64,000 bases of DNA, taken from Isoptericola sp. BMS4. GTDB lineage: Bacteria; Actinomycetota; Actinomycetes; Actinomycetales; Cellulomonadaceae. The stretch is taken from positions 2,397,679-2,461,678 of the forward strand of contig NZ_SIRP01000001.1 of the NCBI RefSeq assembly GCF_011634835.1, written 5' to 3'. The stretch's first letter is position 1, and every line of letters begins with the position of its first letter. The translations under genes were made by a program, and so were the position numbers. This document shows positions 1 through 64,000 of this stretch, one piece after another. The notes below the pieces were generated by a model. That model was not told where the DNA came from, did no database searches, and saw only the letters and a program-made list of their open reading frames with translations.

Positions 1-495
1 CGCGTGGGGCAGCACGACGGCACGGAGCGGATCCGGCAGATCCGGCAGCTCGACTCCGGCCACCACTTCACGCTGGTGTGCTCGAGCTTCGCGCAGCTCG
101 GCCAGCTGGTGCACCTCGACAACAGCGCGTTCCGCGCGATCAAGGCCGCCACCCCGGGCCCGTACACGTTCATCCTCCCCGCGACCGGCGAGGTCCCGCG
201 CCGGCTGGCCCACCCCAAGAAGAAGACCGTCGGGGTGCGCATCCCGGACTCGCGCCTGGTGCAGGCGCTCCTGCGCGAGCTCGGCGAGCCGCTGCTGTCC
301 TCGACGCTGATCCTGCCGGGGGAGTCCCAGCCCATGACGGAGGGCTGGATGGTCAAGGACGAGCTGGACCGCGTCGTCGACGTCGTCGTCGACTCCGGGG
401 ACGTCGTCGCCGAGCCGACCACGGTCGTCGACTTCTCCGCCGGGTACCCCGAGGTGGTGCGGGCCGGCGCGGGGGACACGTCGCGCTTCGAGTGA
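1..495 (+). CDS. YciO/YrdC/Sua5-family protein, 5' end outside window
   Basis: The frame is open from the first base and ends at a stop at 495, so about 165 C-terminal residues are present and the N-terminus is missing. The sequence resembles E. coli YciO: the IRQLDSGHHFTLVC block, TPGPYTFILPAT, the basic HPKKKTVGVRIP segment, GEPLLSSTL, and a final PTTVVDFS...VVRAGAG. YrdC/Sua5-fold proteins bind ATP and tRNA. Sua5 makes the threonylcarbamoyl adenylate used for t6A at tRNA position 37, while the YciO branch has a less certain role. The GEPLLSSTL and PTTVVDF patterns favour YciO over true Sua5, and there is no C-terminal Sua5 domain. Confidence 0.85.
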   Translation, partial: RVGQHDGTERIRQIRQLDSGHHFTLVCSSFAQLGQLVHLDNSAFRAIKAATPGPYTFILPATGEVPRRLAHPKKKTVGVRIPDSRLVQALLRELGEPLLSSTLILPGESQPMTEGWMVKDELDRVVDVVVDSGDVVAEPTTVVDFSAGYPEVVRAGAGDTSRFE

Positions 496-577
496 CCGGT
501 CCGCCGGCCTGAGGCCACCACCGCGCAGGGCCCGTGGCGGGCGCGAGACGACGACGCCGCCGGTGCCCGCGCGCCGC

Positions 578-583
578 TAGGGT
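578..583 (+). promoter_or_regulatory. -10 element of a probable leaderless promoter
   Basis: TAGGGT ends 7 nt before the ATG at 591. This places the expected transcription start on the start codon, and no Shine-Dalgarno sequence is present. Confidence 0.6.
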
Positions 584-590
584 GCTGGCC

Positions 591-1997
591 ATGAGCGAGA
601 CCGGACTGGCGCAGGCACACGACAAGATGACCGCGGCGGGGGTCGCTCCCGCGGCGATCGAGACGTTCACCCGCTTCTACGGGCTGCTGGCCTCCGGGGA
701 GACGGGGCTGGTACGGGAGGCCGACGTCGAGCCGCTGACGGGCCTCCCGCGGCACGCCGACCTGGACGTCTCCGACGACGATGCCGCGGCGGCCCTGTCC
801 CGCACGGCCGTCATCAAGCTGAACGGCGGCCTGGGCACGTCGATGGGCATGGACCGGGCGAAGTCCCTGCTCACGGTGCGGCGCACCGCGGCGGGGGAGG
901 ACCTGAGCTTCCTCGACGTCATCGTGCGGCAGGTGCGCGCCGCGCGCGCCGCCACCGGAGCCCGGCTGCCGCTGGTGCTGATGAGCTCCTTCCGCACCCA
1001 GGACGACACCCTGGCGGCGCTGGGCCGCTACGACGACCTGGCTGTCGACGGCCTGCCGCTGGACTTCCTGCAGAACCGCGAGCCGAAGCTCGCCGCCGAC
1101 ACGCTGGAGCCCGTCGAGTGGCCCGCCGACCCGTCGCTCGAGTGGTGCCCGCCCGGGCACGGGGACCTCTACCCGGCGCTGCACGCCTCCGGGGTGGTCC
1201 GCGCGCTCCTCGACGCGGGCTTCCGCTACGCGAGCGTCTCCAACTCCGACAACCTCGGGGCGGTGCCCGACGCGGAGATCGCGGCCTGGTTCGCGTCCTC
1301 CGGCGCCCCGTACGCGGCCGAGATGTGCCGCAAGACGCCGGCGGACGTCAAGGGTGGGCAGCTCGTGGTGCGCCGGTCCGACGGGCGGATCATGCAGCGC
1401 GAGACCGCGCAGACCCACCCGGACGACATGGACGCCGCGCTGGACGCGTCGCGCCACCCCTACTTCCACACGAACAACCTCTGGTTCGACCTCGAGGCCC
1501 TGGCCGCCGAGCTCGACCGCACGGGCGGTGTGCTGGAGCTTCCGCTCATCCGCAACGAGAAGACGGTGGACCCCACCGACCCGTCCTCCACCCCGGTGAT
1601 CCAGATCGAGTCCGCGATGGGCGCGGCCGTCGCTGTCTTCCCGGGGGCGACGGCGATCGAGGTCGGTCGCGAGCGCTTCCTGCCGGTGAAGAAGACCAGC
1701 GACCTGCTCGTCCTGCGCTCGGACGTGTACCGGCTCACCGACGACTACCGGCTCGAGGCGGCGGCAGACGCCCCGCTGGTCTCCCTGTCGAAGGCGTACA
1801 AGGCGATCGGCGACTTCGACGAGCGGTTCGCCGCGGGCGCCCCGTCGCTGCGGGACGCGTCGTCGCTCACCGTCGACGGCGACTGGACCTTCGGCGCCGG
1901 CGTGCGGGTGACGGGCGACGCCGCACTGCCCGACGCGGGACGGCCGGCCACCGTGCCCGACGGGGCGGTCGTCGGCCCGGACGGCGTCACGCCCTGA
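591..1997 (+). CDS. UTP--glucose-1-phosphate uridylyltransferase (UDPGP family)
   Basis: This 468-residue protein belongs to the UGP2-like UDPGP family, not the short bacterial GalU family. It makes UDP-glucose from UTP and glucose-1-phosphate in the cytosol, supplying glycans and, with galE (26666), UDP-galactose. Visible family marks are the nucleotide-binding KLNGGLGTSMGMDRAKSLL loop near residues 74-92, LVLMSSFRTQDDT, the QNREPKL segment, the EWCPPGHGDLYPAL substrate loop and a C-terminal left-handed-helix-like region. The ATG at 591 is preferred over an upstream in-frame start because the 19 extra residues are low-complexity Arg-rich and because TAGGGT sits 7 nt upstream. A perfect palindrome follows the stop codon. 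Confidence 0.9.
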   Translation: MSETGLAQAHDKMTAAGVAPAAIETFTRFYGLLASGETGLVREADVEPLTGLPRHADLDVSDDDAAAALSRTAVIKLNGGLGTSMGMDRAKSLLTVRRTAAGEDLSFLDVIVRQVRAARAATGARLPLVLMSSFRTQDDTLAALGRYDDLAVDGLPLDFLQNREPKLAADTLEPVEWPADPSLEWCPPGHGDLYPALHASGVVRALLDAGFRYASVSNSDNLGAVPDAEIAAWFASSGAPYAAEMCRKTPADVKGGQLVVRRSDGRIMQRETAQTHPDDMDAALDASRHPYFHTNNLWFDLEALAAELDRTGGVLELPLIRNEKTVDPTDPSSTPVIQIESAMGAAVAVFPGATAIEVGRERFLPVKKTSDLLVLRSDVYRLTDDYRLEAAADAPLVSLSKAYKAIGDFDERFAAGAPSLRDASSLTVDGDWTFGAGVRVTGDAALPDAGRPATVPDGAVVGPDGVTP

Positions 1998-2005
1998 CGT
2001 CCTCT

Positions 2006-2067
2006 GTTGTGGGTACGAAGGTGGTGTGGGTTCGCGCGCGAACCCACACCACCTTCGTACCCACAAC
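2006..2067. repeat. 62-bp perfect palindrome between convergent genes
   Basis: Two 31-nt arms meet with no spacer at 2036/2037. The centre is the self-complementary TTCGCGCGCGAA (2031-2042), and the arms carry GGGTACGAAGG and its complement. It begins 9 nt after the uridylyltransferase stop and ends 13 nt before the yigZ stop, so it could act as a bidirectional terminator. It is about twice as long as an ordinary terminator stem, has no loop and has no T-tract. It may also extrude as a cruciform or belong to a dispersed palindromic repeat family. Confidence 0.9.
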
Positions 2068-2079
2068 GGGCGGGGGCGG

Positions 2080-2796
2080 TCAGGCGGGGAGGTCGACGAC
2101 GCGGCTGCCGAGGGTCTCCGGGCGCAGGCCGCCGGCAGAGGCCGCCGCGAGGTCGTCTCCCAGCCGCGGGACGGCGTCGGGCGGGACAAGCAGGGTGAAG
2201 CGAGCGTTCTGGGCGTAGGCCACGTCATCCAGGACGGCGCCGTGCGTGACGGCCCAGTCGCGCAGCAGGTGCTCGATGCGCCCGGCGTCGGCGTGGGGGA
2301 CGCCCACGCCGACCTCGGTGAGCAGGGCGCGGCGCAGGAGGCTCCTGCTCTCGGCCGCGGCGTCGAGCGCGGCCGCGACGGCACCGGAGTAGGCCCGTAC
2401 CAGGCCGCCCGCGCCGAGCTTGACCCCGCCGAAGTATCGGCTGACGACGGCGACGACGTCCGTCACGCGCCGCCGGCGCAGCACCTCGAGCATGGGGACG
2501 CCCGCGGTGCCCGACGGCTCACCGTCGTCCGTGGATCGCTGGGTGTCGGCGTCGGTCCCGACGACGAGCGCGACGCAGTGGTGGCGGGCGTCCCAGAGCT
2601 CCTTGCGCACGCGGGCGACCACGGCGTCGGCCTCCGCGACGGTCGTGGCGCGGGCCAGGTGGGCGAGGAAGCGGGACTTCTTGATGACGAGCTCGTGGTC
2701 CACGGGCCCCGCGAGCGTGCCGTGCAGGGGCCCAGGGGCCGCCGGGCCGGCGCCCGACGTGCCACCGGTCGGCGGGGCGGCGGGCGGTCGGCTCAT
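2080..2796 (-). CDS. yigZ: YigZ/IMPACT family protein
   Basis: This 238-residue protein has the N-terminal UPF0029/Impact domain: KKSRFLAHLAR, the DARHHCVALVVG block, the DGEPSGTAGVPMLEVL motif, and VSRYFGGVKLGAGGLVRAYSGA. A C-terminal DUF1949-like ferredoxin fold follows. The family is widespread; eukaryotic IMPACT regulates Gcn2, but the bacterial function is unsettled. I chose ATG 2796 because it gives the normal family length and because TACCCT lies 6 nt upstream. An upstream in-frame start would add 38 unconserved residues. The gene is convergent with the uridylyltransferase and separated from it by the 62-bp palindrome. Confidence 0.9.
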   Translation of the reverse strand: MSRPPAAPPTGGTSGAGPAAPGPLHGTLAGPVDHELVIKKSRFLAHLARATTVAEADAVVARVRKELWDARHHCVALVVGTDADTQRSTDDGEPSGTAGVPMLEVLRRRRVTDVVAVVSRYFGGVKLGAGGLVRAYSGAVAAALDAAAESRSLLRRALLTEVGVGVPHADAGRIEHLLRDWAVTHGAVLDDVAYAQNARFTLLVPPDAVPRLGDDLAAASAGGLRPETLGSRVVDLPA

Positions 2797-2802
2797 CCGG
2801 CG

Positions 2803-2808
2803 AGGGTA
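2803..2808 (-). promoter_or_regulatory. -10 element of a probable leaderless promoter (yigZ)
   Basis: Read on the minus strand this is TACCCT, 6 nt before the ATG at 2796. Confidence 0.55.
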
Positions 2809-2829
2809 CGACACGCCGGAGGCCGGTCT

Positions 2830-2847
2830 GGAAAAAGTGTGCCAAGC
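2830..2847 (+). repeat. direct repeat, copy 1 (upstream of recombinase-like gene)
   Basis: GGAAAAAGTGTGCCAAGC ends 16 nt before the ATG of the gene at 2864. A near copy lies at 3588-3606, differing only as A versus TA after GGAAAA. The A-run stands out against the GC-rich surroundings. It could be a binding or crossover site for the encoded protein, or a duplicated promoter element. Confidence 0.7.
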
Positions 2848-2863
2848 GCGGGAAGATCGTGCC

Positions 2864-3541
2864 ATGACCAGCGCGCACGAGCAGCCGGCCGAGACACCCG
2901 CCGACGCCACGGCCGCCGGACGCTACCCGCGGCCTCCGGTGTCGTTCGACGAGGCCGAGTGGGTGTGGCGCGAGCTGTCGGTGGAGGCGATGCGGCCGGG
3001 GGCGAAGCCGGAGACGGTGCGGCTGGCGGTGATCGCCGGCCTGACGCGCGCCACGGGCGCCCGGTACGGGGACCTGCTGCGCGTGCGGGCCGAGGACCTG
3101 GACCTCGGCCCCGACCCGGCGGCCTTCGCGCGCCGGGGGCGCGTGGGCGGCAGGCGGGACCCGGGGGAGGGGAGCGTGGTCGTGCGGCACGGCAAGCACC
3201 GCACGGTGCGCGTGCACCGGGTGCCGGGGGAGGTGGTGCTCCTGCTGCGGCACTGGATGGTGGTGCGCACCGAGCTGGCGGCCGAGCTCGAGGGGTCGGT
3301 GCCGCGCGCCCTGCTGCTCACGGTGCACCACACGCACGACAACGGCACCACGGTCTCGAGCGGCCTGCCGATCACGCGGCAGGGGCTGGTCCTGTCGTGG
3401 CGCCGCTTCGTGCACCGGACGAACGCCCGGTTCGGGGCGGTGCGGGCGCCGCTGCCCACACGCTTCGAGCAGGTGCGGCGGGCCTGGGTGGAGGCAGGAG
3501 TGACGGACCCGGGGCGCGAGGTCGTCCAGGGCGAGGGCTGA
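2864..3541 (+). CDS. degenerate tyrosine-recombinase-like protein
   Basis: The 225-residue product looks like the catalytic half of a phage-integrase-type recombinase. The ATGARYGDLLRVRAEDLDL stretch (near residues 63-81) matches the box carrying the first catalytic arginine. The VVVRHGKHRTVRVHRVPGE hairpin matches the region of the catalytic lysine, and SGLPITRQGLVLSWRRF matches the helix before box II. Where the HxLRH motif is expected the protein reads PLPTRFEQVRRAWVEAG, and it ends before any tyrosine helix. It therefore lacks HxxR and the nucleophile and should not cut DNA by the usual chemistry. It may be a DNA-binding derivative or a decaying gene. Start ATG 2864 follows the A-rich repeat. 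An 18/19-bp direct repeat brackets the gene. Confidence 0.55.
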   Translation: MTSAHEQPAETPADATAAGRYPRPPVSFDEAEWVWRELSVEAMRPGAKPETVRLAVIAGLTRATGARYGDLLRVRAEDLDLGPDPAAFARRGRVGGRRDPGEGSVVVRHGKHRTVRVHRVPGEVVLLLRHWMVVRTELAAELEGSVPRALLLTVHHTHDNGTTVSSGLPITRQGLVLSWRRFVHRTNARFGAVRAPLPTRFEQVRRAWVEAGVTDPGREVVQGEG

Positions 3542-3587
3542 GGGCCCCAGGGGGCGTGCGTCGACAGCCTCCTCGGCTCTTCTCTCA

Positions 3588-3606
3588 GGAAAATAGTGTG
3601 CCAAGC
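3588..3606 (+). repeat. direct repeat, copy 2 (downstream of recombinase-like gene)
   Basis: GGAAAATAGTGTGCCAAGC starts 46 nt after the stop codon at 3541. It matches the copy at 2830-2847 apart from one extra base and one substitution in the A-run. Both copies have the same orientation and bracket the whole gene. Confidence 0.7.
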
Positions 3607-3655
3607 ATCATGAAACCCACCAGGCCAGTTGCACCGGCCCGGGAGCAAGGACGAG

Positions 3656-3690
3656 CCAGGGGTGCCCACCACGCCGGTGGGCACCCCTGG
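3656..3690. terminator. hairpin between convergent genes
   Basis: A perfect 15-bp stem (3656-3670 with 3676-3690) closes a 5-nt loop, ACGCC. It lies between the plus-strand gene ending at 3541 and the minus-strand GNAT ending at 3717. There is no T-tract, so termination is inferred from position and stem stability. Confidence 0.7.
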
Positions 3691-3716
3691 TGCCGGGAAC
3701 CGCCGCCGGCCGGCCC

Positions 3717-4391
3717 TCAGTCCGTCGGGATGCCGAGGAGCGGGGCCGTGGGGGAGTGCGAGGGCAGCTCGCTGAAGCCGTACCGGTCGTAGAACGCGCG
3801 GGCCCCGGTGTTCCCCGGGTCCATGCCGAGGTGCACGCCGGGGACGCCCCGCTCGGCGAGCGCGGCGCGGAGCGTGTCCATGAGGGTGCGGCCGAGGCCC
3901 CGTCCCTGGGCCTCGGGGAGCAGGTCGATGTGCAGGTGCGCCGGGTAGCGGTCGAGCTCGTCGTCGGTGAGGCCGCGCACCATGCGCGTCGGGTCGGCGC
4001 CGGCGGCGAGGAGGGCGGGCTCGGTGAAGCGGGGCTCGTGGCCCGTGGGCGGCCCCGGCTCGGGGTGCCGCGCCACGAACCCCGGGCCCCACGCGCGCTG
4101 CCACCACGCCACGAAGTCGCGGGTGTCGGCGACGCCGATCACGTAGCCGAGCAGCTTGCCGTCGGGGACGTGCAGCACGGCGTCGGCATCCTGGTCCCGG
4201 GCGGGGGGAGCGTCCGGGTCGACGACCACGAACGCCAGGTCCGGGGCGTACTCGAGGTACGGCAGCGCGAAGACCTCGGGCATGAGCAGGTCGTCCGAGT
4301 AGAGGCCACGCGCGTCCGCGCCGCCGGCGGCGGTGCGGGTGCAGACCTCGGCGACGGCGGCGCGGTCGGTGGGGCGAGAGGTTCGGATCAC
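3717..4391 (-). CDS. GNAT-family N-acetyltransferase
   Basis: The 224-residue protein ends in a GNAT acyl-CoA-binding core: HLHIDLLPEAQGRGLGRTLMDTL carries the R/Q-x-x-G-x-G/A pyrophosphate loop (QGRGLG), followed by GVHLGMDPGNTGARAFYDRYGFSEL. The long N-terminal part with YLEYAPDLAFVVVD resembles the acetyltransferase-like domain found near bacterial O-GlcNAcase proteins, so the substrate may be unusual or absent. It lies 22 nt downstream of dps on the same strand and could be cotranscribed with it. The substrate cannot be told from sequence. Confidence 0.8.
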   Translation of the reverse strand: MIRTSRPTDRAAVAEVCTRTAAGGADARGLYSDDLLMPEVFALPYLEYAPDLAFVVVDPDAPPARDQDADAVLHVPDGKLLGYVIGVADTRDFVAWWQRAWGPGFVARHPEPGPPTGHEPRFTEPALLAAGADPTRMVRGLTDDELDRYPAHLHIDLLPEAQGRGLGRTLMDTLRAALAERGVPGVHLGMDPGNTGARAFYDRYGFSELPSHSPTAPLLGIPTD

Positions 4392-4413
4392 GCCGCCATC
4401 ATGCCGGACGCGC

Positions 4414-4983
4414 TCAGCCGGCCGACTCCCGGGCCCGGCGCGCGGCGTCGAGCTCCGACGTCGCGCCGGAGGTCGAGATCTCGCCGCCCGCGCTCTCCAG
4501 GTGCGCGCGCACGAACCAGTGGAAGAGCTCCAGGTCGTGCAGGTGCCCGATGAGGAGGTCGTTGGTGACGTCGTCGAGCTCGGCGGTGTCCGCCGCCGCC
4601 TTGCGGTGCGCGGAGATCACGCCCTGGTAGACCTCGTCGAGCGCACCGAGGTGCTCGATCGCCGTGGCGCGCCGCAGGTGGTAGTCCTCCCAGGTCCGTG
4701 CCGCGACGAGGGCGCCCGGCGTGCCGACGGGCGAGACGCCGAGGGTCGCGATGCGCTCGGCGACGGCGTCGGTCATTCCTCGCACGGCGTCGACCTGCGG
4801 GTCGAGCATCTCGTGCACGGCGATGAAGTGCGGCCCCACGACGTTCCAGTGCACGTGCTTGAGCGTGAGGTGCAGGTCCGTCAGGGAGTTGAGGCGTTCC
4901 TGCAGGATCCGGGCGACCGTGTCGCCGTCCTCGCGGGACAGCGACGGCACGGTGTAGCGGGCGGTGTTCGTCTGGTCGGCCAT
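4414..4983 (-). CDS. dps: Dps-family DNA-binding ferritin-like protein
   Basis: At 189 residues it has Dps size and motifs. LTLKHVHWNVVGPHFIAVHEMLDPQVDAVR (near residues 39-68) carries the ferroxidase His, Asp and Glu residues shared between subunits; the four-helix bundle continues through ERIATLG and ELFHWFVRAHLES. Dps dodecamers oxidise Fe(II) with peroxide, store iron and often coat DNA in stress or stationary phase. The polar tail ELDAARRARESAG may be the DNA-contacting extension. The start at 4983 is preceded by GGGACGGAG as a weak ribosome binding site. It is separated by 30 nt from the operon ending at 5014. Confidence 0.92.
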   Translation of the reverse strand: MADQTNTARYTVPSLSREDGDTVARILQERLNSLTDLHLTLKHVHWNVVGPHFIAVHEMLDPQVDAVRGMTDAVAERIATLGVSPVGTPGALVAARTWEDYHLRRATAIEHLGALDEVYQGVISAHRKAAADTAELDDVTNDLLIGHLHDLELFHWFVRAHLESAGGEISTSGATSELDAARRARESAG

Positions 4984-5013
4984 CGGGTGCTCCGTCCCTC
5001 GTGCGGGGTCTGG

Positions 5014-5607
5014 TCACTCGCCATCGTGCCCGCCCACCACGAGCCACGCGACCGCAACCAGGGCCACCGCCGCGAGGGCGACGAGCCCGTCGACCGGGTG
5101 GCCCGCGACCGCCCAGGAGAGCGCCCCGACGGCGAGGGTGGCGAGGGCCACGGCGAGGTCCCGGCGTGCCGTGCGGCGCAGTGCCGTGACCCCGACGAGG
5201 TCGCCCGGGCCGACCTGCTGCGCCCACCAGCCGAGGCGCACCGTCGCGTACCCGAGCGGGGCGAGCCAGAGCGCGGCGGGGTCGAACGGCGCGCCCGGCG
5301 AGAGGACGAGGACGACGGCCGCGACCACCACCGCCACGTGCGTGGGTCCCGGGCCGGGCCGGAGAGCCGTCCACGCCGCGAGGGCGAGAGCGACCGTCAC
5401 GAGGATGCCGGTGTCCACGGGGGTGCGGGCGCCCGCGAGCACCACGAGCAGGGGCGTGGCGACGGTCGCGGCCGCACGGAGCGTCCAGCCGGGGACGCGC
5501 GCGCCGACGCCGACCCGCACCCGGGGGAGCGGCCGGTCGCGGCGCCACCACCGGCGCGCGAGGGCGCGCACGCGGGGTGGGACGACGGCCCGGGCGACGC
5601 CGCTCAT
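5014..5607 (-). CDS. membrane protein of the MoxR/DUF58 operon
   Basis: The 197-residue protein is unrecognised. It starts with a cationic segment (PPRVRALARRWWRRDRP) followed by about six hydrophobic stretches rich in Ala, Val and Leu, so it is probably an integral membrane protein with a positive-inside N-terminus. Its ATG overlaps the DUF58 stop by 4 nt (ATGA at 5604-5607), which indicates translational coupling and a shared role. In related operons this last position is held by small membrane proteins or transglutaminase-like proteins; no transglutaminase motif is visible here. Confidence 0.75.
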   Translation of the reverse strand: MSGVARAVVPPRVRALARRWWRRDRPLPRVRVGVGARVPGWTLRAAATVATPLLVVLAGARTPVDTGILVTVALALAAWTALRPGPGPTHVAVVVAAVVLVLSPGAPFDPAALWLAPLGYATVRLGWWAQQVGPGDLVGVTALRRTARRDLAVALATLAVGALSWAVAGHPVDGLVALAAVALVAVAWLVVGGHDGE

Positions 5608-6931
5608 CGGGCGCCGGCCCCGTGCCGGCGGGAGGCGCGCACGAGGGTCTCCAGGACGACCGGCGCCCGGTCCCGAGCGGATCCCGCCCAGCGGACCACC
5701 GGGACACCCTCGGCGACCGTCCGGCGCAGTCGGTCCTCGCGCTCCATGCGGGTGACGCGCCACGCCATGCGCATGTGCTCCTCGTGGGTGGGCCGGACGT
5801 CGGGCAGGGTGTCGACGAGCACCACCGGGTGTCCGTGCGCCCGCCACGCACGCACGAGGTGCACGGGCTCGTCGTCGAGCACGGTGGAGAACAGGTACAC
5901 GATGGCGTCCGCGGGCAGCCGCGGCGCGCGCAGCCGGTGCGCCGGCGTGCCGACCGCGTGGCTCAGCGCGAGCCCGTGGAGCACCCTTCGCAGGTGACGC
6001 TGCCCCGCGGCGGGCGGCAACGGCCGACGACGGCGGCCGAGGTCGTCGAGCCCGACCCGGTCGCCTGCGGTGACGAGGGCGGACGCCACCGACGCGGCCG
6101 CGTGCCGCGCGAGGTCCAGCGAGGTCGCCTCGTCGACGCGCTGCGGCCCGGTGCCGCGCCACGTGCGCAGGTCGGGGCCGACGTCGTCGCGGGAGTCCAG
6201 CACGAGCACGGCGGTGGCCTCGGCGGTGGCGTACGTGCGGCGCACGTAGAGGGTCTCGAGGTCGGGCGAGCGGCGCGCGGTGGTCCGCCAGTCCACCCGG
6301 TGCAGGCGGTCGCCGGGGGTGAACGGGTGGACGTCCCGCAGCTCGTCGCCGTCGCCGAGGCGGCGCGCCGTGTGCGGGCCGGTGAGCCCGCGCAGCCGCC
6401 GGGGTAGCGGGACGCGTCCCAGGCGCATGACGGTGGGGAGCACGACGCGCTCGCCCGCGTCGACGCTCACCGGCTCGCAGGCCGTGGCCCCGCCGGCGCC
6501 GAAGGCTCGCACGTCCACCCGGAAGGTGGGCTGGGGCCCGGTGCGCACCGTGCGCAGGCCGAGGTCGAGCTCGCGCGGGGCGCCCTCGACCACGACGGTC
6601 GTGGTCCGGTGCCCGGGGGCGGAGACGCGGGCCTGCACCACCTCGGCGGCCGGAGGCGGGTCGAGATGGAGCCGCGCCCGGATGTTCTCCGGCGCCTGCT
6701 CGCCCGGGTCGGCGAGGTCGGAGAACCGGGCGGGCGACCCGGGCTGCGCCGGTGCGGCGCCGCGACGTCCCGGGCGGGCCGACCACACGACGCCCAGGAG
6801 CAGCGGGACGCCGAGCAGCGCGACGTCCGCGCGGCCGGCGAGGAGGCCCAGGGCGAGCACCAGCACTCCGGCGACGATGCCGGAGGGTGCCTGCGGCGTG
6901 CGACGCCACCCGGGTGGTGGCGGTGTCGCGG

Positions 6932-6935
<4 letters not shown>
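5604..6935 (-). CDS. DUF58 domain protein
   Basis: The 443-residue protein has two hydrophobic N-terminal segments, then an extracytoplasmic-like beta region, and the DUF58 hallmark GDELRDVHPFTPGDRLHRVDWRTTARR. A degenerate von Willebrand-A-like fold follows (TAVLVLDSRDDVG near the MIDAS position, DAIVYLFSTVLDDEPV later). DUF58 proteins are encoded with MoxR ATPases, which are thought to act on VWA-type substrates as chaperones in envelope or cofactor-maturation processes. The start at 6935 overlaps the moxR stop by 4 nt. Confidence 0.88.
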
Positions 6936-7944
<1,009 letters not shown>

Positions 7945-7948
<4 letters not shown>

Positions 7949-8493
7949 GCGGGTGACCTTCCGTGGGAGGGGTGCTCAGGTCGTCGGTCTCTCGCCCGGG
8001 GTCTCGCGTCGGGCGGCTCGTCGAGGGCGTCCAGGGCGTCGAGCCAGCGGTGGACCTCGGCCCGGCTCGCCGCACGCGGACCGGTGAGTCCGTCGACCAC
8101 GTCCGCCCCGAGCAGGCGGTCGGCCGCGGCCCGGTCGCGCGAGCCCGGCCCGGCGGCGAGGTCGATCCCGCGGTCGCGGAGCCGCGCGGACGCGAGGGCG
8201 AGCACGCGTCGGCGCATCCTGTCCCCGACCGCGCCGCTGCTGGTGAACGTCGCCCAGCCGAGGTCGCTCACGTCCTTGCGTGCGCCCTCCCGGCGGTGCT
8301 CGGGCACCTGCGGCCACTGCGCCACCCGCCCGGCGTCGACGGCGCGCCACACGAACGCCACGGCCGCCACGGTGACGGGCAGCACCGCGGCGTGGACGGG
8401 GTCGAGCACGCCGAACCCGGCCAGCAGGCCCCCGGCCGCGAGCGCCGGGAGGCCGACGGTGAGGGCGGCGCGGCGTCGTGGGGTGCGGGTCAT
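7945..8493 (-). CDS. membrane-anchored protein of the MoxR operon
   Basis: The 182-residue product has two N-terminal hydrophobic helices (LPALAAGGLLAGFGVLD and VLPVTVAAVAFVWRA) followed by a basic, charged cytosolic-looking domain with SDLGWATFTSSGAVG and a C-terminal Arg/Asp-rich tail. I do not recognise a named family. Actinobacterial MoxR operons often carry such a gene between the DUF4129 protein and moxR. It overlaps both neighbours by 4 nt (ATGA), so it is very likely part of the same complex or pathway. Confidence 0.75.
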
Positions 8494-9224
8494 GGGGTGT
8501 CCCGGGCGTCGGTGGGTGCGTCGTCGAGGGCGCGTGCGATGTGGCGCAGGGCGTCGCGGGCGCGGTCGACGTGGGTGGGTGGGACGGGGTGGTCGGTGAA
8601 GCGGGCCTCGGCGTAGAGGGTGCGCAGGGTGGCCACGTGGGTGCGGGGGGCGGGGGTGCCGGCGAGGAGGTGGGTGGTGAACTCGGTGGGGGTGTCGGCG
8701 GGGTCGCGGGTGGTGCCGTGGGTGGCGGCGGCGTCCTCGAGGGCGACCCAGGCGGCGACGACGGCGTCGTGCGGGGTCGTGGCGGCGTCGACGTGGGCGA
8801 GGGCGAGCTGGACGGCGTCGGCGAGCTCGGTGGTGGGGATGGTGGGGGTGGGGGTGCCGGCGAGGGTGTCTGCGGTGCGGGGGGCGTCGGGGTCGTCGTC
8901 GGGCTCGGGTCCGGAGGTCGCGGTGAGGACGCGGCGGGCGAGGAGGGTGAGCAGGACGAGGAGGAGGGCGGCGCCGAGGACGGACAGGACGACGGCCAGG
9001 ACGGTGAGGGCGGTGGTGTCGGTGGGGTCGGCGTCGGTGAGGGGTGCGGTGGACGGTGCGGGCCGGGGTGCGTCGGGGGTGGCGGGGGTGGGTGGTGGTG
9101 CGTCGGGCAGGGCGAAGCGCCAGGGGGTGGCGGTGGCGGCGCCGAGGACGACGAGGGTGACGAGCGCGGTGAGCGCGGGGGCGCGCGGGGGTGTGCGGCG
9201 GGGTGGGGGCTGCCGCGCTGACAT
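8490..9224 (-). CDS. DUF4129 domain protein
   Basis: The 244-residue protein has one N-terminal hydrophobic segment, a Pro/Thr/Asp-rich outer linker (PDAPPPTPATPDAPRP), a strong second transmembrane helix (LTVLAVVLSVLGAALLLVLLTLLARR), and a C-terminal DUF4129 domain with AVVAAWVALEDAAATHG, TPTEFTTHLL and ARFTDHPVPPTHVDRARDALR. DUF4129 is typical of MoxR-DUF58 clusters, where it is often fused to or beside transglutaminases. Its ATG lies 6 nt after TAGCGT (minus strand). That hexamer overlaps the TAG stop of the DUF3866 gene, so it may have its own leaderless promoter inside the longer operon. Confidence 0.8.
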   Translation of the reverse strand: MSARQPPPRRTPPRAPALTALVTLVVLGAATATPWRFALPDAPPPTPATPDAPRPAPSTAPLTDADPTDTTALTVLAVVLSVLGAALLLVLLTLLARRVLTATSGPEPDDDPDAPRTADTLAGTPTPTIPTTELADAVQLALAHVDAATTPHDAVVAAWVALEDAAATHGTTRDPADTPTEFTTHLLAGTPAPRTHVATLRTLYAEARFTDHPVPPTHVDRARDALRHIARALDDAPTDARDTP

Positions 9225-9230
9225 GGCGGA

Positions 9231-9236
9231 ACGCTA
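9231..9236 (-). promoter_or_regulatory. -10 element overlapping a stop codon (DUF4129 gene)
   Basis: Minus-strand TAGCGT lies 6 nt before the ATG at 9224. Its first three bases are the TAG stop of the DUF3866 gene. Confidence 0.5.
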
Positions 9237-10502
9237 TCGGGTGGGGTGGGCGGTGTGCAGGGTGTGTGCGGCGTGCGTCCCGGCGACGGCGGCGGCGGCG
9301 AAGGCGGCGGGGTCGGCGTCGAGGTCGCGGCCCATGGTGGACAGGCGGGTGGGGGTGTGGCGCAGGGCGTCGAGGAGGCTGGTGTCCGCGGTGACGTCGA
9401 CGAGTCTGTGCTGGGCGGGGGTGCGGGCGAGTGCGGGTGCCTGGGCGCGGATGCGGGTGGTGAGGTCGGGGCCCCAGCCGGGCAGTGCTTCGACGTCGGG
9501 GGTGGGGGCGGGGACGACGACGTCGGCGGGGGTGAGGGCGACGCGTCCGTAGGCGGTGAGGCTGTGGTGGGAGATGCCGAGGTGGCGGTCGCGGGCGTCG
9601 GCGCCGGAGACGCGGAGGCTGGCGACGGGTCGGCCGCCGAGGGTGGCGGCGGCGTTGAGGGCTTCGCCGGCGGCGACGCCGGAGAAGCCCCAGCGGGTGC
9701 CGGTGCCGAGGTTGCCGGGGCCTTGGGTGACGACGACGAGGTCGGCGTGGGCGACGTGGTGGGCGGCGAGGAGGCCGGTGTGCACGGTGACGGCTTCGAG
9801 GTCGCCGCCGAAGGCCTGCCCGACGGTGATGCAGGTGTGGAGCCAGCCGGTGTCGCGGAGGGTGGCGACGGTGCGGGAGAAGGTGGCGGGCAGGGCGCCG
9901 CCGTCGGTCATGACGTAGGCGACGCGGGGGGCGGGGCGGCCGGCGATGGTGGCGGCGTGGCGGGCGCCGGCGACGACGGCGGGCAGGGCGGAGTGCAGGT
10001 CGGCGACGACGACGGGCAGGCCAGCGAGGTCGTCGGCGTCGCGGAGGGTGTCGTAGTGGGGGGACTCTTGCTCGTCGACGCCGAGGACCATGGCCTGCAG
10101 GGGGGTGTAGCGGGCCTTGACGAGGTGGCCGGGTCCTGGCCGGGGGTCGGGGGGCAGGGGGGTGGGGCTGGTGGCGGCGGGGCCGACGACGAGGGCGTAC
10201 CCGCCGGTGCCGAGGCCGCGGGCGAGGGCGGAGACGTTCAGGAGCAGGCGGTCGCCGTCGCGGGGGTCGCCGACGAGGGTGGTGTAGGCGAGGCCGCGGA
10301 CGTCGGTGCGGGCGTCGGGACCCGGCAGGGGGGTGTCCAGGTGGAGCTCGACCTCGCGGGCGCCGCGCCAGGTGCGGCCGCGGGCGGTGACGGTGCCGGT
10401 GCGCCACGTGATGTGTCCGGTCACGTGCCCGGTGGTGTGCGTGGTGTCGGTCGGGGCGGCGCCGGGCGCCGTGCGGTCTGGGTGGTTCGGCCCTGTCGTC
10501 AC
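9234..10502 (-). CDS. DUF3866 family protein
   Basis: The 422-residue protein matches the actinobacterial DUF3866 family as I know it: LLLNVSALARGLGTGGYALVV, GHLVKARYTPLQAMVLGVDEQ, PVVVADLHSALPAVVAGAR, AYVMTDGGALPATFSRTV, and the long block LVVVTQGPGNLGTGTRWGFSGVAAGE. No catalytic role is established. The family is usually found near pafBC, as here, where it is transcribed divergently from pafB. I chose GTG 10502 because TACCCT lies 7 nt upstream and the next in-frame ATG codons lie inside pafB. The two divergent -10 elements lie only a few bases apart (10510-10529). Confidence 0.85.
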   Translation of the reverse strand: MTTGPNHPDRTAPGAAPTDTTHTTGHVTGHITWRTGTVTARGRTWRGAREVELHLDTPLPGPDARTDVRGLAYTTLVGDPRDGDRLLLNVSALARGLGTGGYALVVGPAATSPTPLPPDPRPGPGHLVKARYTPLQAMVLGVDEQESPHYDTLRDADDLAGLPVVVADLHSALPAVVAGARHAATIAGRPAPRVAYVMTDGGALPATFSRTVATLRDTGWLHTCITVGQAFGGDLEAVTVHTGLLAAHHVAHADLVVVTQGPGNLGTGTRWGFSGVAAGEALNAAATLGGRPVASLRVSGADARDRHLGISHHSLTAYGRVALTPADVVVPAPTPDVEALPGWGPDLTTRIRAQAPALARTPAQHRLVDVTADTSLLDALRHTPTRLSTMGRDLDADPAAFAAAAVAGTHAAHTLHTAHPTR

Positions 10503-10509
10503 GCACGCG

Positions 10510-10515
10510 AGGGTA
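10510..10515 (-). promoter_or_regulatory. -10 element of a probable leaderless promoter (DUF3866 gene)
   Basis: Minus-strand TACCCT, 7 nt before the GTG at 10502. Confidence 0.5.
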
Positions 10516-10523
10516 CCGGCGAC

Positions 10524-10529
10524 TAGCGT
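10524..10529 (+). promoter_or_regulatory. -10 element of a probable leaderless promoter (pafB)
   Basis: TAGCGT, 7 nt before the ATG at 10537 and back to back with the divergent DUF3866 promoter. Confidence 0.6.
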
Positions 10530-10536
10530 GGGGCCG

Positions 10537-11628
10537 ATGCCTGAGAGATCTGACGGTCCTGCCGTGGGTTCCGGTGACGGGACGCCCGCCCGTGGGACGC
10601 CTCCTGCCGAGCGCTTGCTGAACCTCGTCATCGCGCTGGTGAACACGAGCGCCGCGATGACGAAGCAGCAGGTGCGTTCGGGCGTGAACGGGTACGGGGA
10701 CGCGCCGTCCACGGAGGCGTTCGAGCGGATGTTCGAGCGAGACAAGGACACGTTGCGGGCCCTGGGCATCCCGATCGTCACGGTGGACGCTGGCGGGCAC
10801 AGCGACGAGGTCGGCTACCGGATCGACAACGACGCGTACGCGCTGGGGCCGGTGGACCTGACGCCGGCGGAGCTGGGTGTGGTGGCGCTGGCCGCGCAGC
10901 TGTGGTCGGACAAGACGTTGCGCACGGACATGTCGCGGGCGATGACGAAGCTGCGGGCGGCCGGGGCGGGCGAGGCGGCGACGGACGCGGTGGCGGGGCT
11001 GGCGCCGCGGGTGCGTGCGGCGGGTGACGCGTACGTGCCGCTGCTGGAGGCGGTCTCGGAGCGTCGGGACGTGTCGTTCCGGTACCGGGCCGCGAGCACG
11101 GGGCAGGTGCTGACGCGGCACGTGGAGCCGTGGCGGATCGCGGCCCGGGGCAGCGGCTGGTACCTGGTGGGCTTCGACCGTGCGCGGGGCGCGGCGCGCG
11201 TGTTCCGCCTGTCGCGGATCGCGGGGCGGGTGCGCGTCGGGGCGCGCTCGGGGGCGTTCGACGTGCCGGCCGAGGTGGACGTGGATGCGATGCTCGGCGA
11301 GCGGGTCGGAGTGACGCGGCGGGCGGTCCTCGCGGTCGTGCCGGAGCGGGCGCAGGCGCTGCGGGCGCGGGTGCTGCGCCGGCCGGACGGGGCTGCGGAC
11401 GAAGGCGCTCAGGGCGAGGGTGCGGGCGGTGCCCGGCGTGCGGCGCGGGGCCGCGACGTGGTCGAGGTGGAGTTCCGCAGCCTGTCGGCGTTCGCGGACG
11501 AGGTCGCGGCGTACGGGGCCGCGGTGGTGGTGCTGGAGCCGGCGGACCTGCGCGCCGACGTCGTGCGGCGGTTGTCCGCGGCGGCCGCGCTCGACGCGTC
11601 CGTGGACGGGGAGGGGAACCGTGGCTGA
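10537..11628 (+). CDS. pafB: PafB-type WYL-domain transcriptional activator
   Basis: The 364-residue protein has an N-terminal winged helix (AERLLNLVIALVNTSAAMTKQQVR...FERMFERDKDTLRALGIPI), then a WYL domain with ISFRYR-like VSFRYRAASTGQVLTRHVEPWRIAARGSGWYLVGFDRARGAARVFRLSRI, and a C-terminal WCX extension. In mycobacteria PafB and PafC form a heterodimer that drives the LexA-independent DNA-damage response. The operon partner overlaps its 3' end by 8 nt. The order pafB-pafC-(small gene)-tatA-tatC-helY is conserved in actinobacteria; no proteasome gene lies in this window. Confidence 0.9.
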   Translation: MPERSDGPAVGSGDGTPARGTPPAERLLNLVIALVNTSAAMTKQQVRSGVNGYGDAPSTEAFERMFERDKDTLRALGIPIVTVDAGGHSDEVGYRIDNDAYALGPVDLTPAELGVVALAAQLWSDKTLRTDMSRAMTKLRAAGAGEAATDAVAGLAPRVRAAGDAYVPLLEAVSERRDVSFRYRAASTGQVLTRHVEPWRIAARGSGWYLVGFDRARGAARVFRLSRIAGRVRVGARSGAFDVPAEVDVDAMLGERVGVTRRAVLAVVPERAQALRARVLRRPDGAADEGAQGEGAGGARRAARGRDVVEVEFRSLSAFADEVAAYGAAVVVLEPADLRADVVRRLSAAAALDASVDGEGNRG

Positions 11629-12670
11629 ACGGGCGGACGACCGGCTGGTGCGGCTGCTGGGGCTCGTCGCCTACCTCGACGACGCCGGCCCGGTCGAGGT
11701 GGAGGAGCTGGCGCAGCGGTTCGGCGTGAGCCCGCGCCAGGTGCGCGAGGACGTGGACGCGCTGTGGGTGTCGGGGACGCCGGGCTACATGCCGGACGAC
11801 CTCATCGACTTCGACGCCTTCTCCCTGGAGGACGGCGTGGTCGCCCTCACCCAGGCGCGGGGCATGACGCGCCCGCTGCGGCTCGGCACCCGCGAGGCGG
11901 TCGCGCTGGTCGCGGCGCTGCGGGCCATGCACGCGTCCCCGGCGGTGCAGGCGGACCGGGGGCGCGCGGCCGTGGTCGCCTCCGCCCTGGACAAGCTCAC
12001 CGCCGCCACCGGGGAGGCCGCGAGCGCCGTGGACGTGCGCCTCGCGGGCGACGACGACCCGCAGGTCATGGCGACGGTGTCGGGGGCGCTGACGCGGGGG
12101 CGGCGCCTGCACCTGCGGTACGTGAACGCGGCGGACGTGGTGAGCGAGCGAGACGTGGACCCGGCGCGGCTGGTGACGCAGGACGGGTCGACGTACCTGG
12201 TGGGGTGGTGCCTGCGCGCCGGCGGACGGCGCACGTTCCGTGTGGACCGGATCCTGGCCGCGCGGGCGCTGGACGTGCCGGTCGAGGACCACGGGCTGCC
12301 GGGGCCGGGGTCGTCGGACGACCTCGGTGCGGACGTGTGGGGCCAGGTCGCGTCGCGCTCGGCGCCGGCCGCGACGCTGGTGCTGGCGTCCGCGGCCCGC
12401 TGGGTGGCGGAGGAGGTGCCCGCGGAGTCGGTGCGGGACCTGCCGGACGGGTCGATCGAGGTGCGGTTGCGGGTGACGAACCCGGCCTGGTTGCGCAGGC
12501 TGCTGCTCGCGAACGGGCCGGACGTGGTGGCGGTGTCGCCGCCGGAGGTCGCCCGGGACGCGGCGGAGGCGGCGCGGCGGGCGCTGGACGCGTACGCGCT
12601 CGACGACGCCGCCGTCGAGCCTGCCCCTGGCGCCGACCCTGGGAACGGGTCGGGCGGCGGACTCGCCTAG
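11621..12670 (+). CDS. pafC: PafC-type WYL-domain transcriptional regulator
   Basis: The 349-residue protein has a HTH (VEVEELAQRFGVSPRQVREDVDAL), the linker typical of PafC, a WYL domain (GRRLHLRYVNAADVVSERDVDPARLVTQDGSTYLVGWCLRAGGRRTFRVDRIL) and a C-terminal WCX domain. It is the presumed heterodimer partner of PafB in the mitomycin-type DNA-damage response. The GTG at 11621 overlaps the pafB stop and follows a GGAGGGG ribosome binding site, so the pair is translationally coupled. Its TAG stop at 12668-12670 forms the first half of the -10 hexamer of the next gene. Confidence 0.9.
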   Translation: MAERADDRLVRLLGLVAYLDDAGPVEVEELAQRFGVSPRQVREDVDALWVSGTPGYMPDDLIDFDAFSLEDGVVALTQARGMTRPLRLGTREAVALVAALRAMHASPAVQADRGRAAVVASALDKLTAATGEAASAVDVRLAGDDDPQVMATVSGALTRGRRLHLRYVNAADVVSERDVDPARLVTQDGSTYLVGWCLRAGGRRTFRVDRILAARALDVPVEDHGLPGPGSSDDLGADVWGQVASRSAPAATLVLASAARWVAEEVPAESVRDLPDGSIEVRLRVTNPAWLRRLLLANGPDVVAVSPPEVARDAAEAARRALDAYALDDAAVEPAPGADPGNGSGGGLA

Positions 12671-12673
12671 GCT
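12668..12673 (+). promoter_or_regulatory. -10 element overlapping the pafC stop codon
   Basis: TAGGCT lies 7 nt before the ATG at 12681, and its TAG is the pafC stop codon. Confidence 0.6.
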
Positions 12674-12680
12674 GGCGGCC

Positions 12681-13049
12681 ATGTGGTGGTGGGTGTGGGT
12701 GCTGCTCGTCCTCGGGACCCTGGTGGGCGCCGCGCTCCTGGCGTGGTCGCTGTGGCGCCGCGGCGTGAAGGTGCTGCGCGCGGTCGGGGACGCGGGGGAG
12801 ACGTGGGGTTCGGTGGCCGACCGGGCGGCGACGGCGGCGGCCGCCGCGACCCCCGTGGACACGTCGCCGACGATCTTCGACGACCCCGTGGTGCTCAGGG
12901 AACGGGTCGCCGCGGTGCGTCGCCGCGGCGGTGAACTCGCCGACCGTCGGCGTGCCCGGCGCGAGGCCGTGTGGCGCCGCTGGGCGCAGGGTCCGTCGGC
13001 GTCGCAGCAGTGGCTCGACCGACGGCGGCGGGACAAGGGCGGGTCATGA
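12681..13049 (+). CDS. small single-pass membrane protein
   Basis: The 122-residue protein starts MWWWVWVLLVLGTLVGAALL, one strong transmembrane helix or signal anchor, followed by WRRGVKVL and a cytosolic part rich in Ala and then Arg (LRERVAAVRRRGGELADRRRARREA). The C-terminal half is probably helical. Similar small proteins sit between pafC and tatA in related actinobacteria, but I know no function. Its leaderless -10 overlaps the pafC stop codon. Confidence 0.75.
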   Translation: MWWWVWVLLVLGTLVGAALLAWSLWRRGVKVLRAVGDAGETWGSVADRAATAAAAATPVDTSPTIFDDPVVLRERVAAVRRRGGELADRRRARREAVWRRWAQGPSASQQWLDRRRRDKGGS

Positions 13050-13168
13050 TCCGGCCACGGTTCGACCGGCGCGCGGAGGCGCTCGGCGGCCTGGCCGTGA
13101 CCTGGCCGGCTGCGGCCTCGTCATTCCCGTGTCGCCGCACGGCCATTCCCCGGTCACCGCGGACCGCG

Positions 13169-13174
13169 TAGGGT
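13169..13174 (+). promoter_or_regulatory. possible -10 element for tatA
   Basis: TAGGGT lies 54 nt upstream of the tatA ATG. A real 5' UTR is expected because tatA has a good Shine-Dalgarno sequence, GAGGAG, at 13215-13220. Confidence 0.4.
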
Positions 13175-13227
13175 AAGCCTCATCAGGGCCCGCGCACGTG
13201 GGACGAACGAGAACGAGGAGCCGATTC

Positions 13228-13524
13228 ATGGGCATGCTCAAGCCCTGGCACATCATCGTGCTGGTGGTCGTCATCCTGCTGCTGTTCGGGGCGCGCAAGC
13301 TCCCCGACCTGGCGCGCAGCGTGGGACAGTCGCTGAAGATCTTCAAGAGCGAGGTCAAGGACCTCACGAAGGACGACGACGACGAGAAGGCCGACGGGAA
13401 GACCGACGACGGCTCGGGTGCGGCCACGGTGAACGGGACGACGACGTCCTCGACGGCGAGCACGTCCGACACGTCGCCCCCACCGCCGTACACCACGCCC
13501 GGCAAGGACGGGCCCAAGGCGTAG
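13228..13524 (+). CDS. tatA: Sec-independent translocase subunit TatA
   Basis: The 98-residue protein has the TatA plan: a short N-terminus, one transmembrane helix (PWHIIVLVVVILLLFGA), the FGARKLPDLARSVGQSLKIFKSEV amphipathic helix with the conserved Phe-Gly hinge, then an acidic DDDDEKAD segment and a flexible Thr/Ser/Pro tail. TatA oligomers form the conduit through which folded twin-arginine substrates cross the membrane. GAGGAG lies 7 nt before the ATG. tatC follows, and no tatB is present in this locus. Confidence 0.93.
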   Translation: MGMLKPWHIIVLVVVILLLFGARKLPDLARSVGQSLKIFKSEVKDLTKDDDDEKADGKTDDGSGAATVNGTTTSSTASTSDTSPPPPYTTPGKDGPKA

Positions 13525-13572
13525 GCGTTGTCCGGCACCACAGCGAAGCAGCCGTCCGGCGGGCGGACTGGT

Positions 13573-14337
13573 ATGACGAAGGATTCCGAGGGGCGCATGC
13601 CCCTGCGCGAGCACCTGCTCGAGCTGCGCAAGCGCCTGTTCCTGTCCGCGTGCGGGCTGGTGGTCGGCGCGATCGCCGGGTGGTTCGTGTATCAGCCGCT
13701 GCTGGACGCGTTGCAGGCTCCGCTCCTCGAGGCAGCCGACGAGCAGAGCAAGACGATCGCCCTGAACTACACCGGCATGGCCACCGCCCTGGACATGAAG
13801 GTCAAGGTCTCGCTGTTCCTCGGCGTGATCGTGTCGTGCCCCTGGTGGCTGTACCAGCTGTGGGCGTTCGTGACCCCGGGGCTGACCAAGCGTGAGAAGG
13901 GGTACGCGTACGCCTTCCTCGGGGCGTCGGTGCCGCTGTTCCTCGGCGGGCTGGCCCTGGCCTGGTGGGTGCTGCCGCACGCGGTGAGCATCCTGGCCGG
14001 GTTCGTGCCCGAGGGTGCGGTGAACTACACGGACGCCCAGGGCTACCTGAGCTTCGTGATGCGTCTGGTGCTGGCCTTCGGGCTGGCGTTCGTCTCGCCG
14101 GTGGTCCTGGTGGGCCTGAACATGGTCGGGATGCTGCGCCACGAGGCGCTCGCCAAGGGGTGGCGGTGGGCCGTGCTGATCGCGTTCCTGTTCGCCGCGA
14201 TCATGACGCCGACGCCGGACGCGCTGACGATGATCCTCGTCGCCCTGCCGATCTGCCTGCTGTACTTCGGTGCCCTGGGAATCTGCGTCCTGCACGACCG
14301 GCGGGTCGACCGCCGGCGCATGGCGGACCCGGCGTGA
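13573..14337 (+). CDS. tatC: Sec-independent translocase subunit TatC
   Basis: The 254-residue protein has six hydrophobic segments and the family landmarks MPLREHLLELRKRLF (N-terminal signal-peptide docking region), a PWWLYQLWAFVTPGLTKREKGY loop with the conserved F-x-P-GL-x-x-E pattern, and FGLAFVSPVVLVGL. TatC recognises the twin-arginine signal. A TTG at 13528 would add 15 residues (MSGTTAKQPSGGRTG). I prefer ATG 13573, although neither start has a strong ribosome binding site. The stop overlaps the GTG of the next gene by 4 nt. Confidence 0.93.
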   Translation: MTKDSEGRMPLREHLLELRKRLFLSACGLVVGAIAGWFVYQPLLDALQAPLLEAADEQSKTIALNYTGMATALDMKVKVSLFLGVIVSCPWWLYQLWAFVTPGLTKREKGYAYAFLGASVPLFLGGLALAWWVLPHAVSILAGFVPEGAVNYTDAQGYLSFVMRLVLAFGLAFVSPVVLVGLNMVGMLRHEALAKGWRWAVLIAFLFAAIMTPTPDALTMILVALPICLLYFGALGICVLHDRRVDRRRMADPA

Positions 14338-15437
14338 GCCGGCCGGCCGGGCGGCCTGCGCGCCGCCTCGGCCTGGTCGTCAACCCGACCGCCGGCGGCG
14401 GGCGCGCGGTCCGCACGGGCCGCCTGGTCCACGACGCCCTGCGGTCCGCGGGCCACCGGGTGCACGACCTGTCCGCTCCCGACGCGCGGCGGGCCGGCGA
14501 CGACGCCGGGCAGGCCGTCGCCACCGGCACCGTCGACGCCCTCGTGGTCGTCGGCGGCGACGGGATGGTGCACCTGGGGGTCCAGGCCGTCGCCGGCACC
14601 GGCGTCCCCCTCGGGATCGTGGCGGCGGGCTCCGGCAACGACTTCGCCCGCACCCTCGGCCTGCCCGCGCGCGACCCGGTCGCCGCCTGCGCGCGCCTGT
14701 GCGCCGCCCTCGACACGGACGTCCCCGCGGTGCGGGTCGTCGACGCCCTGCACGTGCGCGGCGCGGGCCCCGACCGGTGGGTCGCCGGGGCGGTGTCCGC
14801 CGGCCTGGACGCCGCCGTCAACGCCCGCGCGAACGCGACGCCGCGGCCGCGCGGGCCGGCCCGGTACGCGCTCGCCGCGCTGCGCGAGATCGCCCGGTAC
14901 CGCCCGTGGTCGTACCGGCTGACGTTCGACGGCGTCCACGACCCCGACCACGCCACGACGCCCGAGCGGCCCGAGTGGCCCGAGAGGTTGGGGCGGTCGG
15001 CTGACGTGCGCCGGTGGCTCGGAGCCGACGGCCGGTGGGCGGGCCGCGCCGCGCTCGTCACCGTCGCGAACGCCCCCCGCATCGGCGGCGGCATCCGGGT
15101 CGCGCCCGGCGCGCGTGTCGACGACGGCCTCTTGGACGTCGTCGTCGCCACCGACCTGTCCCGCCCCGCCGCGGCCGCGGCGTTCCCCTCGATGTTCGTC
15201 GGCGCCCACCTGCACCACCCCCGGGTCCACGTGGTCCGCGCCCGCGGCGTCCACGTCGAGCCGGGCCCGGCCGTGCCCACCGGGCGCCCGGGCCGCGAGC
15301 GCCCCACGCCCTCGGGCCTCGAGCATCCCCTGCCCGACGCCTACGGCGACGGCGAGCACCTGGGCGCGCTGCCCTTGCGGGTGACCGCACGGGCCGGAGC
15401 CCTGCACGTGCTCGACGCGCCCGCTCGCCGCCTCTGA
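14334..15437 (+). CDS. diacylglycerol/sphingosine kinase family lipid kinase
   Basis: The 367-residue protein has the DAGK catalytic fold: LGLVVNPTAGGGRAVR at the N-terminus, the nucleotide loop VVVGGDGMVHLGVQAV (canonical GGDGT appears as GGDGM), PLGIVAAGSGNDFARTLGLP, and the C-terminal beta-sandwich with NAPRIGGGIRVAPGARVDDGLLDVVV. Members phosphorylate diacylglycerol or related lipids, and actinobacterial homologues between tatC and helY are conserved. The GTG start overlaps the tatC stop (GTGA). A Pro/Glu/Arg-rich insertion lies around residues 205-225. Confidence 0.88.
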   Translation: MSRPAGRPARRLGLVVNPTAGGGRAVRTGRLVHDALRSAGHRVHDLSAPDARRAGDDAGQAVATGTVDALVVVGGDGMVHLGVQAVAGTGVPLGIVAAGSGNDFARTLGLPARDPVAACARLCAALDTDVPAVRVVDALHVRGAGPDRWVAGAVSAGLDAAVNARANATPRPRGPARYALAALREIARYRPWSYRLTFDGVHDPDHATTPERPEWPERLGRSADVRRWLGADGRWAGRAALVTVANAPRIGGGIRVAPGARVDDGLLDVVVATDLSRPAAAAAFPSMFVGAHLHHPRVHVVRARGVHVEPGPAVPTGRPGRERPTPSGLEHPLPDAYGDGEHLGALPLRVTARAGALHVLDAPARRL

Positions 15438-15501
15438 CGGCAGCGGGGCCACACAGGACCACGCAGGACCACACCGGCACGGCGCCGTGGCCGACGGCCC
15501 G

Positions 15502-15507
15502 TAGGCT
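15502..15507 (+). promoter_or_regulatory. -10 element of a probable leaderless promoter (helY)
   Basis: TAGGCT, 6 nt before the ATG at 15514. Confidence 0.6.
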
Positions 15508-15513
15508 GACGGC

Positions 15514-18441
15514 ATGACCTCCGCAGCACGCCCCGAGCACCACTCCCAGGAGGGCAGCCCCGCCGAACGGTACGCGGCCTCCCGCGCGCGCTCCGCCCGC
15601 GACCGCGCCGCCGCCACCGGCGAGCTGGGCCGCTTCCGCCGCGTGCTGGACTTCGAGCTCGACCCGTTCCAGGCCGACGCCTGCGCCGCCCTCGAGGACG
15701 GCCGCGGCGTGCTGGTCGCCGCGCCCACCGGCGCCGGGAAGACGGTCGTGGGCGAGTTCGCCGTCCACCTGGCGCTGGCCCGGGGTGGCAAGGCGTTCTA
15801 CACCACGCCGATCAAGGCGCTGAGCAACCAGAAGTTCACCGACCTCGTCGCGCGGCACGGCGCCGAGAACGTCGGACTGCTCACCGGGGACACGTCGATC
15901 AACGCCGGCGCCCCGGTGGTGGTCATGACCACCGAGGTGCTGCGCAACATGCTGTACGCGGGCTCGAGCGCGCTCGACGGTCTGGCGTACGTCGTCATGG
16001 ACGAGGTGCACTACCTCGCGGACCGGTTCCGCGGGCCGGTGTGGGAGGAGGTCATCATCCACCTGCCCGACCACGTGCAGCTCGTGTCGCTGTCCGCGAC
16101 CGTGTCGAACGCCGAGGAGTTCGGCGACTGGCTCGCGACGGTGCGCGGCGACACCGCCGTCGTCGTCTCGGAGCACCGGCCGGTGCCGCTGTGGCAGCAC
16201 GTCATCGTCTCGCCCAGCGAGCCGCGGGCCGTGCCGCGCCTCATGGACCTGTACGCCGGGCACGTCGACCCGACCTCCCCGGGCACCAACCCGCCGATCA
16301 ACCCGGACCTGCAGCAGGTGTTCCGCGTCTCGGGCCGGGCCGGGAACCAGGGCGGCGGGCACGAGCGGCACGGGCACCGGGGGCGCGGCGACCGCGGGTA
16401 CCGGGGCCGTGGCGGGCGCCGCCCGGCGCGCGGTGCCTCGCTGGTGCCGACGCGGCGCACACCGCGCCGGTTCGCCGTCGTCGACGCCCTGGACGCCGAC
16501 GCGCTCCTGCCGGCGATCTACTTCATCTTCTCCCGCGCGGGCTGCGACGGTGCCGTGCAGCAGTGCCTGCAGGCGGGGCTGCGGCTGACGGACGCCGAGG
16601 AGGAGGCGACGATCCGGCGGGTGGTGGAGGAGCGCACCGCGGCCATCCCGCCGGAGGACCTCGAGGTGCTCGGCTACTGGACGTGGGCCGAGTCGCTGGC
16701 CCGCGGGATCGCCGCCCACCACGCCGGCCTGCTGCCCGTGTTCAAGGAGACGGTCGAGGAGCTGTTCGCGCGCGGGCTCGTCAAGGTCGTGTTCGCGACG
16801 GAGACGCTCGCGCTCGGCATCAACATGCCCGCCCGGTCCGTGGTGCTGGAGAAGCTCGTCAAGTGGGACGGCACGGCGCACCAGGCGATCACGCCGGGGG
16901 AGTACACCCAGCTCACGGGCCGCGCGGGCCGGCGCGGCATCGACGTCGAGGGGCACGCCGTCGTCGTCGACCACAACGGCCTGGACCCGGTGGCCCTCGC
17001 CGGACTGGCGTCCAAGCGCCTGTACCCGCTGCGCTCGAGCTTTCGCCCCACGTACAACATGGCGGTCAACCTCGTGGCGCAGGTGGGCCGGGAGCGGGCG
17101 CGCGACGTCCTGGAGACGAGCTTCGCGCAGTTCCAGGCCGACCGCGGGGTGGTGGGTCTGGCCAAGCAGGCGCAGGCGCACGCCGAGGCCATGGAGGGCT
17201 ACGCGGGCGCGATGGAGTGCGACCGCGGCGACTTCGCCGACTACATGGGGCTGCGCCGCGCGATCTCCGACCGGGAGAAAGAGCTGTCGCGGGCCGCGTC
17301 CGGGGCGCGCCGCGCGGAGGCCGTCGCGTCGTTCGAGGCGCTGCGCCGCGGCGACGTCGTCGAGGTGCCCAGCGGCCGGCGGCGCGGGTACGTCGTGATC
17401 CTCGACCCGGGCCGCGGCGAGGGCGGCTTCGACGGACCACGACCCACCGTCCTGACGCAGGAGAAGCAGGTCAAGAAGCTCACGCTCGCCGACGCGCCCG
17501 GCGGGGTGCGGACCGTGACGACGGTGCGCATCCCCAAGTCGTTCAACCCCCGACGGCCCGACCAGCGCCGCGACCTCGCCTCCTCGATGCGCAACGCGCT
17601 CGGCGCGTTCCGCGACGACGCCGGCACCGGGCGCGACCACCGGGGCCGACGCGACACGACGAGGAACGCCGGCGACGCCGCGTCCGACGCGGAGCTGGCG
17701 CGGCTGCGCAAGGCGCTGCGGGCCCACCCGTGCCACTCGTGCCCCGAGCGGGACGACCACGCCCGCTGGGCGGAGCGCTGGGAGCGGCTGCGGCGCGAGC
17801 ACGACCAGCTCGTGCGTCGCGTCGAGGGCCGCACCGGCACGATCGCGCGCACGTTCGACCGCACCTGCGAGGTCCTCGCCCGGCTGGGGTACCTCGCCCA
17901 GGACGACGACCGCCCCGACGACGGGCTGCGGGTGACCGACGACGGGCGCTGGCTGCGCCGCCTCTACGCCGAGGACGACCTGCTGATGGCCGAGTGCCTG
18001 CGCCGCGGCACCTGGGACGCCCTCGACCCGGCCGGCCTGGCCGCGGCGGTCTCGACCGTCGTCTTCTCGGGACGGCGCGAGGAGGCGTCCGAGCCCGCCG
18101 TGCCGAGCGGACCGCAGGGTCGCCTCGTGGCCGCCCTGGACGACACCGCCCGCGTGTGGTCGGACGTCACCGGCCTGGAGGCCGAGCACGGGCTGGAGGT
18201 GACCGGGCCGCTCGACCTCGGCCTGGTGGCACCGGTGCACCGGTGGGCCTCCGGGCGCGGCCTCGACGCCGTGCTGCGTGGCACCGACGTCGCCCCCGGC
18301 GACTTCGTGCGCTGGTGCAAGCAGATCGTCGACGTGCTCGACCAGCTCGCGTCCGCGGCGCCGCGCCCCGCCCTGCGGTCCACCGCGCGCAAGGCGCAGC
18401 AGGCCGTGCTGCGCGGGGTGGTCGCCTACTCCAGCCTCTGA
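15514..18441 (+). CDS. helY: HelY/Ski2-type DEAD/DEAH-box helicase
   Basis: The 975-residue Ski2/Mtr4-like helicase has Walker A APTGAGKT (residues 70-77), TTPIKALSNQK, TTEVLRNML, the DEVH box (163-166), the SATVSN motif III, then the second RecA domain with IAAHHAGLLP and INMPARSVV...TQLTGRAGRRG. A C-terminal winged-helix/ratchet region and a CxxC-like CHSCPER (near residue 742) follow. Such enzymes unwind RNA or RNA/DNA, but the actinobacterial substrate is not settled. An Arg/Gly-rich insertion, residues about 275-310 (with HRGRGDRGYRGRGG), resembles RGG RNA-binding tails. The stop codon lies in the first unit of a tandem repeat. Confidence 0.93.
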   Translation: MTSAARPEHHSQEGSPAERYAASRARSARDRAAATGELGRFRRVLDFELDPFQADACAALEDGRGVLVAAPTGAGKTVVGEFAVHLALARGGKAFYTTPIKALSNQKFTDLVARHGAENVGLLTGDTSINAGAPVVVMTTEVLRNMLYAGSSALDGLAYVVMDEVHYLADRFRGPVWEEVIIHLPDHVQLVSLSATVSNAEEFGDWLATVRGDTAVVVSEHRPVPLWQHVIVSPSEPRAVPRLMDLYAGHVDPTSPGTNPPINPDLQQVFRVSGRAGNQGGGHERHGHRGRGDRGYRGRGGRRPARGASLVPTRRTPRRFAVVDALDADALLPAIYFIFSRAGCDGAVQQCLQAGLRLTDAEEEATIRRVVEERTAAIPPEDLEVLGYWTWAESLARGIAAHHAGLLPVFKETVEELFARGLVKVVFATETLALGINMPARSVVLEKLVKWDGTAHQAITPGEYTQLTGRAGRRGIDVEGHAVVVDHNGLDPVALAGLASKRLYPLRSSFRPTYNMAVNLVAQVGRERARDVLETSFAQFQADRGVVGLAKQAQAHAEAMEGYAGAMECDRGDFADYMGLRRAISDREKELSRAASGARRAEAVASFEALRRGDVVEVPSGRRRGYVVILDPGRGEGGFDGPRPTVLTQEKQVKKLTLADAPGGVRTVTTVRIPKSFNPRRPDQRRDLASSMRNALGAFRDDAGTGRDHRGRRDTTRNAGDAASDAELARLRKALRAHPCHSCPERDDHARWAERWERLRREHDQLVRRVEGRTGTIARTFDRTCEVLARLGYLAQDDDRPDDGLRVTDDGRWLRRLYAEDDLLMAECLRRGTWDALDPAGLAAAVSTVVFSGRREEASEPAVPSGPQGRLVAALDDTARVWSDVTGLEAEHGLEVTGPLDLGLVAPVHRWASGRGLDAVLRGTDVAPGDFVRWCKQIVDVLDQLASAAPRPALRSTARKAQQAVLRGVVAYSSL

Positions 18442-18551
18442 CCGACCACGACGTCCCCGGCAGGCTCCAGCCTCTGACCGACCACGACGTGACCGACCAC
18501 GACGTCCCCGGCAGGCTCCAGCCTCTGACCGACCACGACGTCCCCGGCAGG
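18429..18551 (+). repeat. three-copy 36-bp tandem repeat that includes the helY stop codon
   Basis: Unit 1 (18429-18464) spans the last codons and stop of helY. Unit 2 (18465-18515) is the same 36 bp plus an internal 15-bp duplication (GACCGACCACGACGT). Unit 3 (18516-18551) is again 36 bp. Each unit repeats the CAGCCTCTGA that encodes Ser-Leu-stop, so the array looks like slippage or unequal crossing over seeded at the gene end. Copy number may vary between strains. Confidence 0.9.
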
Positions 18552-18622
18552 CCCGGGGGTGCGCTCGCCGGCGTGTGAAGGGTGCGGGGGCGATCGGTGC
18601 GTTCGGTGGCGATCGTGTGCCC

Positions 18623-18628
18623 TACAGT
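18623..18628 (+). promoter_or_regulatory. -10 element of a probable leaderless promoter (amidohydrolase)
   Basis: TACAGT, 7 nt before the GTG at 18636. Confidence 0.55.
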
Positions 18629-18635
18629 GCTGGTC

Positions 18636-20300
18636 GTGACCTCCATCCTGTACCGCAACGGTGTCGTGCACTCGGCCGCCGACCCCTTCGCCGAGGCGAT
18701 CCTCGTCGACGACGGGGTCGTGGCGTGGCTCGGGGCGGAGGACACCGCCGCCGGGCTCGCGGCCCGCGCCGACCGCGTCGTGGACCTCGACGGCGCGCTC
18801 GTCGCCCCCGGGTTCGTCGACTCCCACGCCCACGTCCTCGAGACGGGCCTGGCGATGGAGTCCGTCGACCTCACCGCCGCCGGGGGAGTGACGTCGCTCG
18901 CGGCCGCGCTCGACACCCTCGCCGCTGGCGCCCGCGACCTCGCGGCCACCGACCCCGCGGGCGAGGAGGTGCTCCTCGCCTTCGGCTGGGACGAGCAGGC
19001 GTGGCCCGAGCGCCGAGCACCCCGCCGCGAGGAGCTCGACGCCGCCGCCGGCGGGCGGGCCGTGTACGCGGCGCGCGTCGACGGGCACTCGGCGGTCGTC
19101 TCGAGCGAGCTGGCGCGCCGCGTCGGCCTGCCCACCGGGCCGGGCACCGACCCCGGCGGCGTCGTGACGGGCGAGGCGCTGCGCGCCGTGGCGCGCGCCG
19201 TGCGTGAGGTCACCCCCGCGCGGCGCACCCGCGCCTACCGGGCCGCCCTGGAGCGGGCCGCCCGCCTCGGCATCGTCTCCCTGCACGAGATGAGCGAGCC
19301 CGCCAACGACACCCGGGACGGGCTGCGCGAGCTCGTGTCCCTCACCGCCGACCCCGCCGGCGGGCTGCCCCACGTGGCCGCCTACCGAGGCGAGCTGTGC
19401 GCCACCGAGGACGAGGCCCGCCAGCTCCTCGCCGAGCTCCCGTTCCTCACGGGGATCGCCGGGGACGTGTGCGTCGACGGGTCCCTCGGCTCGCGCACCG
19501 CCGCGCTGCGCCTGCCCTACGCCGACGTGCTGCCCGGGCCCGGCGGGGCCGTGTCCACGGGGAACCTGTTCCTGTCCGGCGAGGAGATCGCCGCCCACCT
19601 GGCCGCCTGCTCCGCCGCCGGCACCCAGGGCGGGTTCCACGTCATCGGCGACCGTGCGATGGACGAGGTGGTGCGCGGCCTGGAGCTCGCCGCGGCCGAG
19701 CACGGCCCCGCGGCGCTGCGCGGCGGGCACCACCGCCTCGAGCACGCCCTGTTCGTCGACGCGTCCGCGCTGGCGGCGCTCCTGCAGTACGGGGTGGCGC
19801 TGTCGGTGCAGCCCGCGTTCGACTCGACGTTCGGCGGCAGCCACGGCATGTACGCCGCACGGCTCGGGGTCGCGCGGGCCGCCAACCTGTCGCCCTTCGC
19901 CGACCTCGCCGGCGCGGGCGTGCCGCTCGCGTTCGGCTCCGACAGCCCCGTGACCCCGCTCGACCCGTGGCAGGGCGTGCGCGCCACCCTCACCCACGAG
20001 GACACCACGCAGCGCATCTCGGCCCGCTCCGCGTTCCGCGCCCACACCCGTGGCGGGTGGCGGCTCGCGGGCCTCGACCACACCGGCGCCGGGGAGCTGC
20101 GCGTCGGCGCGCCCGCCCACCTGGCCGTGTGGCGCGCCGAACAGCTCGCCGTGCAGTCCGCGCAGGGGCGCCTGTCGCAGTGGAACCCCGAGGCGCGGGC
20201 CGGGCAGCCGCTGCTGCCCGACCTGTCCGCCGACGCCGCCGAGCCGGAGTGCCTGCACACGATGCGCGACGGCGTCGTGCTGCACGACACCTTCGCCTGA
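18636..20300 (+). CDS. amidohydrolase family 3 (YtcJ-like) metal-dependent hydrolase
   Basis: The 554-residue protein has the YtcJ layout: an N-terminal beta-sandwich (ILYRNGVVHSAADPFAEAILVDDG), metal-binding VAPGFVDSHAHVLETGL, HEM near residue 210, the catalytic-barrel His in GGFHVIGDRAMDEV and HHRLEHALFVD, and the terminal Asp in LAFGSDSPVTPLDPW. Family members hydrolyse amide or N-substituted formamide bonds; substrates are mostly unknown. It is followed 29 nt later by lnt, which has its own -10. The GTG start was chosen for the TACAGT hexamer and because upstream codons are unconserved. Confidence 0.88.
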   Translation: MTSILYRNGVVHSAADPFAEAILVDDGVVAWLGAEDTAAGLAARADRVVDLDGALVAPGFVDSHAHVLETGLAMESVDLTAAGGVTSLAAALDTLAAGARDLAATDPAGEEVLLAFGWDEQAWPERRAPRREELDAAAGGRAVYAARVDGHSAVVSSELARRVGLPTGPGTDPGGVVTGEALRAVARAVREVTPARRTRAYRAALERAARLGIVSLHEMSEPANDTRDGLRELVSLTADPAGGLPHVAAYRGELCATEDEARQLLAELPFLTGIAGDVCVDGSLGSRTAALRLPYADVLPGPGGAVSTGNLFLSGEEIAAHLAACSAAGTQGGFHVIGDRAMDEVVRGLELAAAEHGPAALRGGHHRLEHALFVDASALAALLQYGVALSVQPAFDSTFGGSHGMYAARLGVARAANLSPFADLAGAGVPLAFGSDSPVTPLDPWQGVRATLTHEDTTQRISARSAFRAHTRGGWRLAGLDHTGAGELRVGAPAHLAVWRAEQLAVQSAQGRLSQWNPEARAGQPLLPDLSADAAEPECLHTMRDGVVLHDTFA

Positions 20301-20317
20301 GTGCCGCTGCCGTCACG

Positions 20318-20323
20318 TAATCT
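20318..20323 (+). promoter_or_regulatory. -10 element of a probable leaderless promoter (lnt)
   Basis: TAATCT, 6 nt before the GTG at 20330. Confidence 0.55.
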
Positions 20324-20329
20324 GCGGGA

Positions 20330-22141
20330 GTGACGTCGTCCACCCTCCCGACCCCCGCGCCGGACACCGAACCCGGCCCCGGCGGCCCGCGCCGCACCGG
20401 GGGGACCGCACCGTCGGCGCCGTCCGCGTCGTCCGCTGCCTCCCGTTCCGACCGGTGGGCCTCGCGACCCGCCACGCTGCTCCTCGCCGTCGCCTCGGGC
20501 GCGGCGCTGTGGGCCGCGTTCCCCGACGTCGGGGCCTGGCCGCTGGCGTTCGTCGGTGTGGGCCTGCTGTTCGCGGCGCTGCGCCGTGACGGCCGGCGGG
20601 CCGCCGGCTGGAACACGCTCGTGGGCCTGGTCGCCGGCCTGACGTTCTGGCTGCCGCACATCTGGTGGGCGAACTTCGCCACCGACACGGTGCCGTGGGT
20701 CGCGCTGTCCGTGCTCGAGGCGGCGTTCCTCGCCGCGTTCGGCGCCCTGTGGACCTGGGCGCGCCGCTGGCGGTGGGTGCGGCGCGGCGTCGCGACGCAG
20801 ACCGTCGCGTTCACCGTCCTGTTCGTCGCCGTGGAGCAGTGGCGCTCGGAGATCCCCTTCGGCGGCTTCCCCTGGGGGCGGCTCGCGTGGACGGTCGCCG
20901 GCGCGCCCACCGGCCGCGCCGCCTGGCTCGGGTCCACCACGCTGGTGTCCCTGCTGGTCGCCGCGGCGGGGGTGCTCCTCGCGCTGGCCGTCGGGCGCCT
21001 GCTGCGCGCCCGGCGCGGCGGCACGGCGGCACGACGCGCGGTCGCGAGCGCCGTGGCGTCCGTCGCGGCGGCGGCCGCCCTCGTGCTGGGCCCGTGGCTG
21101 CTGCCCCTGGCGACGGCGCCGGGGACGCGCGAGGTCACCGACGCCGCGGACCCGGGGCACGTCGGCACCGTGGTCGACGCGGGCACCGGGACCGCGGAGG
21201 ACGGCGTGCTGCGGGTCGGGGCCGTGCAGGGCAACGTGTCCGAGCCGGGCGACGGGGCGTTCGCGAACCGTGCGGAGGTGCTGAACAACCACCTGGCGGG
21301 GACCGAGGACATCGCGCGGGAGCAGGAGGCGGGGGAGTACGGCGGGTCGCCGGACGACGCGGTGGACGTCGTCCTGTGGCCGGAGAACGGTTCCGACCTG
21401 GACCCGCAGGAGTCGCCGGCCGTCGGGGCAGCGATCGACGCCGCCGCCCGGGACGTGGGCGCGCCGATCCTCGTGGGGGCCCAGGAGTACCCCGAGTCCG
21501 GGGGCCGGTACAACGTGGCGCTGCTGTGGGAGCCGGGCCAGGGCGTGACGGACCGGTACGCGAAGCAGCACCCGGCGCCGTTCGGCGAGTACATCCCGCT
21601 GCGGGACTTCGTGCGGATCTTCAGTGCCCAGGTGGACCGGGTGTCCACCGACATGATCGCCGGCACCGAGCCGGCGGTCGTCGACCTGCCGGTCGACGGG
21701 ACGGACGTCGGGCGGGCGGCGGGGCGCACGACGGTGCCGCTGGCGACGGTGATCTGCTTCGAGGTGGCCTACGACGAGATCGTGCGTGACGCGGTGCGGC
21801 GTGGCGCCCAGGTGCTGGTGGTGCCGACCAACAACGCCTCCTTCGGGTTCACCGCGGAGTCGACGCAGCAGCTCGCGATGACGCGGCTGCAGGCGATCAC
21901 GACGGGTCGTGCGGCGGTGCAGATCTCGACGGTGGGGGTCAGCGGTGTCGTGGCGCCGGACGGCACGCTCGTGGCGCGGACCCGGCTGTTCACGCCGGAC
22001 CACCTGGTGGCGGACCTGCCCCTGCGCACGGAGCTGACCCCGGCGGTGCGGGCGGGCTACTGGCCCGGGTGGGGCGTGGGGGCCGCGGCGGTGGTGCTGG
22101 TGGTCGGCGGGCTCGTGGCGGGCCTGCGGCGCCGGGACTGA
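20330..22141 (+). CDS. lnt: apolipoprotein N-acyltransferase
   Basis: The 603-residue membrane enzyme N-acylates the diacylglyceryl-cysteine of lipoproteins. After a disordered Pro/Ser/Ala-rich N-terminus come five or six transmembrane helices (with FWLPHIWWANFATD and PFGGFPWGRLAW), then a nitrilase domain with the catalytic triad in context: Glu in WPENGSD (about residue 350), Lys in YAKQHPAPFGEYIP (about 410) and Cys in TVICFEVAYDE (about 474). A final hydrophobic helix anchors the C-terminus. In many actinobacteria lnt is followed by, or fused to, a polyprenol-phosphate-mannose synthase; none is present here. Confidence 0.93.
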   Translation: MTSSTLPTPAPDTEPGPGGPRRTGGTAPSAPSASSAASRSDRWASRPATLLLAVASGAALWAAFPDVGAWPLAFVGVGLLFAALRRDGRRAAGWNTLVGLVAGLTFWLPHIWWANFATDTVPWVALSVLEAAFLAAFGALWTWARRWRWVRRGVATQTVAFTVLFVAVEQWRSEIPFGGFPWGRLAWTVAGAPTGRAAWLGSTTLVSLLVAAAGVLLALAVGRLLRARRGGTAARRAVASAVASVAAAAALVLGPWLLPLATAPGTREVTDAADPGHVGTVVDAGTGTAEDGVLRVGAVQGNVSEPGDGAFANRAEVLNNHLAGTEDIAREQEAGEYGGSPDDAVDVVLWPENGSDLDPQESPAVGAAIDAAARDVGAPILVGAQEYPESGGRYNVALLWEPGQGVTDRYAKQHPAPFGEYIPLRDFVRIFSAQVDRVSTDMIAGTEPAVVDLPVDGTDVGRAAGRTTVPLATVICFEVAYDEIVRDAVRRGAQVLVVPTNNASFGFTAESTQQLAMTRLQAITTGRAAVQISTVGVSGVVAPDGTLVARTRLFTPDHLVADLPLRTELTPAVRAGYWPGWGVGAAAVVLVVGGLVAGLRRRD

Positions 22142-22151
22142 CGTCCCCCCG

Positions 22152-22263
22152 CCTGGTCGTCACTGCCTGGTCGTCACTGCCCGGTCGTCACTGCCCGGTC
22201 GTCACTGCCCGGTCGTCACTGCCCGATCGTCACTGCCCGATCGTCACTGCCCGATCGTCAGTC
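22152..22263. repeat. 14-bp minisatellite, eight units
   Basis: Eight head-to-tail 14-mers of the type CCYGRTCGTCACTG fill almost the whole gap between convergent lnt and the oxidoreductase gene. Units 1-2 read CCTGGTCG, units 3-5 CCCGGTCG and units 6-8 CCCGATCG, so variants are grouped as expected from stepwise duplication. The last unit is degenerate (CAGTC). No hairpin or coding role is seen. Confidence 0.9.
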
Positions 22264-22293
22264 CCCTCGGCACCCGGCCGCATGGCGCGCCGC

Positions 22294-23244
22294 TCACGGT
22301 GTCACGACGATCTTGCCTCGTACCCCGCCGCGTTCGAGCATGCGGTGCGCCTTCGCGATGTCGTCCATCGCGAGCCGAGCGCTGACCACCGGTGTGATCG
22401 TGCCGTCGTCGACCATCGCGGAGAGCTCCTCCAGCTCCTTGCGGGAGGGGTCGTTGCTGAACGCGCTGACTCGGGTGCGCCGATCGAGGCTGCCCGTCGC
22501 CACCCACAGGGCGGACCGGACCGGTCGGGTGGGGTCCAGGGCGAGCGGGACGAGGGTTCCTCCTCGCTCGAGCCGTTCGCGCACGCTCGCCAGACGGGTG
22601 CCGACCAGGTCGAGGACGACGTCGAACCGCCCCAGGTCCTGCACCTGGGTCGCGCGGTGGTCGACGGCCTCGGCCGCGCCCAGCTCGCGCAGCCGTGGGA
22701 GGTGCTCGCCCCCGGCGAGCGCGGTGACGTGCGCGCCGAGGGCGGCGCCGAGCTGCACGGCGATCACGCCCACGCCGCCGCCGGCGCCGCGGACCAGCAG
22801 GCGGCGTCCCGGGCGCAGGCGCACCCGTCGGGTCAGTGCGTGGAGCGCGGTGGTGCCGGAGGCCGGCAGCGCGGCGGCCTCCTGGGCCGGGACGGACCGG
22901 GGGGCCGGGGAGAGGCGTTCCTGGGGCACGACGACCTCCTCCGCCACGGCCCCGAAGGTGCCGTGCGGCATCACGCCCCACACGGGATCGCCGACGCCCG
23001 TGCGGGTCACGGACGCTCCGACCTGGGCGACGGTCCCGACGAAGTCGACGCCTGTCCCCGCCGGCAGACGTTGACGCAGCACGTGGCGCAGCCGGCCGGC
23101 GCGGATGGGAACCTCTCCGCCGCCGACGGCGGCCGCGGACACCCGGACCCGCACGTCGGTGGGACCCACCGGCGGGAGCGGGACGCCGTCGACGACGGTC
23201 AGCACGTCGGGCCCTCCGTACCGGTCGTAGCGGGCTGCGCGCAT
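22294..23244 (-). CDS. NAD(P)-dependent quinone oxidoreductase-like alcohol dehydrogenase
   Basis: The 316-residue medium-chain dehydrogenase/reductase has the GroES-like domain (LPPVGPTDVRVRVSAAAV, GTGVDFVGTVAQVG) and the Rossmann motif LLVRGAGGGVGVIAVQLGAALGA, with ATGSLDRRTRVSAFSNDPSRKELEELS further on. No structural-zinc cysteine cluster is visible, so it belongs to the zinc-independent QOR/zeta-crystallin group. It is divergent from the TetR gene at 23374 and shares an operator-like dyad, so it is the probable repression target. A GAGGAGG ribosome binding site precedes the ATG at 23244. Confidence 0.88.
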   Translation of the reverse strand: MRAARYDRYGGPDVLTVVDGVPLPPVGPTDVRVRVSAAAVGGGEVPIRAGRLRHVLRQRLPAGTGVDFVGTVAQVGASVTRTGVGDPVWGVMPHGTFGAVAEEVVVPQERLSPAPRSVPAQEAAALPASGTTALHALTRRVRLRPGRRLLVRGAGGGVGVIAVQLGAALGAHVTALAGGEHLPRLRELGAAEAVDHRATQVQDLGRFDVVLDLVGTRLASVRERLERGGTLVPLALDPTRPVRSALWVATGSLDRRTRVSAFSNDPSRKELEELSAMVDDGTITPVVSARLAMDDIAKAHRMLERGGVRGKIVVTP

Positions 23245-23291
23245 GATGCCTCCTCCTCGGGCGGGGAAGACCCCGCCGGGCGTGGGGGTTC

Positions 23292-23311
23292 GCACCGGTG
23301 GATACCGGTGC
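23292..23311. promoter_or_regulatory. TetR operator-like dyad
   Basis: Two perfect 8-bp arms, GCACCGGT and ACCGGTGC, are separated by GGAT, between the divergent oxidoreductase and TetR genes. Size and position fit a TetR-family operator controlling both. Confidence 0.6.
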
Positions 23312-23373
23312 ACGAGGAGCACAACCTGGGCCCGCCGGTCCCTGATCCCCGCGACGAGGAAGTGAGACACGAC

Positions 23374-23976
23374 GTGGTCGACGACGCGCAGAACGGAACG
23401 ACGGCCGTGCCTCGGGCGCTGCGGCAGGACGCAGGGCGCAACCGGCGCCGTCTTCTCGGTGCCGCTCGGGAGGCGTTCCGCGAGCGCGGACTGGACGCGA
23501 CCGTGCGGCACGTGGCCCTCCGCGCCGGCGTCTCGGTGGCGACCTTCCACCGCCGCTTCGATGGCCGTGACGCGCTCGTCACGGACGTGGCCGAGCAGAC
23601 GGTGGACGAGCTGTCGACCGCCTTCGCGGACCTGGCCGAGACGGCTCCGGCCGACGACGCCCTCGAGCGCGCCCTGCGGATCGTCGCCGCCGAGCAGGTG
23701 GCCACGCGTGCGTGCGCACCCGACCACCGAGAACGTTTCCCGCAGGAGGCGCGGGCCCTCGACGAGGTGCTGCACCGCGAGCTGTACCGGCTCCTGGCCG
23801 GGGCGCAGGACGAGGGGCGGGTCGTGGCGGCGCTCACCCGCCAGGACCTGCGTCTGGCCACCACGGCCGTCGCCGCGGCCGCGGAGGCCGAAGCGGAGGC
23901 CGGGCGTGCCGGTCAGGCGGCGCAGCGCACGGTGACGCACTTCATGCGGTCGTTCCGTGGCCCTCGCGCGCGATGA
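23374..23976 (+). CDS. TetR-family transcriptional regulator
   Basis: The product is about 200 residues, with a TetR DNA-binding head (RRRLLGAAREAFRERGLDATVRHVALRAGVSVATFHRRFDGRDALVTDV) and an all-helical ligand domain whose C-terminus resembles the SbtR/TetR_C group. It probably represses the divergent oxidoreductase gene. The start is uncertain: GTG codons at 23362, 23374 and 23407 are all in frame. GAGGAAG lies about 11 nt before 23374, while 23407 gives the commonest TetR N-terminal length. The gene ends just before an 18-bp hairpin. Confidence 0.85.
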   Translation: MVDDAQNGTTAVPRALRQDAGRNRRRLLGAAREAFRERGLDATVRHVALRAGVSVATFHRRFDGRDALVTDVAEQTVDELSTAFADLAETAPADDALERALRIVAAEQVATRACAPDHRERFPQEARALDEVLHRELYRLLAGAQDEGRVVAALTRQDLRLATTAVAAAAEAEAEAGRAGQAAQRTVTHFMRSFRGPRAR

Positions 23977-23989
23977 CGGCGCTGGACAC

Positions 23990-24030
23990 GCCACAGGGCG
24001 GGCACCCTCCACGGGTGCCCGCCCTGTGGC
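23990..24030. terminator. bidirectional hairpin terminator between tetR and rbpA
   Basis: A perfect 18-bp stem (23990-24007 with 24013-24030) closes a 5-nt TCCAC loop between convergent genes. No T-tract follows on either side. Confidence 0.8.
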
Positions 24031-24045
24031 GGCGCGTGGTCGACG

Positions 24046-24390
24046 TCAGGCGCTGCGGCGCAGCTTGCCGGCGCGCAGGAGCTGGAGCCGCTCGTCGAGG
24101 AGCTCCTCGAGCTCGGAGACGGTGCGACGCTCGAGCAGCATGTCCCAGTGGGTGCGCTGGGGCTTGCCGGCCTTGGGCTCGGGCTTCTCGGCGTCGCGCA
24201 GGAGCGCCTCCTCGCCGCAGCGGCACTCCCACACGGGCGGGACCTCCGCCTCGGTGGAGAAGGGCAGGATGATGGTGTGGCCGTTGGGGCAGTCGTAGTG
24301 CGCCTGGAACCGCGGGGCGAAGTCGACGCCCTCGTCGGACTCCATGCTCTTGCTGCCGATGCTCATGCCGCGCAGGGACCGGTCGGGCAT
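24046..24390 (-). CDS. rbpA: RNA polymerase-binding protein RbpA
   Basis: The 114-residue actinobacterial RNA polymerase-binding protein has the N-terminal tail MPDRSLRGMSIGSKSMESDEGVDFAPR, a core with CPNGHTIILPF and VWECRCGEEA (Cys, His, Cys, Cys arranged for zinc), the basic linker KAGKPQRTHWDMLLERR and the sigma-interaction helix SELEELLDERLQLLRAGKL. RbpA stabilises open complexes with the principal sigma factor. AGGAGG precedes the ATG at 24390. A GGAAC-N18-GTT sequence upstream matches a sigma-R promoter, in line with the known redox-stress control of rbpA in Streptomyces. Confidence 0.96.
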   Translation of the reverse strand: MPDRSLRGMSIGSKSMESDEGVDFAPRFQAHYDCPNGHTIILPFSTEAEVPPVWECRCGEEALLRDAEKPEPKAGKPQRTHWDMLLERRTVSELEELLDERLQLLRAGKLRRSA

Positions 24391-24751
24391 GTCGTCCTCC
24401 TGAGGTCGTTCGAGATGGGGCCTGGGGATCCAACGCGGGCCGCGGTGCCGTTGTTCCGCGGGCACGTGAAGGTCCGGTGAAGCGAGGTCCGGGGCGGCCC
24501 GGCGGGTGCGGGACTCGTGGTCGTCTCCCTGCCGGGCGCAGCGGTGCTGTACCAGGCTGGCCAGTCCGCGCGACGTACGCAACTCGAACCGCTGCCCGGG
24601 GCGGGGATTGTGCGGGACGTCACGCCGTGCGGGGCGCCGGTCGGGAACAATGGGCGCGTCGACCCGGTTGAGCCACCTACATGCAAACGCATGGAGTTCG
24701 TCCCGCGAGAGCGGGCCGACGAGGCAGCGACGACCAGCAGGGAGCACCGCC
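24391..24751. other. 361-bp intergenic region between rbpA and the LLM oxidoreductase gene
   Basis: The divergent spacer holds the rbpA ribosome binding site and sigma-R-type promoter at the left. At the right is GGAG (24741-24744) for the oxidoreductase gene. The middle has no convincing gene. A TTGAGC at 24668-24673 could be a -35 for the plus-strand gene. Confidence 0.5.
24432..24457 (-). promoter_or_regulatory. sigma-R-type promoter for rbpA
   Basis: On the minus strand GGAAC (24457-24453) is followed after exactly 18 nt by GTT (24434-24432). This fits the GGAAT-N18/19-GTT consensus of the thiol-stress sigma factor SigR/SigH. It lies 42 nt upstream of the rbpA start. Confidence 0.6.
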
Positions 24752-25951
24752 GTGCAGTTCGGAATCTTCTCCGTCAGCGACGTCACCACCGACCCCACGA
24801 CGGGCCGCACCCCCGACGACACCGAGCGCGTGCGCAACATGCTCACCATCGCCCGGCACGCCGACGAGGCGGGGCTCGACGTCTTCGCCACCGGCGAGCA
24901 CCACAACCCGCCGTTCGTGGCGTCCAGCCCCACGACGATGCTCGGCTACCTGGCCGGGGTGACTCAGCACATCACCCTGTCGACCGCGACGACGCTGATC
25001 ACCACGAACGACCCGGTGCGCCTGGCCGAGGAGTACGCGATGCTCCAGGTGATCGCCGACGGGCGCATGGACCTCATGATGGGCCGCGGCAACACCGGCC
25101 CGGTCTACCCGTGGTTCGGCCAGGACATCCGCAACGGCATCCCGCTGGCCGTCGAGAACTACGCGCTGCTGCGCCGCCTGTGGACCGAGGACGTCGTCGA
25201 CTGGGAGGGCAAGTTCCGCACCCCGCTGCAGGGCTTCACCTCCACGCCCCGCCCGCTGGACGGCGTGCCGCCCTTCGTGTGGCACGGCTCGATCCGCAGC
25301 CCCGAGATCGCCGAGCAGGCCGCGTATTACGGCGACGGGTTCCTGCACAACAACATCTTCTGGCCCATGCACCACACGCGGCAGATGGTGCGGTTCTACC
25401 GCCAGCGCTTCGAGCACTACGGCCACGGGCGCGCCGACCAGGCGATCGTCGGCCTGGGCGGGCAGGTCTTCATGCGCAAGAGCTCCCAGGACGCCTGGAA
25501 CGAGTTCCGTCCCTACTTCGACGAGGCGCCGGTCTACGGGCACGGCCCCTCGATGGAGGACTTCACGCAGCAGACGCCGCTCACGGTCGGCTCCCCGCAG
25601 CAGGTGATCGACCGGTACGCCTCCTTCGTCGACGAGGTCGGGTACTACCAGCGCCAGATGTTCCTCGTCGACCACGCGGGCCTGCCGCTCAAGACCGTCC
25701 TGGAGCAGATCGACATCCTGGCCGAGGACGTGGTGCCCGAGCTGCGCCGCATCGTCGAGGCCAAGCGGCCTGCGGACGACGTCCCGCTGAATCCGCCGTC
25801 GCACGCCGAGCGCGTCGCCGCGGCCCGCGCGTCGGGAGAGATGGGCGTCACCCACGTCGGCGACTCGGTCGACCCGTACACCGGTACTGTTGCCGAAGGC
25901 ACCCAGCCCGTCACGTCGTCGCGCACGGCAGCGCAGGAGGCACGCGCATGA
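24752..25951 (+). CDS. LLM-class flavin-dependent oxidoreductase (CE1758 type)
   Basis: The 399-residue luciferase-like monooxygenase fold protein begins MQFGIFSVSDV and shows ERVRNMLTIARHADEAGLDVFATGEHHNPPFVASSP, TTLITTNDPVRLAEEYAMLQVIADGRMDLMMGRGNT and WHGSIRSPEIAEQAAYYGDGFLHNN. These proteins use reduced FMN (or F420) to oxygenate small molecules. The next gene, an NADPH-dependent FMN reductase, overlaps by 4 nt and would supply FMNH2. The same pairing is known in corynebacteria (CE1758/CE1759). GTG 24752 was chosen for its position at the conserved start and the GGAG ribosome binding site. Confidence 0.9.
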   Translation: MQFGIFSVSDVTTDPTTGRTPDDTERVRNMLTIARHADEAGLDVFATGEHHNPPFVASSPTTMLGYLAGVTQHITLSTATTLITTNDPVRLAEEYAMLQVIADGRMDLMMGRGNTGPVYPWFGQDIRNGIPLAVENYALLRRLWTEDVVDWEGKFRTPLQGFTSTPRPLDGVPPFVWHGSIRSPEIAEQAAYYGDGFLHNNIFWPMHHTRQMVRFYRQRFEHYGHGRADQAIVGLGGQVFMRKSSQDAWNEFRPYFDEAPVYGHGPSMEDFTQQTPLTVGSPQQVIDRYASFVDEVGYYQRQMFLVDHAGLPLKTVLEQIDILAEDVVPELRRIVEAKRPADDVPLNPPSHAERVAAARASGEMGVTHVGDSVDPYTGTVAEGTQPVTSSRTAAQEARA

Positions 25952-26592
25952 CCACCACCAGCAACGGCACCGACCCGGGCCGCACGCTCGCCGTCGTCTC
26001 GGCCGGCCTGTCCCAGCCGTCGTCGACCCGGCTGCTCGCCGACCGGCTCGCCGACGCCACGGTGCGCGACCTCGAGGACCGCGGGCACACCGTGCGCGTG
26101 GAGACCGTCGAGCTGCGCGACCTCGCCCACGCCGTCGTCGACGCGATGCTGACGCGGTTCCCGGCCGGCGACCTGGCGGGCGCGCTGGAGGCCGTGACCG
26201 GCGCGGACGGCGTGATCGCCGTGACGCCCGTGTTCACCACGAGCTACTCCGGGCTGTTCAAGTCGTTCTGGGACGTGGTGGACCCCGACGCGCTCACGGG
26301 CATGCCCGTGCTGCTGGGCGCGACGGGCGGCACCGCCCGCCACTCCCTGGCGCTGGAGTACGCCATGCGGCCGCTGTTCACCTACCTGCGCGCCGACGTC
26401 GTGCCCACGTCCGTGTTCGCCGCCACCGACGACTGGGCGGCGAGCGCCGACGACCCGGGCGCGGGGCTGCCGCGGCGCATCTCCCGTGCGGGCCGTGAGC
26501 TCGCCGCCCGGGTGGCGGAGCGACCCGGCGAGGGGCCGGCGGACCCGTTCGCCGCGACGCCGAGCTTCACCGAGCTGCTCGGCGGCAGCTGA
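25948..26592 (+). CDS. NADPH-dependent FMN reductase (CE1759 family)
   Basis: The 214-residue flavodoxin-fold reductase has LAVVSAGLSQPSSTRLLADRLADA at the FMN phosphate loop, ADGVIAVTPVFTTSYSGLFKSFWDVVD, and LLGATGGTARHSLALEYAMRPLFTYL. It transfers electrons from NAD(P)H to FMN, most likely for the upstream LLM enzyme, to which it is coupled by an ATGA overlap. AGGAGG lies 8 nt upstream. The C-terminal tail is Ala/Arg-rich and variable. Confidence 0.9.
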   Translation: MTTTSNGTDPGRTLAVVSAGLSQPSSTRLLADRLADATVRDLEDRGHTVRVETVELRDLAHAVVDAMLTRFPAGDLAGALEAVTGADGVIAVTPVFTTSYSGLFKSFWDVVDPDALTGMPVLLGATGGTARHSLALEYAMRPLFTYLRADVVPTSVFAATDDWAASADDPGAGLPRRISRAGRELAARVAERPGEGPADPFAATPSFTELLGGS

Positions 26593-26653
26593 CGCCCGGT
26601 CGCGGCGGCGCGGGGCCGGTGCACGGCCGGTCCGCGCCGCCGCCGGCCTCCCA

Positions 26654-26659
26654 TAGGCT
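26654..26659 (+). promoter_or_regulatory. -10 element of a probable leaderless promoter (galE)
   Basis: TAGGCT, 6 nt before the ATG at 26666. Confidence 0.6.
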
Positions 26660-26665
26660 GGGGCC

Positions 26666-27688
26666 ATGCGCGTTCTGGTCTCCGGCGGTGCCGGGTACAT
26701 CGGGTCCCACACCGTCCTCAAGCTCATCGCCTCCGGGCACGACGTCGTCGTGGTCGACGACTTCTCGAACAGCAAGCCGACGGTCGTGGGCCGTCTGGAG
26801 TCGCTGTCCGGGACGCACGTGCCGGTGCACTCGTTCGACCTGACGGACGTCGACAAGACCGAGCGGCTGTTCGCGCACGAGCAGATCGACGCGGTCGTGC
26901 ACTTCGCCGGCCTCAAGGCGGTCGGGGAGTCGGTGACGAAGCCGATCGAGTACTACCGCAACAACATCGACTCGACGCTGTCTCTGCTCGCGGCGATGCA
27001 GCGGCACGGTGTGCACCGGCTGGTGTTCTCCTCCTCGGCGACGGTGTACGGGGAGAACGCGCCGGTGCCGTACTCCGAGGACTACGAGCACCTGTCGTCC
27101 TCCTCGCCGTACGGGCAGACGAAGGTCATGATCGAGCGGATCATGACGGACGTCGCCGCGGCGAGCGACGGGTTGCGGGTGGCGCTGCTGCGGTACTTCA
27201 ACCCGGTGGGGGCGCACCCGTCGGGGCAGATCGGGGAGGACCCGCAGGGCATCCCGAACAACCTCATGCCGTTCATCGCGCAGGTGGCGGTGGGCCGCCG
27301 GGAGAAGCTGACGGTGTTCGGCGACGACTACCCGACGGCGGACGGCACGTGCGAGCGCGACTACCTGCACGTGGAGGACCTGGCGGCCGGGCACGTCGCG
27401 GCGCTGGAGCACCTGGACGACATGGTGACGCCGGTGCGGGCGTTCAACCTGGGCACGGGGACCGGGACCTCGGTGCTGGCGATGCTCAAGGCGTTCGAGC
27501 GCGCGGTGGGGCGCGAGCTGCCGTACGAGGTGGGCCCGCGCCGCGCGGGTGACCTGGCGGCGTTCTGGGCCGACCCGTCGCGGGCGAACGACGAGCTCGG
27601 GTGGCGTGCCGTCAAGACGATCGACGACATGTGCGCGGACACGTGGCGGTGGCAGTCCGCGAACCCGCAGGGGTTCCCCGACGCCTGA
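26666..27688 (+). CDS. galE: UDP-glucose 4-epimerase
   Basis: The 340-residue extended SDR interconverts UDP-glucose and UDP-galactose with bound NAD. It has MRVLVSGGAGYIGSHTVLKL (Rossmann loop), HFAGLKAVGESVTKPIEYYRNN, the catalytic Ser-Ser-Ser...Tyr-x-x-x-Lys set (LVFSSSATVYG and SPYGQTK), RYFNPVGAHPSGQIGEDP and CERDYLHVEDLAAGHV. Length and motifs are those of true GalE. It stands alone, with a leaderless -10, and ends 6 nt before a convergent hydrolase gene without a visible terminator. Confidence 0.96.
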   Translation: MRVLVSGGAGYIGSHTVLKLIASGHDVVVVDDFSNSKPTVVGRLESLSGTHVPVHSFDLTDVDKTERLFAHEQIDAVVHFAGLKAVGESVTKPIEYYRNNIDSTLSLLAAMQRHGVHRLVFSSSATVYGENAPVPYSEDYEHLSSSSPYGQTKVMIERIMTDVAAASDGLRVALLRYFNPVGAHPSGQIGEDPQGIPNNLMPFIAQVAVGRREKLTVFGDDYPTADGTCERDYLHVEDLAAGHVAALEHLDDMVTPVRAFNLGTGTGTSVLAMLKAFERAVGRELPYEVGPRRAGDLAAFWADPSRANDELGWRAVKTIDDMCADTWRWQSANPQGFPDA

Positions 27689-27694
27689 GGGACG

Positions 27695-28633
27695 TCACTT
27701 CGACTCGAGCCGGCCGAGCGGGTGGGTCCCGCCGGTTAGCGCAGCCTTCGCCGTCTCCCACCCGCGCTGGTCCTCGCCGGTGACGTGCTGCAGGTAGGTC
27801 AGGGTGACCTGCTGGACCAGTGCGAGGCGGTCGGGGTCCTCGTCGGTCGTCTCGGCGGCCCCGTATCCGGCGATGCCGCCGAGCGAGTGCTGGCCCCCGT
27901 GGACGGTCAGGAGGCTCTTGCCGCCACCGGCGAGGGTGTACGGGTCGCGGGTCCAGGCGGTCCCGCGGGTGGACAGGGGGAGCTCGTCGGCGTCGCCGGC
28001 GACGACCAGCCCCGGCCTGGTGACGGCGGAGAAGTCCTGGCCGCGCAGCCAGGGCGCGTGCTCGAGGGCGAACGGGGTCAGCTCGTCGCCGCTTCCGGCG
28101 GTGGCGAGCTGGACGCTCGCCATGACCCGCGGGTCGGACAGGTCCTCGGCGACGCCGGTGAGGGGGTCGGTGACGAGGAGCCCCACGAGGACGCCGGCGG
28201 TCTGGCCGCCGAACGAGTGCCCCGCGGCCACGATCCGGTCGTGGTCCGCCCGCCCCGCCAGCCCGGGGACGGCCGCCTCCAGGGTGTCGAGCTGGTCGAG
28301 GATCCGCGTCATGTCGTGCACGCGATCCCGCCACAGGCGGGGCCGGCGGCGCGTGTCCGCGAAGACGTCGTGGCGGGCGGAGTCGAGGTGGGTGGCCTGG
28401 ACGACGACGAACCCGTGGGAGGCCCAGTGGTCGACCAGCGGCGCGTAGCCGTCCAGGTGCGAGCCGAACCCGTGGGCGAAGAGCACGAAGGGCAGTCGGG
28501 TGCCGGTGACCGGGGCGGTGACGCGGACCGGCAGGTCGGTGTCCCGTCCGGGCGCGCGCAGCACGATCGGCTTGACGGACACGGTCGGGGTCGCGGGGGT
28601 GCGGGAGAAGTCGGTGGTCCGTGGAGAGGTCAT
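27695..28633 (-). CDS. alpha/beta hydrolase (PAF-acetylhydrolase/chlorophyllase-like)
   Basis: The 312-residue hydrolase has the oxyanion segment FVLFAHGFGSHLDGY, nucleophile elbow AAGHSFGGQTAG (Ser near residue 140) and a late VHGGQHSLGG that can supply the catalytic His. GLVVAGDADELPL is the likely acid-loop region. The combination resembles bacterial platelet-activating-factor-acetylhydrolase or dienelactone-hydrolase-like esterases; the substrate is unknown. It is divergent from the MerR regulator at 28703 and shares a perfect MerR-type dyad, so its expression is probably controlled by that regulator. Confidence 0.82.
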   Translation of the reverse strand: MTSPRTTDFSRTPATPTVSVKPIVLRAPGRDTDLPVRVTAPVTGTRLPFVLFAHGFGSHLDGYAPLVDHWASHGFVVVQATHLDSARHDVFADTRRRPRLWRDRVHDMTRILDQLDTLEAAVPGLAGRADHDRIVAAGHSFGGQTAGVLVGLLVTDPLTGVAEDLSDPRVMASVQLATAGSGDELTPFALEHAPWLRGQDFSAVTRPGLVVAGDADELPLSTRGTAWTRDPYTLAGGGKSLLTVHGGQHSLGGIAGYGAAETTDEDPDRLALVQQVTLTYLQHVTGEDQRGWETAKAALTGGTHPLGRLESK

Positions 28634-28647
28634 GCCGGTACGCTAGA

Positions 28648-28667
28648 ACCTGACGTTGACGTCAGGT
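28648..28667. promoter_or_regulatory. MerR operator-like dyad
   Basis: A perfect dyad of ACCTGACGT and ACGTCAGGT, separated by TG, lies between the divergent hydrolase and merR starts. The 9-2-9 layout is typical of MerR-family sites. Confidence 0.7.
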
Positions 28668-28702
28668 GCAAGGAGTCGTGATGAGGGTCACCCGGAGGTG
28701 TC

Positions 28703-29089
28703 GTGCGCGTCGGTGAGCTCGCCGCCCGGACAGGAGTCAGCGTGCGGGCGCTGCGCTACTACGAGGAGCAGGGCCTGCTGACGGCCGGGCGCAGCCCGGG
28801 CGGCCAGCGCCACTACGCCCGTGGCGCGGTGGACCGGGTCGTGCTGATTCAACGCCTCTACGCCGCCGGCCTGTCGAGCCGGACGATCGCGGAGCTCCTG
28901 CCGTGCGTGGTCGACGGGCGCGCCACCCCTGACCTGCTGCGGCGGCTGCAGACCGAGCGCGACCGCCTCGAGGGCCGCATCCGCGACCTCCTCGAGGTGC
29001 GCGACAGCCTGGACGGCGTCATCGGCGCCGCGGCGGCCAACGAACGCACCGGTGCGCCGTGCGAGCGCAGCACCCGTGTCTCGCCGTGA
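28703..29089 (+). CDS. MerR-family transcriptional regulator
   Basis: The 128-residue protein has a canonical MerR head (MRVGELAARTGVSVRALRYYEEQGLLTAGRSPGGQRHYARGAVDRVVLIQRLYAAGLSSRTIAELL), a dimerisation coiled coil (LQTERDRLEGRIRDLLEVRDSLDGVI) and only a short tail without a Cys-metal-binding signature, so it probably senses an organic ligand or acts constitutively. GGAGG lies 4 nt before the GTG. The gene is divergent from the hydrolase gene, with a perfect operator-like dyad between them. Its 3' end overlaps the RNase Z start by 14 nt. Confidence 0.9.
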   Translation: MRVGELAARTGVSVRALRYYEEQGLLTAGRSPGGQRHYARGAVDRVVLIQRLYAAGLSSRTIAELLPCVVDGRATPDLLRRLQTERDRLEGRIRDLLEVRDSLDGVIGAAAANERTGAPCERSTRVSP

Positions 29090-30065
29090 GCTCGTCGTGC
29101 TCGGCACGGCGAGCATGGTGCCGACCCGGGCGCGCAACCACAACGGGTACGTGCTCTTCTTCGACGACACGGCGGTGCTGTTCGACCCGGGCGAGGGTAC
29201 GCAGCGGCAGATGACGCTGGCGGGCGTCTCGGCGACCGACCTGACGCGGGTCGCGATCACGCACCTGCACGGCGACCACTCGCTGGGGCTGGCGGGGGTG
29301 GTGCAGCGCCTGTCGGGGGACCGGGTGCGGCACACGGTGCCGATCTCGTTCCCGGCGGAGGGAGAGCCGTTCGTGCGGCACCTGCTGGAGGCGAGCGCGT
29401 ACGACCACGCCGAGCGGGTGGTGCTGCAGCCGGTGCACGCGGATCCCGGAGACGGCGAGGCAGCGGGCCCCGCGGTGCCCGTGGAGCGGGTGGCGGGGGA
29501 GCGGGGCGCCGCCGTCGGTGCGCCACGACTCTCGGCCCGGGCCCTGGACCACCGGGTCCCCACGGTCGGGTACCGGCTCGACGAGCCGGACGGCCGGTCG
29601 TTCGACCCGCGCGCCCTCGCGCAGGCCGGGGTCGCCCCGGGCCCCCAGGTGGGCCGCCTGGCACGCGAGGGCAGCCTGGTGCTGCCGGACGGGCGCACCG
29701 TGCGCGCCCACGACCTCAGCGTGCGCCGGCCCGGCCAGTCCGTCGCGTTCGTCATGGACACCCGCCTGTGCGACGCCGTGTACGCCCTGGCCGACGGGGT
29801 GGACCTGCTCGTCGTGGAGTCCACCTTCTTGCACCGCGACGTCGACCTCGCCGCCCGGTGGGCGCACCTGACCTGCCGCCAGGCGGCCCTGGTGGCCCGC
29901 GCGTGCGGGGTGCGTCACCTGGTGCTCACGCACTTCTCGCAGCGCTACCGCGTACCGGCCGAGCTGCCCGACGCGTTCGAGGCCGAGGCGCGCGAGGTGT
30001 TCGACGGCGACGTGACGGTGGCGTCCGACCTCGACCGCGTGCCTCTGCCGCCCCGCCGTCGCTGA
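29076..30065 (+). CDS. rnz: ribonuclease Z (tRNA 3' processing endonuclease)
   Basis: The 329-residue metallo-beta-lactamase-fold protein has ELVVLGTASMVPTRARNHNGYVL, the zinc motif THLHGDHSLGLAGV, later AFVMDTRLCDAVYALADGVDLLVVESTF and the final HLVLTHFSQRY. These features (TGS at the N-terminus replaced by TAS, HxHxDH, HFSxRY) fit RNase Z of the ElaC type, which removes tRNA 3' trailers. I place the start at GTG 29076, inside the merR end; an alternative GTG at 29052 would add 8 residues. Overlap suggests cotranscription with merR. Confidence 0.88.
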   Translation: MSRRELVVLGTASMVPTRARNHNGYVLFFDDTAVLFDPGEGTQRQMTLAGVSATDLTRVAITHLHGDHSLGLAGVVQRLSGDRVRHTVPISFPAEGEPFVRHLLEASAYDHAERVVLQPVHADPGDGEAAGPAVPVERVAGERGAAVGAPRLSARALDHRVPTVGYRLDEPDGRSFDPRALAQAGVAPGPQVGRLAREGSLVLPDGRTVRAHDLSVRRPGQSVAFVMDTRLCDAVYALADGVDLLVVESTFLHRDVDLAARWAHLTCRQAALVARACGVRHLVLTHFSQRYRVPAELPDAFEAEAREVFDGDVTVASDLDRVPLPPRRR

Positions 30066-30216
30066 CGAGCGCTGCCCCGGGACGTCTCGGCCCGTGCTCG
30101 TCCGGTCGCGACGAGCGCATCGCGCCCGCGTCGTCGCCGTCGCTACCGTCGCCACCGGCCTGCGTCGTCACTGTTACGGTTACAACGATGGGCGTTCGAG
30201 GGGAGCGAGGTCCGAC

Positions 30217-30699
30217 GTGAGCGCCAACAGCAGACTGACCGTCGCCGCGCACGCCCTCACGTGGATCGGGCTGTATCAGCGTCGCGGTCATGGGGTCGCG
30301 ACCTCGGAGCAGATCGCCACCAGCGTCAACACGAACCCGGTGGTGATCCGCCGCCTCCTGGCCGATCTGCGCAAGGCCGGCCTCGCCGACTCACGGCGAG
30401 GCACGGGGGCGGGCTGGCTGCTCTCCCGGGACCTGACGGAGATCACGCTGCTCGACGTCCATGACGCGATCACCACCGGACCGGTCTTCGCCCTGCACCG
30501 CTCGACGCCCGACCAGGACTGCGTCGTGGGCCACGGTATCGGGCCGGCGCTGGCCTCCGTCTACGCGGAAGCCGAGGCCGCTGTCCGCGGAACCTTGGCG
30601 AGAACCACTCTGGAGGACGTCCTGCGGGACGTCCTCGCCGCCCAGATCGCGCCACGCTCGCACCCACCCGTATCCGAGAGACAAGGACACGCCTCATGA
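30217..30699 (+). CDS. Rrf2-family transcriptional regulator
   Basis: The 160-residue winged-helix protein has SRLTVAAHALTWIGLYQRRGHGVATSEQIATSVNTNPVVIRRLLADLRKAGLADSRRGTGAGWLLSRDLTEITLLDVHDAI. The CxxxxC iron-sulfur ligand set of IscR/NsrR is absent; only one Cys (QDCVVGHG) is seen, as in the redox-sensing YwnA/HypR-like branch. It is translationally coupled (ATGA) to a SnoaL-like protein. GGGGAGCGAGG precedes the GTG, and a short GTTACgGTTAC repeat (30173-30183) lies upstream. Confidence 0.88.
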   Translation: MSANSRLTVAAHALTWIGLYQRRGHGVATSEQIATSVNTNPVVIRRLLADLRKAGLADSRRGTGAGWLLSRDLTEITLLDVHDAITTGPVFALHRSTPDQDCVVGHGIGPALASVYAEAEAAVRGTLARTTLEDVLRDVLAAQIAPRSHPPVSERQGHAS

Positions 30700-31112
30700 C
30701 CACGGACACGCAGACCTCACGAGCGGTGGCCGAGCAGTTCGTCGAGCGGCTCGGCAGGCAGGACCAGGACGGTATCCAGGAGCTGTTCGCAGCCGACGTC
30801 GACTGGTACGTGCCCGGCGACGACTCGCTGCCCTGGACCGGTCGCCGCACCCGCCGCGAGGACGTCGCGCCCTACTTCACGGCGATGTGGCCGCACTTCG
30901 TCCCCGGCGAGAGCGAGATCGTCCTGGAGCGGGTCGTCGTCGACGGAGGTGACGTGATGCTGCTGGGGGTCTTCACGCACACCGCCGCCAGCACCGGCAG
31001 GGCGTTCACCACCCCGTCGGCGATGCACCTGGTGGTCGAGGACGGCGAGATCGTCCGCATGCACCTCTACGAGGACACGCTGGCCGTAGCCCGGGCGTTC
31101 ACCGGCGCCTGA
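30696..31112 (+). CDS. SnoaL-like / NTF2-fold protein
   Basis: The 138-residue protein fits the ketosteroid-isomerase/SnoaL group: AEQFVERLGRQDQDGIQELFAADVDWYVPGDDSLPWTGRRTRREDVAPYF, then FTTPSAMHLVVEDGEIVRMHLYEDTLAVARAF. The hydrophobic cone could hold a small ligand, but a specific reaction cannot be deduced. It overlaps the Rrf2 regulator by 4 nt and is probably its coregulated target. AAGGA precedes the start. Confidence 0.85.
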   Translation: MTTDTQTSRAVAEQFVERLGRQDQDGIQELFAADVDWYVPGDDSLPWTGRRTRREDVAPYFTAMWPHFVPGESEIVLERVVVDGGDVMLLGVFTHTAASTGRAFTTPSAMHLVVEDGEIVRMHLYEDTLAVARAFTGA

Positions 31113-31173
31113 GGGTGCTCCACGTGGCACGCCGCCCCGCCACCACGACGGGACAGGCCTGGTCGGACTCGGG

Positions 31174-32286
31174 TCAGAGGAGGTCGACGACGTCCACGTG
31201 ATCGAGGGAGTGCGCCTCGGCGACGCCGCGGTTGGTGACCTGCCCGTCGTGGGTGTTGAGGCCGCGCGCCAGGCCGGTGTCGCGGCGCAGCGCCTCGCGC
31301 CAGCCGGCGTCGGCGAGCTGCAGCGTGTACGGCAGGGTGACGTTCGTCAGCGCGTGGGTGGACGTGTGCGGCACCGCGCCGGGCATGTTCGCCACGCAGT
31401 AGAACACCGAGGAGTGCACGCCGAACGTGGGGTCCGTGTGCGTGGTCGGGCGCGAGTCCTCGAAGCAGCCGCCCTGGTCGATCGCGACGTCCACGAGGAC
31501 GGAGCCGGGCCGCATGCGGGAGACCAGCTCGTTGGACACGAGCACGGGCGCCTTGGCGCCGGGCACGAGGACGGCGCCGATCACCAGGTCGGCGTCGAGC
31601 ACGGCCCGCTCCAGGGTCAGGGTGTTCGACGCGAGGGTCTCCACGCGCGGCCCGAGCTCCTGGTCGGCGGCGCGCAGCACGTCGATGTTCTTGTCCAGCA
31701 GCGTGACCCGGGCGCCGAGGCCGACGGCGACGCGGGCGGCGTTCATGCCGGACACGCCGGCGCCGATGATCACCACGTGTCCCGGGGCGACGCCGGGCAC
31801 CCCGCCCAGCAGCAGCCCGCGCCCGCCCTGGGCGCGCAGCAGCGTCTCCGCGCCGACCTGCGGGGCCAGGCGCCCCGCCACCTCCGACATCGGGGCCAGC
31901 AGCGGCAGCCGGCCGTCGGGCAGCTGCACGGTCTCGTAGGCGACGGCGGTGACCCGGCGGCCGAGCAGCTCCTCGGTGAGCGCCTTGTCGGCGGCCAGGT
32001 GCAGGTACGTGAACAGGACCTGCCCGGGACGCATGCGCTCGTACTCGGACGCGACCGGCTCCTTGACCTTCAGGATCATCTCGCCGGTCTCCCACACCTC
32101 CTCGGCGGTGGGCACGATCGTGGCTCCCGCCGCCGCGAGCTCGGAGTCCGTGAGGGACGAGCCGACACCCGCGCCGGCCTGCACGCGCACGTCGTGGCCC
32201 CGCACCGTGAGCTCGTGCACCCCGGCCGGGGTGATCGCCACCCGGTGCTCGTTGTCCTTGACTTCCTTCGGCACGCCGATGCGCAT
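31174..32286 (-). CDS. ald: alanine dehydrogenase
   Basis: The 370-residue enzyme reversibly deaminates L-alanine to pyruvate and ammonium with NAD. It begins MRIGVPKEVKDNEHRVAITPAG. Catalytic residues are in register with characterised Ald: Arg15, Lys75 in LKVKEP and His96 in YLHLAAD. The NAD loop IIGAGVSGMNAA (175-180) and GAVLVPGAKAPVLVSNELV follow. It is divergent from an Lrp/AsnC regulator, the arrangement known for aldR-ald in mycobacteria. The ATG at 32286 was preferred over an upstream ATG (MSHEPRRRTH) because family members start with MRIGVPKE. Confidence 0.96.
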   Translation of the reverse strand: MRIGVPKEVKDNEHRVAITPAGVHELTVRGHDVRVQAGAGVGSSLTDSELAAAGATIVPTAEEVWETGEMILKVKEPVASEYERMRPGQVLFTYLHLAADKALTEELLGRRVTAVAYETVQLPDGRLPLLAPMSEVAGRLAPQVGAETLLRAQGGRGLLLGGVPGVAPGHVVIIGAGVSGMNAARVAVGLGARVTLLDKNIDVLRAADQELGPRVETLASNTLTLERAVLDADLVIGAVLVPGAKAPVLVSNELVSRMRPGSVLVDVAIDQGGCFEDSRPTTHTDPTFGVHSSVFYCVANMPGAVPHTSTHALTNVTLPYTLQLADAGWREALRRDTGLARGLNTHDGQVTNRGVAEAHSLDHVDVVDLL

Positions 32287-32370
32287 GTGAGTCCGCCTTC
32301 GTGGCTCGTGGCTCATGGTCGCGGCTGGTCACCGCCGACCGTCGTCTGAGGGTGCGGGTCTGTGACCCCG

Positions 32371-32387
32371 CTCACCTCCAGTGTGAG
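32371..32387. promoter_or_regulatory. Lrp/AldR operator-like dyad
   Basis: CTCAC and GTGAG arms lie around a 7-nt spacer in the ald-lrp intergenic region. This is a plausible half-site pair for the divergently encoded Lrp-type regulator. Confidence 0.45.
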
Positions 32388-32429
32388 GTACTTCTTCGCC
32401 ATGACGCCAGGAAACCGACGATCCTTCGG

Positions 32430-32435
32430 TAGATT
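32430..32435 (+). promoter_or_regulatory. -10 element of a probable leaderless promoter (Lrp-type gene)
   Basis: TAGATT, 6 nt before the ATG at 32442. Confidence 0.55.
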
Positions 32436-32441
32436 CGCCCC

Positions 32442-32993
32442 ATGGCACGACGATCACCAGCGGCCGGGGGCGCGGGGCCGGTCCGTCCGAAGGATGTTCG
32501 CCACTTCGACGCCTGGGGGCTGGAACGCCGCACCGCCGCGACGGTGCGGCTCGACGACGTCGACCACCGCCTGCTGGCAGCGCTCGCGGAGGACGCACGC
32601 ATCCCGAACAACGCGCTGGCCGCGAAGGCGGGCATCGCCCCGTCGACCTGCCTGGCGCGGGTGCGGCGACTGCGCGACGAGGGCGTGATCCGCGGCTTCC
32701 ACGCCGACATCGACCCGGCCCGCTCCGGGCACCCGCTGCAGGCGATGATCGCCGTGCAGCTGCGCGGCGAGGCCCGCACCCGCCTGAGCGCCTACCTGCA
32801 GCGCCTCGCCGAGCTTCCCGGCGTGCTGCACGTGTTCCTGCTCGGCGGCGTGCACGACTTCCAGGTGCACGTGGCCGCGCCGGACTCCGACGCCCTGAAC
32901 GAGTTCGTCATCGAGCACCTGTCCACCGACCCGGACGTGGCCCTGACCGAGACGAACCTCATCTTCCAGCACGCCCGCGCGGGCTGGTACTGA
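32442..32993 (+). CDS. Lrp/AsnC-family regulator, probable AldR
   Basis: The 183-residue protein has an N-terminal HTH (LDDVDHRLLAALAEDARIPNNALAAKAGIAPSTCLARVRRLRDEGVIRGFHADIDP) and a C-terminal RAM/AsnC ligand domain (LQAMIAVQLRG, LPGVLHVFLLGGVHDFQVHVAAPD). It carries about 30 extra residues at the N-terminus (KDVRHFDAWGLERR). Position next to divergent ald makes it the likely alanine-responsive activator of alanine dehydrogenase, by analogy with mycobacterial AldR. The leaderless TAGATT hexamer supports the ATG at 32442. Confidence 0.9.
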   Translation: MARRSPAAGGAGPVRPKDVRHFDAWGLERRTAATVRLDDVDHRLLAALAEDARIPNNALAAKAGIAPSTCLARVRRLRDEGVIRGFHADIDPARSGHPLQAMIAVQLRGEARTRLSAYLQRLAELPGVLHVFLLGGVHDFQVHVAAPDSDALNEFVIEHLSTDPDVALTETNLIFQHARAGWY

Positions 32994-33010
32994 CGCGCTG
33001 CCCGCCGGGC

Positions 33011-33048
33011 CGTCGGGTCGTCGGGTCGTCGGGTCGTCGGGTCGTCGG
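33011..33048. repeat. 8-bp tandem repeat (CGTCGGGT), nearly five units
   Basis: Four full CGTCGGGT units and a partial fifth lie between the convergent Lrp-type and hydrolase genes. The array resembles a short minisatellite that could change length by slippage. Confidence 0.85.
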
Positions 33049-33055
33049 AGGACCG

Positions 33056-33946
33056 TCAGCGGCGCGCCGCGAGCCAGGCGTGCAGCTCGGTGGCGAGGCG
33101 CACCGGGGCGTCCAGCTGGATCAGGTGCCCCGCGCCGGGCACCAGACGCACGTCGGCGTCGGGCAGGGCGGCGGCGAGCCGCGCGGCGCGGTCGACGGGG
33201 ATCCAGGTGTCCTGCGTGCCCCACAGCACGCGCGCCGGCACGTCGAGCCGCCCCAGCAGGGGCTCGACCTCGGCGGTGTACCGCTCGTCGGCCTGCGCGA
33301 TCTGACGGTAGAACGCCGCCTGCCCCTGCTCGCCGGTCCACGGCGCCACGAGCGCGGCGAGGTCGTCGGGCCGCAGCCCGCGGTGGCTGGCCGTGGCGAC
33401 GTACGCCTCCAGGGAACCGCGGTGCACCGCGGGCGGCGACGACGCGAACACCGGCGCGTTGTCCCGCACCAGCGAGAAGAACGGCGACCCCCAGGGGCGC
33501 AGCGCCACCACGTCCACCAGGCACAGCGACGCGTAGGCGGCGCCGTGCAGCAGCGCCGCGCGCAGCGACACCGCCCCGCCGTAGTCGTGCGCCACCACGT
33601 GCGGTTGCCCGGTGCCGCGCGCGAGGCCCCAGTGCGCCAGCAGGTCGGCGAACAGCTCCCCCTGGACTCCGAGGTCCACGTCGTGCGCCGGGTCCTTCGA
33701 GGACGCGCCGTAACCGGGCATGTCCCACAGGTGCACGGTGAACTCGCCCGCCAGGGCGCGGGCGTACGGCGCCCACAGCCAGGACGACCACGGCGTGCCG
33801 TGGCAGAACACGAGCGGCGGCCCGGACCCGAACGCCGTCCACGCGACGTCCCGCCCGCGCCAGGAGAACCGCCGGTCCAGGACCACGGTGTCGTCGTGTC
33901 CCACAGGGGTGGCATCGTCGTCGCGCACAGGAGGGGAGTCCGTCAT
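33056..33946 (-). CDS. alpha/beta hydrolase with Asp nucleophile (dehalogenase/epoxide-hydrolase-like)
   Basis: The 296-residue hydrolase has the oxyanion motif VFCHGTPWSSWLW and nucleophile elbow HVVAHDYGGAVSLRAALL. The nucleophile position is Asp instead of Ser, as in haloalkane dehalogenases and epoxide hydrolases. VLWGTQDTWIPVDRAARL supplies an acid-loop Asp and VPGAGHLIQLDAP the catalytic His. The HGTP sequence differs from the HGEP of classical dehalogenases, so the reaction is open. TACGCT 7 nt before the ATG at 33946 supports this start. Confidence 0.82.
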   Translation of the reverse strand: MTDSPPVRDDDATPVGHDDTVVLDRRFSWRGRDVAWTAFGSGPPLVFCHGTPWSSWLWAPYARALAGEFTVHLWDMPGYGASSKDPAHDVDLGVQGELFADLLAHWGLARGTGQPHVVAHDYGGAVSLRAALLHGAAYASLCLVDVVALRPWGSPFFSLVRDNAPVFASSPPAVHRGSLEAYVATASHRGLRPDDLAALVAPWTGEQGQAAFYRQIAQADERYTAEVEPLLGRLDVPARVLWGTQDTWIPVDRAARLAAALPDADVRLVPGAGHLIQLDAPVRLATELHAWLAARR

Positions 33947-33953
33947 GCCCCGC

Positions 33954-33959
33954 AGCGTA
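33954..33959 (-). promoter_or_regulatory. -10 element of a probable leaderless promoter (hydrolase gene)
   Basis: Minus-strand TACGCT, 7 nt before the ATG at 33946. Confidence 0.5.
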
Positions 33960-34004
33960 CGGGCGGGCTCCCACACCGCCGAGCGGCGCGGACAGCGTCG
34001 CGGG

Positions 34005-34493
34005 TCAGGCCGAAGCGCCGACGAGGATCGTCGGCGCGGGCAGCGGGAGCGTCATGAAGACGCTGTGCGGGTCGGCGACGTAGCCGCCGAACGGGCCACA
34101 CTCGGTGAACCCGTGCCGGGCGTACAGGCGCCGCGCGGGGGCGAAGAATTCCTGCGACCCGGTCTCCAGGCTCACCCGCGCGTACCCGCGCTCCGTCGCG
34201 AGGTCGAGCAGGTGGGCCAGCACCGCGGTGGCGACCCCGCGGCCGCGGGCCGCCCGCGCCGTGCGCATCGACTTCAGCTCCCCGAGGCCGGGCCCGGCCT
34301 CGGCCAGGGCGCCGGCCCCCAGCAGCGTCCCGTCCTCGCGCGCCGTGACGAACGTGATCCCGGGCGCGGCCAGGCGGGTGTCGTCCAGCGCGTGCACGGA
34401 CTCCGGGGGAGAGGTCGCGAACATGTCGGCGAGGTGCTCGGTGAGCAGGGCGCGGACGTCCGCGCGGGCGGGGGAGTCGGGGGCGACGATCAC
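34005..34493 (-). CDS. GNAT-family N-acetyltransferase
   Basis: The 162-residue single-domain GNAT has LGAGALAEAGPGLGELKSMRTARAARGRGVATAVLAHLLDLATERGYARVSLETGSQEFFAPARRLYARHGF, carrying the acetyl-CoA pyrophosphate loop RGRGVA. The ETG...A-x-x-LY pattern is like YncA/PhnO-type small-molecule acetyltransferases. The GTG start overlaps no neighbour. It lies 51 nt after the hydrolase ending at 34545 and may be cotranscribed with it. The substrate is not deducible. Confidence 0.88.
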   Translation of the reverse strand: MIVAPDSPARADVRALLTEHLADMFATSPPESVHALDDTRLAAPGITFVTAREDGTLLGAGALAEAGPGLGELKSMRTARAARGRGVATAVLAHLLDLATERGYARVSLETGSQEFFAPARRLYARHGFTECGPFGGYVADPHSVFMTLPLPAPTILVGASA

Positions 34494-34544
34494 CCGCGGA
34501 TCATCCCGCGCCGAGGTGTCGGGCGTGTTTCGTCGCCCGCCGAG

Positions 34545-35360
34545 TCAGGGGGCGTGCACGGCAGGGTCGTCGCGCAGCACGTCGAGCAGGAACGCCTGGA
34601 CGGCGTCGGGGCGCTCCAGCGCGGGCAGGTGCCCGGCCCACGACAGCACGGTCAGCTCCGCGCCCGGCACGGTCGCGGCGACGTGCTCGGCGCACGCGGT
34701 CAGCATGTCCATGTCGTGCGCGCCCGCCACGACGTGCGTCGGCACGTGGATCGCGGCCAGGTCGCCGTCGTCCAGGGGCACGGGGCGCGGACCCGGTTCC
34801 GGGTGCCCGGCGTCGGTCGCGGCGGCGTCGGCGGCGAGCTGGACGTCGAAGGCCCGCCGCTGCATGGCCGCGAGCGCCTCGGCCGCGGCGGGCGTGGCCT
34901 CGGGGCCGAGCCAGGTGTCGACGTTGAGCCGGACGGCTCCGTCGACGTCGCCGGCGGCGAGGAGGCGGTGCTCCTCGGCGTCGAAGGCGTCGGAGTCGGG
35001 GGTGTCGGGCACGCCGGGCGCGGCGGGGCACAGGAGCACGAGCTCGCGCACCCGCTCGGGGTGCGTGGTGACGAGCTCGAGGGCGACCTTGCCGCCGAAC
35101 GAGGCGCCCACGACGACGGCGTCGGGGATGCCCGCGGCGTCGAGGAGCGCGACCAGGTCGCCGGCGTTGGTGTACTCCTCCCCGGCCTGGGCGCCGGCCG
35201 GCAGCGGGGAGTCGCCGAAACCGCGCAGGTCGGGGCGGACGACGCGGAAGGCGTGGGCGAGGGACGGCGCGAGGTCGTCCCACATGCGGCGGTCGGCGAC
35301 CCCCGCGTGCAGCAGGAGCACCGCGGTGCCGTGGCCGTCGTCGTCGTGGGCGAGGATCAT
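34545..35360 (-). CDS. alpha/beta fold hydrolase
   Basis: The 271-residue hydrolase has VLLLHAGVADRRMWDDLAPSLA near the oxyanion hole, PDLRGFGDSPLP, nucleophile elbow VVGASFGGKVALEL (Ser), an acid in VVAGAHDMDMLTAC and catalytic His in LSWAGHLPALERPD. It belongs to the broad esterase/3-oxoadipate-enol-lactonase-like group; no specific substrate is visible. TAGCCT lies 6 nt before the ATG at 35360, and the divergent DinB-like gene has a similar hexamer, giving two face-away leaderless promoters. Confidence 0.85.
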   Translation of the reverse strand: MILAHDDDGHGTAVLLLHAGVADRRMWDDLAPSLAHAFRVVRPDLRGFGDSPLPAGAQAGEEYTNAGDLVALLDAAGIPDAVVVGASFGGKVALELVTTHPERVRELVLLCPAAPGVPDTPDSDAFDAEEHRLLAAGDVDGAVRLNVDTWLGPEATPAAAEALAAMQRRAFDVQLAADAAATDAGHPEPGPRPVPLDDGDLAAIHVPTHVVAGAHDMDMLTACAEHVAATVPGAELTVLSWAGHLPALERPDAVQAFLLDVLRDDPAVHAP

Positions 35361-35366
35361 GGCGTC

Positions 35367-35372
35367 AGGCTA
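35367..35372 (-). promoter_or_regulatory. -10 element of a probable leaderless promoter (hydrolase gene)
   Basis: Minus-strand TAGCCT, 6 nt before the ATG at 35360. Confidence 0.55.
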
Positions 35373-35424
35373 GTCGTTCGGCAGGCGCCGGCAGGCGCAG
35401 GAGACGTGGCACGGGTCCGCGCCG

Positions 35425-35430
35425 TACGCT
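35425..35430 (+). promoter_or_regulatory. -10 element of a probable leaderless promoter (DinB-like gene)
   Basis: TACGCT, 6 nt before the GTG at 35437. Confidence 0.55.
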
Positions 35431-35436
35431 TGCACG

Positions 35437-35988
35437 GTGCCGACCGACCCCGCCGTGCCGACCGACTCCGCGCCCACCGGTCCCGCCGTGCCGACGGACC
35501 CGGGCTCCCTGTCCGCGACGGTGCGTTCCGCGCCGGTCCGCGCGCAGCTCGATGCGTTCCTCGACGAGCACCGTCGTCATCTGGCCGCGTGCCTGGACGG
35601 GCTGAGCGAGGAGGAGGCCTGCCGCCGGTTGGTGCCTTCGCGCACCACGCTGCTGGGGTTGGTCAAGCACGCGACGTTCGTCGAGCAGGTGTGGTTCGAC
35701 GAGGCGATCACCTGCCGTTCGAGGGCCGAGATCGGGATCCCCGCCACGCCGGACGAGTCGTTCGTGCTGGACGACGGTGACACGGTGGCGTCGGTGGGGC
35801 GGGCGTACGAGTCGGTGTGCTCGGCCTCCCGGGCGCGGGTGGCGGGGATCGAGCTGGACGACCTGGTGCACGGCAACCGGCGGGGCCCGATGCCGCTGCG
35901 CTGGGTGTACCTGCACGTGCTGCGCGAGCTGGCGCAGCACGGTGGGCACGCCGACATCCTGCGCGAGCAGGTGCTGGCCGGACGCTGA
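35437..35988 (+). CDS. DinB-family (DUF664) protein
   Basis: The 183-residue protein has a four-helix DinB/YfiT-like core: RAQLDAFLDEHRRHLAACLDGLSEEEACRRLVPS, LLGLVKHATFVEQVWFDEAI with a metal-binding His, and YLHVLRELAQHGGHADILREQV with the second His pair. Such proteins include metal- and thiol-dependent transferases (mycothiol and bacillithiol transferases). The first 25 residues carry an imperfect repeat, VPTDPAVPTDSAPTGPAVPTD, which looks like recent micro-repeat expansion in the coding sequence. GTG 35437 is supported by TACGCT 6 nt upstream. Confidence 0.85.
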   Translation: MPTDPAVPTDSAPTGPAVPTDPGSLSATVRSAPVRAQLDAFLDEHRRHLAACLDGLSEEEACRRLVPSRTTLLGLVKHATFVEQVWFDEAITCRSRAEIGIPATPDESFVLDDGDTVASVGRAYESVCSASRARVAGIELDDLVHGNRRGPMPLRWVYLHVLRELAQHGGHADILREQVLAGR

Positions 35989-36026
35989 GGTGGGAATGCC
36001 GGGCCGCGCGCGTGGTTGACGCCGGT

Positions 36027-37052
36027 GTGAAGCACATCGGATTCCTGTCCTTCGGCCACTGGACGCCGCACCCGTCGTCGGCGACGCGGTCGGCGGCGGA
36101 CGCGTTGACGCAGTCGATCGAGCTGGCCGAGGCGGCCGAGGAGCTGGGTGCGGACGGCGCCTACTTCCGGGTGCACCACTTCGCCCGCCAGCTCGCGTCG
36201 CCGTTCCCGCTGCTGGCCGCGGTGGGGGCGCGCACGAGCCGGATCGAGATCGGCACCGCCGTCATCGACATGCGGTACGAGAACCCCCTGTACATGGCGG
36301 AGGATGCCGGGGCGGCAGATCTCATCGCGGGCGGGCGGTTGCAGCTCGGCATCTCGCGCGGGTCACCCGAGCAGGTGATCGACGGGTTCCGCCACTTCGG
36401 GCACGTGCCGCGCACCGGGGAGTCGGACGCGGACATGGCGCGCCGGCACACGGCCCGCTTCCTGGAGCTGCTGGGCGGCGAGGGGTTCGCCGAGCCGAAC
36501 CCGCGCCCGATGTTCCCCAACCCGCCCGGGCTGCTGCGGGTGGAGCCGCACTCGGACGGGCTGCGCGAGCGCGTGTGGTGGGGCGCGGGCACGCGGGCGA
36601 CGGCGGAGTGGACGGCCGCCCAGGGGATGAACCTCATGAGCTCCACGCTGCTCACGGAGGACACGGGGGTGCCGTTCCACCGGCTGCAGGCCGAGCAGAT
36701 CCAGCGGTACCGCGACGCGTGGGCCCGCACGTGGGGGCCGGACGCCCGCACGCCGCGGGTGTCGGTCTCGCGCAGCGTCTTCCCGATCACGGACGAGCGC
36801 GACCGCGCCTACTTCGGCATGGAGGCCGCCAGCACGGACCAGGTCGGCGTGCTGGAGGGCGTGCGGGCCCGGTTCGGCAAGACGTACGCGGGCGAGGTCG
36901 ACGACGTCGTCGCCGACCTGGGCCGCGACGAGGCGGTGGCCGCCGCGGACACCCTGCTGCTCACGGTGCCGAACCAGCTCGGCGTGGAGTACAACGCGCA
37001 CGTCATGGAGAACGTGGTCGCGCACGTGGCGCCCGCGCTCGGCTGGCGCTGA
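36027..37052 (+). CDS. LLM-class flavin-dependent oxidoreductase
   Basis: The 341-residue bacterial-luciferase-like protein starts KHIGFLSFGHWTPHPSS and has ELAEAAEELGADGAYFRVHHFARQLASPFPLLAAVGARTSRIEIGTAVIDMRYENPLYMAEDAGAADLIAGGRLQLGISRGSPEQVIDGF. This is the (beta/alpha)8 flavin-binding core. Unlike the enzyme at 24752, it has no adjacent flavin reductase. It could use FMNH2 or F420; this cannot be settled from sequence. In-frame GTG codons at 36012 and 36027 are both possible starts, and 36027 matches the conserved N-terminus better. Confidence 0.88.
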   Translation: MKHIGFLSFGHWTPHPSSATRSAADALTQSIELAEAAEELGADGAYFRVHHFARQLASPFPLLAAVGARTSRIEIGTAVIDMRYENPLYMAEDAGAADLIAGGRLQLGISRGSPEQVIDGFRHFGHVPRTGESDADMARRHTARFLELLGGEGFAEPNPRPMFPNPPGLLRVEPHSDGLRERVWWGAGTRATAEWTAAQGMNLMSSTLLTEDTGVPFHRLQAEQIQRYRDAWARTWGPDARTPRVSVSRSVFPITDERDRAYFGMEAASTDQVGVLEGVRARFGKTYAGEVDDVVADLGRDEAVAAADTLLLTVPNQLGVEYNAHVMENVVAHVAPALGWR

Positions 37053-37165
37053 GGCGCCGCCGGCGCACCGGGGCAGCCACCGTGCGCGGTTGCCGGCCCG
37101 GGCCGCCCGGCTAGCGTGGGAGCACCGGGTGTGCCCGCCCGCGGCCACCCGCCGGTGGTGGTCAC

Positions 37166-39880
37166 ATGCCCAGGTACGTCTACCGCTTCGACGAGGGCGG
37201 CAAGGACCAGAAGGACCTGCTCGGCGGCAAGGGCGCCAACCTCGCGGAGATGACGCGCCTCGGCTTGCCCGTGCCGCCCGGGTTCACGATCAGCACGGAC
37301 GCGTGCCGCGAGTTCATGCGCACGGGCCGGGTGCCGCCGTCGGTGCGCGTCGAGGTGACCACCGCGCTGCGGGACGTCGAGGACGCCCTCGGGCGCCGCC
37401 TGGGCGACCCGGACGACCCGCTGCTCGTCTCGGTGCGCTCCGGGGCGAAGTTCTCCATGCCCGGCATGATGGACACGGTACTCAACGTCGGCCTCACCGA
37501 CGCCACCCTGCCGGGCCTGGCGGCCGCCGCCGGCGACGAGCGGTTCGCCTGGGACTCCTACCGCCGCCTCATCCAGATGTTCGGCACCACCGTGCTCGGG
37601 GTCGACGCCGGCCGCTTCACCGCCGCGCTGGAGGCGGCCGAGGCCGCCGCCGGGGCAGGCACCGACGTCGACCTGGACACCGCCGCGCTGCGCGACCTCG
37701 TCGCCACCTTCCGGGACATCGTGCGCGACGCCACGGGCCGCGACTTCCCGCGGGACCCCCGCGAGCAGCTCGACCTGGCCATCGCGGCGGTGTTCGGGTC
37801 CTGGGACACCGAGCGGGCCCGCCTGTACCGGCGCCGCGAGCGCATCGGCCACGACCTCGGCACCGCCGTGAACGTCGTGGCGATGGTGTTCGGCAACCTC
37901 GGAGACGACTCCGGCACCGGGGTGGCGTTCACCCGCGACCCGGCCACGGGCCGTCCCGGCGCCTACGGCGACTACCTGCCCGACGCGCAGGGCGAGGACG
38001 TGGTCGCCGGGGTGCGCAACACCCTCACCCTCGACGACCTGCGCGAGCGCGACCCCGCCTCCCACCGGGCGCTCGAGACCGCGATGCGGCGCCTGGAGAC
38101 GCACTACCGCGACCTGTGCGACATCGAGTTCACGATCGAGCGCGGCCGGCTGTGGCTGCTGCAGACCCGCGTCGGCAAGCGCACCGCCGCGGCCGCGTTC
38201 CGCATCGCCGTCGCCCTGGTCGACGAGGGCCTCATCACGACCGACGAGGCCCTCGCCCGCGTCAGCGGCGACCAGCTCTCCGCCCTGCTGTTCGGGCAGT
38301 TCGACCCGGCCGCCGCCCGCGCCCTGCTCACCCGCGGCGTCGGGGCCTCCCCGGGGGCCGCCGTCGGCGAGATCGCCCTCGACGACGACCGGGCCGTCGC
38401 ACGCGCCGACGCCGGCGCCGACGTGATCCTCGTGCGACGCGAGACCACCCCCGACGACCTCGCGGGCATGATCGCCGCCACCGGCATCCTCACCGCCCGC
38501 GGCGGCAAGACGTCCCACGCCGCCGTCGTCGCCCGCGGCATGGGCACCTGCGCCGTCGTCGGCGCCGAGCAGGTCGAGATCGACACCGCCGCCGGCCAGG
38601 TGCGCGTCGGCGACCGCGTGCTGCACCCCGGCGACGTGATCTCCCTGGACGGCGCCACCGGCGAGGTGTTCGACGGCGCCGTGGCGGTCGTCGACTCACC
38701 CGTCGCCCGGTACGTCGCCGACGGCCTGGACGCCGGGCTCGACGCCGCGGGCGACGACGCCGCCATCGCCGAGCTCGTGCGGGCCGTGCACCGCCTGCTC
38801 ACGCACGCCGACTCCCGGCGCCGCCTGCGGGTGCGCGCCAACGCCGACACCGCCGACGACGCCGCCCGGGCCCGCGCCCGCGGCGCGCAGGGCGTCGGCC
38901 TGTGCCGCACCGAGCACCAGTTCCTCGGCGAGCGCCGCCGCCACCTCGAACGCGTCGTCCTTGCCACCGACGACGCGGAGCGCACCGCCGCCCTGGACGC
39001 CCTGCTGCCGCTGCAGCGCGCCGACTTCGCCGCCCTGCTGGAGGCCACGGACGGCCAGCCGACCACGATCCGGCTGCTCGACCCGCCGCTGCACGAGTTC
39101 CTGCCCGACCTGACGGACCTGTCGGTGCGGGTGGCGCTCGCGGCCGAGCGCGGGCGCCCCGACCCGCACGACGAGCGGCTGCTCGCCGCGGTGCGCCGCA
39201 TGCACGAGACCAACCCGATGCTGGGGCTGCGCGGCGTGCGGCTCGGGCTGACCGTGCCCGGCCTGTTCGCCCTGCAGGTCCGGGCGGTCGCCGAGGCGGC
39301 GCTCGCGCTGCGCCGCGCGGGCCGCGACCCGCGCCCGGAGATCATGGTGCCGCTCGTCGGGTCCGCCCGCGAGCTGCACCTGGTGCGCGCGGAGGTCGAG
39401 CGGGTCCTCGCCGAGGTCTGCGGTCCGGAGCGCCTCGACGTGCCCGTGGGCTGCATGATCGAGCTGCCGCGCGCGGCGCTCACCGCCGCCCGGGTCGCCG
39501 GCGAGGCCGACTTCTTCTCCTTCGGCACCAACGACCTCACCCAGACCACGTGGGGTTTCTCCCGCGACGACGTCGAGGGCGCGTTCTTCGCCACGTACCT
39601 CGACAACGGGGTCCTCACGGTGTCGCCGTTCGAGACGATCGACGCCGACGGTGTGGGCGCGCTCGTGCGCGCGGGCGTCGACGGCGGCCGGTCGGTCAAG
39701 CCGGGGCTGTCCTGCGGCGTGTGCGGCGAGCACGGGGGAGACCCCGAGTCCATCCGGTTCTTCCACGACGTCGGCCTGGACTACGTGTCGTGCTCGCCGT
39801 TCCGCGTCCCGGTGGCGCGCCTGGAGGCCGGGCGGGCCGCAGTGCTGGCACCGGGTGGCGACGCCGACGCGACCGCGTGA
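37166..39880 (+). CDS. ppdK: pyruvate, phosphate dikinase
   Basis: The 904-residue enzyme reversibly makes phosphoenolpyruvate, AMP and PPi from pyruvate, ATP and Pi. The N-terminal ATP-grasp domain has DLLGGKGANLAEMTRLGLPVPPGFTIS, VSVRSGAKFSMPGMMDTVLNVGL and GTGVAFTRDPATG. The swivelling phosphohistidine domain has TARGGKTSHAAVVARGMG (His near 452). The C-terminal PEP/pyruvate barrel has GVGLCRTEHQFL, NPMLGLRGVRLG, SFGTNDLTQTTWGFSRDD and the catalytic Cys in LSCGVCGEHGGDPES (near 850). The gene is monocistronic. TAGCGT at 37112-37117 may be its -10. It could serve gluconeogenesis or PPi-linked glycolysis. Confidence 0.96.
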   Translation: MPRYVYRFDEGGKDQKDLLGGKGANLAEMTRLGLPVPPGFTISTDACREFMRTGRVPPSVRVEVTTALRDVEDALGRRLGDPDDPLLVSVRSGAKFSMPGMMDTVLNVGLTDATLPGLAAAAGDERFAWDSYRRLIQMFGTTVLGVDAGRFTAALEAAEAAAGAGTDVDLDTAALRDLVATFRDIVRDATGRDFPRDPREQLDLAIAAVFGSWDTERARLYRRRERIGHDLGTAVNVVAMVFGNLGDDSGTGVAFTRDPATGRPGAYGDYLPDAQGEDVVAGVRNTLTLDDLRERDPASHRALETAMRRLETHYRDLCDIEFTIERGRLWLLQTRVGKRTAAAAFRIAVALVDEGLITTDEALARVSGDQLSALLFGQFDPAAARALLTRGVGASPGAAVGEIALDDDRAVARADAGADVILVRRETTPDDLAGMIAATGILTARGGKTSHAAVVARGMGTCAVVGAEQVEIDTAAGQVRVGDRVLHPGDVISLDGATGEVFDGAVAVVDSPVARYVADGLDAGLDAAGDDAAIAELVRAVHRLLTHADSRRRLRVRANADTADDAARARARGAQGVGLCRTEHQFLGERRRHLERVVLATDDAERTAALDALLPLQRADFAALLEATDGQPTTIRLLDPPLHEFLPDLTDLSVRVALAAERGRPDPHDERLLAAVRRMHETNPMLGLRGVRLGLTVPGLFALQVRAVAEAALALRRAGRDPRPEIMVPLVGSARELHLVRAEVERVLAEVCGPERLDVPVGCMIELPRAALTAARVAGEADFFSFGTNDLTQTTWGFSRDDVEGAFFATYLDNGVLTVSPFETIDADGVGALVRAGVDGGRSVKPGLSCGVCGEHGGDPESIRFFHDVGLDYVSCSPFRVPVARLEAGRAAVLAPGGDADATA

Positions 39881-39922
39881 CCGTGCCAGCGTGCGTCACC
39901 GCTCGGCCCGCGACGGTGCGGG

Positions 39923-40723
39923 TCAGCCGGGCACGCGGCACAGCACCTCGCCGTGCAGCACGCTGAACCACGCGTCGTCGTCGGCGGCCCACCGCCGCCA
40001 CCCGTCGGCGATCCGCGCCAGATCACTCGTGCTCGCCCGCCCGTCCGCGACGAGCTGGCGGGCGAGCGCCGATCCGGTGACCCGGTCGGCCCACATCCCG
40101 GCCCACCAGGCGCGGTCCTCGGCGGTGGCGAACGTCCAGGTGCTCGAGGTGGCGGTGACGTGCCGCAGCCCGGCCGCGTGCGCCCAGGACAGCAGGCGGC
40201 GTCCCGCGTCCGGCTCGCCGCCGTTGGCCCGCGCCGCCGCCCGGTACAGCGCGAGCCACTCGTCCAGCTCGGGCAGGAGCGGCCACCAGGTGAAGGCGGC
40301 GTAGTCGCTGTCACGAGCCGCCACGAGGCCGCCCGGACGGGTGACGCGCGCCATCTCGCGCAGCGCGAGCACGGGGTCGCTCACGTGCTGGAGCACCTGG
40401 TGCGCGTGCGTCACGTCGTAGGCGCCGTCGGGCAGGCCGAGCGCGTGCACGTCCTGGACGGTGAAGTCGACGGTCACCACGCCGCGCTCGCGGGCGAGGG
40501 ACCGGGACAGGTCCAGCTCGGGCTCGCCGATCTCGGTGGCCGTGACGCGGGCGACGCGTGCCGCCAGGTCGAGGGTGATGGTGCCGGGCCCGGCGCCGAC
40601 GTCCGGGAGCCGTTGGTCGGGGTGCAGGTGGGGCAGCAGGTAGCCCGCCGAGTTCTCGGCCGTGCGCCACCGGTGCGAGCGCAGCACCGACTCGTGGTGG
40701 CCGTGGGTGTAGGTGCCGGTCAT
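39923..40723 (-). CDS. class I SAM-dependent methyltransferase
   Basis: The 266-residue protein has a Rossmann methyltransferase core: LPDVGAGPGTITLDLAARVARVTATEIGEPEL (SAM motif I), VDFTVQDVHALGLPDGAYDVTHAHQVLQHVSDPVLALREMARVTRPGGLVAARDSDY, resembling UbiE/COQ5-type small-molecule methyltransferases. The C-terminal half carries Trp-rich helices (WRRWAADDDAWF). The ATG at 40723 has a GGGAGG ribosome binding site; an upstream in-frame start would add 26 residues. An AT-rich promoter region with a TTGTCT/AGACAA dyad lies upstream. Confidence 0.87.
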   Translation of the reverse strand: MTGTYTHGHHESVLRSHRWRTAENSAGYLLPHLHPDQRLPDVGAGPGTITLDLAARVARVTATEIGEPELDLSRSLARERGVVTVDFTVQDVHALGLPDGAYDVTHAHQVLQHVSDPVLALREMARVTRPGGLVAARDSDYAAFTWWPLLPELDEWLALYRAAARANGGEPDAGRRLLSWAHAAGLRHVTATSSTWTFATAEDRAWWAGMWADRVTGSALARQLVADGRASTSDLARIADGWRRWAADDDAWFSVLHGEVLCRVPG

Positions 40724-40781
40724 GGGTGCCTCCCGGGCGAGGTGGGTCGTGGTCCGGGAAGCCTGTCGCACCGCCGCGCTT

Positions 40782-40801
40782 TTGTCTACGATGAAAGACA
40801 A
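40782..40801. promoter_or_regulatory. AT-rich inverted repeat upstream of the methyltransferase gene
   Basis: TTGTCT and AGACAA lie around an 8-nt spacer, in a short AT-rich patch between the GlxA-type gene and the methyltransferase gene, both on the minus strand. It could be an operator or part of the promoter. Confidence 0.45.
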
Positions 40802-40840
40802 TTCATCCCACTTTATGGACCGCTTGGGGTAGGTGGCAGG

Positions 40841-41869
40841 TCAGGCCGGGGGAGATGCCGGACCGCGGAACGTCGCCCGGTACGCGGACGGCGTCACCCC
40901 GAGCCGGTCGTTCAGGTGCTGGCGCAACGACACCGCGGTGCCGAAGCCGACGTCGGCCGCGACGCGGTCCACGGGCCGGTCGGTGAGCTCGAGCAGCTCC
41001 CGGGCGCGCTCGACGCGCTGGATGGTGAGCCAGCGCATGGGGGAGACACCGGTCTCGTCGCGGAAGCGGCGCGACAGGGTGCGCGGGCTCATGGCGTGCG
41101 CCGTCGCCCACGACTCGAGGGAGACCTGATCGCCGAGGCGCTCCAGCGCCCACTGTCGCGCCGCGGCGGTCGCCGGGCCCGCGGGTGCGGCCGGGCGGGG
41201 GATGTACTGCACCTGCCCGCCGTCGCGGTACGGGGGGACGACGGTCGCGCGCGCCACCTCGTTCGCGACGGCGGTCCCGTGGTCGCGGCGCACCAGGTGC
41301 AGGCACAGGTCGATGCCGGCGGCCTCGCCCGCCGAGGTGAGCACCTGGCCCTCGTCGACGAACAGCACGTCCGGGTCCACCCGCACCCGGGGGAACAACC
41401 GCGCCAGCAGGGCGGCCGAGCGCCAGTGCGTCGTCGCGCGCCGCCCGTCGAGCCATCCCGCCGCCGCCAGGACGAACGCCCCGGTGCACACGGATGCCAC
41501 CCTGGCGCCGGCCGGTACCTGGGCCAGGGCCGCGGCCAGGTCCGGCGCCAGCACTCCGGTGAAGTCCGTCGCGTGCGGGTCGTGCGAGGCCGGCACCACG
41601 ACGGTGTCCGCGGCCGCGAGCGCCTCGGGCCCGGCTGCCACGTCGACGGCGAAGTCGGCGTCCGTGCGCACCGGCCCCGCCACGGGCGCACACGTGATCA
41701 CCTCGTACAGCGGCCGGCCGTCGGCCGAGCGCGCCTGCCGGAAGATCTGGTGCACCGCCCCCAGCTCGAGCGGCATCACCCCGTGGCGCACCAGCACGGC
41801 CACCCGGTGCGCCGGCGCGGCCCCCGCCTGTGACGCCGATGACGCCGGCGTCGCGTCGACCTCGTCCAT
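40841..41869 (-). CDS. GlxA-type AraC-family regulator (DJ-1/PfpI + AraC HTH)
   Basis: The 342-residue protein has an N-terminal DJ-1/PfpI-like domain (RVAVLVRHGVMPLELGAVHQIFRQA, ADTVVVPASHDP, VASVCTGAFVLAAAGWLDGRRATTHW, with the elbow Cys in CTGAF, and FVDEGQVLTSAGEAAGIDLCLHLV) and a C-terminal double HTH of the AraC type (MSPRTLSRRFRDETGVSPMRWLTIQRVERARELLE...VGFGTAVSLRQHLNDRLGVTPSAYRATFRG). It probably controls the divergent MFS gene and itself through an 18-bp dyad overlapping its TAGCGT -10. Confidence 0.92.
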   Translation of the reverse strand: MDEVDATPASSASQAGAAPAHRVAVLVRHGVMPLELGAVHQIFRQARSADGRPLYEVITCAPVAGPVRTDADFAVDVAAGPEALAAADTVVVPASHDPHATDFTGVLAPDLAAALAQVPAGARVASVCTGAFVLAAAGWLDGRRATTHWRSAALLARLFPRVRVDPDVLFVDEGQVLTSAGEAAGIDLCLHLVRRDHGTAVANEVARATVVPPYRDGGQVQYIPRPAAPAGPATAAARQWALERLGDQVSLESWATAHAMSPRTLSRRFRDETGVSPMRWLTIQRVERARELLELTDRPVDRVAADVGFGTAVSLRQHLNDRLGVTPSAYRATFRGPASPPA

Positions 41870-41873
41870 GGCT

Positions 41874-41891
41874 CCACGCTACGCCGCGTGG
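41874..41891. promoter_or_regulatory. dyad overlapping the GlxA-type gene promoter
   Basis: CCACGC and GCGTGG arms surround TACGCC. The minus-strand TAGCGT -10 (41881-41876), 6 nt before the ATG at 41869, lies inside the dyad, so autoregulation is plausible. Confidence 0.5.
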
Positions 41892-41960
41892 CCAGAATCT
41901 TGCACTACCCGTCCATCCGGACACTCGTCGCGTCGACCCCGCCGCCGCAGGGTGAGAACC

Positions 41961-43280
41961 ATGCACCCGACCCCGCCACCGCCGCGCACTGCGCACGACA
42001 GCACCCCGCACGACGACGACCCGCGGGGCGCTGCCTCGCACGCACGTCCCCCCGGCCGCGCCCGGGTCGTGGCCGCGACCGCGTTCGCCGTCATCACGTG
42101 CGCCGGCGTCCTGACGGGCATGCCGAACCTGCTGATCGACCCGTGGCGGGCCACGTTCGGCTGGTCGCACGCCACCCTCAGCGTCGCCGTCGCGGTCGCG
42201 ACCCTCCTGTACGGGCTCACCGCACCCTTCGCCGCCGCGCTCATGGACCGCGCCGGCATGCGCCGCGTCGCCGTCGCCGCCCTGGGCTCGGTCGCGATCG
42301 GCGCCGCCCTGACGACCGTCGTGACCACCCCGTGGCAGCTCGTGCTTGCCTGGGGCGTGCTCGTCGGCCTCGGCACCGGTGCGATCGCCACCGCGTTCGG
42401 AGCCCTCGTCGCCGAACGCTGGTTCACCACCCACCGTGGCCTCGTCACCGGCTTCCTCGGCTCGGCCACCATGTTCGGCGGGATGGTCCTGCTGCCGCTG
42501 CTCGCCACCGTCCTGGACCGCACGGGCTGGCGCACCGCCACCCTGACCGTCGCCGGGGGAGTCGTCGCCGTCGCCCTGGTCGCCGGCCTGCTGCTGCGCG
42601 ACCGGCCCGCCGGTGCTCGCCGCACCACGCCGACCGACGTCGTGCCGCGCACCGCGCCGGGGACCGTGCACCGCACCCTGACGGTGCTGCGCGCCGCCGC
42701 CCGCCCCGGACCCTTCTGGGTCGTCGCCGGCACGTTCGCCGTGTGCGGCGCGTCGACCAGCGGCGTCATGATGACCCACTTCGTGCCCGCCGCCGGCGAC
42801 GCCGGCCTGCCCGCCACGACAGCCTCGGCTCTGCTGGCCGTCATGGGCGTCGTCAACGTTCTCGGCACCGTCGCCGCCGGGTGGCTCACCGACCGCGTCG
42901 AGCCGTACCGCATCCTCGCCGGCACCTACCTGCTGCGCGCCACCAGCCTGGCCGCGCTGCCCGCCCTCCTCGGGCCCGGCGTCACCCCCGGGCTCGTGGT
43001 CTTCACGGTGTCCTTCGGGCTGCTCGACCTCGCCACCGTCCCGCCCACGATCGCCCTGTGCCGGGAGCACTTCGGCGCCGACGGCACCATCGTGTTCGCC
43101 TGGACCAGCGCAGCCCACCAGATCGGGGCAGGCCTCGCGGCGCTCGCCGCCGGGACCGTGCGTGCGGCGACCGGGACCTACGACCCGGCGTGGTGGGGCG
43201 CCGCCGTGCTGTGCGTGCTCGCGGGTCTGCTGTGCGCCGCACGCCTGCGCGGCCGCGTCGCGCCGGACCGCGTGCGGTGA
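41961..43280 (+). CDS. MFS transporter
   Basis: The 439-residue carrier has twelve hydrophobic segments in two halves. The first half has the loop 2-3 signature as AALMDRAGMRRVAVAALGSVAIG, GALVAERWFTTHRGLVTGFLGSATMFGG in the central helices, and the second half GWLTDRVEPYRILAGTYLLRATSL. It resembles monocarboxylate/oxalate-formate antiporter-like MFS members. The first 30 residues are a His/Pro-rich cytosolic tail. It is divergent from the GlxA-type regulator and is its probable target. GGTGAGAACC is a poor ribosome binding site before ATG 41961. Confidence 0.9.
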   Translation: MHPTPPPPRTAHDSTPHDDDPRGAASHARPPGRARVVAATAFAVITCAGVLTGMPNLLIDPWRATFGWSHATLSVAVAVATLLYGLTAPFAAALMDRAGMRRVAVAALGSVAIGAALTTVVTTPWQLVLAWGVLVGLGTGAIATAFGALVAERWFTTHRGLVTGFLGSATMFGGMVLLPLLATVLDRTGWRTATLTVAGGVVAVALVAGLLLRDRPAGARRTTPTDVVPRTAPGTVHRTLTVLRAAARPGPFWVVAGTFAVCGASTSGVMMTHFVPAAGDAGLPATTASALLAVMGVVNVLGTVAAGWLTDRVEPYRILAGTYLLRATSLAALPALLGPGVTPGLVVFTVSFGLLDLATVPPTIALCREHFGADGTIVFAWTSAAHQIGAGLAALAAGTVRAATGTYDPAWWGAAVLCVLAGLLCAARLRGRVAPDRVR

Positions 43281-43291
43281 ACCGGTCTGCC

Positions 43292-44044
43292 TCAGCGCCC
43301 GTCACGGGGCGAGAACACCGCCAGGGCGTCCAGGTCGCTCGCCGCGGACCGCACGTAGTCGCCCGCCCACGCCGCGGCGTCCGGGTACGTGGACCCCGCG
43401 ACGACCGCCGCGACGGCGGCGTCCACGTCGACCGGCGTGTGCCGCAGGCTCACCTGCCCGTCCGTGAGCAGCGCCCACGATCCGCCCGCCCGCCCGTACG
43501 GCATCCCCACGCTGCCCGGGTTCACCACGAGCCGCCGGTCCACCAGCCGCACGAACGGCATGTGCGTGTGCCCGCAGACCACCGCCCCCACCGACGCCGG
43601 CAGGCCCGCGAACGCCTCCGCCCACCGGGCAGGCCGGGTGTCCACCAGCACCACCTCGTCGTCGTCCCGCGGGCTGCCGTGGCAGAACACCACGTCACCG
43701 AAGCCGTCCACCGGCACCGTCACCGGGTGCGGCAGCCCCGCCAGCAGCTCCACGTGCCACGGGGCCAGCTGCGCCGCCGCCCACCGCGACACCTCGTCAG
43801 GCACCTCCACGTCCGCGCCCCGGGCCAGCGCCACCAGCTCCCGGTCCGCGTTCCCCCGCACCAGCACCGCGCGCTCGCCCAGCCCTGCCAGCCGGTCCAG
43901 CACCGCCACCGGCTGCGGGCCCGCCGCGTGATCCCCGGTGACCACCACCAGGTCCGCGCCGGCCACGTCCGGCTCCTCGAGGACCGCCTCCAGCACCGGC
44001 AGCACACCGTGCACGTCCGACAACACCGCGACCGAACCGACCAT
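43292..44044 (-). CDS. metallophosphoesterase (YfcE/MJ0936-like)
   Basis: The 250-residue calcineurin-like phosphoesterase has the five metal motifs in order: VAVLSDVHGVLPVLEAV (DxH), VVVTGDHAAG (GD), VLVRGNADRELV (GN-x-D), VVFCHGSPRDDDE (H) and VVCGHTHMPFVRLVDRRLVVNPGSVG (GHxH). Similar bacterial proteins hydrolyse phosphodiesters or nucleotides. Start ATG 44044 puts the DVHG motif at the usual distance from the N-terminus; an upstream in-frame start would add 34 residues with no motif. It is convergent with the MFS gene, 11 nt away. Confidence 0.9.
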   Translation of the reverse strand: MVGSVAVLSDVHGVLPVLEAVLEEPDVAGADLVVVTGDHAAGPQPVAVLDRLAGLGERAVLVRGNADRELVALARGADVEVPDEVSRWAAAQLAPWHVELLAGLPHPVTVPVDGFGDVVFCHGSPRDDDEVVLVDTRPARWAEAFAGLPASVGAVVCGHTHMPFVRLVDRRLVVNPGSVGMPYGRAGGSWALLTDGQVSLRHTPVDVDAAVAAVVAGSTYPDAAAWAGDYVRSAASDLDALAVFSPRDGR

Positions 44045-44324
44045 GCCCCGACGCTCCCACCACCCACCGACCCGCGCGAGGGCGGTGCGCGCACAGCAGA
44101 ACCGCGGCGCGGCAGTCGTCGAGGCGACGTCCGACCTCCCTCCCACGGAGCCGGGGGCGCGTCACCACCCCGACGCTCGCGGGCGGGTCCCCGGGCAGCG
44201 GGACGCGGTGTCCCGCCCGGGGGTCCGTCACGATCGTCGTGGGCAGGCCGTGGGCGGCGAGCAGTCTCACGCGCGCCGGACGATCATGCCAGGCCTGCGT
44301 CGTGCCGCTCCCGGGCACGGAGTG
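44045..44324. other. 280-bp intergenic region, no recognised gene
   Basis: The spacer separates two minus-strand genes. A minus-strand open frame (from 44318) has a plausible-looking stretch (RVRLLAAHGLPTTIVTDPR) but runs on into the phosphoesterase gene out of frame and matches no family I know. It may be a gene remnant. A GC-rich inverted repeat around GGGCGGGTCCCC is present near 44180. Confidence 0.4.
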
Positions 44325-45104
44325 TCAGCCGCGCATGACGACGTGCCACGGGCGGACGAGCACCTCGAGCAGCCCGCCGGTGACGCTGGCGTCCTCGTGC
44401 TGGGCCACCGCCACGACCCATGCGGCGCGGGACACGGTGTCGGCGCCCGTCACCCGCACCATCGTCATGCCGGCCCCGGCCCGGTCAGGCAGCGGGCCCG
44501 CCGCCACGAGCACGCCGTCGTCGCGCAGGGACGCCAGGAACTCGACGTGCTGCGCGAAGTCGGGGGAGGAGAACACTCCGCCGCTCGGTGCTGCCGGGCC
44601 GGCCGTGTGCTCGAGCACCAGCCAGATCTCACCCGGCGCCGACGCGTCGCCACCCGCGCCCGACGGCACCGACGACTCCGCGTGCGCGGCGAACCGGTCC
44701 AGCACCCCCACCCAGCCCCCGGCGTACCGGGCGCGCGCACCGGCCGGGTCGGGGTACGCCTCCCACCCGTCGTGGCGCAGCGTCACCAGCGTCGCCCGCG
44801 GGTCGCCCGCGGCCACGAACGTCACGCCCACCCGGGTCGCCTGCTCCGGCGACCGTCCCGGATGCCACGTGAACGCCAGCGACTCGCCCGCCCGGGACTC
44901 CGTGACGGTGCCCCAGGTGGCCGTCTCGCCCGACTCGCCCGTCTCCACGAGCAGCCCGCCGGTGAACGCGACCGTCCCCGCCGCGCCGAGGACCCCGTGC
45001 GTGGCGAGCGGCCACCAGAGCCCGACGTCGTCGACGAACGACCGGAACGCTGCCGCGGCGTCGCACGGCACGAGCACCTGACGGCGTACGGGAGCGAGCG
45101 GCAT
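44325..45104 (-). CDS. SRPBCC (AHSA1-like) - YCII domain fusion protein
   Basis: The 259-residue protein appears to join two small domains. Residues 1-145 are an AHSA1/SRPBCC ligand-binding fold (RRQVLVPCDAAAAFRSFVDDVGLWWPLATHG, TVTESRAGESLAFTWHPGR, ATLVTLRHDGWEAYPDP, YAGGWVGVLDRFAAHAE). Residues 160-259 look like a YCII-related domain (IWLVLEHTAGPAAPSGGVFSSPDFAQHVEFLASLRDDGVLVAAGPLPDRAGAGMTMVRV). The two are often separate genes; fusion suggests a common hydrophobic substrate. GGAGG precedes ATG 45104. Function is unknown. Confidence 0.8.
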   Translation of the reverse strand: MPLAPVRRQVLVPCDAAAAFRSFVDDVGLWWPLATHGVLGAAGTVAFTGGLLVETGESGETATWGTVTESRAGESLAFTWHPGRSPEQATRVGVTFVAAGDPRATLVTLRHDGWEAYPDPAGARARYAGGWVGVLDRFAAHAESSVPSGAGGDASAPGEIWLVLEHTAGPAAPSGGVFSSPDFAQHVEFLASLRDDGVLVAAGPLPDRAGAGMTMVRVTGADTVSRAAWVVAVAQHEDASVTGGLLEVLVRPWHVVMRG

Positions 45105-45178
45105 GACGGTGTCCTCCCGGGTGTGCGGGCTGGGTGCGGGTCCCCGTGCCAGCGTATCGAGCCGGGCCGCGCACGCAC

Positions 45179-45216
45179 GGGTGCCGCCCCACCGGCGAAC
45201 CGGCAGGGCGGCACCC
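45179..45216. terminator. hairpin terminator after the GH3 gene
   Basis: An 11-bp perfect stem (45179-45189 with 45206-45216) surrounds a 16-nt loop that contains a second small CCGG stem. It begins 13 nt beyond the stop codon of the minus-strand GH3 gene. Confidence 0.65.
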
Positions 45217-45228
45217 CTCACGAACCCG

Positions 45229-47049
45229 TCAGTCCCGCCCGGCGTGCGGCGGCGGCCCCGGGAAACGGCGCCCGTACCCGAGCGGCAGCAGGGTCTCGCT
45301 GCCGTCTGCCGTCGGCACCGCCACCGGCAGCCGGCCCGACGGTGCCACGTCACCCGCGACGACCCGCGCCACCGCCGTGTAGTTCACGACGCCGTAGCCG
45401 TAGCTGTTCAGCACCGCGTCGGCACCGGGCAGCACGTTGATGTCGTACGGGTTGCGGCCCGCGACGACGATCACCGGCTTGCCCGTGGCGGCGAGGTCGG
45501 CGACCATCTGCTGCTGCGCGGCGTTCCCGCTCGCGTTGTACGACGTGAACACGATCGCGTCGGCGTCCGCGGCCGCGGCGACAGCGCGGGCCCGGTACGC
45601 CGGCGACGGCGACCTGCCGTTCTCGTACTCCTCGATCACGTCGAACCCACGGTCCGCCATGATCGGGCCCAACCGCTCGGGCCATGCGGACCCGGAGCCC
45701 ACCGCGAGCACCGTGTCGGAGTCCGCGTCCAGGGGCAACGCCCGGTCCTCGTTGCGCAGCATCGTCACCGACCGGTCCGCGATCTCGGCGGCCGTCGCGA
45801 GGTGCTCGTCGGTCCCGACGACGTCGTCCACGGCGGCAGCGTCCGCGAACGGGTCGTCCAGCACACCCCGCTCCGCCTTCCACTCCAGGATCCGCGTGAC
45901 CGACTCGTCGAGCCGATCCTCACTGATCGTCCCGTCCGCCACCGCCTGCTTCACCGCCGCGATCGACGCGTCCACATCCGGGGAGTTCAGCAGGATGTCC
46001 GAGCCGGCCTGGATCGCCATCACCGACAACTCCGCCTGCGACCAGTTGTCCGTCATCGCCCCCATGTCCAGGGCATCCGTCGTGATGATCCCGTCGAAGC
46101 CCAGCTCCTCACGCAACAGCCCCGTCAGGACCGCGGGGGACAGGGTGCCCGGCAGGTCCGGGTCGATCGCCTCCACGATGATGTGGGCCGTCATGATCAT
46201 GTCCACCCCGGCATCGATCGCCGCCCGGAACGGCTCCAGGTGCTCGTCCAGCGTCGCCCGGTCATAGGTGACGACGGGCAGCCCGTAGTGCGAGTCGGTC
46301 TCGGTGTCGCCGTGACCCGGGAAGTGCTTGGCCGTGGCGCCGATGTGCTGCTGGATGCCCTCCACCTGCGCGGCCCCCAGCGCGCTGACGGCCTCCGGGT
46401 CCGAACCCATCGAACGGATCCCGATGACCGGGTTGTCCGGGTTGGAGTTCACGTCGACGACGGGGGCGAAGTCGACGTTGACGCCCATCGCTGCGAGCTC
46501 GGAGCCGAGGATGTCACCCTGCGCCCGGGCCAGACCCGCGTCGAACGTGGCACCCAACGCCATGTTGCCCGGCAGCTGCGTCGCCGGCGCACCGACCCGC
46601 GCCACCAGGCCGCCCTCCTGGTCGATCGTCACGGCGAGCGGGATCCCGGGACCGTCCGCCCCCAGCGCCGCGTCCTGCAGCCCGTTGGACAGCCCCACGA
46701 TCTGCTGCGGGTCCTGCGTGTTGCCCGACCACGCGAAGTAGAGCACCCCACCCAGGTCGTACTTCTCCACCACCTGCGCCGGAGTGTCCACCCCGTACCG
46801 GGCCTGGTTGCTCGCGGCCATCGACGTGTCGTGCGCGGACGACCCGTACACGTGCGTCCACGTCATCTGGCCGATCTTCTCGTCCAGCGTCATCGCGTCC
46901 ACCATCGCCGCGACACCCGCCTGCGCCGTGGCCTCGGAGCCCGACCCCGCCGGAGCCGCCTGGGCCGGTACCGCACCCGCGAGCAGCAGGCCGGCCGTCG
47001 CCCCCACCGCCACCTGCCTCGCGAGCCGCTTCGTGCCTGGATCCTTCAC
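45229..47049 (-). CDS. secreted glycoside hydrolase family 3 (beta-N-acetylhexosaminidase-like)
   Basis: The 606-residue protein has a Sec signal peptide (KRLARQ n-region, VAVGATAGLLLAGAV core, cleavage near AQAAPA, residue 31-32). The GH3 N-terminal barrel includes LAVTIDQEGGLVARVG, the NagZ-type KHFPGHGDTETDSHYGLP loop (241 on), where the His can act as acid/base, and the nucleophile Asp325 in GIITTDALDMGA. A C-terminal alpha/beta sandwich domain (VIVVAGRNPYDINVLPGADAVLNSYGYG) follows. This points to extracellular beta-N-acetylglucosaminidase activity on peptidoglycan or chitin fragments. GTG 47049 has a GGGAGGG ribosome binding site. Confidence 0.92.
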   Translation of the reverse strand: MKDPGTKRLARQVAVGATAGLLLAGAVPAQAAPAGSGSEATAQAGVAAMVDAMTLDEKIGQMTWTHVYGSSAHDTSMAASNQARYGVDTPAQVVEKYDLGGVLYFAWSGNTQDPQQIVGLSNGLQDAALGADGPGIPLAVTIDQEGGLVARVGAPATQLPGNMALGATFDAGLARAQGDILGSELAAMGVNVDFAPVVDVNSNPDNPVIGIRSMGSDPEAVSALGAAQVEGIQQHIGATAKHFPGHGDTETDSHYGLPVVTYDRATLDEHLEPFRAAIDAGVDMIMTAHIIVEAIDPDLPGTLSPAVLTGLLREELGFDGIITTDALDMGAMTDNWSQAELSVMAIQAGSDILLNSPDVDASIAAVKQAVADGTISEDRLDESVTRILEWKAERGVLDDPFADAAAVDDVVGTDEHLATAAEIADRSVTMLRNEDRALPLDADSDTVLAVGSGSAWPERLGPIMADRGFDVIEEYENGRSPSPAYRARAVAAAADADAIVFTSYNASGNAAQQQMVADLAATGKPVIVVAGRNPYDINVLPGADAVLNSYGYGVVNYTAVARVVAGDVAPSGRLPVAVPTADGSETLLPLGYGRRFPGPPPHAGRD

Positions 47050-47243
47050 GATGCCCTCCCTGTTCGTGGGGCGGCGCGACGGCCCCGCGTCGCTGCGGCA
47101 GCCGACGGGCCTCGTTGCCCGGTTGCGCCTGTGCTGGACGCTAGAAGCGCCACCAGGGCCTGTCAAGAGTTTCCACGAGCAACGCAATCCGCGAAACGTG
47201 ATTGCACAAGCCGGCGACAGCACCTGGTGGCAGCATCGTCCAC

Positions 47244-47699
<456 letters not shown>

Positions 47700-47704
47700 A
47701 CGAC

Positions 47705-48115
47705 ATGGACATCACGATTCACACCACGTTCCTCCCGCACACCGACCCGGAGGCCTCCCTCGGCTTCTACCGCGACCTGCTCGGCTTCGAGCTCGTCCAG
47801 GACGTCGGCCAGGGCGCGATGCGCTGGCTCACGTTCGTCGCACCCTCCCAGCCCGACGTCCGCCTGGTGCTCACGCCGCCCGCCGCCGACCCCGGCGTCA
47901 CCGACGACGAGCGCCGCACCATCACCGAGCTCATGGCCAAGGGCAGCTACCAGTCGATCATCCTCGGCACGAAGGACCTCGACGGCGCCTTCGCCCGGCT
48001 CCAGGCCGCCGACGCCGAGGTCGTCTCCGAGCCCACCGAGCAGCCGTGGGGCGTGCGCGACTGCGCCTTCCGCGACCCGGCGGGCAACATGGTCCGCATC
48101 GACGAGGTCCGGTGA
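47705..48115 (+). CDS. VOC-family (glyoxalase/bleomycin-resistance-like) protein
   Basis: The 136-residue protein has two beta-alpha-beta-beta-beta modules: TTFLPHTDPEASLGFYRDLLGFELVQDVGQGAMRWLTF and YQSIILGTKDLDGAFARLQAADAEVVSEPTEQPWGVRDCAFRDPAGNMVRIDEV. Metal-site residues (His12 region and terminal Glu) fit the fold, but the substrate is unknown; such proteins isomerise, dioxygenate or bind drugs. It is coupled to the next gene by a GTGA overlap. Confidence 0.9.
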   Translation: MDITIHTTFLPHTDPEASLGFYRDLLGFELVQDVGQGAMRWLTFVAPSQPDVRLVLTPPAADPGVTDDERRTITELMAKGSYQSIILGTKDLDGAFARLQAADAEVVSEPTEQPWGVRDCAFRDPAGNMVRIDEVR

Positions 48116-48594
48116 CGGCCATGACCACCGACCAGCGCGCCCCGCGCGCCAAGGGCACCCCCGGGCGCCTGTCCCTGTGGCTCCAGCGCCGGGCCAACGC
48201 CTCCACCGCCGCGAAGATCCGCCGCAAGGGCGGCCGCATGATGGGCATGGACCTGCTGGTCCTGCACACCGTCGGGCGCCGCACCGGCGAGGCCCGCGAG
48301 AACCCGCTCGCGTGGTTCGACGACGGCGACGGCGGCTGGCTCGTCGTCGCCTCCGGCGGCGGCAGCCGCAACCCCGGCTGGTACGCCAACCTCGCCGCGC
48401 ACCCCGACCGGGCCGCCGTCGAGCACCACGGGTCGGAGCCCGTCCCGGTGACACCGCACGTGCTCGACGACGCCGCACGCGCCCGGGTGTGGCCGCGCAT
48501 CGCCGCCGCCGCGCCGACCATCGACAAGCACCAGCGCAAGGCCGACCGGACCTACCCGGTGGTCCGGCTCGTCCCCGCACCGGCGGGGGAGTGA
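48112..48594 (+). CDS. Ddn-like nitroreductase-family protein (deazaflavin-type)
   Basis: The 160-residue protein matches the F420H2-dependent Ddn/PF04075 family: RRKGGRMMGMDLLVLHTVGRRTGEARENPLAWFDDGDGGWLVVASGGGSRNPGWYANLAAHPDRAAVEHHGSEPVPVTPHVL...YPVVRLVP. The GGGSRNPGWYANLAA block is the signature of this group, which acts on quinones and nitro compounds in mycobacteria. GTG 48112 overlaps the VOC stop; ATG 48121 is an alternative start. The genome would need F420 for full function, which this window cannot show. Confidence 0.88.
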   Translation: MTAMTTDQRAPRAKGTPGRLSLWLQRRANASTAAKIRRKGGRMMGMDLLVLHTVGRRTGEARENPLAWFDDGDGGWLVVASGGGSRNPGWYANLAAHPDRAAVEHHGSEPVPVTPHVLDDAARARVWPRIAAAAPTIDKHQRKADRTYPVVRLVPAPAGE

Positions 48595-48656
48595 CCGCCG
48601 TGTGCGTCCCCGGCCTGCCCCGTATCACGCGGCGGAGCACCGACGAAGGAGCAGCC

Positions 48657-49091
48657 ATGCGATTCCGGTCCACGGTGGAGCCGCCCGAGAAGATGAAGGG
48701 CCTCGAGGTCCCGCCCGAGGTCGTCGAGGCCCTCGGCGGTGGCGCCCGCCCCCCGGTGGTCATCACCGTCAACGGGCACACGTGGCGCAGCCGGGTCGCG
48801 ATCATGCGCGGCCGGCACCTGCTCGGCCTCAGCCGGGCGAACCGCGAGGCCGCGGGGCTCGACGTCGGCGCGGAGGTCGAGGTCGAGCTCGCGCTCGACA
48901 CCGAGCCCCGCATCGTCGTCGAGCCCGACGACCTCGCTCACGCCCTGGACGCCGACCCTGTCGCACGCGCCGCCTACGATGCACTCCCACCGGGACGGAA
49001 GCGCCGGCACGTGCTCGACGTCGAGGGCGCCAAGCAGCCTGCGACCCGGGCGCGGCGCATCGAGAAGACCCTCGCCGCGCTGCGCGGCTGA
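48657..49091 (+). CDS. DUF1905/YdeI-like (bacteriocin-protection family) protein
   Basis: The 144-residue protein has an N-terminal DUF1905 beta-barrel (RFRSTVEPPEKMKGLEVPPEVVEALGGGARPPVVITVNGHTWRSRVAIMRGRHLLGLSRANREAAGLDVGAEVEVEL) and a C-terminal OmpD-associated YdeI-like helix pair (DPVARAAYDALPPGRKRRHVLDVEGAKQPATRARRIEKTLAALR). Homologues are annotated as bacteriocin-protection proteins by weak genetic evidence. GAAGGAG precedes ATG 48657. It lies 48 nt before the UvrA-like gene on the same strand. Confidence 0.85.
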   Translation: MRFRSTVEPPEKMKGLEVPPEVVEALGGGARPPVVITVNGHTWRSRVAIMRGRHLLGLSRANREAAGLDVGAEVEVELALDTEPRIVVEPDDLAHALDADPVARAAYDALPPGRKRRHVLDVEGAKQPATRARRIEKTLAALRG

Positions 49092-49139
49092 CGCCTCCGC
49101 CCCGCCCCGCCCGAGCCCGCCCGTCGAAGGAGCACCCAG

Positions 49140-51536
49140 GTGACCGCCACGGAGACCCCGCGCACCACCGCCGGACCCGCCCACGCCGCCGACACGCACG
49201 ACGTCATCCGCGTGCGGGGGGCGCGGGAGAACAACCTGCGCGACGTCGACGTCGAGATCCCCAAGCGGCGCCTGACCGCGTTCACCGGGGTCTCCGGCTC
49301 CGGGAAAAGCTCCCTGGTGTTCGCGACGATCGCCGCCGAGTCGCGCCGGCTCATCGACGAGACCTACTCCACGTTCGTCCAAGGCTTCATGCCCTCTCTG
49401 CCGCGCCCCGACGTCGACCACCTCGAGGGCATCACCACCGCGATCATCGTCGACCAGGAACGCCTGGGCGCGAACGTGCGCTCGACCGTCGGCACCGTCA
49501 CCGACGCGAACGCCATGCTGCGCCACCTGTTCAGCCGCGTCGGCGAGCCGTACGTCGGCCCGCCCACCGCGTTCTCCTTCAACGTCCCCACGTCGACCGC
49601 CAGCGGCGTCTTCAGCACCGGCAGGGCCGGCGGCGAGGTGGAGAAGAAGGTCGTGCGCAACCAGGTGTACCTCGGCGGCATGTGCCCCGAGTGCGAGGGC
49701 CGCGGCACCGTGTCCGACCTCGACCTGTCCGTCATCGTCGACGAGTCGAGATCTCTGCGCGAGGGCGCCATCCTCGTGCCCGGGTACAAGGCCGACGGCT
49801 GGATGGTCAAGGGCTTCTCCGAGTCCGGCATGCTCGACGGCGACAAGCCGGTCCGCGACTACACGGACACCGAGCGCCACGACTTCCTGTACCGGGAGAA
49901 GGGCAAGATCAAGGCCCTGGGCATGAACATGACCTATCAGGGCCTCATCCCGAAGCTGCGCGAGTCCATGTTCTCCAAGGCGCCCGAGTCGCTCCAGCCC
50001 CACGTCCGCGCGTTCGTCGAGCGCGCCGCCGTGTTCGTGCCCTGCCCCGCCTGCGACGGCACGCGCCTGAACGAGTCCGCCCGGTCCGCGAAGGTGGGCG
50101 GAGCGAGCATCGCCGACGTGTGCCGCATGCAGATCTCCGACGCCGCCACCTGGGCTCGCGGCGTCGACGACCCGGGCGTCGCGCCGCTGATCGGCAGCCT
50201 CCTGCACCTGTTCGACTCGTTCGTGGAGATCGGTCTGGGATACCTCTCCCTCGACCGGCCCGCCGGAACGCTGTCCGGGGGAGAGGCCCAGCGCGTCAAG
50301 ATGATCCGCCACCTCGGCTCCGCGCTCACCGACGTCACGTACGTCTTCGACGAGCCCACCATCGGCCTGCACCCGCACGACATCGAGCGCATGAACAAGC
50401 TCCTGCTCGACCTGCGCGACAAGGGCAACACCGTGCTCGTGGTCGAGCACAAGCCCGAGGCGATCGCCGTCGCCGACCACGTCGTCGACCTCGGGCCCGG
50501 CGCCGGCTCCGACGGCGGCACCATCTGCTTCGAGGGCACCGTCGACGGCCTGCGCGGCGCCGACACGCTCACCGGTCGCCACCTCGACGACCGGGCCCGG
50601 CTCAAGGACACCGTCCGCACTCCCGACGGCGCCCTGGAGATCCGCGGCGCCATGCAGAACAACCTGCGGTCCGTCGACGTCGACGTGCCCACCGGCGTCC
50701 TCACGGTCGTCGCGGGCGTGGCGGGCTCCGGCAAGAGCTCCCTGATCCACGGCAACCTCGCCGGCCGCGACGGGGTGGTCGTCGTCGACCAGAGCGCCAT
50801 CAAGGGATCCCGCCGCTCCAACCCCGCCACCTACACCGGCCTCCTCGAGCCGATCCGCAAGGCCTTCGCCAAGGCCAACGGCGTCAAGCCGGCCCTGTTC
50901 AGCGCCAACTCCGAGGGCGCCTGCCCCACCTGCAAGGGCAACGGCCGCATCTACACCGAGCTCGGCTTCATGGAGACCGTCGAGACGCCCTGCGAGGACT
51001 GTGGCGGCAAGCGGTTCATGGCCGAGGTGCTCGACTACACGCTCGCGGGGAAGAACATCGCCGACGTGCTCGACCTGTCGGTCGCCCAGGCGCACGCCTT
51101 CTTCCGCGAGGGGGCGGCGAAGATCCCCGCCGCGCACACGATCCTCGCGCACCTGGAGGACGTCGGCCTCGGCTACATCAAGCTCGGCCAGCCCCTCAAC
51201 ACGCTCTCCGGCGGCGAACGCCAGCGCATCAAGCTCGCCATGCACATGGGGGAGCGGGGCGGCGTCTACATCCTCGACGAGCCCACCACCGGCCTGCACC
51301 TCGCCGACGTCGAGAACCTGCTGGGGCTCCTCGACCGGCTGGTCGACTCCGGCAAGACCGTCGTCGTCATCGAGCACCATCAGGCCGTCATGGCGCACGC
51401 GGACCGGATCATCGACATCGGTCCCGGCGCCGGGCACGACGGCGGCACCGTGGTCTTCGAGGGCACGCCGGCCGAGCTCGTGGCCGACCGGTCGACGCTG
51501 ACCGGGCAGCACCTCGCCGAGTACGTCGGCGAGTGA
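49140..51536 (+). CDS. UvrA-like ABC excinuclease paralogue
   Basis: The 798-residue protein has two ABC modules of UvrA type: Walker A GVSGSGKSSL and GVAGSGKSSL, signatures LSGGEAQRV and LSGGERQRI, Walker B VFDEPTIGLHPHD and LDEPTTGLHLADVE, and zinc-finger pairs CPECEGRG...CPACDGT and CPTCKGNG...CEDCGGK. It is about 150 residues shorter than housekeeping UvrA, in the part that binds UvrB, as in UvrA2/DrrC-type self-resistance proteins. These may remove intercalating drugs from DNA. GTG 49140 has an AAGGAG ribosome binding site. An SDR gene follows after 4 nt. Confidence 0.92.
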   Translation: MTATETPRTTAGPAHAADTHDVIRVRGARENNLRDVDVEIPKRRLTAFTGVSGSGKSSLVFATIAAESRRLIDETYSTFVQGFMPSLPRPDVDHLEGITTAIIVDQERLGANVRSTVGTVTDANAMLRHLFSRVGEPYVGPPTAFSFNVPTSTASGVFSTGRAGGEVEKKVVRNQVYLGGMCPECEGRGTVSDLDLSVIVDESRSLREGAILVPGYKADGWMVKGFSESGMLDGDKPVRDYTDTERHDFLYREKGKIKALGMNMTYQGLIPKLRESMFSKAPESLQPHVRAFVERAAVFVPCPACDGTRLNESARSAKVGGASIADVCRMQISDAATWARGVDDPGVAPLIGSLLHLFDSFVEIGLGYLSLDRPAGTLSGGEAQRVKMIRHLGSALTDVTYVFDEPTIGLHPHDIERMNKLLLDLRDKGNTVLVVEHKPEAIAVADHVVDLGPGAGSDGGTICFEGTVDGLRGADTLTGRHLDDRARLKDTVRTPDGALEIRGAMQNNLRSVDVDVPTGVLTVVAGVAGSGKSSLIHGNLAGRDGVVVVDQSAIKGSRRSNPATYTGLLEPIRKAFAKANGVKPALFSANSEGACPTCKGNGRIYTELGFMETVETPCEDCGGKRFMAEVLDYTLAGKNIADVLDLSVAQAHAFFREGAAKIPAAHTILAHLEDVGLGYIKLGQPLNTLSGGERQRIKLAMHMGERGGVYILDEPTTGLHLADVENLLGLLDRLVDSGKTVVVIEHHQAVMAHADRIIDIGPGAGHDGGTVVFEGTPAELVADRSTLTGQHLAEYVGE

Positions 51537-51540
51537 GCGC

Positions 51541-52317
51541 ATGACCCACCGATTCGAGAACCGCGTCGTGCTCGTCACCGGCGCCGCCCACGGCATCGGG
51601 GCCGCCACCGCCCGCCGCCTCCACGCCGAGGGCGCCGCCGTGGTGCTCGCCGACGTCGACGCGGACGCGGCACGACGGGTCGCCGACGAGCTCGACGGCA
51701 ACGGCCCGGGCCGCGCCCTCGCCGTGCCGTGCGACCTCACCGACACCGCGTCCGTGGACGCGGCCGTCGCAGCCGCCGTGGATCGCTTCGGCCGACTGGA
51801 GGCGCTCGTCAACGTCGCCGGCGGGGCACGCGCCCAGCCCGGGCTCGCCGGCGGAGTCAGCGACGCCGACTGGTCGGCAACCGTCGACCTCAACCTCACC
51901 GGCCCGGCGCGCTGCGTGCGGGCCGCGATCCCGCATCTGACGTCGCGCGGCGGGGCGATCGTGCTGGTCAGCTCCGTCAACGGGCTGCAGGCCTTCGGCG
52001 ACGAGGCGTACTCGGCCGCCAAGGCGGGCCTGAGCTCGATGGCGCAGAACCTTGCCGTCGAGCTCGGACCACGGCAGGTCCGGGTCAACGTGGTCGCGCC
52101 GGGTACGGTCCGCACCCGCGTGTGGGACCACCAGGGCGGCCCGGGCCGGATGGAGCCTCTGTACCCGCTCGGGCGCGTGGGGGAGCCGGAGGACGTCGCC
52201 GCGGCGATCGCGTTCCTCGCCTCGGACGACGCCGCGTGGATCACCGGCGTCACCCTGCCCGTCGACGGGGGAGCGCTGGCCGGACCGCTGCAGAGGATGC
52301 TCGCTCCCGCTCCGTGA
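51541..52317 (+). CDS. SDR-family oxidoreductase
   Basis: The 258-residue classical short-chain dehydrogenase has VVLVTGAAHGIGAATARRL (cofactor loop), NVAGGA, the catalytic Ser in VLVSSVNG, YSAAKAG (Tyr and Lys) and a C-terminus with VAAAIAFLASDDAAWITGVTLPVDGG. Asp in VLADVDADAA after strand 2 favours NAD over NADP. It starts 4 nt after the UvrA-like stop, so the two are surely cotranscribed. The substrate is unknown, possibly a xenobiotic or antibiotic-like molecule given the context. Confidence 0.92.
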   Translation: MTHRFENRVVLVTGAAHGIGAATARRLHAEGAAVVLADVDADAARRVADELDGNGPGRALAVPCDLTDTASVDAAVAAAVDRFGRLEALVNVAGGARAQPGLAGGVSDADWSATVDLNLTGPARCVRAAIPHLTSRGGAIVLVSSVNGLQAFGDEAYSAAKAGLSSMAQNLAVELGPRQVRVNVVAPGTVRTRVWDHQGGPGRMEPLYPLGRVGEPEDVAAAIAFLASDDAAWITGVTLPVDGGALAGPLQRMLAPAP

Positions 52318-52362
52318 GTCCTGAGACCGACATCCCGACCACCGACGAGAAGGAGAACCACC

Positions 52363-52776
52363 GTGGACATGACGCTGGAGGTCGTCGTCCTGCCCGTGAG
52401 CGACATCGACCGTGCCGTGCGGTTCTACCGCGACCAGGTCGGGTTCCGCCTCGACCACGACACCCGGAACGAGCAGATGCACGTCGTACAGCTGACCCCA
52501 CCGGGCTCCGGCTGCTCCGTCGTGATCGGAGACCTGCCCGCGCAGCGGGAGATGGCACCGGGCACGATGCGCGGTCTGCAGCTCGTCGTCGCCGACGCAC
52601 AGGCCGCTCGGGCCGCGCTCGTCGCCCGGGGCGTCGAGGCGTCCGAGGTGCAGCAGATCGCCCCCGGGGACGGCGGGACCTTCTTCGGCTTCGCCGACCC
52701 GGACGGCAACGCCTGGGCGGTGCAGGAGATCGCGGCGCGGGCGGACCAACCGCTCATCCCCGTCGACGCCCGCTGA
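52363..52776 (+). CDS. VOC-family protein
   Basis: The 137-residue protein has the glyoxalase/dioxygenase fold: LEVVVLPVSDIDRAVRFYRDQVGFRLDHDTRNEQMHVVQLTPPGSGCSVVIGD and GLQLVVADAQAARAALVARGVEASEVQQIAPGDGGTFFGFADPDGNAWAVQEI. It is related to, but clearly distinct from, the VOC gene at 47705. GTG 52363 follows an AAGGAG ribosome binding site 45 nt after the SDR gene, so it is likely the third gene of the UvrA-like operon. Confidence 0.9.
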   Translation: MDMTLEVVVLPVSDIDRAVRFYRDQVGFRLDHDTRNEQMHVVQLTPPGSGCSVVIGDLPAQREMAPGTMRGLQLVVADAQAARAALVARGVEASEVQQIAPGDGGTFFGFADPDGNAWAVQEIAARADQPLIPVDAR

Positions 52777-52934
52777 CGCCTCCTCACCGCCGGGCCCTGA
52801 GCACGTCGACCTCGCACCCCGGGGCGAAGGGGTCGAAGCCGTGCTCGACCAGGACCCGGAACTCGTCCACGGGCGGACCAGTCGCCGCCACCGACCTGGT
52901 TCCGGCCTGCAGGGGAGAGGTGGCTCTAGGCTGG

Positions 52935-53477
52935 GTGGATGTCCTCACGGACGGCGACGTCGTGATCCTGTCGGCAGACCGCGACCCACGCCTCATCACG
53001 ATCCGGCGGGGCGGGACGCTCACCGACGACGACCATCGCCTGCTGGCGCTGTGGGCGGCGACGTGCGCCGAGCACGTGCTGCCGCTGTTCGAGTCCGTGC
53101 AGCCCACGGACCCGCGCCCGCGCGAGGCGATCCAGCGGATCCGCGCGTGGGCCGGGGGAGAGGTCCGCATGTCCGACGCGCGGGCAGCGGGCGGGCACGC
53201 GATGGCCGCGGCCCGGCCGTTGCGCGGTGCCGCGCGGCACGCGGCGTTCGCAGCCGGGCAGGCGGGCGTGGTGGCCCACGTGGCGGCGCACGACCTCGGT
53301 GCGGCGGCGTACGCGATCAAGGCTGTGCGCGCCGCCGCGCCGACCCAGGACGCCGGCACTGCGGGCCGGCGCGAGTGCGCCTGGCAGCGCGCGCAGCTGC
53401 CGGACGCGGTCCGCGAGCTCGTGCTGGACGACCAGCGGCGACGCAACGAGATCTGCTGGTCCGTCTTCGAGCCATGA
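52935..53477 (+). CDS. Imm5-like putative immunity protein
   Basis: The product is about 180 residues, helical and Ala/Arg-rich. It resembles the Imm5 family as I recall it: RDPRLITIRRGGTLTDDDHRLLALWAATCAEHVLPLFE, DPRPREAIQRIRAWAGGEVRMSDARAAGGHAMAAAR, AGQAGVVAHVAAHDLGAAAYAIKAV, and CAWQRAQLPDAVRELVLDDQRRR. Imm5 proteins are predicted immunity partners of polymorphic toxins, but solitary copies are common, and no toxin gene lies nearby. The start is uncertain: TAGGCT (52927-52932) is 6 nt before an out-of-frame ATG, and the in-frame GTG 52935 is chosen as the family-like start. Confidence 0.6.
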   Translation: MDVLTDGDVVILSADRDPRLITIRRGGTLTDDDHRLLALWAATCAEHVLPLFESVQPTDPRPREAIQRIRAWAGGEVRMSDARAAGGHAMAAARPLRGAARHAAFAAGQAGVVAHVAAHDLGAAAYAIKAVRAAAPTQDAGTAGRRECAWQRAQLPDAVRELVLDDQRRRNEICWSVFEP

Positions 53478-53547
53478 CGCGGGCGGCGAGCGACGGGGGC
53501 CCGAGGAGGTCCGTAGGCATGACACCACAGGTGCACGAGGAGGAACG

Positions 53548-54024
53548 ATGCGCAGCGAGGCGATGCGCCGGCTGGACGTCCTGACGGGGGACTGGGACGT
53601 GACGATGCGGGACGCATGGTTCCTCGGCCCCGAGGAACAGCCGGTCCCGGGCCGGGCGAAGATCGAGTGGCTCGCCGACGCGTTCGTCGTCGTGCGATGG
53701 ACGATGGGCGGGGACGTCGGGCCCGCCACGAGCGAGATGGTCCTGGCGCTGGGGCGCAGCGACGTCCGCGACGCGCACGCGGCGCTGTACCACGACGAGC
53801 GCGGCGTCAGCCGGGTCCTCGACATGACGTTCGACCCGGCCGGCTCGGCGTCCGGCGCCGCGCGCTGGGTGCTGACGCGCGAGGACCCGGACATGTTCCA
53901 GCGCTTCGTCGCCGACGTCACGACGGACCGCATCGCCGGGCGCTGGGAGGCGTCCGACGACCGCGGCAGCACCTGGCGCAAGGATTTCGACCTGATCTTC
54001 GAGCGCACGAGCAACGGGGCGTGA
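53548..54024 (+). CDS. DUF1579-like protein
   Basis: The 158-residue protein has a lipocalin-like beta-barrel pattern: MRRLDVLTGDWDVTMRDAWFLGP, GRAKIEWLADAFVVVRWTMG, YHDERGVSRVLDMTF and RFVADVTTDRIAGRWEASDDRGSTWRKDFDLIFER. The GDWDVT start and GRWE...W-x-x-DFDL end are typical of the small proteins that bind hydrophobic ligands and are annotated DUF1579 or THAP4-like. GAGGAGG precedes ATG 53548. It closes the one-directional gene run. No regulator is adjacent downstream. Confidence 0.75.
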   Translation: MRSEAMRRLDVLTGDWDVTMRDAWFLGPEEQPVPGRAKIEWLADAFVVVRWTMGGDVGPATSEMVLALGRSDVRDAHAALYHDERGVSRVLDMTFDPAGSASGAARWVLTREDPDMFQRFVADVTTDRIAGRWEASDDRGSTWRKDFDLIFERTSNGA

Positions 54025-54101
54025 CGGATGACGAGAGCTCCGTCGACCGGGCGTCCGACGAGGTCGTCGACCCCGGTCGAGCCGGCATCGTGAGTACGCC
54101 G

Positions 54102-54115
54102 ATAATGCACATTAT
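54102..54115. promoter_or_regulatory. AT-rich dyad ATAATG-CA-CATTAT
   Basis: Two perfect 6-bp arms with a 2-nt spacer lie in a strongly AT-rich patch just after the DUF1579-like gene. The sequence resembles an operator, but no gene that it would control is evident. Confidence 0.45.
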
Positions 54116-54632
54116 GTCATTACGAAGAAGGAGCAGGCCTCGGAGCGGGGTCCCCCGGCTCTCTCGGCGCCCCGACAGCACGCCCCTTGTCCGATGGCCC
54201 ACGTGCAGTGACCGCCGTACCGCCTGTCGCGACTCGTTCGGGTGCGCGATGCCCGTGACGGGCCACGCGCCCGGCGCCCGACACGTGCTGGCGACGTGCA
54301 TCGCTGACGGCTCATGAGCCGCGCCGACCGACGTCTCGGACATCTCCACGACGTCACGTCGCCGCTCGACGCTCGACGAACCGTCGACCTGGCGGCACGA
54401 CACCGGACGACGTGCTGCTGGCGCATCGCCCCTGTGACGCCTGATGGACGGCTGCGCGTGCGGCGCACGGCTTCTCCCCTGGACTCCTGCGCCGCAGCTC
54501 GCGTCCACGGCGCCCGCCTCTCGGCGCGCGTCGCCGGCCACGACCACCCGGCACACCCGGCGGCCTCCCGGCAACGGTGACCACGCAACACCTGGCGCCA
54601 CACCCTCAGCTCCGCTAGGCTGAAACGGACAT

Positions 54633-54646
54633 ATGGTTTAAACCAT
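54633..54646. promoter_or_regulatory. 14-bp perfect palindrome ATGGTTTAAACCAT
   Basis: The palindrome lies 11 nt after a TAGGCT hexamer and about 70 nt before the alkyltransferase gene. Its composition is very unlike the surrounding DNA. It could be an operator or an old recombination site. Confidence 0.5.
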
Positions 54647-54657
54647 TGTGTATGCCA

Positions 54658-54673
54658 CAACACAGTCGTGTTG
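54658..54673. promoter_or_regulatory. small hairpin CAACAC-AGTC-GTGTTG
   Basis: A 6-bp stem with a 4-nt loop lies between the 14-bp palindrome and the alkyltransferase promoter. It could be an operator or weak terminator. Confidence 0.4.
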
Positions 54674-54702
54674 CTGAGGATCGTCGTGTCGGTCCCCCGG
54701 CC

Positions 54703-54708
54703 TAGCGT
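54703..54708 (+). promoter_or_regulatory. -10 element of a probable leaderless promoter (alkyltransferase)
   Basis: TAGCGT, 6 nt before the GTG at 54715. Confidence 0.6.
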
Positions 54709-54714
54709 GGCGTC

Positions 54715-55266
54715 GTGCACACCACCGGGCTCCACCTCGCGGTCTTCCCCACCGCCGTCGGCCCCTGCGGGATCGTCTGGGACGCGGCCGGCGCGGTGCA
54801 CGGCACGAGCCTGCCCCAGGGCGGCTCCCCCGCGGTCCGCCGCGCCCTCCTGGCGCGGTTCCCCGGCGCGGACGAGCCTCCTGCTCCCCCGGGCGTCGCC
54901 GCCACCGTCGCCGAGCTGCAGCGCCTGCTCGCCCACGGCGAGGGCGACCTGTCCGGCGTCGTGCTCGACATGACCGACGTCCCCGCCTTCGACCGCCGGA
55001 CGTACGAGATCGTGCGGACCGTCCCGCCGGGACGCACCCTCACGTACGGCGAGGTCGCCGACAGGCTCGGGGCACCCGGCGCGGCCCAGGCCGTCGGGCG
55101 GGCCATGAGCCGCAACCCGTTCCCGCCGATCGTGCCCTGCCACCGCGTCCTGGCCGCCGACGGCGGGATCGGCGGCTTCTCCGCCCGCGGCGGGGCGCAC
55201 ACCAAACGGCGGATGCTGGAGACCGAAGGAGCGCTGCCTGAGCAGTCCGCCCTGTTCGACCTGTGA
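54715..55266 (+). CDS. methylated-DNA--protein-cysteine methyltransferase
   Basis: The 183-residue O6-alkylguanine-DNA alkyltransferase has the winged-helix segment PAFDRRTYEIVRTVPPGRTLTYGEVADRLGAPGAAQAVGRAMSRNPFPPIVPCHRVLAADGGIGGFSARGGAHTKRRMLETEG. The acceptor Cys is in IVPCHRV, and the arginine-finger helix RAMSRNP is intact. The N-terminal domain (HLAVFPTAVGPCGIVWD) is of the Ogt type. It transfers alkyl groups from O6-guanine to itself, a suicide repair. GTG 54715 fits a leaderless promoter. Confidence 0.95.
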   Translation: MHTTGLHLAVFPTAVGPCGIVWDAAGAVHGTSLPQGGSPAVRRALLARFPGADEPPAPPGVAATVAELQRLLAHGEGDLSGVVLDMTDVPAFDRRTYEIVRTVPPGRTLTYGEVADRLGAPGAAQAVGRAMSRNPFPPIVPCHRVLAADGGIGGFSARGGAHTKRRMLETEGALPEQSALFDL

Positions 55267-55402
55267 CGTCCGCGCCACGCCGCCGCACGGATGTCGGTGG
55301 CGACACCTAGCGTGTGCACCGGATACCCGGCGTCGGCGCAGGTCACGGCGCCACGAGTCATCGGTCACCGGTCGTAGCACCAGGCAGGGAGGAACGCACT
55401 CG

Positions 55403-56617
55403 ATGGTCGCGCCACCACGGCTGGACCGTGTCACCGTCGCACAGGCCGCGGAACGGTACCTGGCCGCCGTGCGCGTCGACGCCGTCCGGGGTGTCCTGTC
55501 CCCCACGACCGCACGGTCCTACGAGCGCGACGTCGACGAGCTCGTCGCCCTGCTCGGTGCCGGCCGGGTGCTCGACGACGTCACCGGGGACGACGTCGAC
55601 GACGCGCTCGTCCGCTACCAGATGCAGCCCGACGGCCGGTACAGCGACCCGGCACGCAAGGGCGCGCCCGGCAGGTCCACCGCGACCGTCAACCGGTTCC
55701 GCCAGTCCGTCACGCGCTTCTTCACCCACGCCGCCCGTCAGTGCTGGGTCCAGGCCGACCCCATGCAGTGGGCCGCTCCCCCCGCCAAGGTCCGCGAGCG
55801 GATCCGCGTCGAGCGCACCGCCCTGTCCGAGACCGCCGCACAGGCCCTGCTCGCCACCGTCACCGGCTCCCCCGGGCCGGGCGCGCCGCCCCCGCCCGCC
55901 CCCGGCACCCCACCGACGCCGACGACGCCCGGAACCACCGGCGGCACCGCGTCGACCCACGGTCGCCGCCCGCGCCACGACCAGCGGCTCGCCCTGCGGG
56001 ACCGGCTCGTCGTCGCCCTCCTGCTCGTCCTGGGGCCACGCGTCTCCGAGCTCGCCCGCGCGGACGTCGCCGACTTCTCCCGCGAGCCCGAGGAGACCCG
56101 CTGGCGCATCGTCGGCAAGGGCGGCGCCACCCGCACCGTCGCCCTGTCGCCCCCGCTCGCCCGCGCGCTCGAGGACTACCTCACCCACCTACGCCCCCGG
56201 CTCGCCGCCCGCCGCGACGACGACCCCGATGCCCAACGCGCCCTCCTGCTGACCTGGCGCGGACGGCGCATCGACACCCAGGCGATCCGCGCCCTGCTCG
56301 CCCGCGCCGTCGAGCGCATGCCCGCGCCCTACCGCCGCCCCGCCACCCCGCACGCGCTGCGGCACACCACCGCGACGCTGCTCGTCGCCGACGGCTGGGA
56401 CGTCAAGGTCGTCGCCGAGCTCCTCGGCCACCGCTCCATCGCCACCACCGGCGTCTATCTCGACCGCATCGAGGGAGAGCTCGCCGCCGCGATCCGGACC
56501 CACCCCCTCGCCGCCGGCCTCCTCGAGCGTGACGAGGTCGACCCACCCGACGAATCCGGCGAACCGCCCTTACCCGACAGGTCGACGAGCGCCCGCCCCC
56601 GAGCCTCGCTACGGTGA
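55403..56617 (+). CDS. complete tyrosine recombinase (XerC/D or integrase family)
   Basis: The 404-residue recombinase has an N-terminal SAM-like arm-binding domain (TVAQAAERYLAAVRVDAVRGVLSPTTARSYERDVDELVALL...STATVNRFRQSVTRFFTHAARQ) and a catalytic domain with all motifs: Arg in LGPRVSELARADV (about 213), Lys in VGKGGATRTV (about 238), HALRHTTATLL (about 317-320), LLGHRSIATTGVYLDRI with His and the Tyr nucleophile (about 352). A Pro/Gly/Thr-rich linker (about 157-185) between the domains is unusual. GGGAGGAA lies 8 nt before ATG 55403. It may be a chromosomal Xer-like protein or the integrase of an element; no att repeats were recognised. Confidence 0.92.
   Translation: MVAPPRLDRVTVAQAAERYLAAVRVDAVRGVLSPTTARSYERDVDELVALLGAGRVLDDVTGDDVDDALVRYQMQPDGRYSDPARKGAPGRSTATVNRFRQSVTRFFTHAARQCWVQADPMQWAAPPAKVRERIRVERTALSETAAQALLATVTGSPGPGAPPPPAPGTPPTPTTPGTTGGTASTHGRRPRHDQRLALRDRLVVALLLVLGPRVSELARADVADFSREPEETRWRIVGKGGATRTVALSPPLARALEDYLTHLRPRLAARRDDDPDAQRALLLTWRGRRIDTQAIRALLARAVERMPAPYRRPATPHALRHTTATLLVADGWDVKVVAELLGHRSIATTGVYLDRIEGELAAAIRTHPLAAGLLERDEVDPPDESGEPPLPDRSTSARPRASLR
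56610..56615 (+). promoter_or_regulatory. -10 element touching the recombinase stop codon
   Basis: TACGGT lies 6 nt before the GTG at 56622. Its last T is the first base of the recombinase TGA stop (56615-56617). Confidence 0.5.
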
Positions 56618-56621
56618 CTGC

Positions 56622-57914
56622 GTGCCCCTCCGCCGCCCCTCCTGGTCAGCCCGCCCGGTCCGTCCCATCCGCGTCCAGGTGAACTGGCCCACCGTCCGGC
56701 GGTACGCGTCCCGCACCGCCCTCCTGGCCGCGCTCGCACCGGTCGCCGCCGCCGCCACCGTCATGGGCCTCGAACGCATCCGGCGCAAGCAGTACCCCCT
56801 CGACTCGCCCTTCCCCACCGCACCCCCGGCCTCGACCGAGGTCGAGCAGTCGACGGCCACCCTCTACACCTACGGGGCCGACCTGTACGACGCGATGCTC
56901 GACGCGATCCGCAGCGCCCGCCACCAGGTGTTCCTCGAGACCTACATCTGGAAGAACGATGAGGTCGGCGAACAGTTCAAGCAGGCGCTCGCGGACGCCG
57001 CCGCACGCGGCGTCGAGGTCTACATCGTCTACGACGGCTTCGCGAACCTCGTCATCCCGCGCAGCTTCTACGACATGCCGGCGGGTGTCCACGTGCTGCG
57101 CTTCCCCGCGATGCGCCCGGGACTGCTGTTCCTCAACGTCCGCCGCTCCGGGCGGGACCACCGCAAGATCCTCGTGGTCGACGAGGACGTCGCCTTCGTG
57201 GGCGGGTACAACATCGGGTCCCTCTACGCCACCCGCTGGCGCGACACCCACCTGCGGATCACCGGCCCGTCCACCTGGGAGCTGCGCAACGCCTTCGTCG
57301 ACTTCTGGAACCGTTGGCGCTCGCCCGCGCTGCCCGTGCTGCAGGACGTCGGCACGGCTCACTGGCTGCCCAGCCTGCGCGCGGCCCGCAACGCCCCGTC
57401 CGAGCTCGTCTTCCCCATCCGGGGCATCTACCTCGACGCGATCGACCGGGCGTGCTCGCACGTGTCCATCACGCAGGCGTACTTCATCCCCGACGAGGAC
57501 ATCCTGGCTGCGCTCCTCGCCGCCGCCGCACGCGGCGTGGACGTGCGCGTGCTCGTCCCCGAACGGTCGAACCACGTGGTCGCGGACTGGCTCGCCCGCG
57601 GCCACTACTCGACCCTGCTGCGGGGCGGGGTGCGCATCTTCCTGTACCAGGGGGCGATGATCCACGCGAAGACCGCCACCATCGACGGCCGGTGGACGAC
57701 GGTCGGCACCGCGAACATCGACCGGCTCAGCCTGACCGGCAACTACGAGATCAACCTCGAGGTCGTCAGCACGGCGCTCGCGGCCCAGCTCGAGGCCGCG
57801 TTCCGGATGGACGAGTCGAACTCGCGGGAGCTGACGCTCGACGAGTGGGAGCGGCGCCACCCGCTGTCGAAGGTCGCGGAGCGGGTGATGGCGCCGTTGC
57901 GGCCGCTGCTGTGA
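56622..57914 (+). CDS. phospholipase D-family protein, cardiolipin synthase-like
   Basis: The 430-residue protein has a basic N-terminus, one hydrophobic helix (YASRTALLAALAPVAAAATVMGL) and two PLD half-domains. The first has GRDHRKILVVDEDVAFVGGYNIGSLYATRWRDTHLRITGP; the second has GAMIHAKTATIDGRWTTVGTANIDRLSLTGNYEINLEV. Both HxKxxxxD motifs are intact. The pattern is that of ClsA-type enzymes that join phosphatidylglycerol molecules to cardiolipin, with a single helix in place of the usual two. GTG 56622 follows a TACGGT hexamer at 6 nt. Confidence 0.88.
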   Translation: MPLRRPSWSARPVRPIRVQVNWPTVRRYASRTALLAALAPVAAAATVMGLERIRRKQYPLDSPFPTAPPASTEVEQSTATLYTYGADLYDAMLDAIRSARHQVFLETYIWKNDEVGEQFKQALADAAARGVEVYIVYDGFANLVIPRSFYDMPAGVHVLRFPAMRPGLLFLNVRRSGRDHRKILVVDEDVAFVGGYNIGSLYATRWRDTHLRITGPSTWELRNAFVDFWNRWRSPALPVLQDVGTAHWLPSLRAARNAPSELVFPIRGIYLDAIDRACSHVSITQAYFIPDEDILAALLAAAARGVDVRVLVPERSNHVVADWLARGHYSTLLRGGVRIFLYQGAMIHAKTATIDGRWTTVGTANIDRLSLTGNYEINLEVVSTALAAQLEAAFRMDESNSRELTLDEWERRHPLSKVAERVMAPLRPLL

Positions 57915-57973
57915 CCGCGTGAAGGGCGGCGTCGGGCCCGGCCCGGCAGGGCCTCGTGCGTGGTGGTGGAGCC

Positions 57974-58567
57974 TCAGCCGGCGTGGCGGGCCCGGCGGCG
58001 GGCGGCGAGCTCGTCGCCCTCGTGCGTCCCGGCAGGCGCTTCCAGGTCCTCGAGCGACTCCGTGGGCATCTCCGACAGCGTGCCCTCGATGTCACGCCAC
58101 ACGCGGCCGACGGCGATGCCGAACACGCCCTGGCCACCCTGCACGAGGTCGACGACCTCGTCCGGTGACGTGCACTCGTAGACGGACGCCCCGTCGCTCA
58201 TCAGGGTGATCTGCGCGAGGTCCTCGACCCCGCGCTCACGCAGGTGCGTGACGGCGGTGCGGATCTGGTGCAGGGAGACGCCGGTGTCCAGCAGCCGCTT
58301 GACGACCTTGAGGACGAGGATGTCGCGGAAGCTGTACAGCCGGTGGGTGCCGGAGCCGGTCGCGGGGCGGATCGAGGGCTCCACGAGCCCGGTCCGCGCC
58401 CAGTAGTCGAGCTGGCGGTACGTGATCCCCGCGACGCGGCACGCCGTGGTGCCGCGATAGCCGGTCCCGGCGTCCTGCTCCGTGAGGTCCTCCCCGAAGA
58501 GGAGACCCTGGGCGCCGTGGGGCACGGTGGCACCCGTGGGGACACTTGCCTCACCGCTGCTGTTCAC
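57974..58567 (-). CDS. MerR-family regulator of the garA-ftsR cluster (ResR/Rv1830-like)
   Basis: The 197-residue protein has a MerR-type HTH (GYRGTTACRVAGITYRQLDYWARTGLVEPSIRPATGSGTHRLYSFRDILVLKVVKRLLDTGVSLHQIRTAVTHL) and a C-terminal domain with LMSDGASVYECTSPDEVVDLVQGGQGVFGIAVGRVWRDIEGTLSEMP. It matches the second MerR gene (Rv1830, ResR) of the mycobacterial pgsA2-garA-ftsR neighbourhood. A leading segment of about 40 residues is variable. AGGAGG precedes the GTG at 58567. An inverted repeat upstream could be its own operator. Confidence 0.88.
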   Translation of the reverse strand: MNSSGEASVPTGATVPHGAQGLLFGEDLTEQDAGTGYRGTTACRVAGITYRQLDYWARTGLVEPSIRPATGSGTHRLYSFRDILVLKVVKRLLDTGVSLHQIRTAVTHLRERGVEDLAQITLMSDGASVYECTSPDEVVDLVQGGQGVFGIAVGRVWRDIEGTLSEMPTESLEDLEAPAGTHEGDELAARRRARHAG

Positions 58568-58704
58568 TGTGCCTCCTGAGATGTCGTCTCCACGCTAGGG
58601 CGGCCCGTGGGGGTCGTCAACGACGCGGGGCCCGAAGGCCTCGGCGTGTCGCGCCTCGTGCGCTGCCGAGTCGCGAGGTCCGTCGCCGTGCTGGCCGACG
58701 ACGT

Positions 58705-58731
58705 GAACCTTCGACCTCAACTGGAAGGTTC
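58705..58731. promoter_or_regulatory. MerR operator-like inverted repeat
   Basis: GAACCTT and AAGGTTC arms surround a 13-nt spacer that itself contains GACCTCAAC. The site lies in the 243-bp gap upstream of the MerR gene, fitting autoregulation. The rest of that gap shows no gene. Confidence 0.5.
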
Positions 58732-58810
58732 TGGTGCCACGGTAGCCGACCGTCGGCGTCGACCGGAGGTCGAACGTCCCTCGGGCGTGGCGCGAGGCGC
58801 CGGCGGACGG

Positions 58811-59374
58811 TCAGGGTGGGGCGTCGTCGGGGCGGTCGCCGCCCTCTCCCGGCGTCCCCGGGTCCGGCGGGCCGCCCGGTGCGGTGAAGTCCGCGGCGGT
58901 GACGTGGTCGAGGAAGTCGCGGAAGCGTTCGACCTCACGCTGCTGCTCCGTGTCGACGACCTCCACCCCCGCGACGGCGACGATCTCGGCCGAGCACATC
59001 ACCGGGCTCTCGGTCCGCACCGCGAGGGCGATCGCGTCCGAGGCGCGGGAGTCGAGCCGGGTGCCGTTCGACAGCACCAGCTCGGCGAAGAAGATGCCGC
59101 CGTCGAGCGCGACGATCTCGACGCGCTCGAGCGCGACGCCGACGGCGCCGAGCAGGTCGCGCAGCAGGTCGTGCGTCATCGGGCGGGGCGTGACCAGGCC
59201 GGCCTGCGCCATCGCGATCGCGGACGCCTCCCGGGCGCCGATGACGATGGGCACGGCCAGGTTCGCGGCGGCGTCGAGCAGCAGCACCACGATCTCCTGG
59301 TCGCGCTGCTGCTGACGGACCCCCATGACCTCGACGGGGACCATCGGCGCGTCGTTCGGCTCGTTGCCGTCCAC
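58811..59374 (-). CDS. DUF151 bifunctional nuclease domain protein
   Basis: The 187-residue protein belongs to the BFN/DUF151 family (Rv1829-like): VEVMGVRQQQRDQEIVVLLLDAAANLAVPIVIGAREASAIAMAQAGLVTPRPMTHDLLRDLLGAVGVALERVEIVALDGGIFFAELVLSNGTRLDSRASDAIALAVRTESPVMCSAEIV. The GAREASAIA and SRASDAIALA helices are diagnostic. Plant and archaeal members show nuclease activity; the bacterial role is unclear. The gene lies between two MerR regulators in a conserved order. GTG 59374 follows a TACCGT hexamer at 6 nt. Confidence 0.92.
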   Translation of the reverse strand: MDGNEPNDAPMVPVEVMGVRQQQRDQEIVVLLLDAAANLAVPIVIGAREASAIAMAQAGLVTPRPMTHDLLRDLLGAVGVALERVEIVALDGGIFFAELVLSNGTRLDSRASDAIALAVRTESPVMCSAEIVAVAGVEVVDTEQQREVERFRDFLDHVTAADFTAPGGPPDPGTPGEGGDRPDDAPP

Positions 59375-59380
59375 CGATCC

Positions 59381-59386
59381 ACGGTA
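59381..59386 (-). promoter_or_regulatory. -10 element of a probable leaderless promoter (DUF151 gene)
   Basis: Minus-strand TACCGT, 6 nt before the GTG at 59374. Confidence 0.5.
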
Positions 59387-59434
59387 CGACGCCCGGGGGC
59401 CGTACGTCTCGTGGGGCGGGCTCGCAGGGCGCGC

Positions 59435-60184
59435 TCAGACGAGGCCGTCGGTGCCGCGGCGCACCCAGGCGGTGTGCAGCCGGGCGAGCAGCTCGCCGAT
59501 CTCGGTGGCGAGCTCTGCGGCCTGCGCCCTGGCGGAGGGTGTCTGCTGGCTGCGGTACGGGGCCACGAGCTGGTCGACCAGGTCCACGTGCCGGTCGGCG
59601 GAGGTGCGCAGGGAGCGCAGGTGGCGCGGCTCGATGCCGTGCTCGGCGAGCCGGACGGCGATCCGCACCACGTCGGGGGCGCCGGCGTCGAGCTGCCCGC
59701 CCACGCCCGCGCGCAGGACGCCGGCGTGCACGAGCTCGGTGACGTACGCCGCGGAGGTCCGGGTCTCCTCGGCGACGGACTCCGCGGTCCAGCGGCGGCG
59801 GGCGGGCGCCGTCGCGTGCGGGGCGTCGGCGAGCCGGGGCGCGGGGCCGGGTGCGGGTTCGCCCGCGTCCATCTCGGCGAGTCGTTGCTTGATGACCTTC
59901 AGGGGCAGGTACGAGTCCCGCTGCTCGGTCAGGACGAAGCGCAGCCGTTCGACGTCGGCGGGGCTGTACTGCCGGTACCCGGAGGGGGTGCGGACGGGGT
60001 CGATGAGGCCCTGGTCCTCGAGGAAGCGCAGCTTCGAGTGCGACACCGACGGGAACTCCGGTCCCAGCTGTGCCAGGACGTCGGAGATCCGCATGGTCGC
60101 CTGGCGCGAGATGCCCCGCGGCCAGGGTTCGGGCGCGCCGTCGCCGAGCCCCTGCAGCTCGTGCGCAGCGTGCGCACCGCTCAT
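59435..60184 (-). CDS. ftsR: FtsR-type MerR-family regulator
   Basis: The 249-residue protein has an N-terminal MerR HTH (ATMRISDVLAQLGPEFPSVSHSKLRFLEDQGLIDPVRTPSGYRQYSPADVERLRFVLTEQRDSYLPLKVIKQRLAEMDAG) and a second C-terminal effector-like domain. It corresponds to Rv1828 and corynebacterial FtsR, an activator of ftsZ. It overlaps garA by 4 nt (ATGA). The ATG at 60184 is chosen because of this coupling. The Pro/Ala-rich linker after the HTH (PAPGPAPRLADAPHATAPA) is longer than usual. Confidence 0.9.
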   Translation of the reverse strand: MSGAHAAHELQGLGDGAPEPWPRGISRQATMRISDVLAQLGPEFPSVSHSKLRFLEDQGLIDPVRTPSGYRQYSPADVERLRFVLTEQRDSYLPLKVIKQRLAEMDAGEPAPGPAPRLADAPHATAPARRRWTAESVAEETRTSAAYVTELVHAGVLRAGVGGQLDAGAPDVVRIAVRLAEHGIEPRHLRSLRTSADRHVDLVDQLVAPYRSQQTPSARAQAAELATEIGELLARLHTAWVRRGTDGLV

Positions 60185-60657
60185 GAGCCGGGCGCCTGCG
60201 TGTCCCGCGGCGCCTGAGGGCTGGCGTGGAAGGACATGCGGAACTTGCCGATCTGGACCTCGTCGCCCGTGCTCAGCGTCGCCGCGTCGATGCGTTCGCG
60301 GTTCACGTAGGTGCCGTTGAGGGAGCCGATGTCGCGCACCACGAACCGCTCGCCGTCGCGGACGAACTCCGCGTGCTTGCGCGAGACGGTCACGTCGTCC
60401 AGGAAGATGTCCGCGCTCTCGCTGCGTCCCGCGACGGCCCGCTCGGAGTCGAGGAGGAACCGCTCGCCGACGGCGCCGGAACCGTACTGCACCACCAGCA
60501 GGGCGGAGTGCCGTGGCAGCGCCGCGACCGCAGCAGCCTCCTCCGCGGTGAGGGGGATCCGGTGCGCCTGCTCCTCCGCGGGCGCGCCCACACGACCCAG
60601 GTGGGCCGTCGTGTCGGCGGCCGCCTGCTGCGGCGGAAGAGCACGGGGGTCGGTCAT
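60181..60657 (-). CDS. garA: FHA-domain signalling protein, GarA/OdhI-like
   Basis: The 158-residue protein has a C-terminal FHA domain: ERFLLDSERAVAGRSESADIFLDDVTVSRKHAEFVRDGERFVVRDIGSLNGTYVNRERI, with GRS, SRKH and SLNGTYVN contacts for phosphothreonine. GarA/OdhI is phosphorylated by PknB/PknG at an N-terminal ETTS motif and then stops inhibiting 2-oxoglutarate dehydrogenase. Here the corresponding sequence is ADTTAHL, so the Thr pair is present but the context is degenerate. GGAGG precedes ATG 60657. A TAGGTT hexamer (minus, 60769-60774) may be its -10. Confidence 0.92.
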   Translation of the reverse strand: MTDPRALPPQQAAADTTAHLGRVGAPAEEQAHRIPLTAEEAAAVAALPRHSALLVVQYGSGAVGERFLLDSERAVAGRSESADIFLDDVTVSRKHAEFVRDGERFVVRDIGSLNGTYVNRERIDAATLSTGDEVQIGKFRMSFHASPQAPRDTQAPGS

Positions 60658-60768
60658 CAGTCCTCCATCGAGGTAGGGCCGGGTGGTCGGGCGACGCTGC
60701 CCCGGCAGGCGGCCCGTCCGCGGGAGCCTGCGCAAGGCGGTGCGTCCGACGTGCGCCGTCGTCCGCCC

Positions 60769-60774
60769 AACCTA
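60769..60774 (-). promoter_or_regulatory. possible -10 element for garA-ftsR
   Basis: Minus-strand TAGGTT lies about 110 nt upstream of the garA ATG, in the 164-bp gap between garA and the DUF881 gene. A leadered transcript would follow, consistent with the GGAGG ribosome binding site. Confidence 0.4.
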
Positions 60775-60821
60775 CCCCGTCCGGCGCGCGAGCGTGAAGC
60801 CCGACGCCTGGTCCGCGGTGG

Positions 60822-62330
60822 TCAGCCCTCGTCGTCGCGGGGCGTGGCGTGCTCCGGCTCCGCCGGCTCACGGACCTCGGTGATCGTCACCTGGTCGCGC
60901 TGCGTCGTGGACGCGTTCGCCCCGGCGTTGCGCACCGTCGCGAGGGCGCCGCCGGGGATCTCCAGCGCCCGGTCCAGGGTGTCCGGGTCGCCGATGACGG
61001 TCCACTCGTAGGGCGCCTGGAGGGGGTGGCCGTCGACGACGATCTGTCCGTCCTGGTCGCGGAACCAGGTCGTCGTGATCAGGCGGACGCCGTTGAGGGA
61101 GACCACCTCGGCGCCCGCGTTGCGCAGCTCCTCGAGGACGTTGAACAGCTGTGCCGCCTCGAGGGAGCCCCCCGGGTCGGTGATCCGCAGCCGGACACCT
61201 GGGCCCTCCGCGGGCAGTCGGCCCGAGAGGATCCCCTCGGAGGAGGCGCGCTCCTGCGCGAGCTCCAGCGCCGACGCGGCCTTGTTGGAGCCGGACAGCA
61301 GCTCGTCACGGGTGGTCTCCAGCTGGGAGACCTCCCTGGAGAGCTGCTCCGCACGGTCGGTCACCTCGTCGAGCAGCCGCACCAGGTCGTCCTGCCGCGC
61401 CGAGGACAGCTGGTCCGACGACGACTGCTGCACCTGGACCACCAGAGCGAAGCCGAGTGCCGCGCAGAGCACGCCGGCGAGCACCTGGGACCGGGAGAAG
61501 CCGGGCTTGAACGCCGCGCCGAGCCGGTGCCAGGCCCCTGGTTCCGTCACGCCCGCACCGTCGTCACCGGTCGCGTCGTCACCGTCCAGGTCCCGGTCGC
61601 CATCCCGGTCACCGGCCTCGTCGCCGGTCGCCGGCTCCCCCGCCGCGAGGGTATCGGAGGCCGGGTGCTCCTCGGCGACGTCGGCGCCCGGCGTGGCGCC
61701 GTCCCCGAGGTCCCCCTGCGACGTGTCCTCCTGGGCCGCGCCGTCCTGCCCCTCGGACTCGGACTCGGACTCGGGGTCGTCGGGCTCGTCCTGCCCGGCA
61801 CCGTCCGGCTCAGGGTCTCGGACGTCGTCCGCGGGCAGCGGGTCCGATGACGCCGGGTCGTCCTCGACGTCGTCCTGCGGGCGGGGCCGGTCGTGGTCCG
61901 ACGCCGACGGCGGGGTGTCGGCCCCCTCGCCGACGTCGGGTCCCGACGGTGCGTCCGCAGAGACGTCGTCGGCCGGTACCTCGGCACCGGCCACACCCTC
62001 GCCGCCGTGCCCGTCCGACAGTTCCTCGGGCTCGTCGGTCTCGTGCTCCACGTCGCCACCGGCCGGGTCCTCGCCGCCCGCGACGGGACCGGTGCGCCGT
62101 GGCTCGTCCGCGAGGCGGGCGGGCGCGTCGTCGTCCTGCTCGGCAGGATCCTGCGGGGCAGTCTCGTCGGCGGGCCCGTCCGGACCCTCGGCCGCCGCCG
62201 CGTCCATCGGTGCGTCGGCCGGCGAGGCGTCGTCGCGCTCGTCCCGCACGGTGCCCTTCTCGTCCATCCCCGCGCCCGTGCCCTCGTCGTCAGCCCGACC
62301 GACGGCGCCGCCCTCGTCCTTCGTGCTCAT
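60822..62330 (-). CDS. DUF881 membrane protein with a very long acidic N-terminal region
   Basis: The 502-residue protein has a typical DUF881 half from residue 278: FSRSQVLAGVLCAALGFALVVQVQ (transmembrane helix), a coiled coil (LVRLLDEVTDRAEQLSREVSQLETTRDELL), and the periplasmic fold GVRLRITDPGG, LFNVLEELRNAGAEVVSLNGVRLITTTWF, PYEWTVIGDPDTLDRALEIPGG. Residues 1-277 are almost wholly Asp, Glu, Pro, Ala and Gly with runs such as DPESESESEGQ, and are predicted to be disordered, cytosolic and strongly negative. DUF881 proteins flank sbp in actinobacteria and are thought to act in envelope or division processes. The usual family length is near 250-300. Confidence 0.88.
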   Translation of the reverse strand: MSTKDEGGAVGRADDEGTGAGMDEKGTVRDERDDASPADAPMDAAAAEGPDGPADETAPQDPAEQDDDAPARLADEPRRTGPVAGGEDPAGGDVEHETDEPEELSDGHGGEGVAGAEVPADDVSADAPSGPDVGEGADTPPSASDHDRPRPQDDVEDDPASSDPLPADDVRDPEPDGAGQDEPDDPESESESEGQDGAAQEDTSQGDLGDGATPGADVAEEHPASDTLAAGEPATGDEAGDRDGDRDLDGDDATGDDGAGVTEPGAWHRLGAAFKPGFSRSQVLAGVLCAALGFALVVQVQQSSSDQLSSARQDDLVRLLDEVTDRAEQLSREVSQLETTRDELLSGSNKAASALELAQERASSEGILSGRLPAEGPGVRLRITDPGGSLEAAQLFNVLEELRNAGAEVVSLNGVRLITTTWFRDQDGQIVVDGHPLQAPYEWTVIGDPDTLDRALEIPGGALATVRNAGANASTTQRDQVTITEVREPAEPEHATPRDDEG

Positions 62331-62340
62331 GCCGCGCCGC

Positions 62341-62673
62341 TCACGCCTTGAAAAGGTGCCGGCGGATCGAGGCCGCGTTCGAGAAGATCCGGATGCCGAG
62401 CACCACGACCACCGCCGTCGACAGCTGCGACCCCACGCCCAGCTGGTCACCGAGGAACACGATGAACGCGGCCACCAGCACGTTCGACAGGAACGACACC
62501 AGGAAGACCTTGTCGTCGAACAGCCCGTCGAGCTTGGCCCGCAGGCCCCCGAACAGGGCATCCAGCGCGGCCACGACGGCGATCGGCAGGTACGGCTGCA
62601 GCGCGACGGGCACTGTCGGCTGCAGGACCAGACCGGCGACGACGCCGACCACGAGCCCGACCACGGCGATCAT
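62341..62673 (-). CDS. sbp: small basic membrane protein (Sbp, DUF1290)
   Basis: The 110-residue protein has three hydrophobic helices and the family sequence MIAVVGLVVGVVAGLVLQP, PYLPIAVVAALDALFGGLRAKLDGLFDDKVFLVSFLSNVLVAAFIVFLGDQLGVG and VVLGIRIFSNAASIRRHLFKA. Sbp is conserved next to division and envelope genes in Gram-positive bacteria; its biochemical role is unknown. The ATG overlaps the stop of the upstream DUF881 gene (ATGA at 62670-62673), and the second DUF881 gene starts 10 nt after its stop. Confidence 0.93.
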   Translation of the reverse strand: MIAVVGLVVGVVAGLVLQPTVPVALQPYLPIAVVAALDALFGGLRAKLDGLFDDKVFLVSFLSNVLVAAFIVFLGDQLGVGSQLSTAVVVVLGIRIFSNAASIRRHLFKA

Positions 62674-63548
62674 GGGGTCTCCTCCTGGATCTCGTCCGGT
62701 GACTCGCCCGAGCCGCCGGCGTCCACCGGCTGCGCGTGGCGCAGCGACTGCGTCCCGACGCCCGGCAGCTCGAGCTCGCTCTGCGGGACCACGCTCGACG
62801 AGATCCCGTAGCGCGAGCCCAGCAGCTGAAGGTACGCCGGGGCGCCGGTCCGAGCGTACGCGGTCTGCATGTCCTCCACGTCACCCACGGCACGGATGAC
62901 GTACGTGGGACCGGGCAGCGGCACCAGGTCCACCAGGATGGCGTCCCCCGCGTTGCGGATCGCCGACATCGACGTGAGGCGCTCGCCGTCCACCGCGATC
63001 GCCTCCGCGCCCGACGCCCACAACGCGTTCACCACCGTCTGCACGTCCGTGTCCCGGACCCGGGAGCCACCGTCGTCCGACCCGGACAGGTCGCCGGACT
63101 CCCCGTCCGACAGCGTCACCACCAGGCCGGGGCCCTCCACCGGCGTCGACCCGTTGACCACGCCGTCGACCCGGAGCGTCTCCAGCAGGTCCGGATCCCG
63201 CTGCGACAGCGCCGAGTGCTGCAGATCCTCGATCTCCGCGCTCAGCTCCACCGACCGGCCACGCAACGCGTCCGCCGCCTCCCGCCGCTCCACGATCTGG
63301 TCCTCGAGCACCGCCCGCGCCTGCGACACCTCGGCCTGCGGCGCTCGCAGCTCCTGCGCGGCCGACACCGTCAGCAGGCCGAGCAGGACGGCCAGCAGCA
63401 CGAGGAGGACGGCGCCCGTCCACCGCCGGCGAGGCACCACACCCGCCTCGCGCCGGGCCGCGGCCTCCGCGTAGCCCGCGTCGAGGGGCTTCTCCATGAC
63501 CTCCACGAGCAACGTCATGGACTCGTCGAGACGCCGACGCGCGCTCAT
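62670..63548 (-). CDS. DUF881 membrane protein
   Basis: The 292-residue protein has a cytosolic N-terminus of about 42 residues, one transmembrane helix (WTGAVLLVLLAVLLGLLTVSAAQ), a coiled-coil stretch (QARAVLEDQIVERREAADALRGRSVELSAEIEDLQ) and a DUF881 domain (VEGPGLVVTLSDGE, VQTVVNALWASGAEAIAVDGERLTSMSAIRNAGDAILVDLVPLPGPTYVIRAVGD). It matches Rv1823-type proteins. ATGA overlaps join it to pgsA upstream and sbp downstream. Two DUF881 paralogues around sbp suggest a heteromeric envelope complex. Confidence 0.92.
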   Translation of the reverse strand: MSARRRLDESMTLLVEVMEKPLDAGYAEAAARREAGVVPRRRWTGAVLLVLLAVLLGLLTVSAAQELRAPQAEVSQARAVLEDQIVERREAADALRGRSVELSAEIEDLQHSALSQRDPDLLETLRVDGVVNGSTPVEGPGLVVTLSDGESGDLSGSDDGGSRVRDTDVQTVVNALWASGAEAIAVDGERLTSMSAIRNAGDAILVDLVPLPGPTYVIRAVGDVEDMQTAYARTGAPAYLQLLGSRYGISSSVVPQSELELPGVGTQSLRHAQPVDAGGSGESPDEIQEETP

Positions 63549-64000
63549 GCCGCCGCTCCCCCGTCGTCCCCGGCACCCTCCGGCGCCGACACCAGGGCAC
63601 GCGTCTGCCGCACGTACTGCAGACCCGCCACCCAGTACAGGCCCACACCCCACCAGCTGAAGGCCCACCCCACGACGTGCGCCACGTCGCCGAGCGCACC
63701 CGGCGCCTCCGCGAGCAGCAGCAGCGGGAACGCGTACAGCAGCGCGAACGTGCCCGCCTTGCCCACGAAGCTCACCGGCAACGGCCCGTACCCGTGCCGC
63801 GCCAGCACCGGCATGAGGCACGCCAGCACCACGTCCCGGGCCACGATCACCACGAGCAGCCACACCGGGACGATGTCGCGCCAGGCCAGACCCACCAGCG
63901 TGACGAGGATGAACAGCCGGTCCGCCGCCGGGTCGAGCAGCTCCCCGAGCCGGCTCACCTGGCGCAGCCGCCGCGCCAGCACGCCGTCGAGCCAGTCGCT
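63545..64000 (-). CDS. CDP-alcohol phosphatidyltransferase (PgsA family), 5' end outside window
   Basis: Only the C-terminal 151 residues are present. They include the complete catalytic signature D-G-x2-A-R-x8-G-x3-D-x3-D, seen as DWLDGVLARRLRQVSRLG followed by ELLDPAAD, and then four hydrophobic helices (LFILVTLVGLAW, VWLLVVIVARDVVLACLM, FALLYAFPLLLLAEA, WGVGLYWVAGLQY). The enzyme uses CDP-diacylglycerol and an alcohol phosphate to make phosphatidylglycerol phosphate or a related lipid. Position upstream of DUF881-sbp-DUF881 matches mycobacterial pgsA2. The stop overlaps the DUF881 start by 4 nt. Confidence 0.9.
   Translation of the reverse strand, partial: SDWLDGVLARRLRQVSRLGELLDPAADRLFILVTLVGLAWRDIVPVWLLVVIVARDVVLACLMPVLARHGYGPLPVSFVGKAGTFALLYAFPLLLLAEAPGALGDVAHVVGWAFSWWGVGLYWVAGLQYVRQTRALVSAPEGAGDDGGAAA

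Follow-up and report, generated by a model that had tools for sequence, protein, structure and literature searches.

Repeat pair and surrounding genes

The locus examined in the analysed stretch of 64,000 nucleotides (the window) consists of a gene for a protein of 225 amino acids, two near-identical repeats on either side of it and a hairpin behind the second repeat. The features are as follows:

2830-2847, + strand: site A, GGAAAAAGTGTGCCAAGC, 16 nt ahead of the start codon
2864-3541, + strand: 225-aa gene (ATG at 2864, TGA at 3539-3541) for a protein of predicted tyrosine-recombinase fold without the catalytic Tyr, proposed to be a DNA-binding regulator
3588-3606, + strand: site B, GGAAAATAGTGTGCCAAGC, 46 nt past the stop codon and between convergent genes
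3655-3691, + strand: GC-rich hairpin of 16 bp, 48 nt after the end of site B

The open-reading-frame list gives the frame of the 225-aa gene from an earlier TTG. Its neighbours were assigned to the IMPACT and GNAT families by the Pfam models UPF0029 and GNAT, and a UGPase-like gene, the identity of which was read from its translation, is also located nearby. A perfect palindrome of 62 nt (window positions 2006-2067) lies between the converging UGPase-like and IMPACT-family genes and is probably the terminator for both; the Rfam family Ms_IGR-8 overlaps it with a sub-threshold score of 20.5 bits (threshold, 44). This match, which is away from the repeats, was the only one in Rfam, and no known RNA was detected at the locus.

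The preliminary description had reported near-identical direct repeats around a recombinase-like gene, the second of them 46 nt after its stop codon. Both were found on the same strand, and the distance between TGA at 3539-3541 and the beginning of the second repeat at 3588 agrees with that report. The 11-mer GTGTGCCAAGC shared by the repeats has two copies in the window; 36 of 100 shuffles reached two copies when one mismatch was allowed, and the 11-mer alone is unremarkable in the window and within chance. For the 15-mer AAWAGTGTGCCAAGC, base composition alone gives an expectation of 0.00002 copies in the window and about 0.001 in the 4.43-Mb genome. The search for more copies, which had been suggested earlier, showed that the exact 15-mer is present four times in the genome, sites A and B included, and the repeat pair is therefore far beyond chance. 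Allowing up to two mismatches added only two places: a one-mismatch copy and, within a reading frame, a two-mismatch copy.

The segment 3608-3696 behind site B was predicted to fold at -49.9 kcal/mol (z -3.4), and none of 200 shuffles was equally stable. The terminator scan did not return the hairpin at 3655-3691, from which a T-run is absent. It possibly marks where a short RNA begun at site B ends, or it may terminate transcription of the convergent genes.

Predicted fold and catalytic residues of the 225-aa protein

The Pfam integrase model PF00589 matched the protein at 20 bits, which is below the cut-off of 27.1. PHROGs returned only weak integrase matches (E 0.012 and 0.25), the NCBIfam search gave no match, and PDB sequence searches using the protein and its profile gave no convincing one. 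The AlphaFold2 model, which was built from 32 sequences, had a pLDDT of 81.5. It could be superimposed on the C-terminal domain of XerD with Z 13.7 and rmsd 2.8 over 149 residues, and its best Foldseek match was XerH (1.8e-5). The protein is thus predicted to adopt the fold of the tyrosine-recombinase catalytic domain.

The catalytic residues were inspected in an alignment of 81 members, namely the window protein and 80 relatives. R67, taken as Arg I, and K111, taken as the beta-strand Lys, were kept in all 81, their placement coming from a weak profile alignment to a XerD (probability 4%) that covers the first half only. Box II, which was placed by eye from the sequence and the model without an alignment program, contains R200 (taken as Arg II) in 81/81, and the His of its HxxR pattern is replaced by Leu197 in every member. 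The chain ends 10-55 residues past R200, and no member has a Tyr anywhere in that part (0/81), so that the nucleophilic Tyr expected after box II is absent. Judged from these residues, the protein can scarcely cut DNA. It is probably a former tyrosine recombinase in which the catalytic parts have been lost and the DNA-reading fold has been retained.

A search of 50,697 phage records found no relative with a threshold of E 1e-3. The plasmid search revealed two distant members, both on Streptomyces plasmids (NZ_CP107912.1 and NZ_CP109351.1) and annotated as hypothetical proteins.

Xer chromosome-dimer recombinases are active enzymes that work on paired half-sites. XerD and XerH are the best structural matches of the catalytic domain, whereas the 225-aa protein lacks both Tyr and His and recognises, as proposed here, a single element without symmetry. 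A possible descent of the motif from a dif half-site was considered: a dif-type pattern had no match in the genome with up to two mismatches, and a search of open-licence papers, together with a passage of PMC4210621, yielded no actinobacterial dif sequence. Another structural neighbour was SroF of Phi3T in complex with DNA (PDB 9rd5; Z 9.3, rmsd 5.6, 160 residues aligned), which differs in being, by the title of its entry, a phage protein. A search of open-licence papers returned none that names SroF.

The only relevant precedent recognised among open-licence papers on recombinase-derived regulators was MrpR (YopR), the master repressor of Bacillus phage SPbeta. MrpR is reported to have the tyrosine-recombinase fold, to have lost the recombinase function and to bind the 15-bp SPBRE motif in ten prophage promoter regions, as determined by ChAP-seq (PMC10516654). 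The likeness lies in a recombinase fold with lost catalysis combined with a repeated intergenic motif. However, MrpR is phage-encoded, has about 320 residues including a core-binding domain, retains the Tyr and controls lysogeny, whereas the present protein corresponds to the catalytic-domain part only and has five sites beside housekeeping genes. By analogy in fold and motif, the 225-aa protein probably acts like MrpR; it is not classed as MrpR because it is chromosomal (in Actinobacteria), shorter, devoid of Tyr and without a phage match. A literature search with the letters of the motif returned, among open-licence papers, only those unrelated by title.

Distribution of the motif and the gene

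The search for relatives found 88, of which 80 were retained; the best of them point to an Isoptericola-like actinobacterium as the host. All 80 have an upstream site within 260 nt ahead of the matched frame; 78 of these sites are exact to A[AT]A[AG]TGTGCCAAGC and the other two carry one mismatch. An exact downstream copy, between 450 and 1800 nt past the start of the matched frame, was present in 35 relatives and was not found in 45, some loci of which end early at contig ends. In Isoptericola-type genomes the downstream copy follows the gene at a short distance. Most loci of Cellulosimicrobium and Oerskovia have it several hundred nt further away, in several cases with a gene call between. 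Alignment of the sites gave the consensus AAA(T/A)A(G/A)TGTGCCAAGC(G/A), and neither a conserved inverted partner nor a conserved -35 was seen in the aligned flanks; the element is single and asymmetric.

From the motif places in the genomes of relatives, 60 were hand-picked, and 20 further regions, which partly overlap these, were added. Depending on the filter, the total of distinct sites is 228, 235 or 241; these tables contain five or more chance copies that stand alone in genomes lacking the gene, and they count one genome under two handles with identical coordinates (G112 and G330). Sites and genomes are phylogenetically non-independent.

Close members of the family and the motif co-occurred. 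In a sample of 297 genomes from the order, 10 contained a close member of the family (E below 1e-60), and all 10 had two to five copies of TARTGTGCCAAGC. Among the other 287 genomes, none had two copies and five had one (Fisher 8e-19, with genomes treated as independent). In a class sample of 393 genomes, which overlaps the order sample, AAWARTGTGCCAAGC was found in exactly the four that encode a closely related family protein (E of 9.3e-99 or lower), with four to seven copies each, and in 0 of the 389 others; the reversed AAWARTGTGCCAAGC had one match overall. Three of these four genomes are in both samples, and the fourth is Streptomyces-like. Within the genus, all 18 genomes contained three to five copies of WAGTGTGCCAAGC (reversed control, 0-1). 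The 38 genomes of relatives that were scanned all contained the motif, as expected from their selection, and by the strict pattern 33 had at least two copies and five had one. Against the association, weak family matches without the motif occurred in two genomes of the order sample (G292 and G145) and in five genomes of the class sample.

The preliminary description had asked whether the repeat is widespread upstream of unrelated genes, as a general promoter motif would be. This was borne out in so far as the motif does occur near unrelated genes, but each genome has it at a small number of places, and more than one copy was seen only together with the gene. A general promoter motif was rejected because no sampled genome that lacks the gene had more than one copy.

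A distant branch of longer proteins, traced from the weak match in G292, was present in 12 of 60 Cellulomonas-group genomes. Its profile matched that of the window family at E 1.4e-11 over 98 columns. The N-terminal part showed a sub-threshold resemblance to the integrase SAM-like domain in one of the two proteins tested, and the model (pLDDT 81.8, pTM 0.58) matched XerA best among tyrosine recombinases (1.2e-5). This branch is accompanied by a motif of its own: ATAACGGAA was found upstream of the gene in 10 of 12 loci, and the longer form ATAACGGAACCTNNCG had exactly two copies in nine of the 12 gene-bearing genomes and none in the 48 without the gene. One copy of ATAACGGAACCTNNCG precedes the branch-two gene in 9/9 (loci L308-L325), and the other precedes an sdhC-like gene, as read from translations, in 8/9. 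The three gene-bearing genomes without ATAACGGAACCTNNCG (G292, G701 and G708) have more divergent members, and G708 contains the shorter core ATAACGGAA twice. The motifs of the two branches agree at 9 of 17 positions, a likeness reached by 9% of shuffles and therefore not significant. We regard this second motif, which again marks the protein's own gene and a distal site, as the best argument for recognition of the motifs by these proteins.

As a separate observation, a degenerate recombinase-like gene of 307 aa in G292 (L165) stands beside a UGPase-like gene, as in the window, but in a genome with neither motif.

Proposed regulator and alternative readings

In addition to sites A and B, the source genome contains three further sites, which are located between the following pairs of genes:

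rpe / hisE
hisD / SWIM zinc-finger gene
treZ-like gene / small ORF

Sites at these places also occur in same-genus genomes. The hisD/SWIM site, which was first seen in those genomes, is the sole one-mismatch copy in the source genome and brings its total to five. Over all loci, 11 hisE, 6 SWIM and 6 small-ORF sites were tallied; by automatic start calls, the site lies 93 nt ahead of hisE in 7/11, 55-63 nt ahead of the SWIM gene in 6/6 and 50-52 nt ahead of the small ORF in 3/6. The distal sites vary between lineages, and those of other relatives were found ahead of ribD-like genes, ahead of a parA-like gene behind xerD, ahead of a GAF-domain histidine kinase gene in Streptomyces, and elsewhere. 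Pfam supports the neighbours named Histidinol_dh, SWIM, GAF/HisKA, catalase, IclR, GH4, dehydroquinase, UPF0029 and GNAT; the xerD-like gene has an integrase-family match, the treZ-like protein has an alpha-amylase match just under the cut-off, and the remaining gene names are readings of translations. A small protein is encoded behind a site in several genera (also in L245); it ends in SWDDPDEL in L237 and L241, and the version at L120:1233-1463 (- strand) had no Pfam match.

Taken together, the data make it quite likely, as judged from sequence, that a chromosomal, decommissioned tyrosine recombinase binds AAAWARTGTGCCAAGC as a sequence-specific regulator of few targets. According to this proposal, the 225-aa protein would have kept the DNA-reading fold, lost the chemistry and come to recognise AAAWARTGTGCCAAGC as an asymmetric 16-bp element. 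Site A would most likely be an autoregulatory operator ahead of its own gene, where bound protein near the gene start could hinder RNA polymerase. The protein would also bind site B just behind the gene and about three further intergenic places, those at rpe/hisE, hisD/SWIM and treZ-like/small ORF. We infer the binding from the co-occurrence of motif and gene, which also supports, as a candidate reading, the earlier suggestion that the repeats are a pair of sites bound by the gene product. With less certainty, binding may repress rather than activate, because several A sites of relatives directly adjoin a TANNNT-like -10, as seen by eye and uncounted. The window's own site A begins with AAGTGT and has no clear TANNNT-like -10 beside it.

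The distance from the motif to the called start was 26-29 nt in 33 of 81 own-gene sites and 39-160 nt in the others. Helical phasing of the site relative to the -10 was considered by eye and discarded, the spacings to start codons having no clear pattern. A leaderless frame from the GTG of the motif was likewise discarded, as by eye the frames stop at differing places.

Gene positions around the sites came from a purpose-made caller based on codon scores, which overlooks some small genes and sets some starts wrongly. By this caller, 233 of the 241 sites in the table were outside called genes, five of the 233 having no called gene on either side. By the same caller, the 160 sites that remain without the own-gene ones have the next gene on the motif strand in 64 cases and on the opposite strand in 80, and 40 lie between convergent genes. 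Such inconsistent orientation outside site A tells against a simple promoter element. It also takes some weight from the regulator reading and adds to that of the promoter and architectural alternatives.

The first alternative, which we regard as unlikely, is that the motif is a core promoter with a TANNNT -10 and a fixed discriminator for a particular sigma factor, the recombinase-like gene being one target and site B-like sites driving short RNAs. The motif could itself be promoter sequence because TANNNT is followed 7 nt on by a C-purine step (position 13 is a purine in 225 of 235 sites), which places TAGTGT at the usual -10 distance from it. Of 147 non-A sites, 33 are followed by a TCACC box at +41 to +50 (in 32 cases within +44 to +50), whereas 2.2% of 28-nt background stretches contain one; it sits within a stretch like CTCACCACCCAGCCCGGA (for example in L239, L167 and L242) and is perhaps an RNA element or the site of a second factor. 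Because of this box, the hairpin after site B and the TANNNT with its C-purine step, some sites, including site B and those like it, may start short RNAs, which would also account for the free orientation of such sites. Against a core promoter, a conserved -35 is absent, no sigma-70-type match was found at the locus, TANNNT is without its initial T in site A, and no TCACC box follows site B of the window. The GCCAAGC part is presumably more constrained than usual discriminators. Furthermore, a sigma factor would need to track the gene, and to do so for two different motifs.

An architectural or looping factor, which would bridge sites A and B or distant loci through few intergenic sites without promoter-specific regulation, appears rather more doubtful. 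Tyrosine recombinases bring distant sites together, and the mixed orientation of the non-A sites, the 40 between convergent genes and the flanking of the gene by two sites in 35/80 relatives fit such a role. However, the repeated spacings to the same genes (hisE, the SWIM gene and the small ORF) are against it, and few sites per genome offer little for architecture.

The minimal excisable cassette of the preliminary description, with the repeats as recombination sites, is suggested by a recombinase-fold gene flanked by direct repeats but is very improbable and was rejected, since all 81 members lack the His of box II and have no Tyr beyond it, the upstream site is present in 80/80 relatives but the downstream one in 35/80, the content between the repeats varies with a further gene call in several loci, the motif is present at other loci without the gene, phage matches at E 1e-3 are absent and plasmid matches are two distant ones. 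In addition, no inverted half-site pair around a crossover spacer was found in the aligned flanks, and the repeats probably do not delimit a mobile cassette.

Beyond the regulator proposed for the window, we lean towards the broader view that Actinobacteria possess a family of decommissioned chromosomal tyrosine recombinases turned into dedicated DNA-binding regulators. Its branches would have different cognate 16-bp sites at their own promoter and at one to few distal places, which for one branch are near histidine, pentose and trehalose genes and for another precede succinate dehydrogenase. Site B and similar sites may additionally be starts of short RNAs. The protein, its motif and the small number of sites are defined well enough to be tested directly, and with two protein-motif pairs the specificities of such proteins could be compared. 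Such genes should not be taken for integrases, nor their flanking sites for att sites. If the proposal is true, the conversion of a recombinase into a regulator is not confined to phages but has also taken place in the chromosomes of their hosts.
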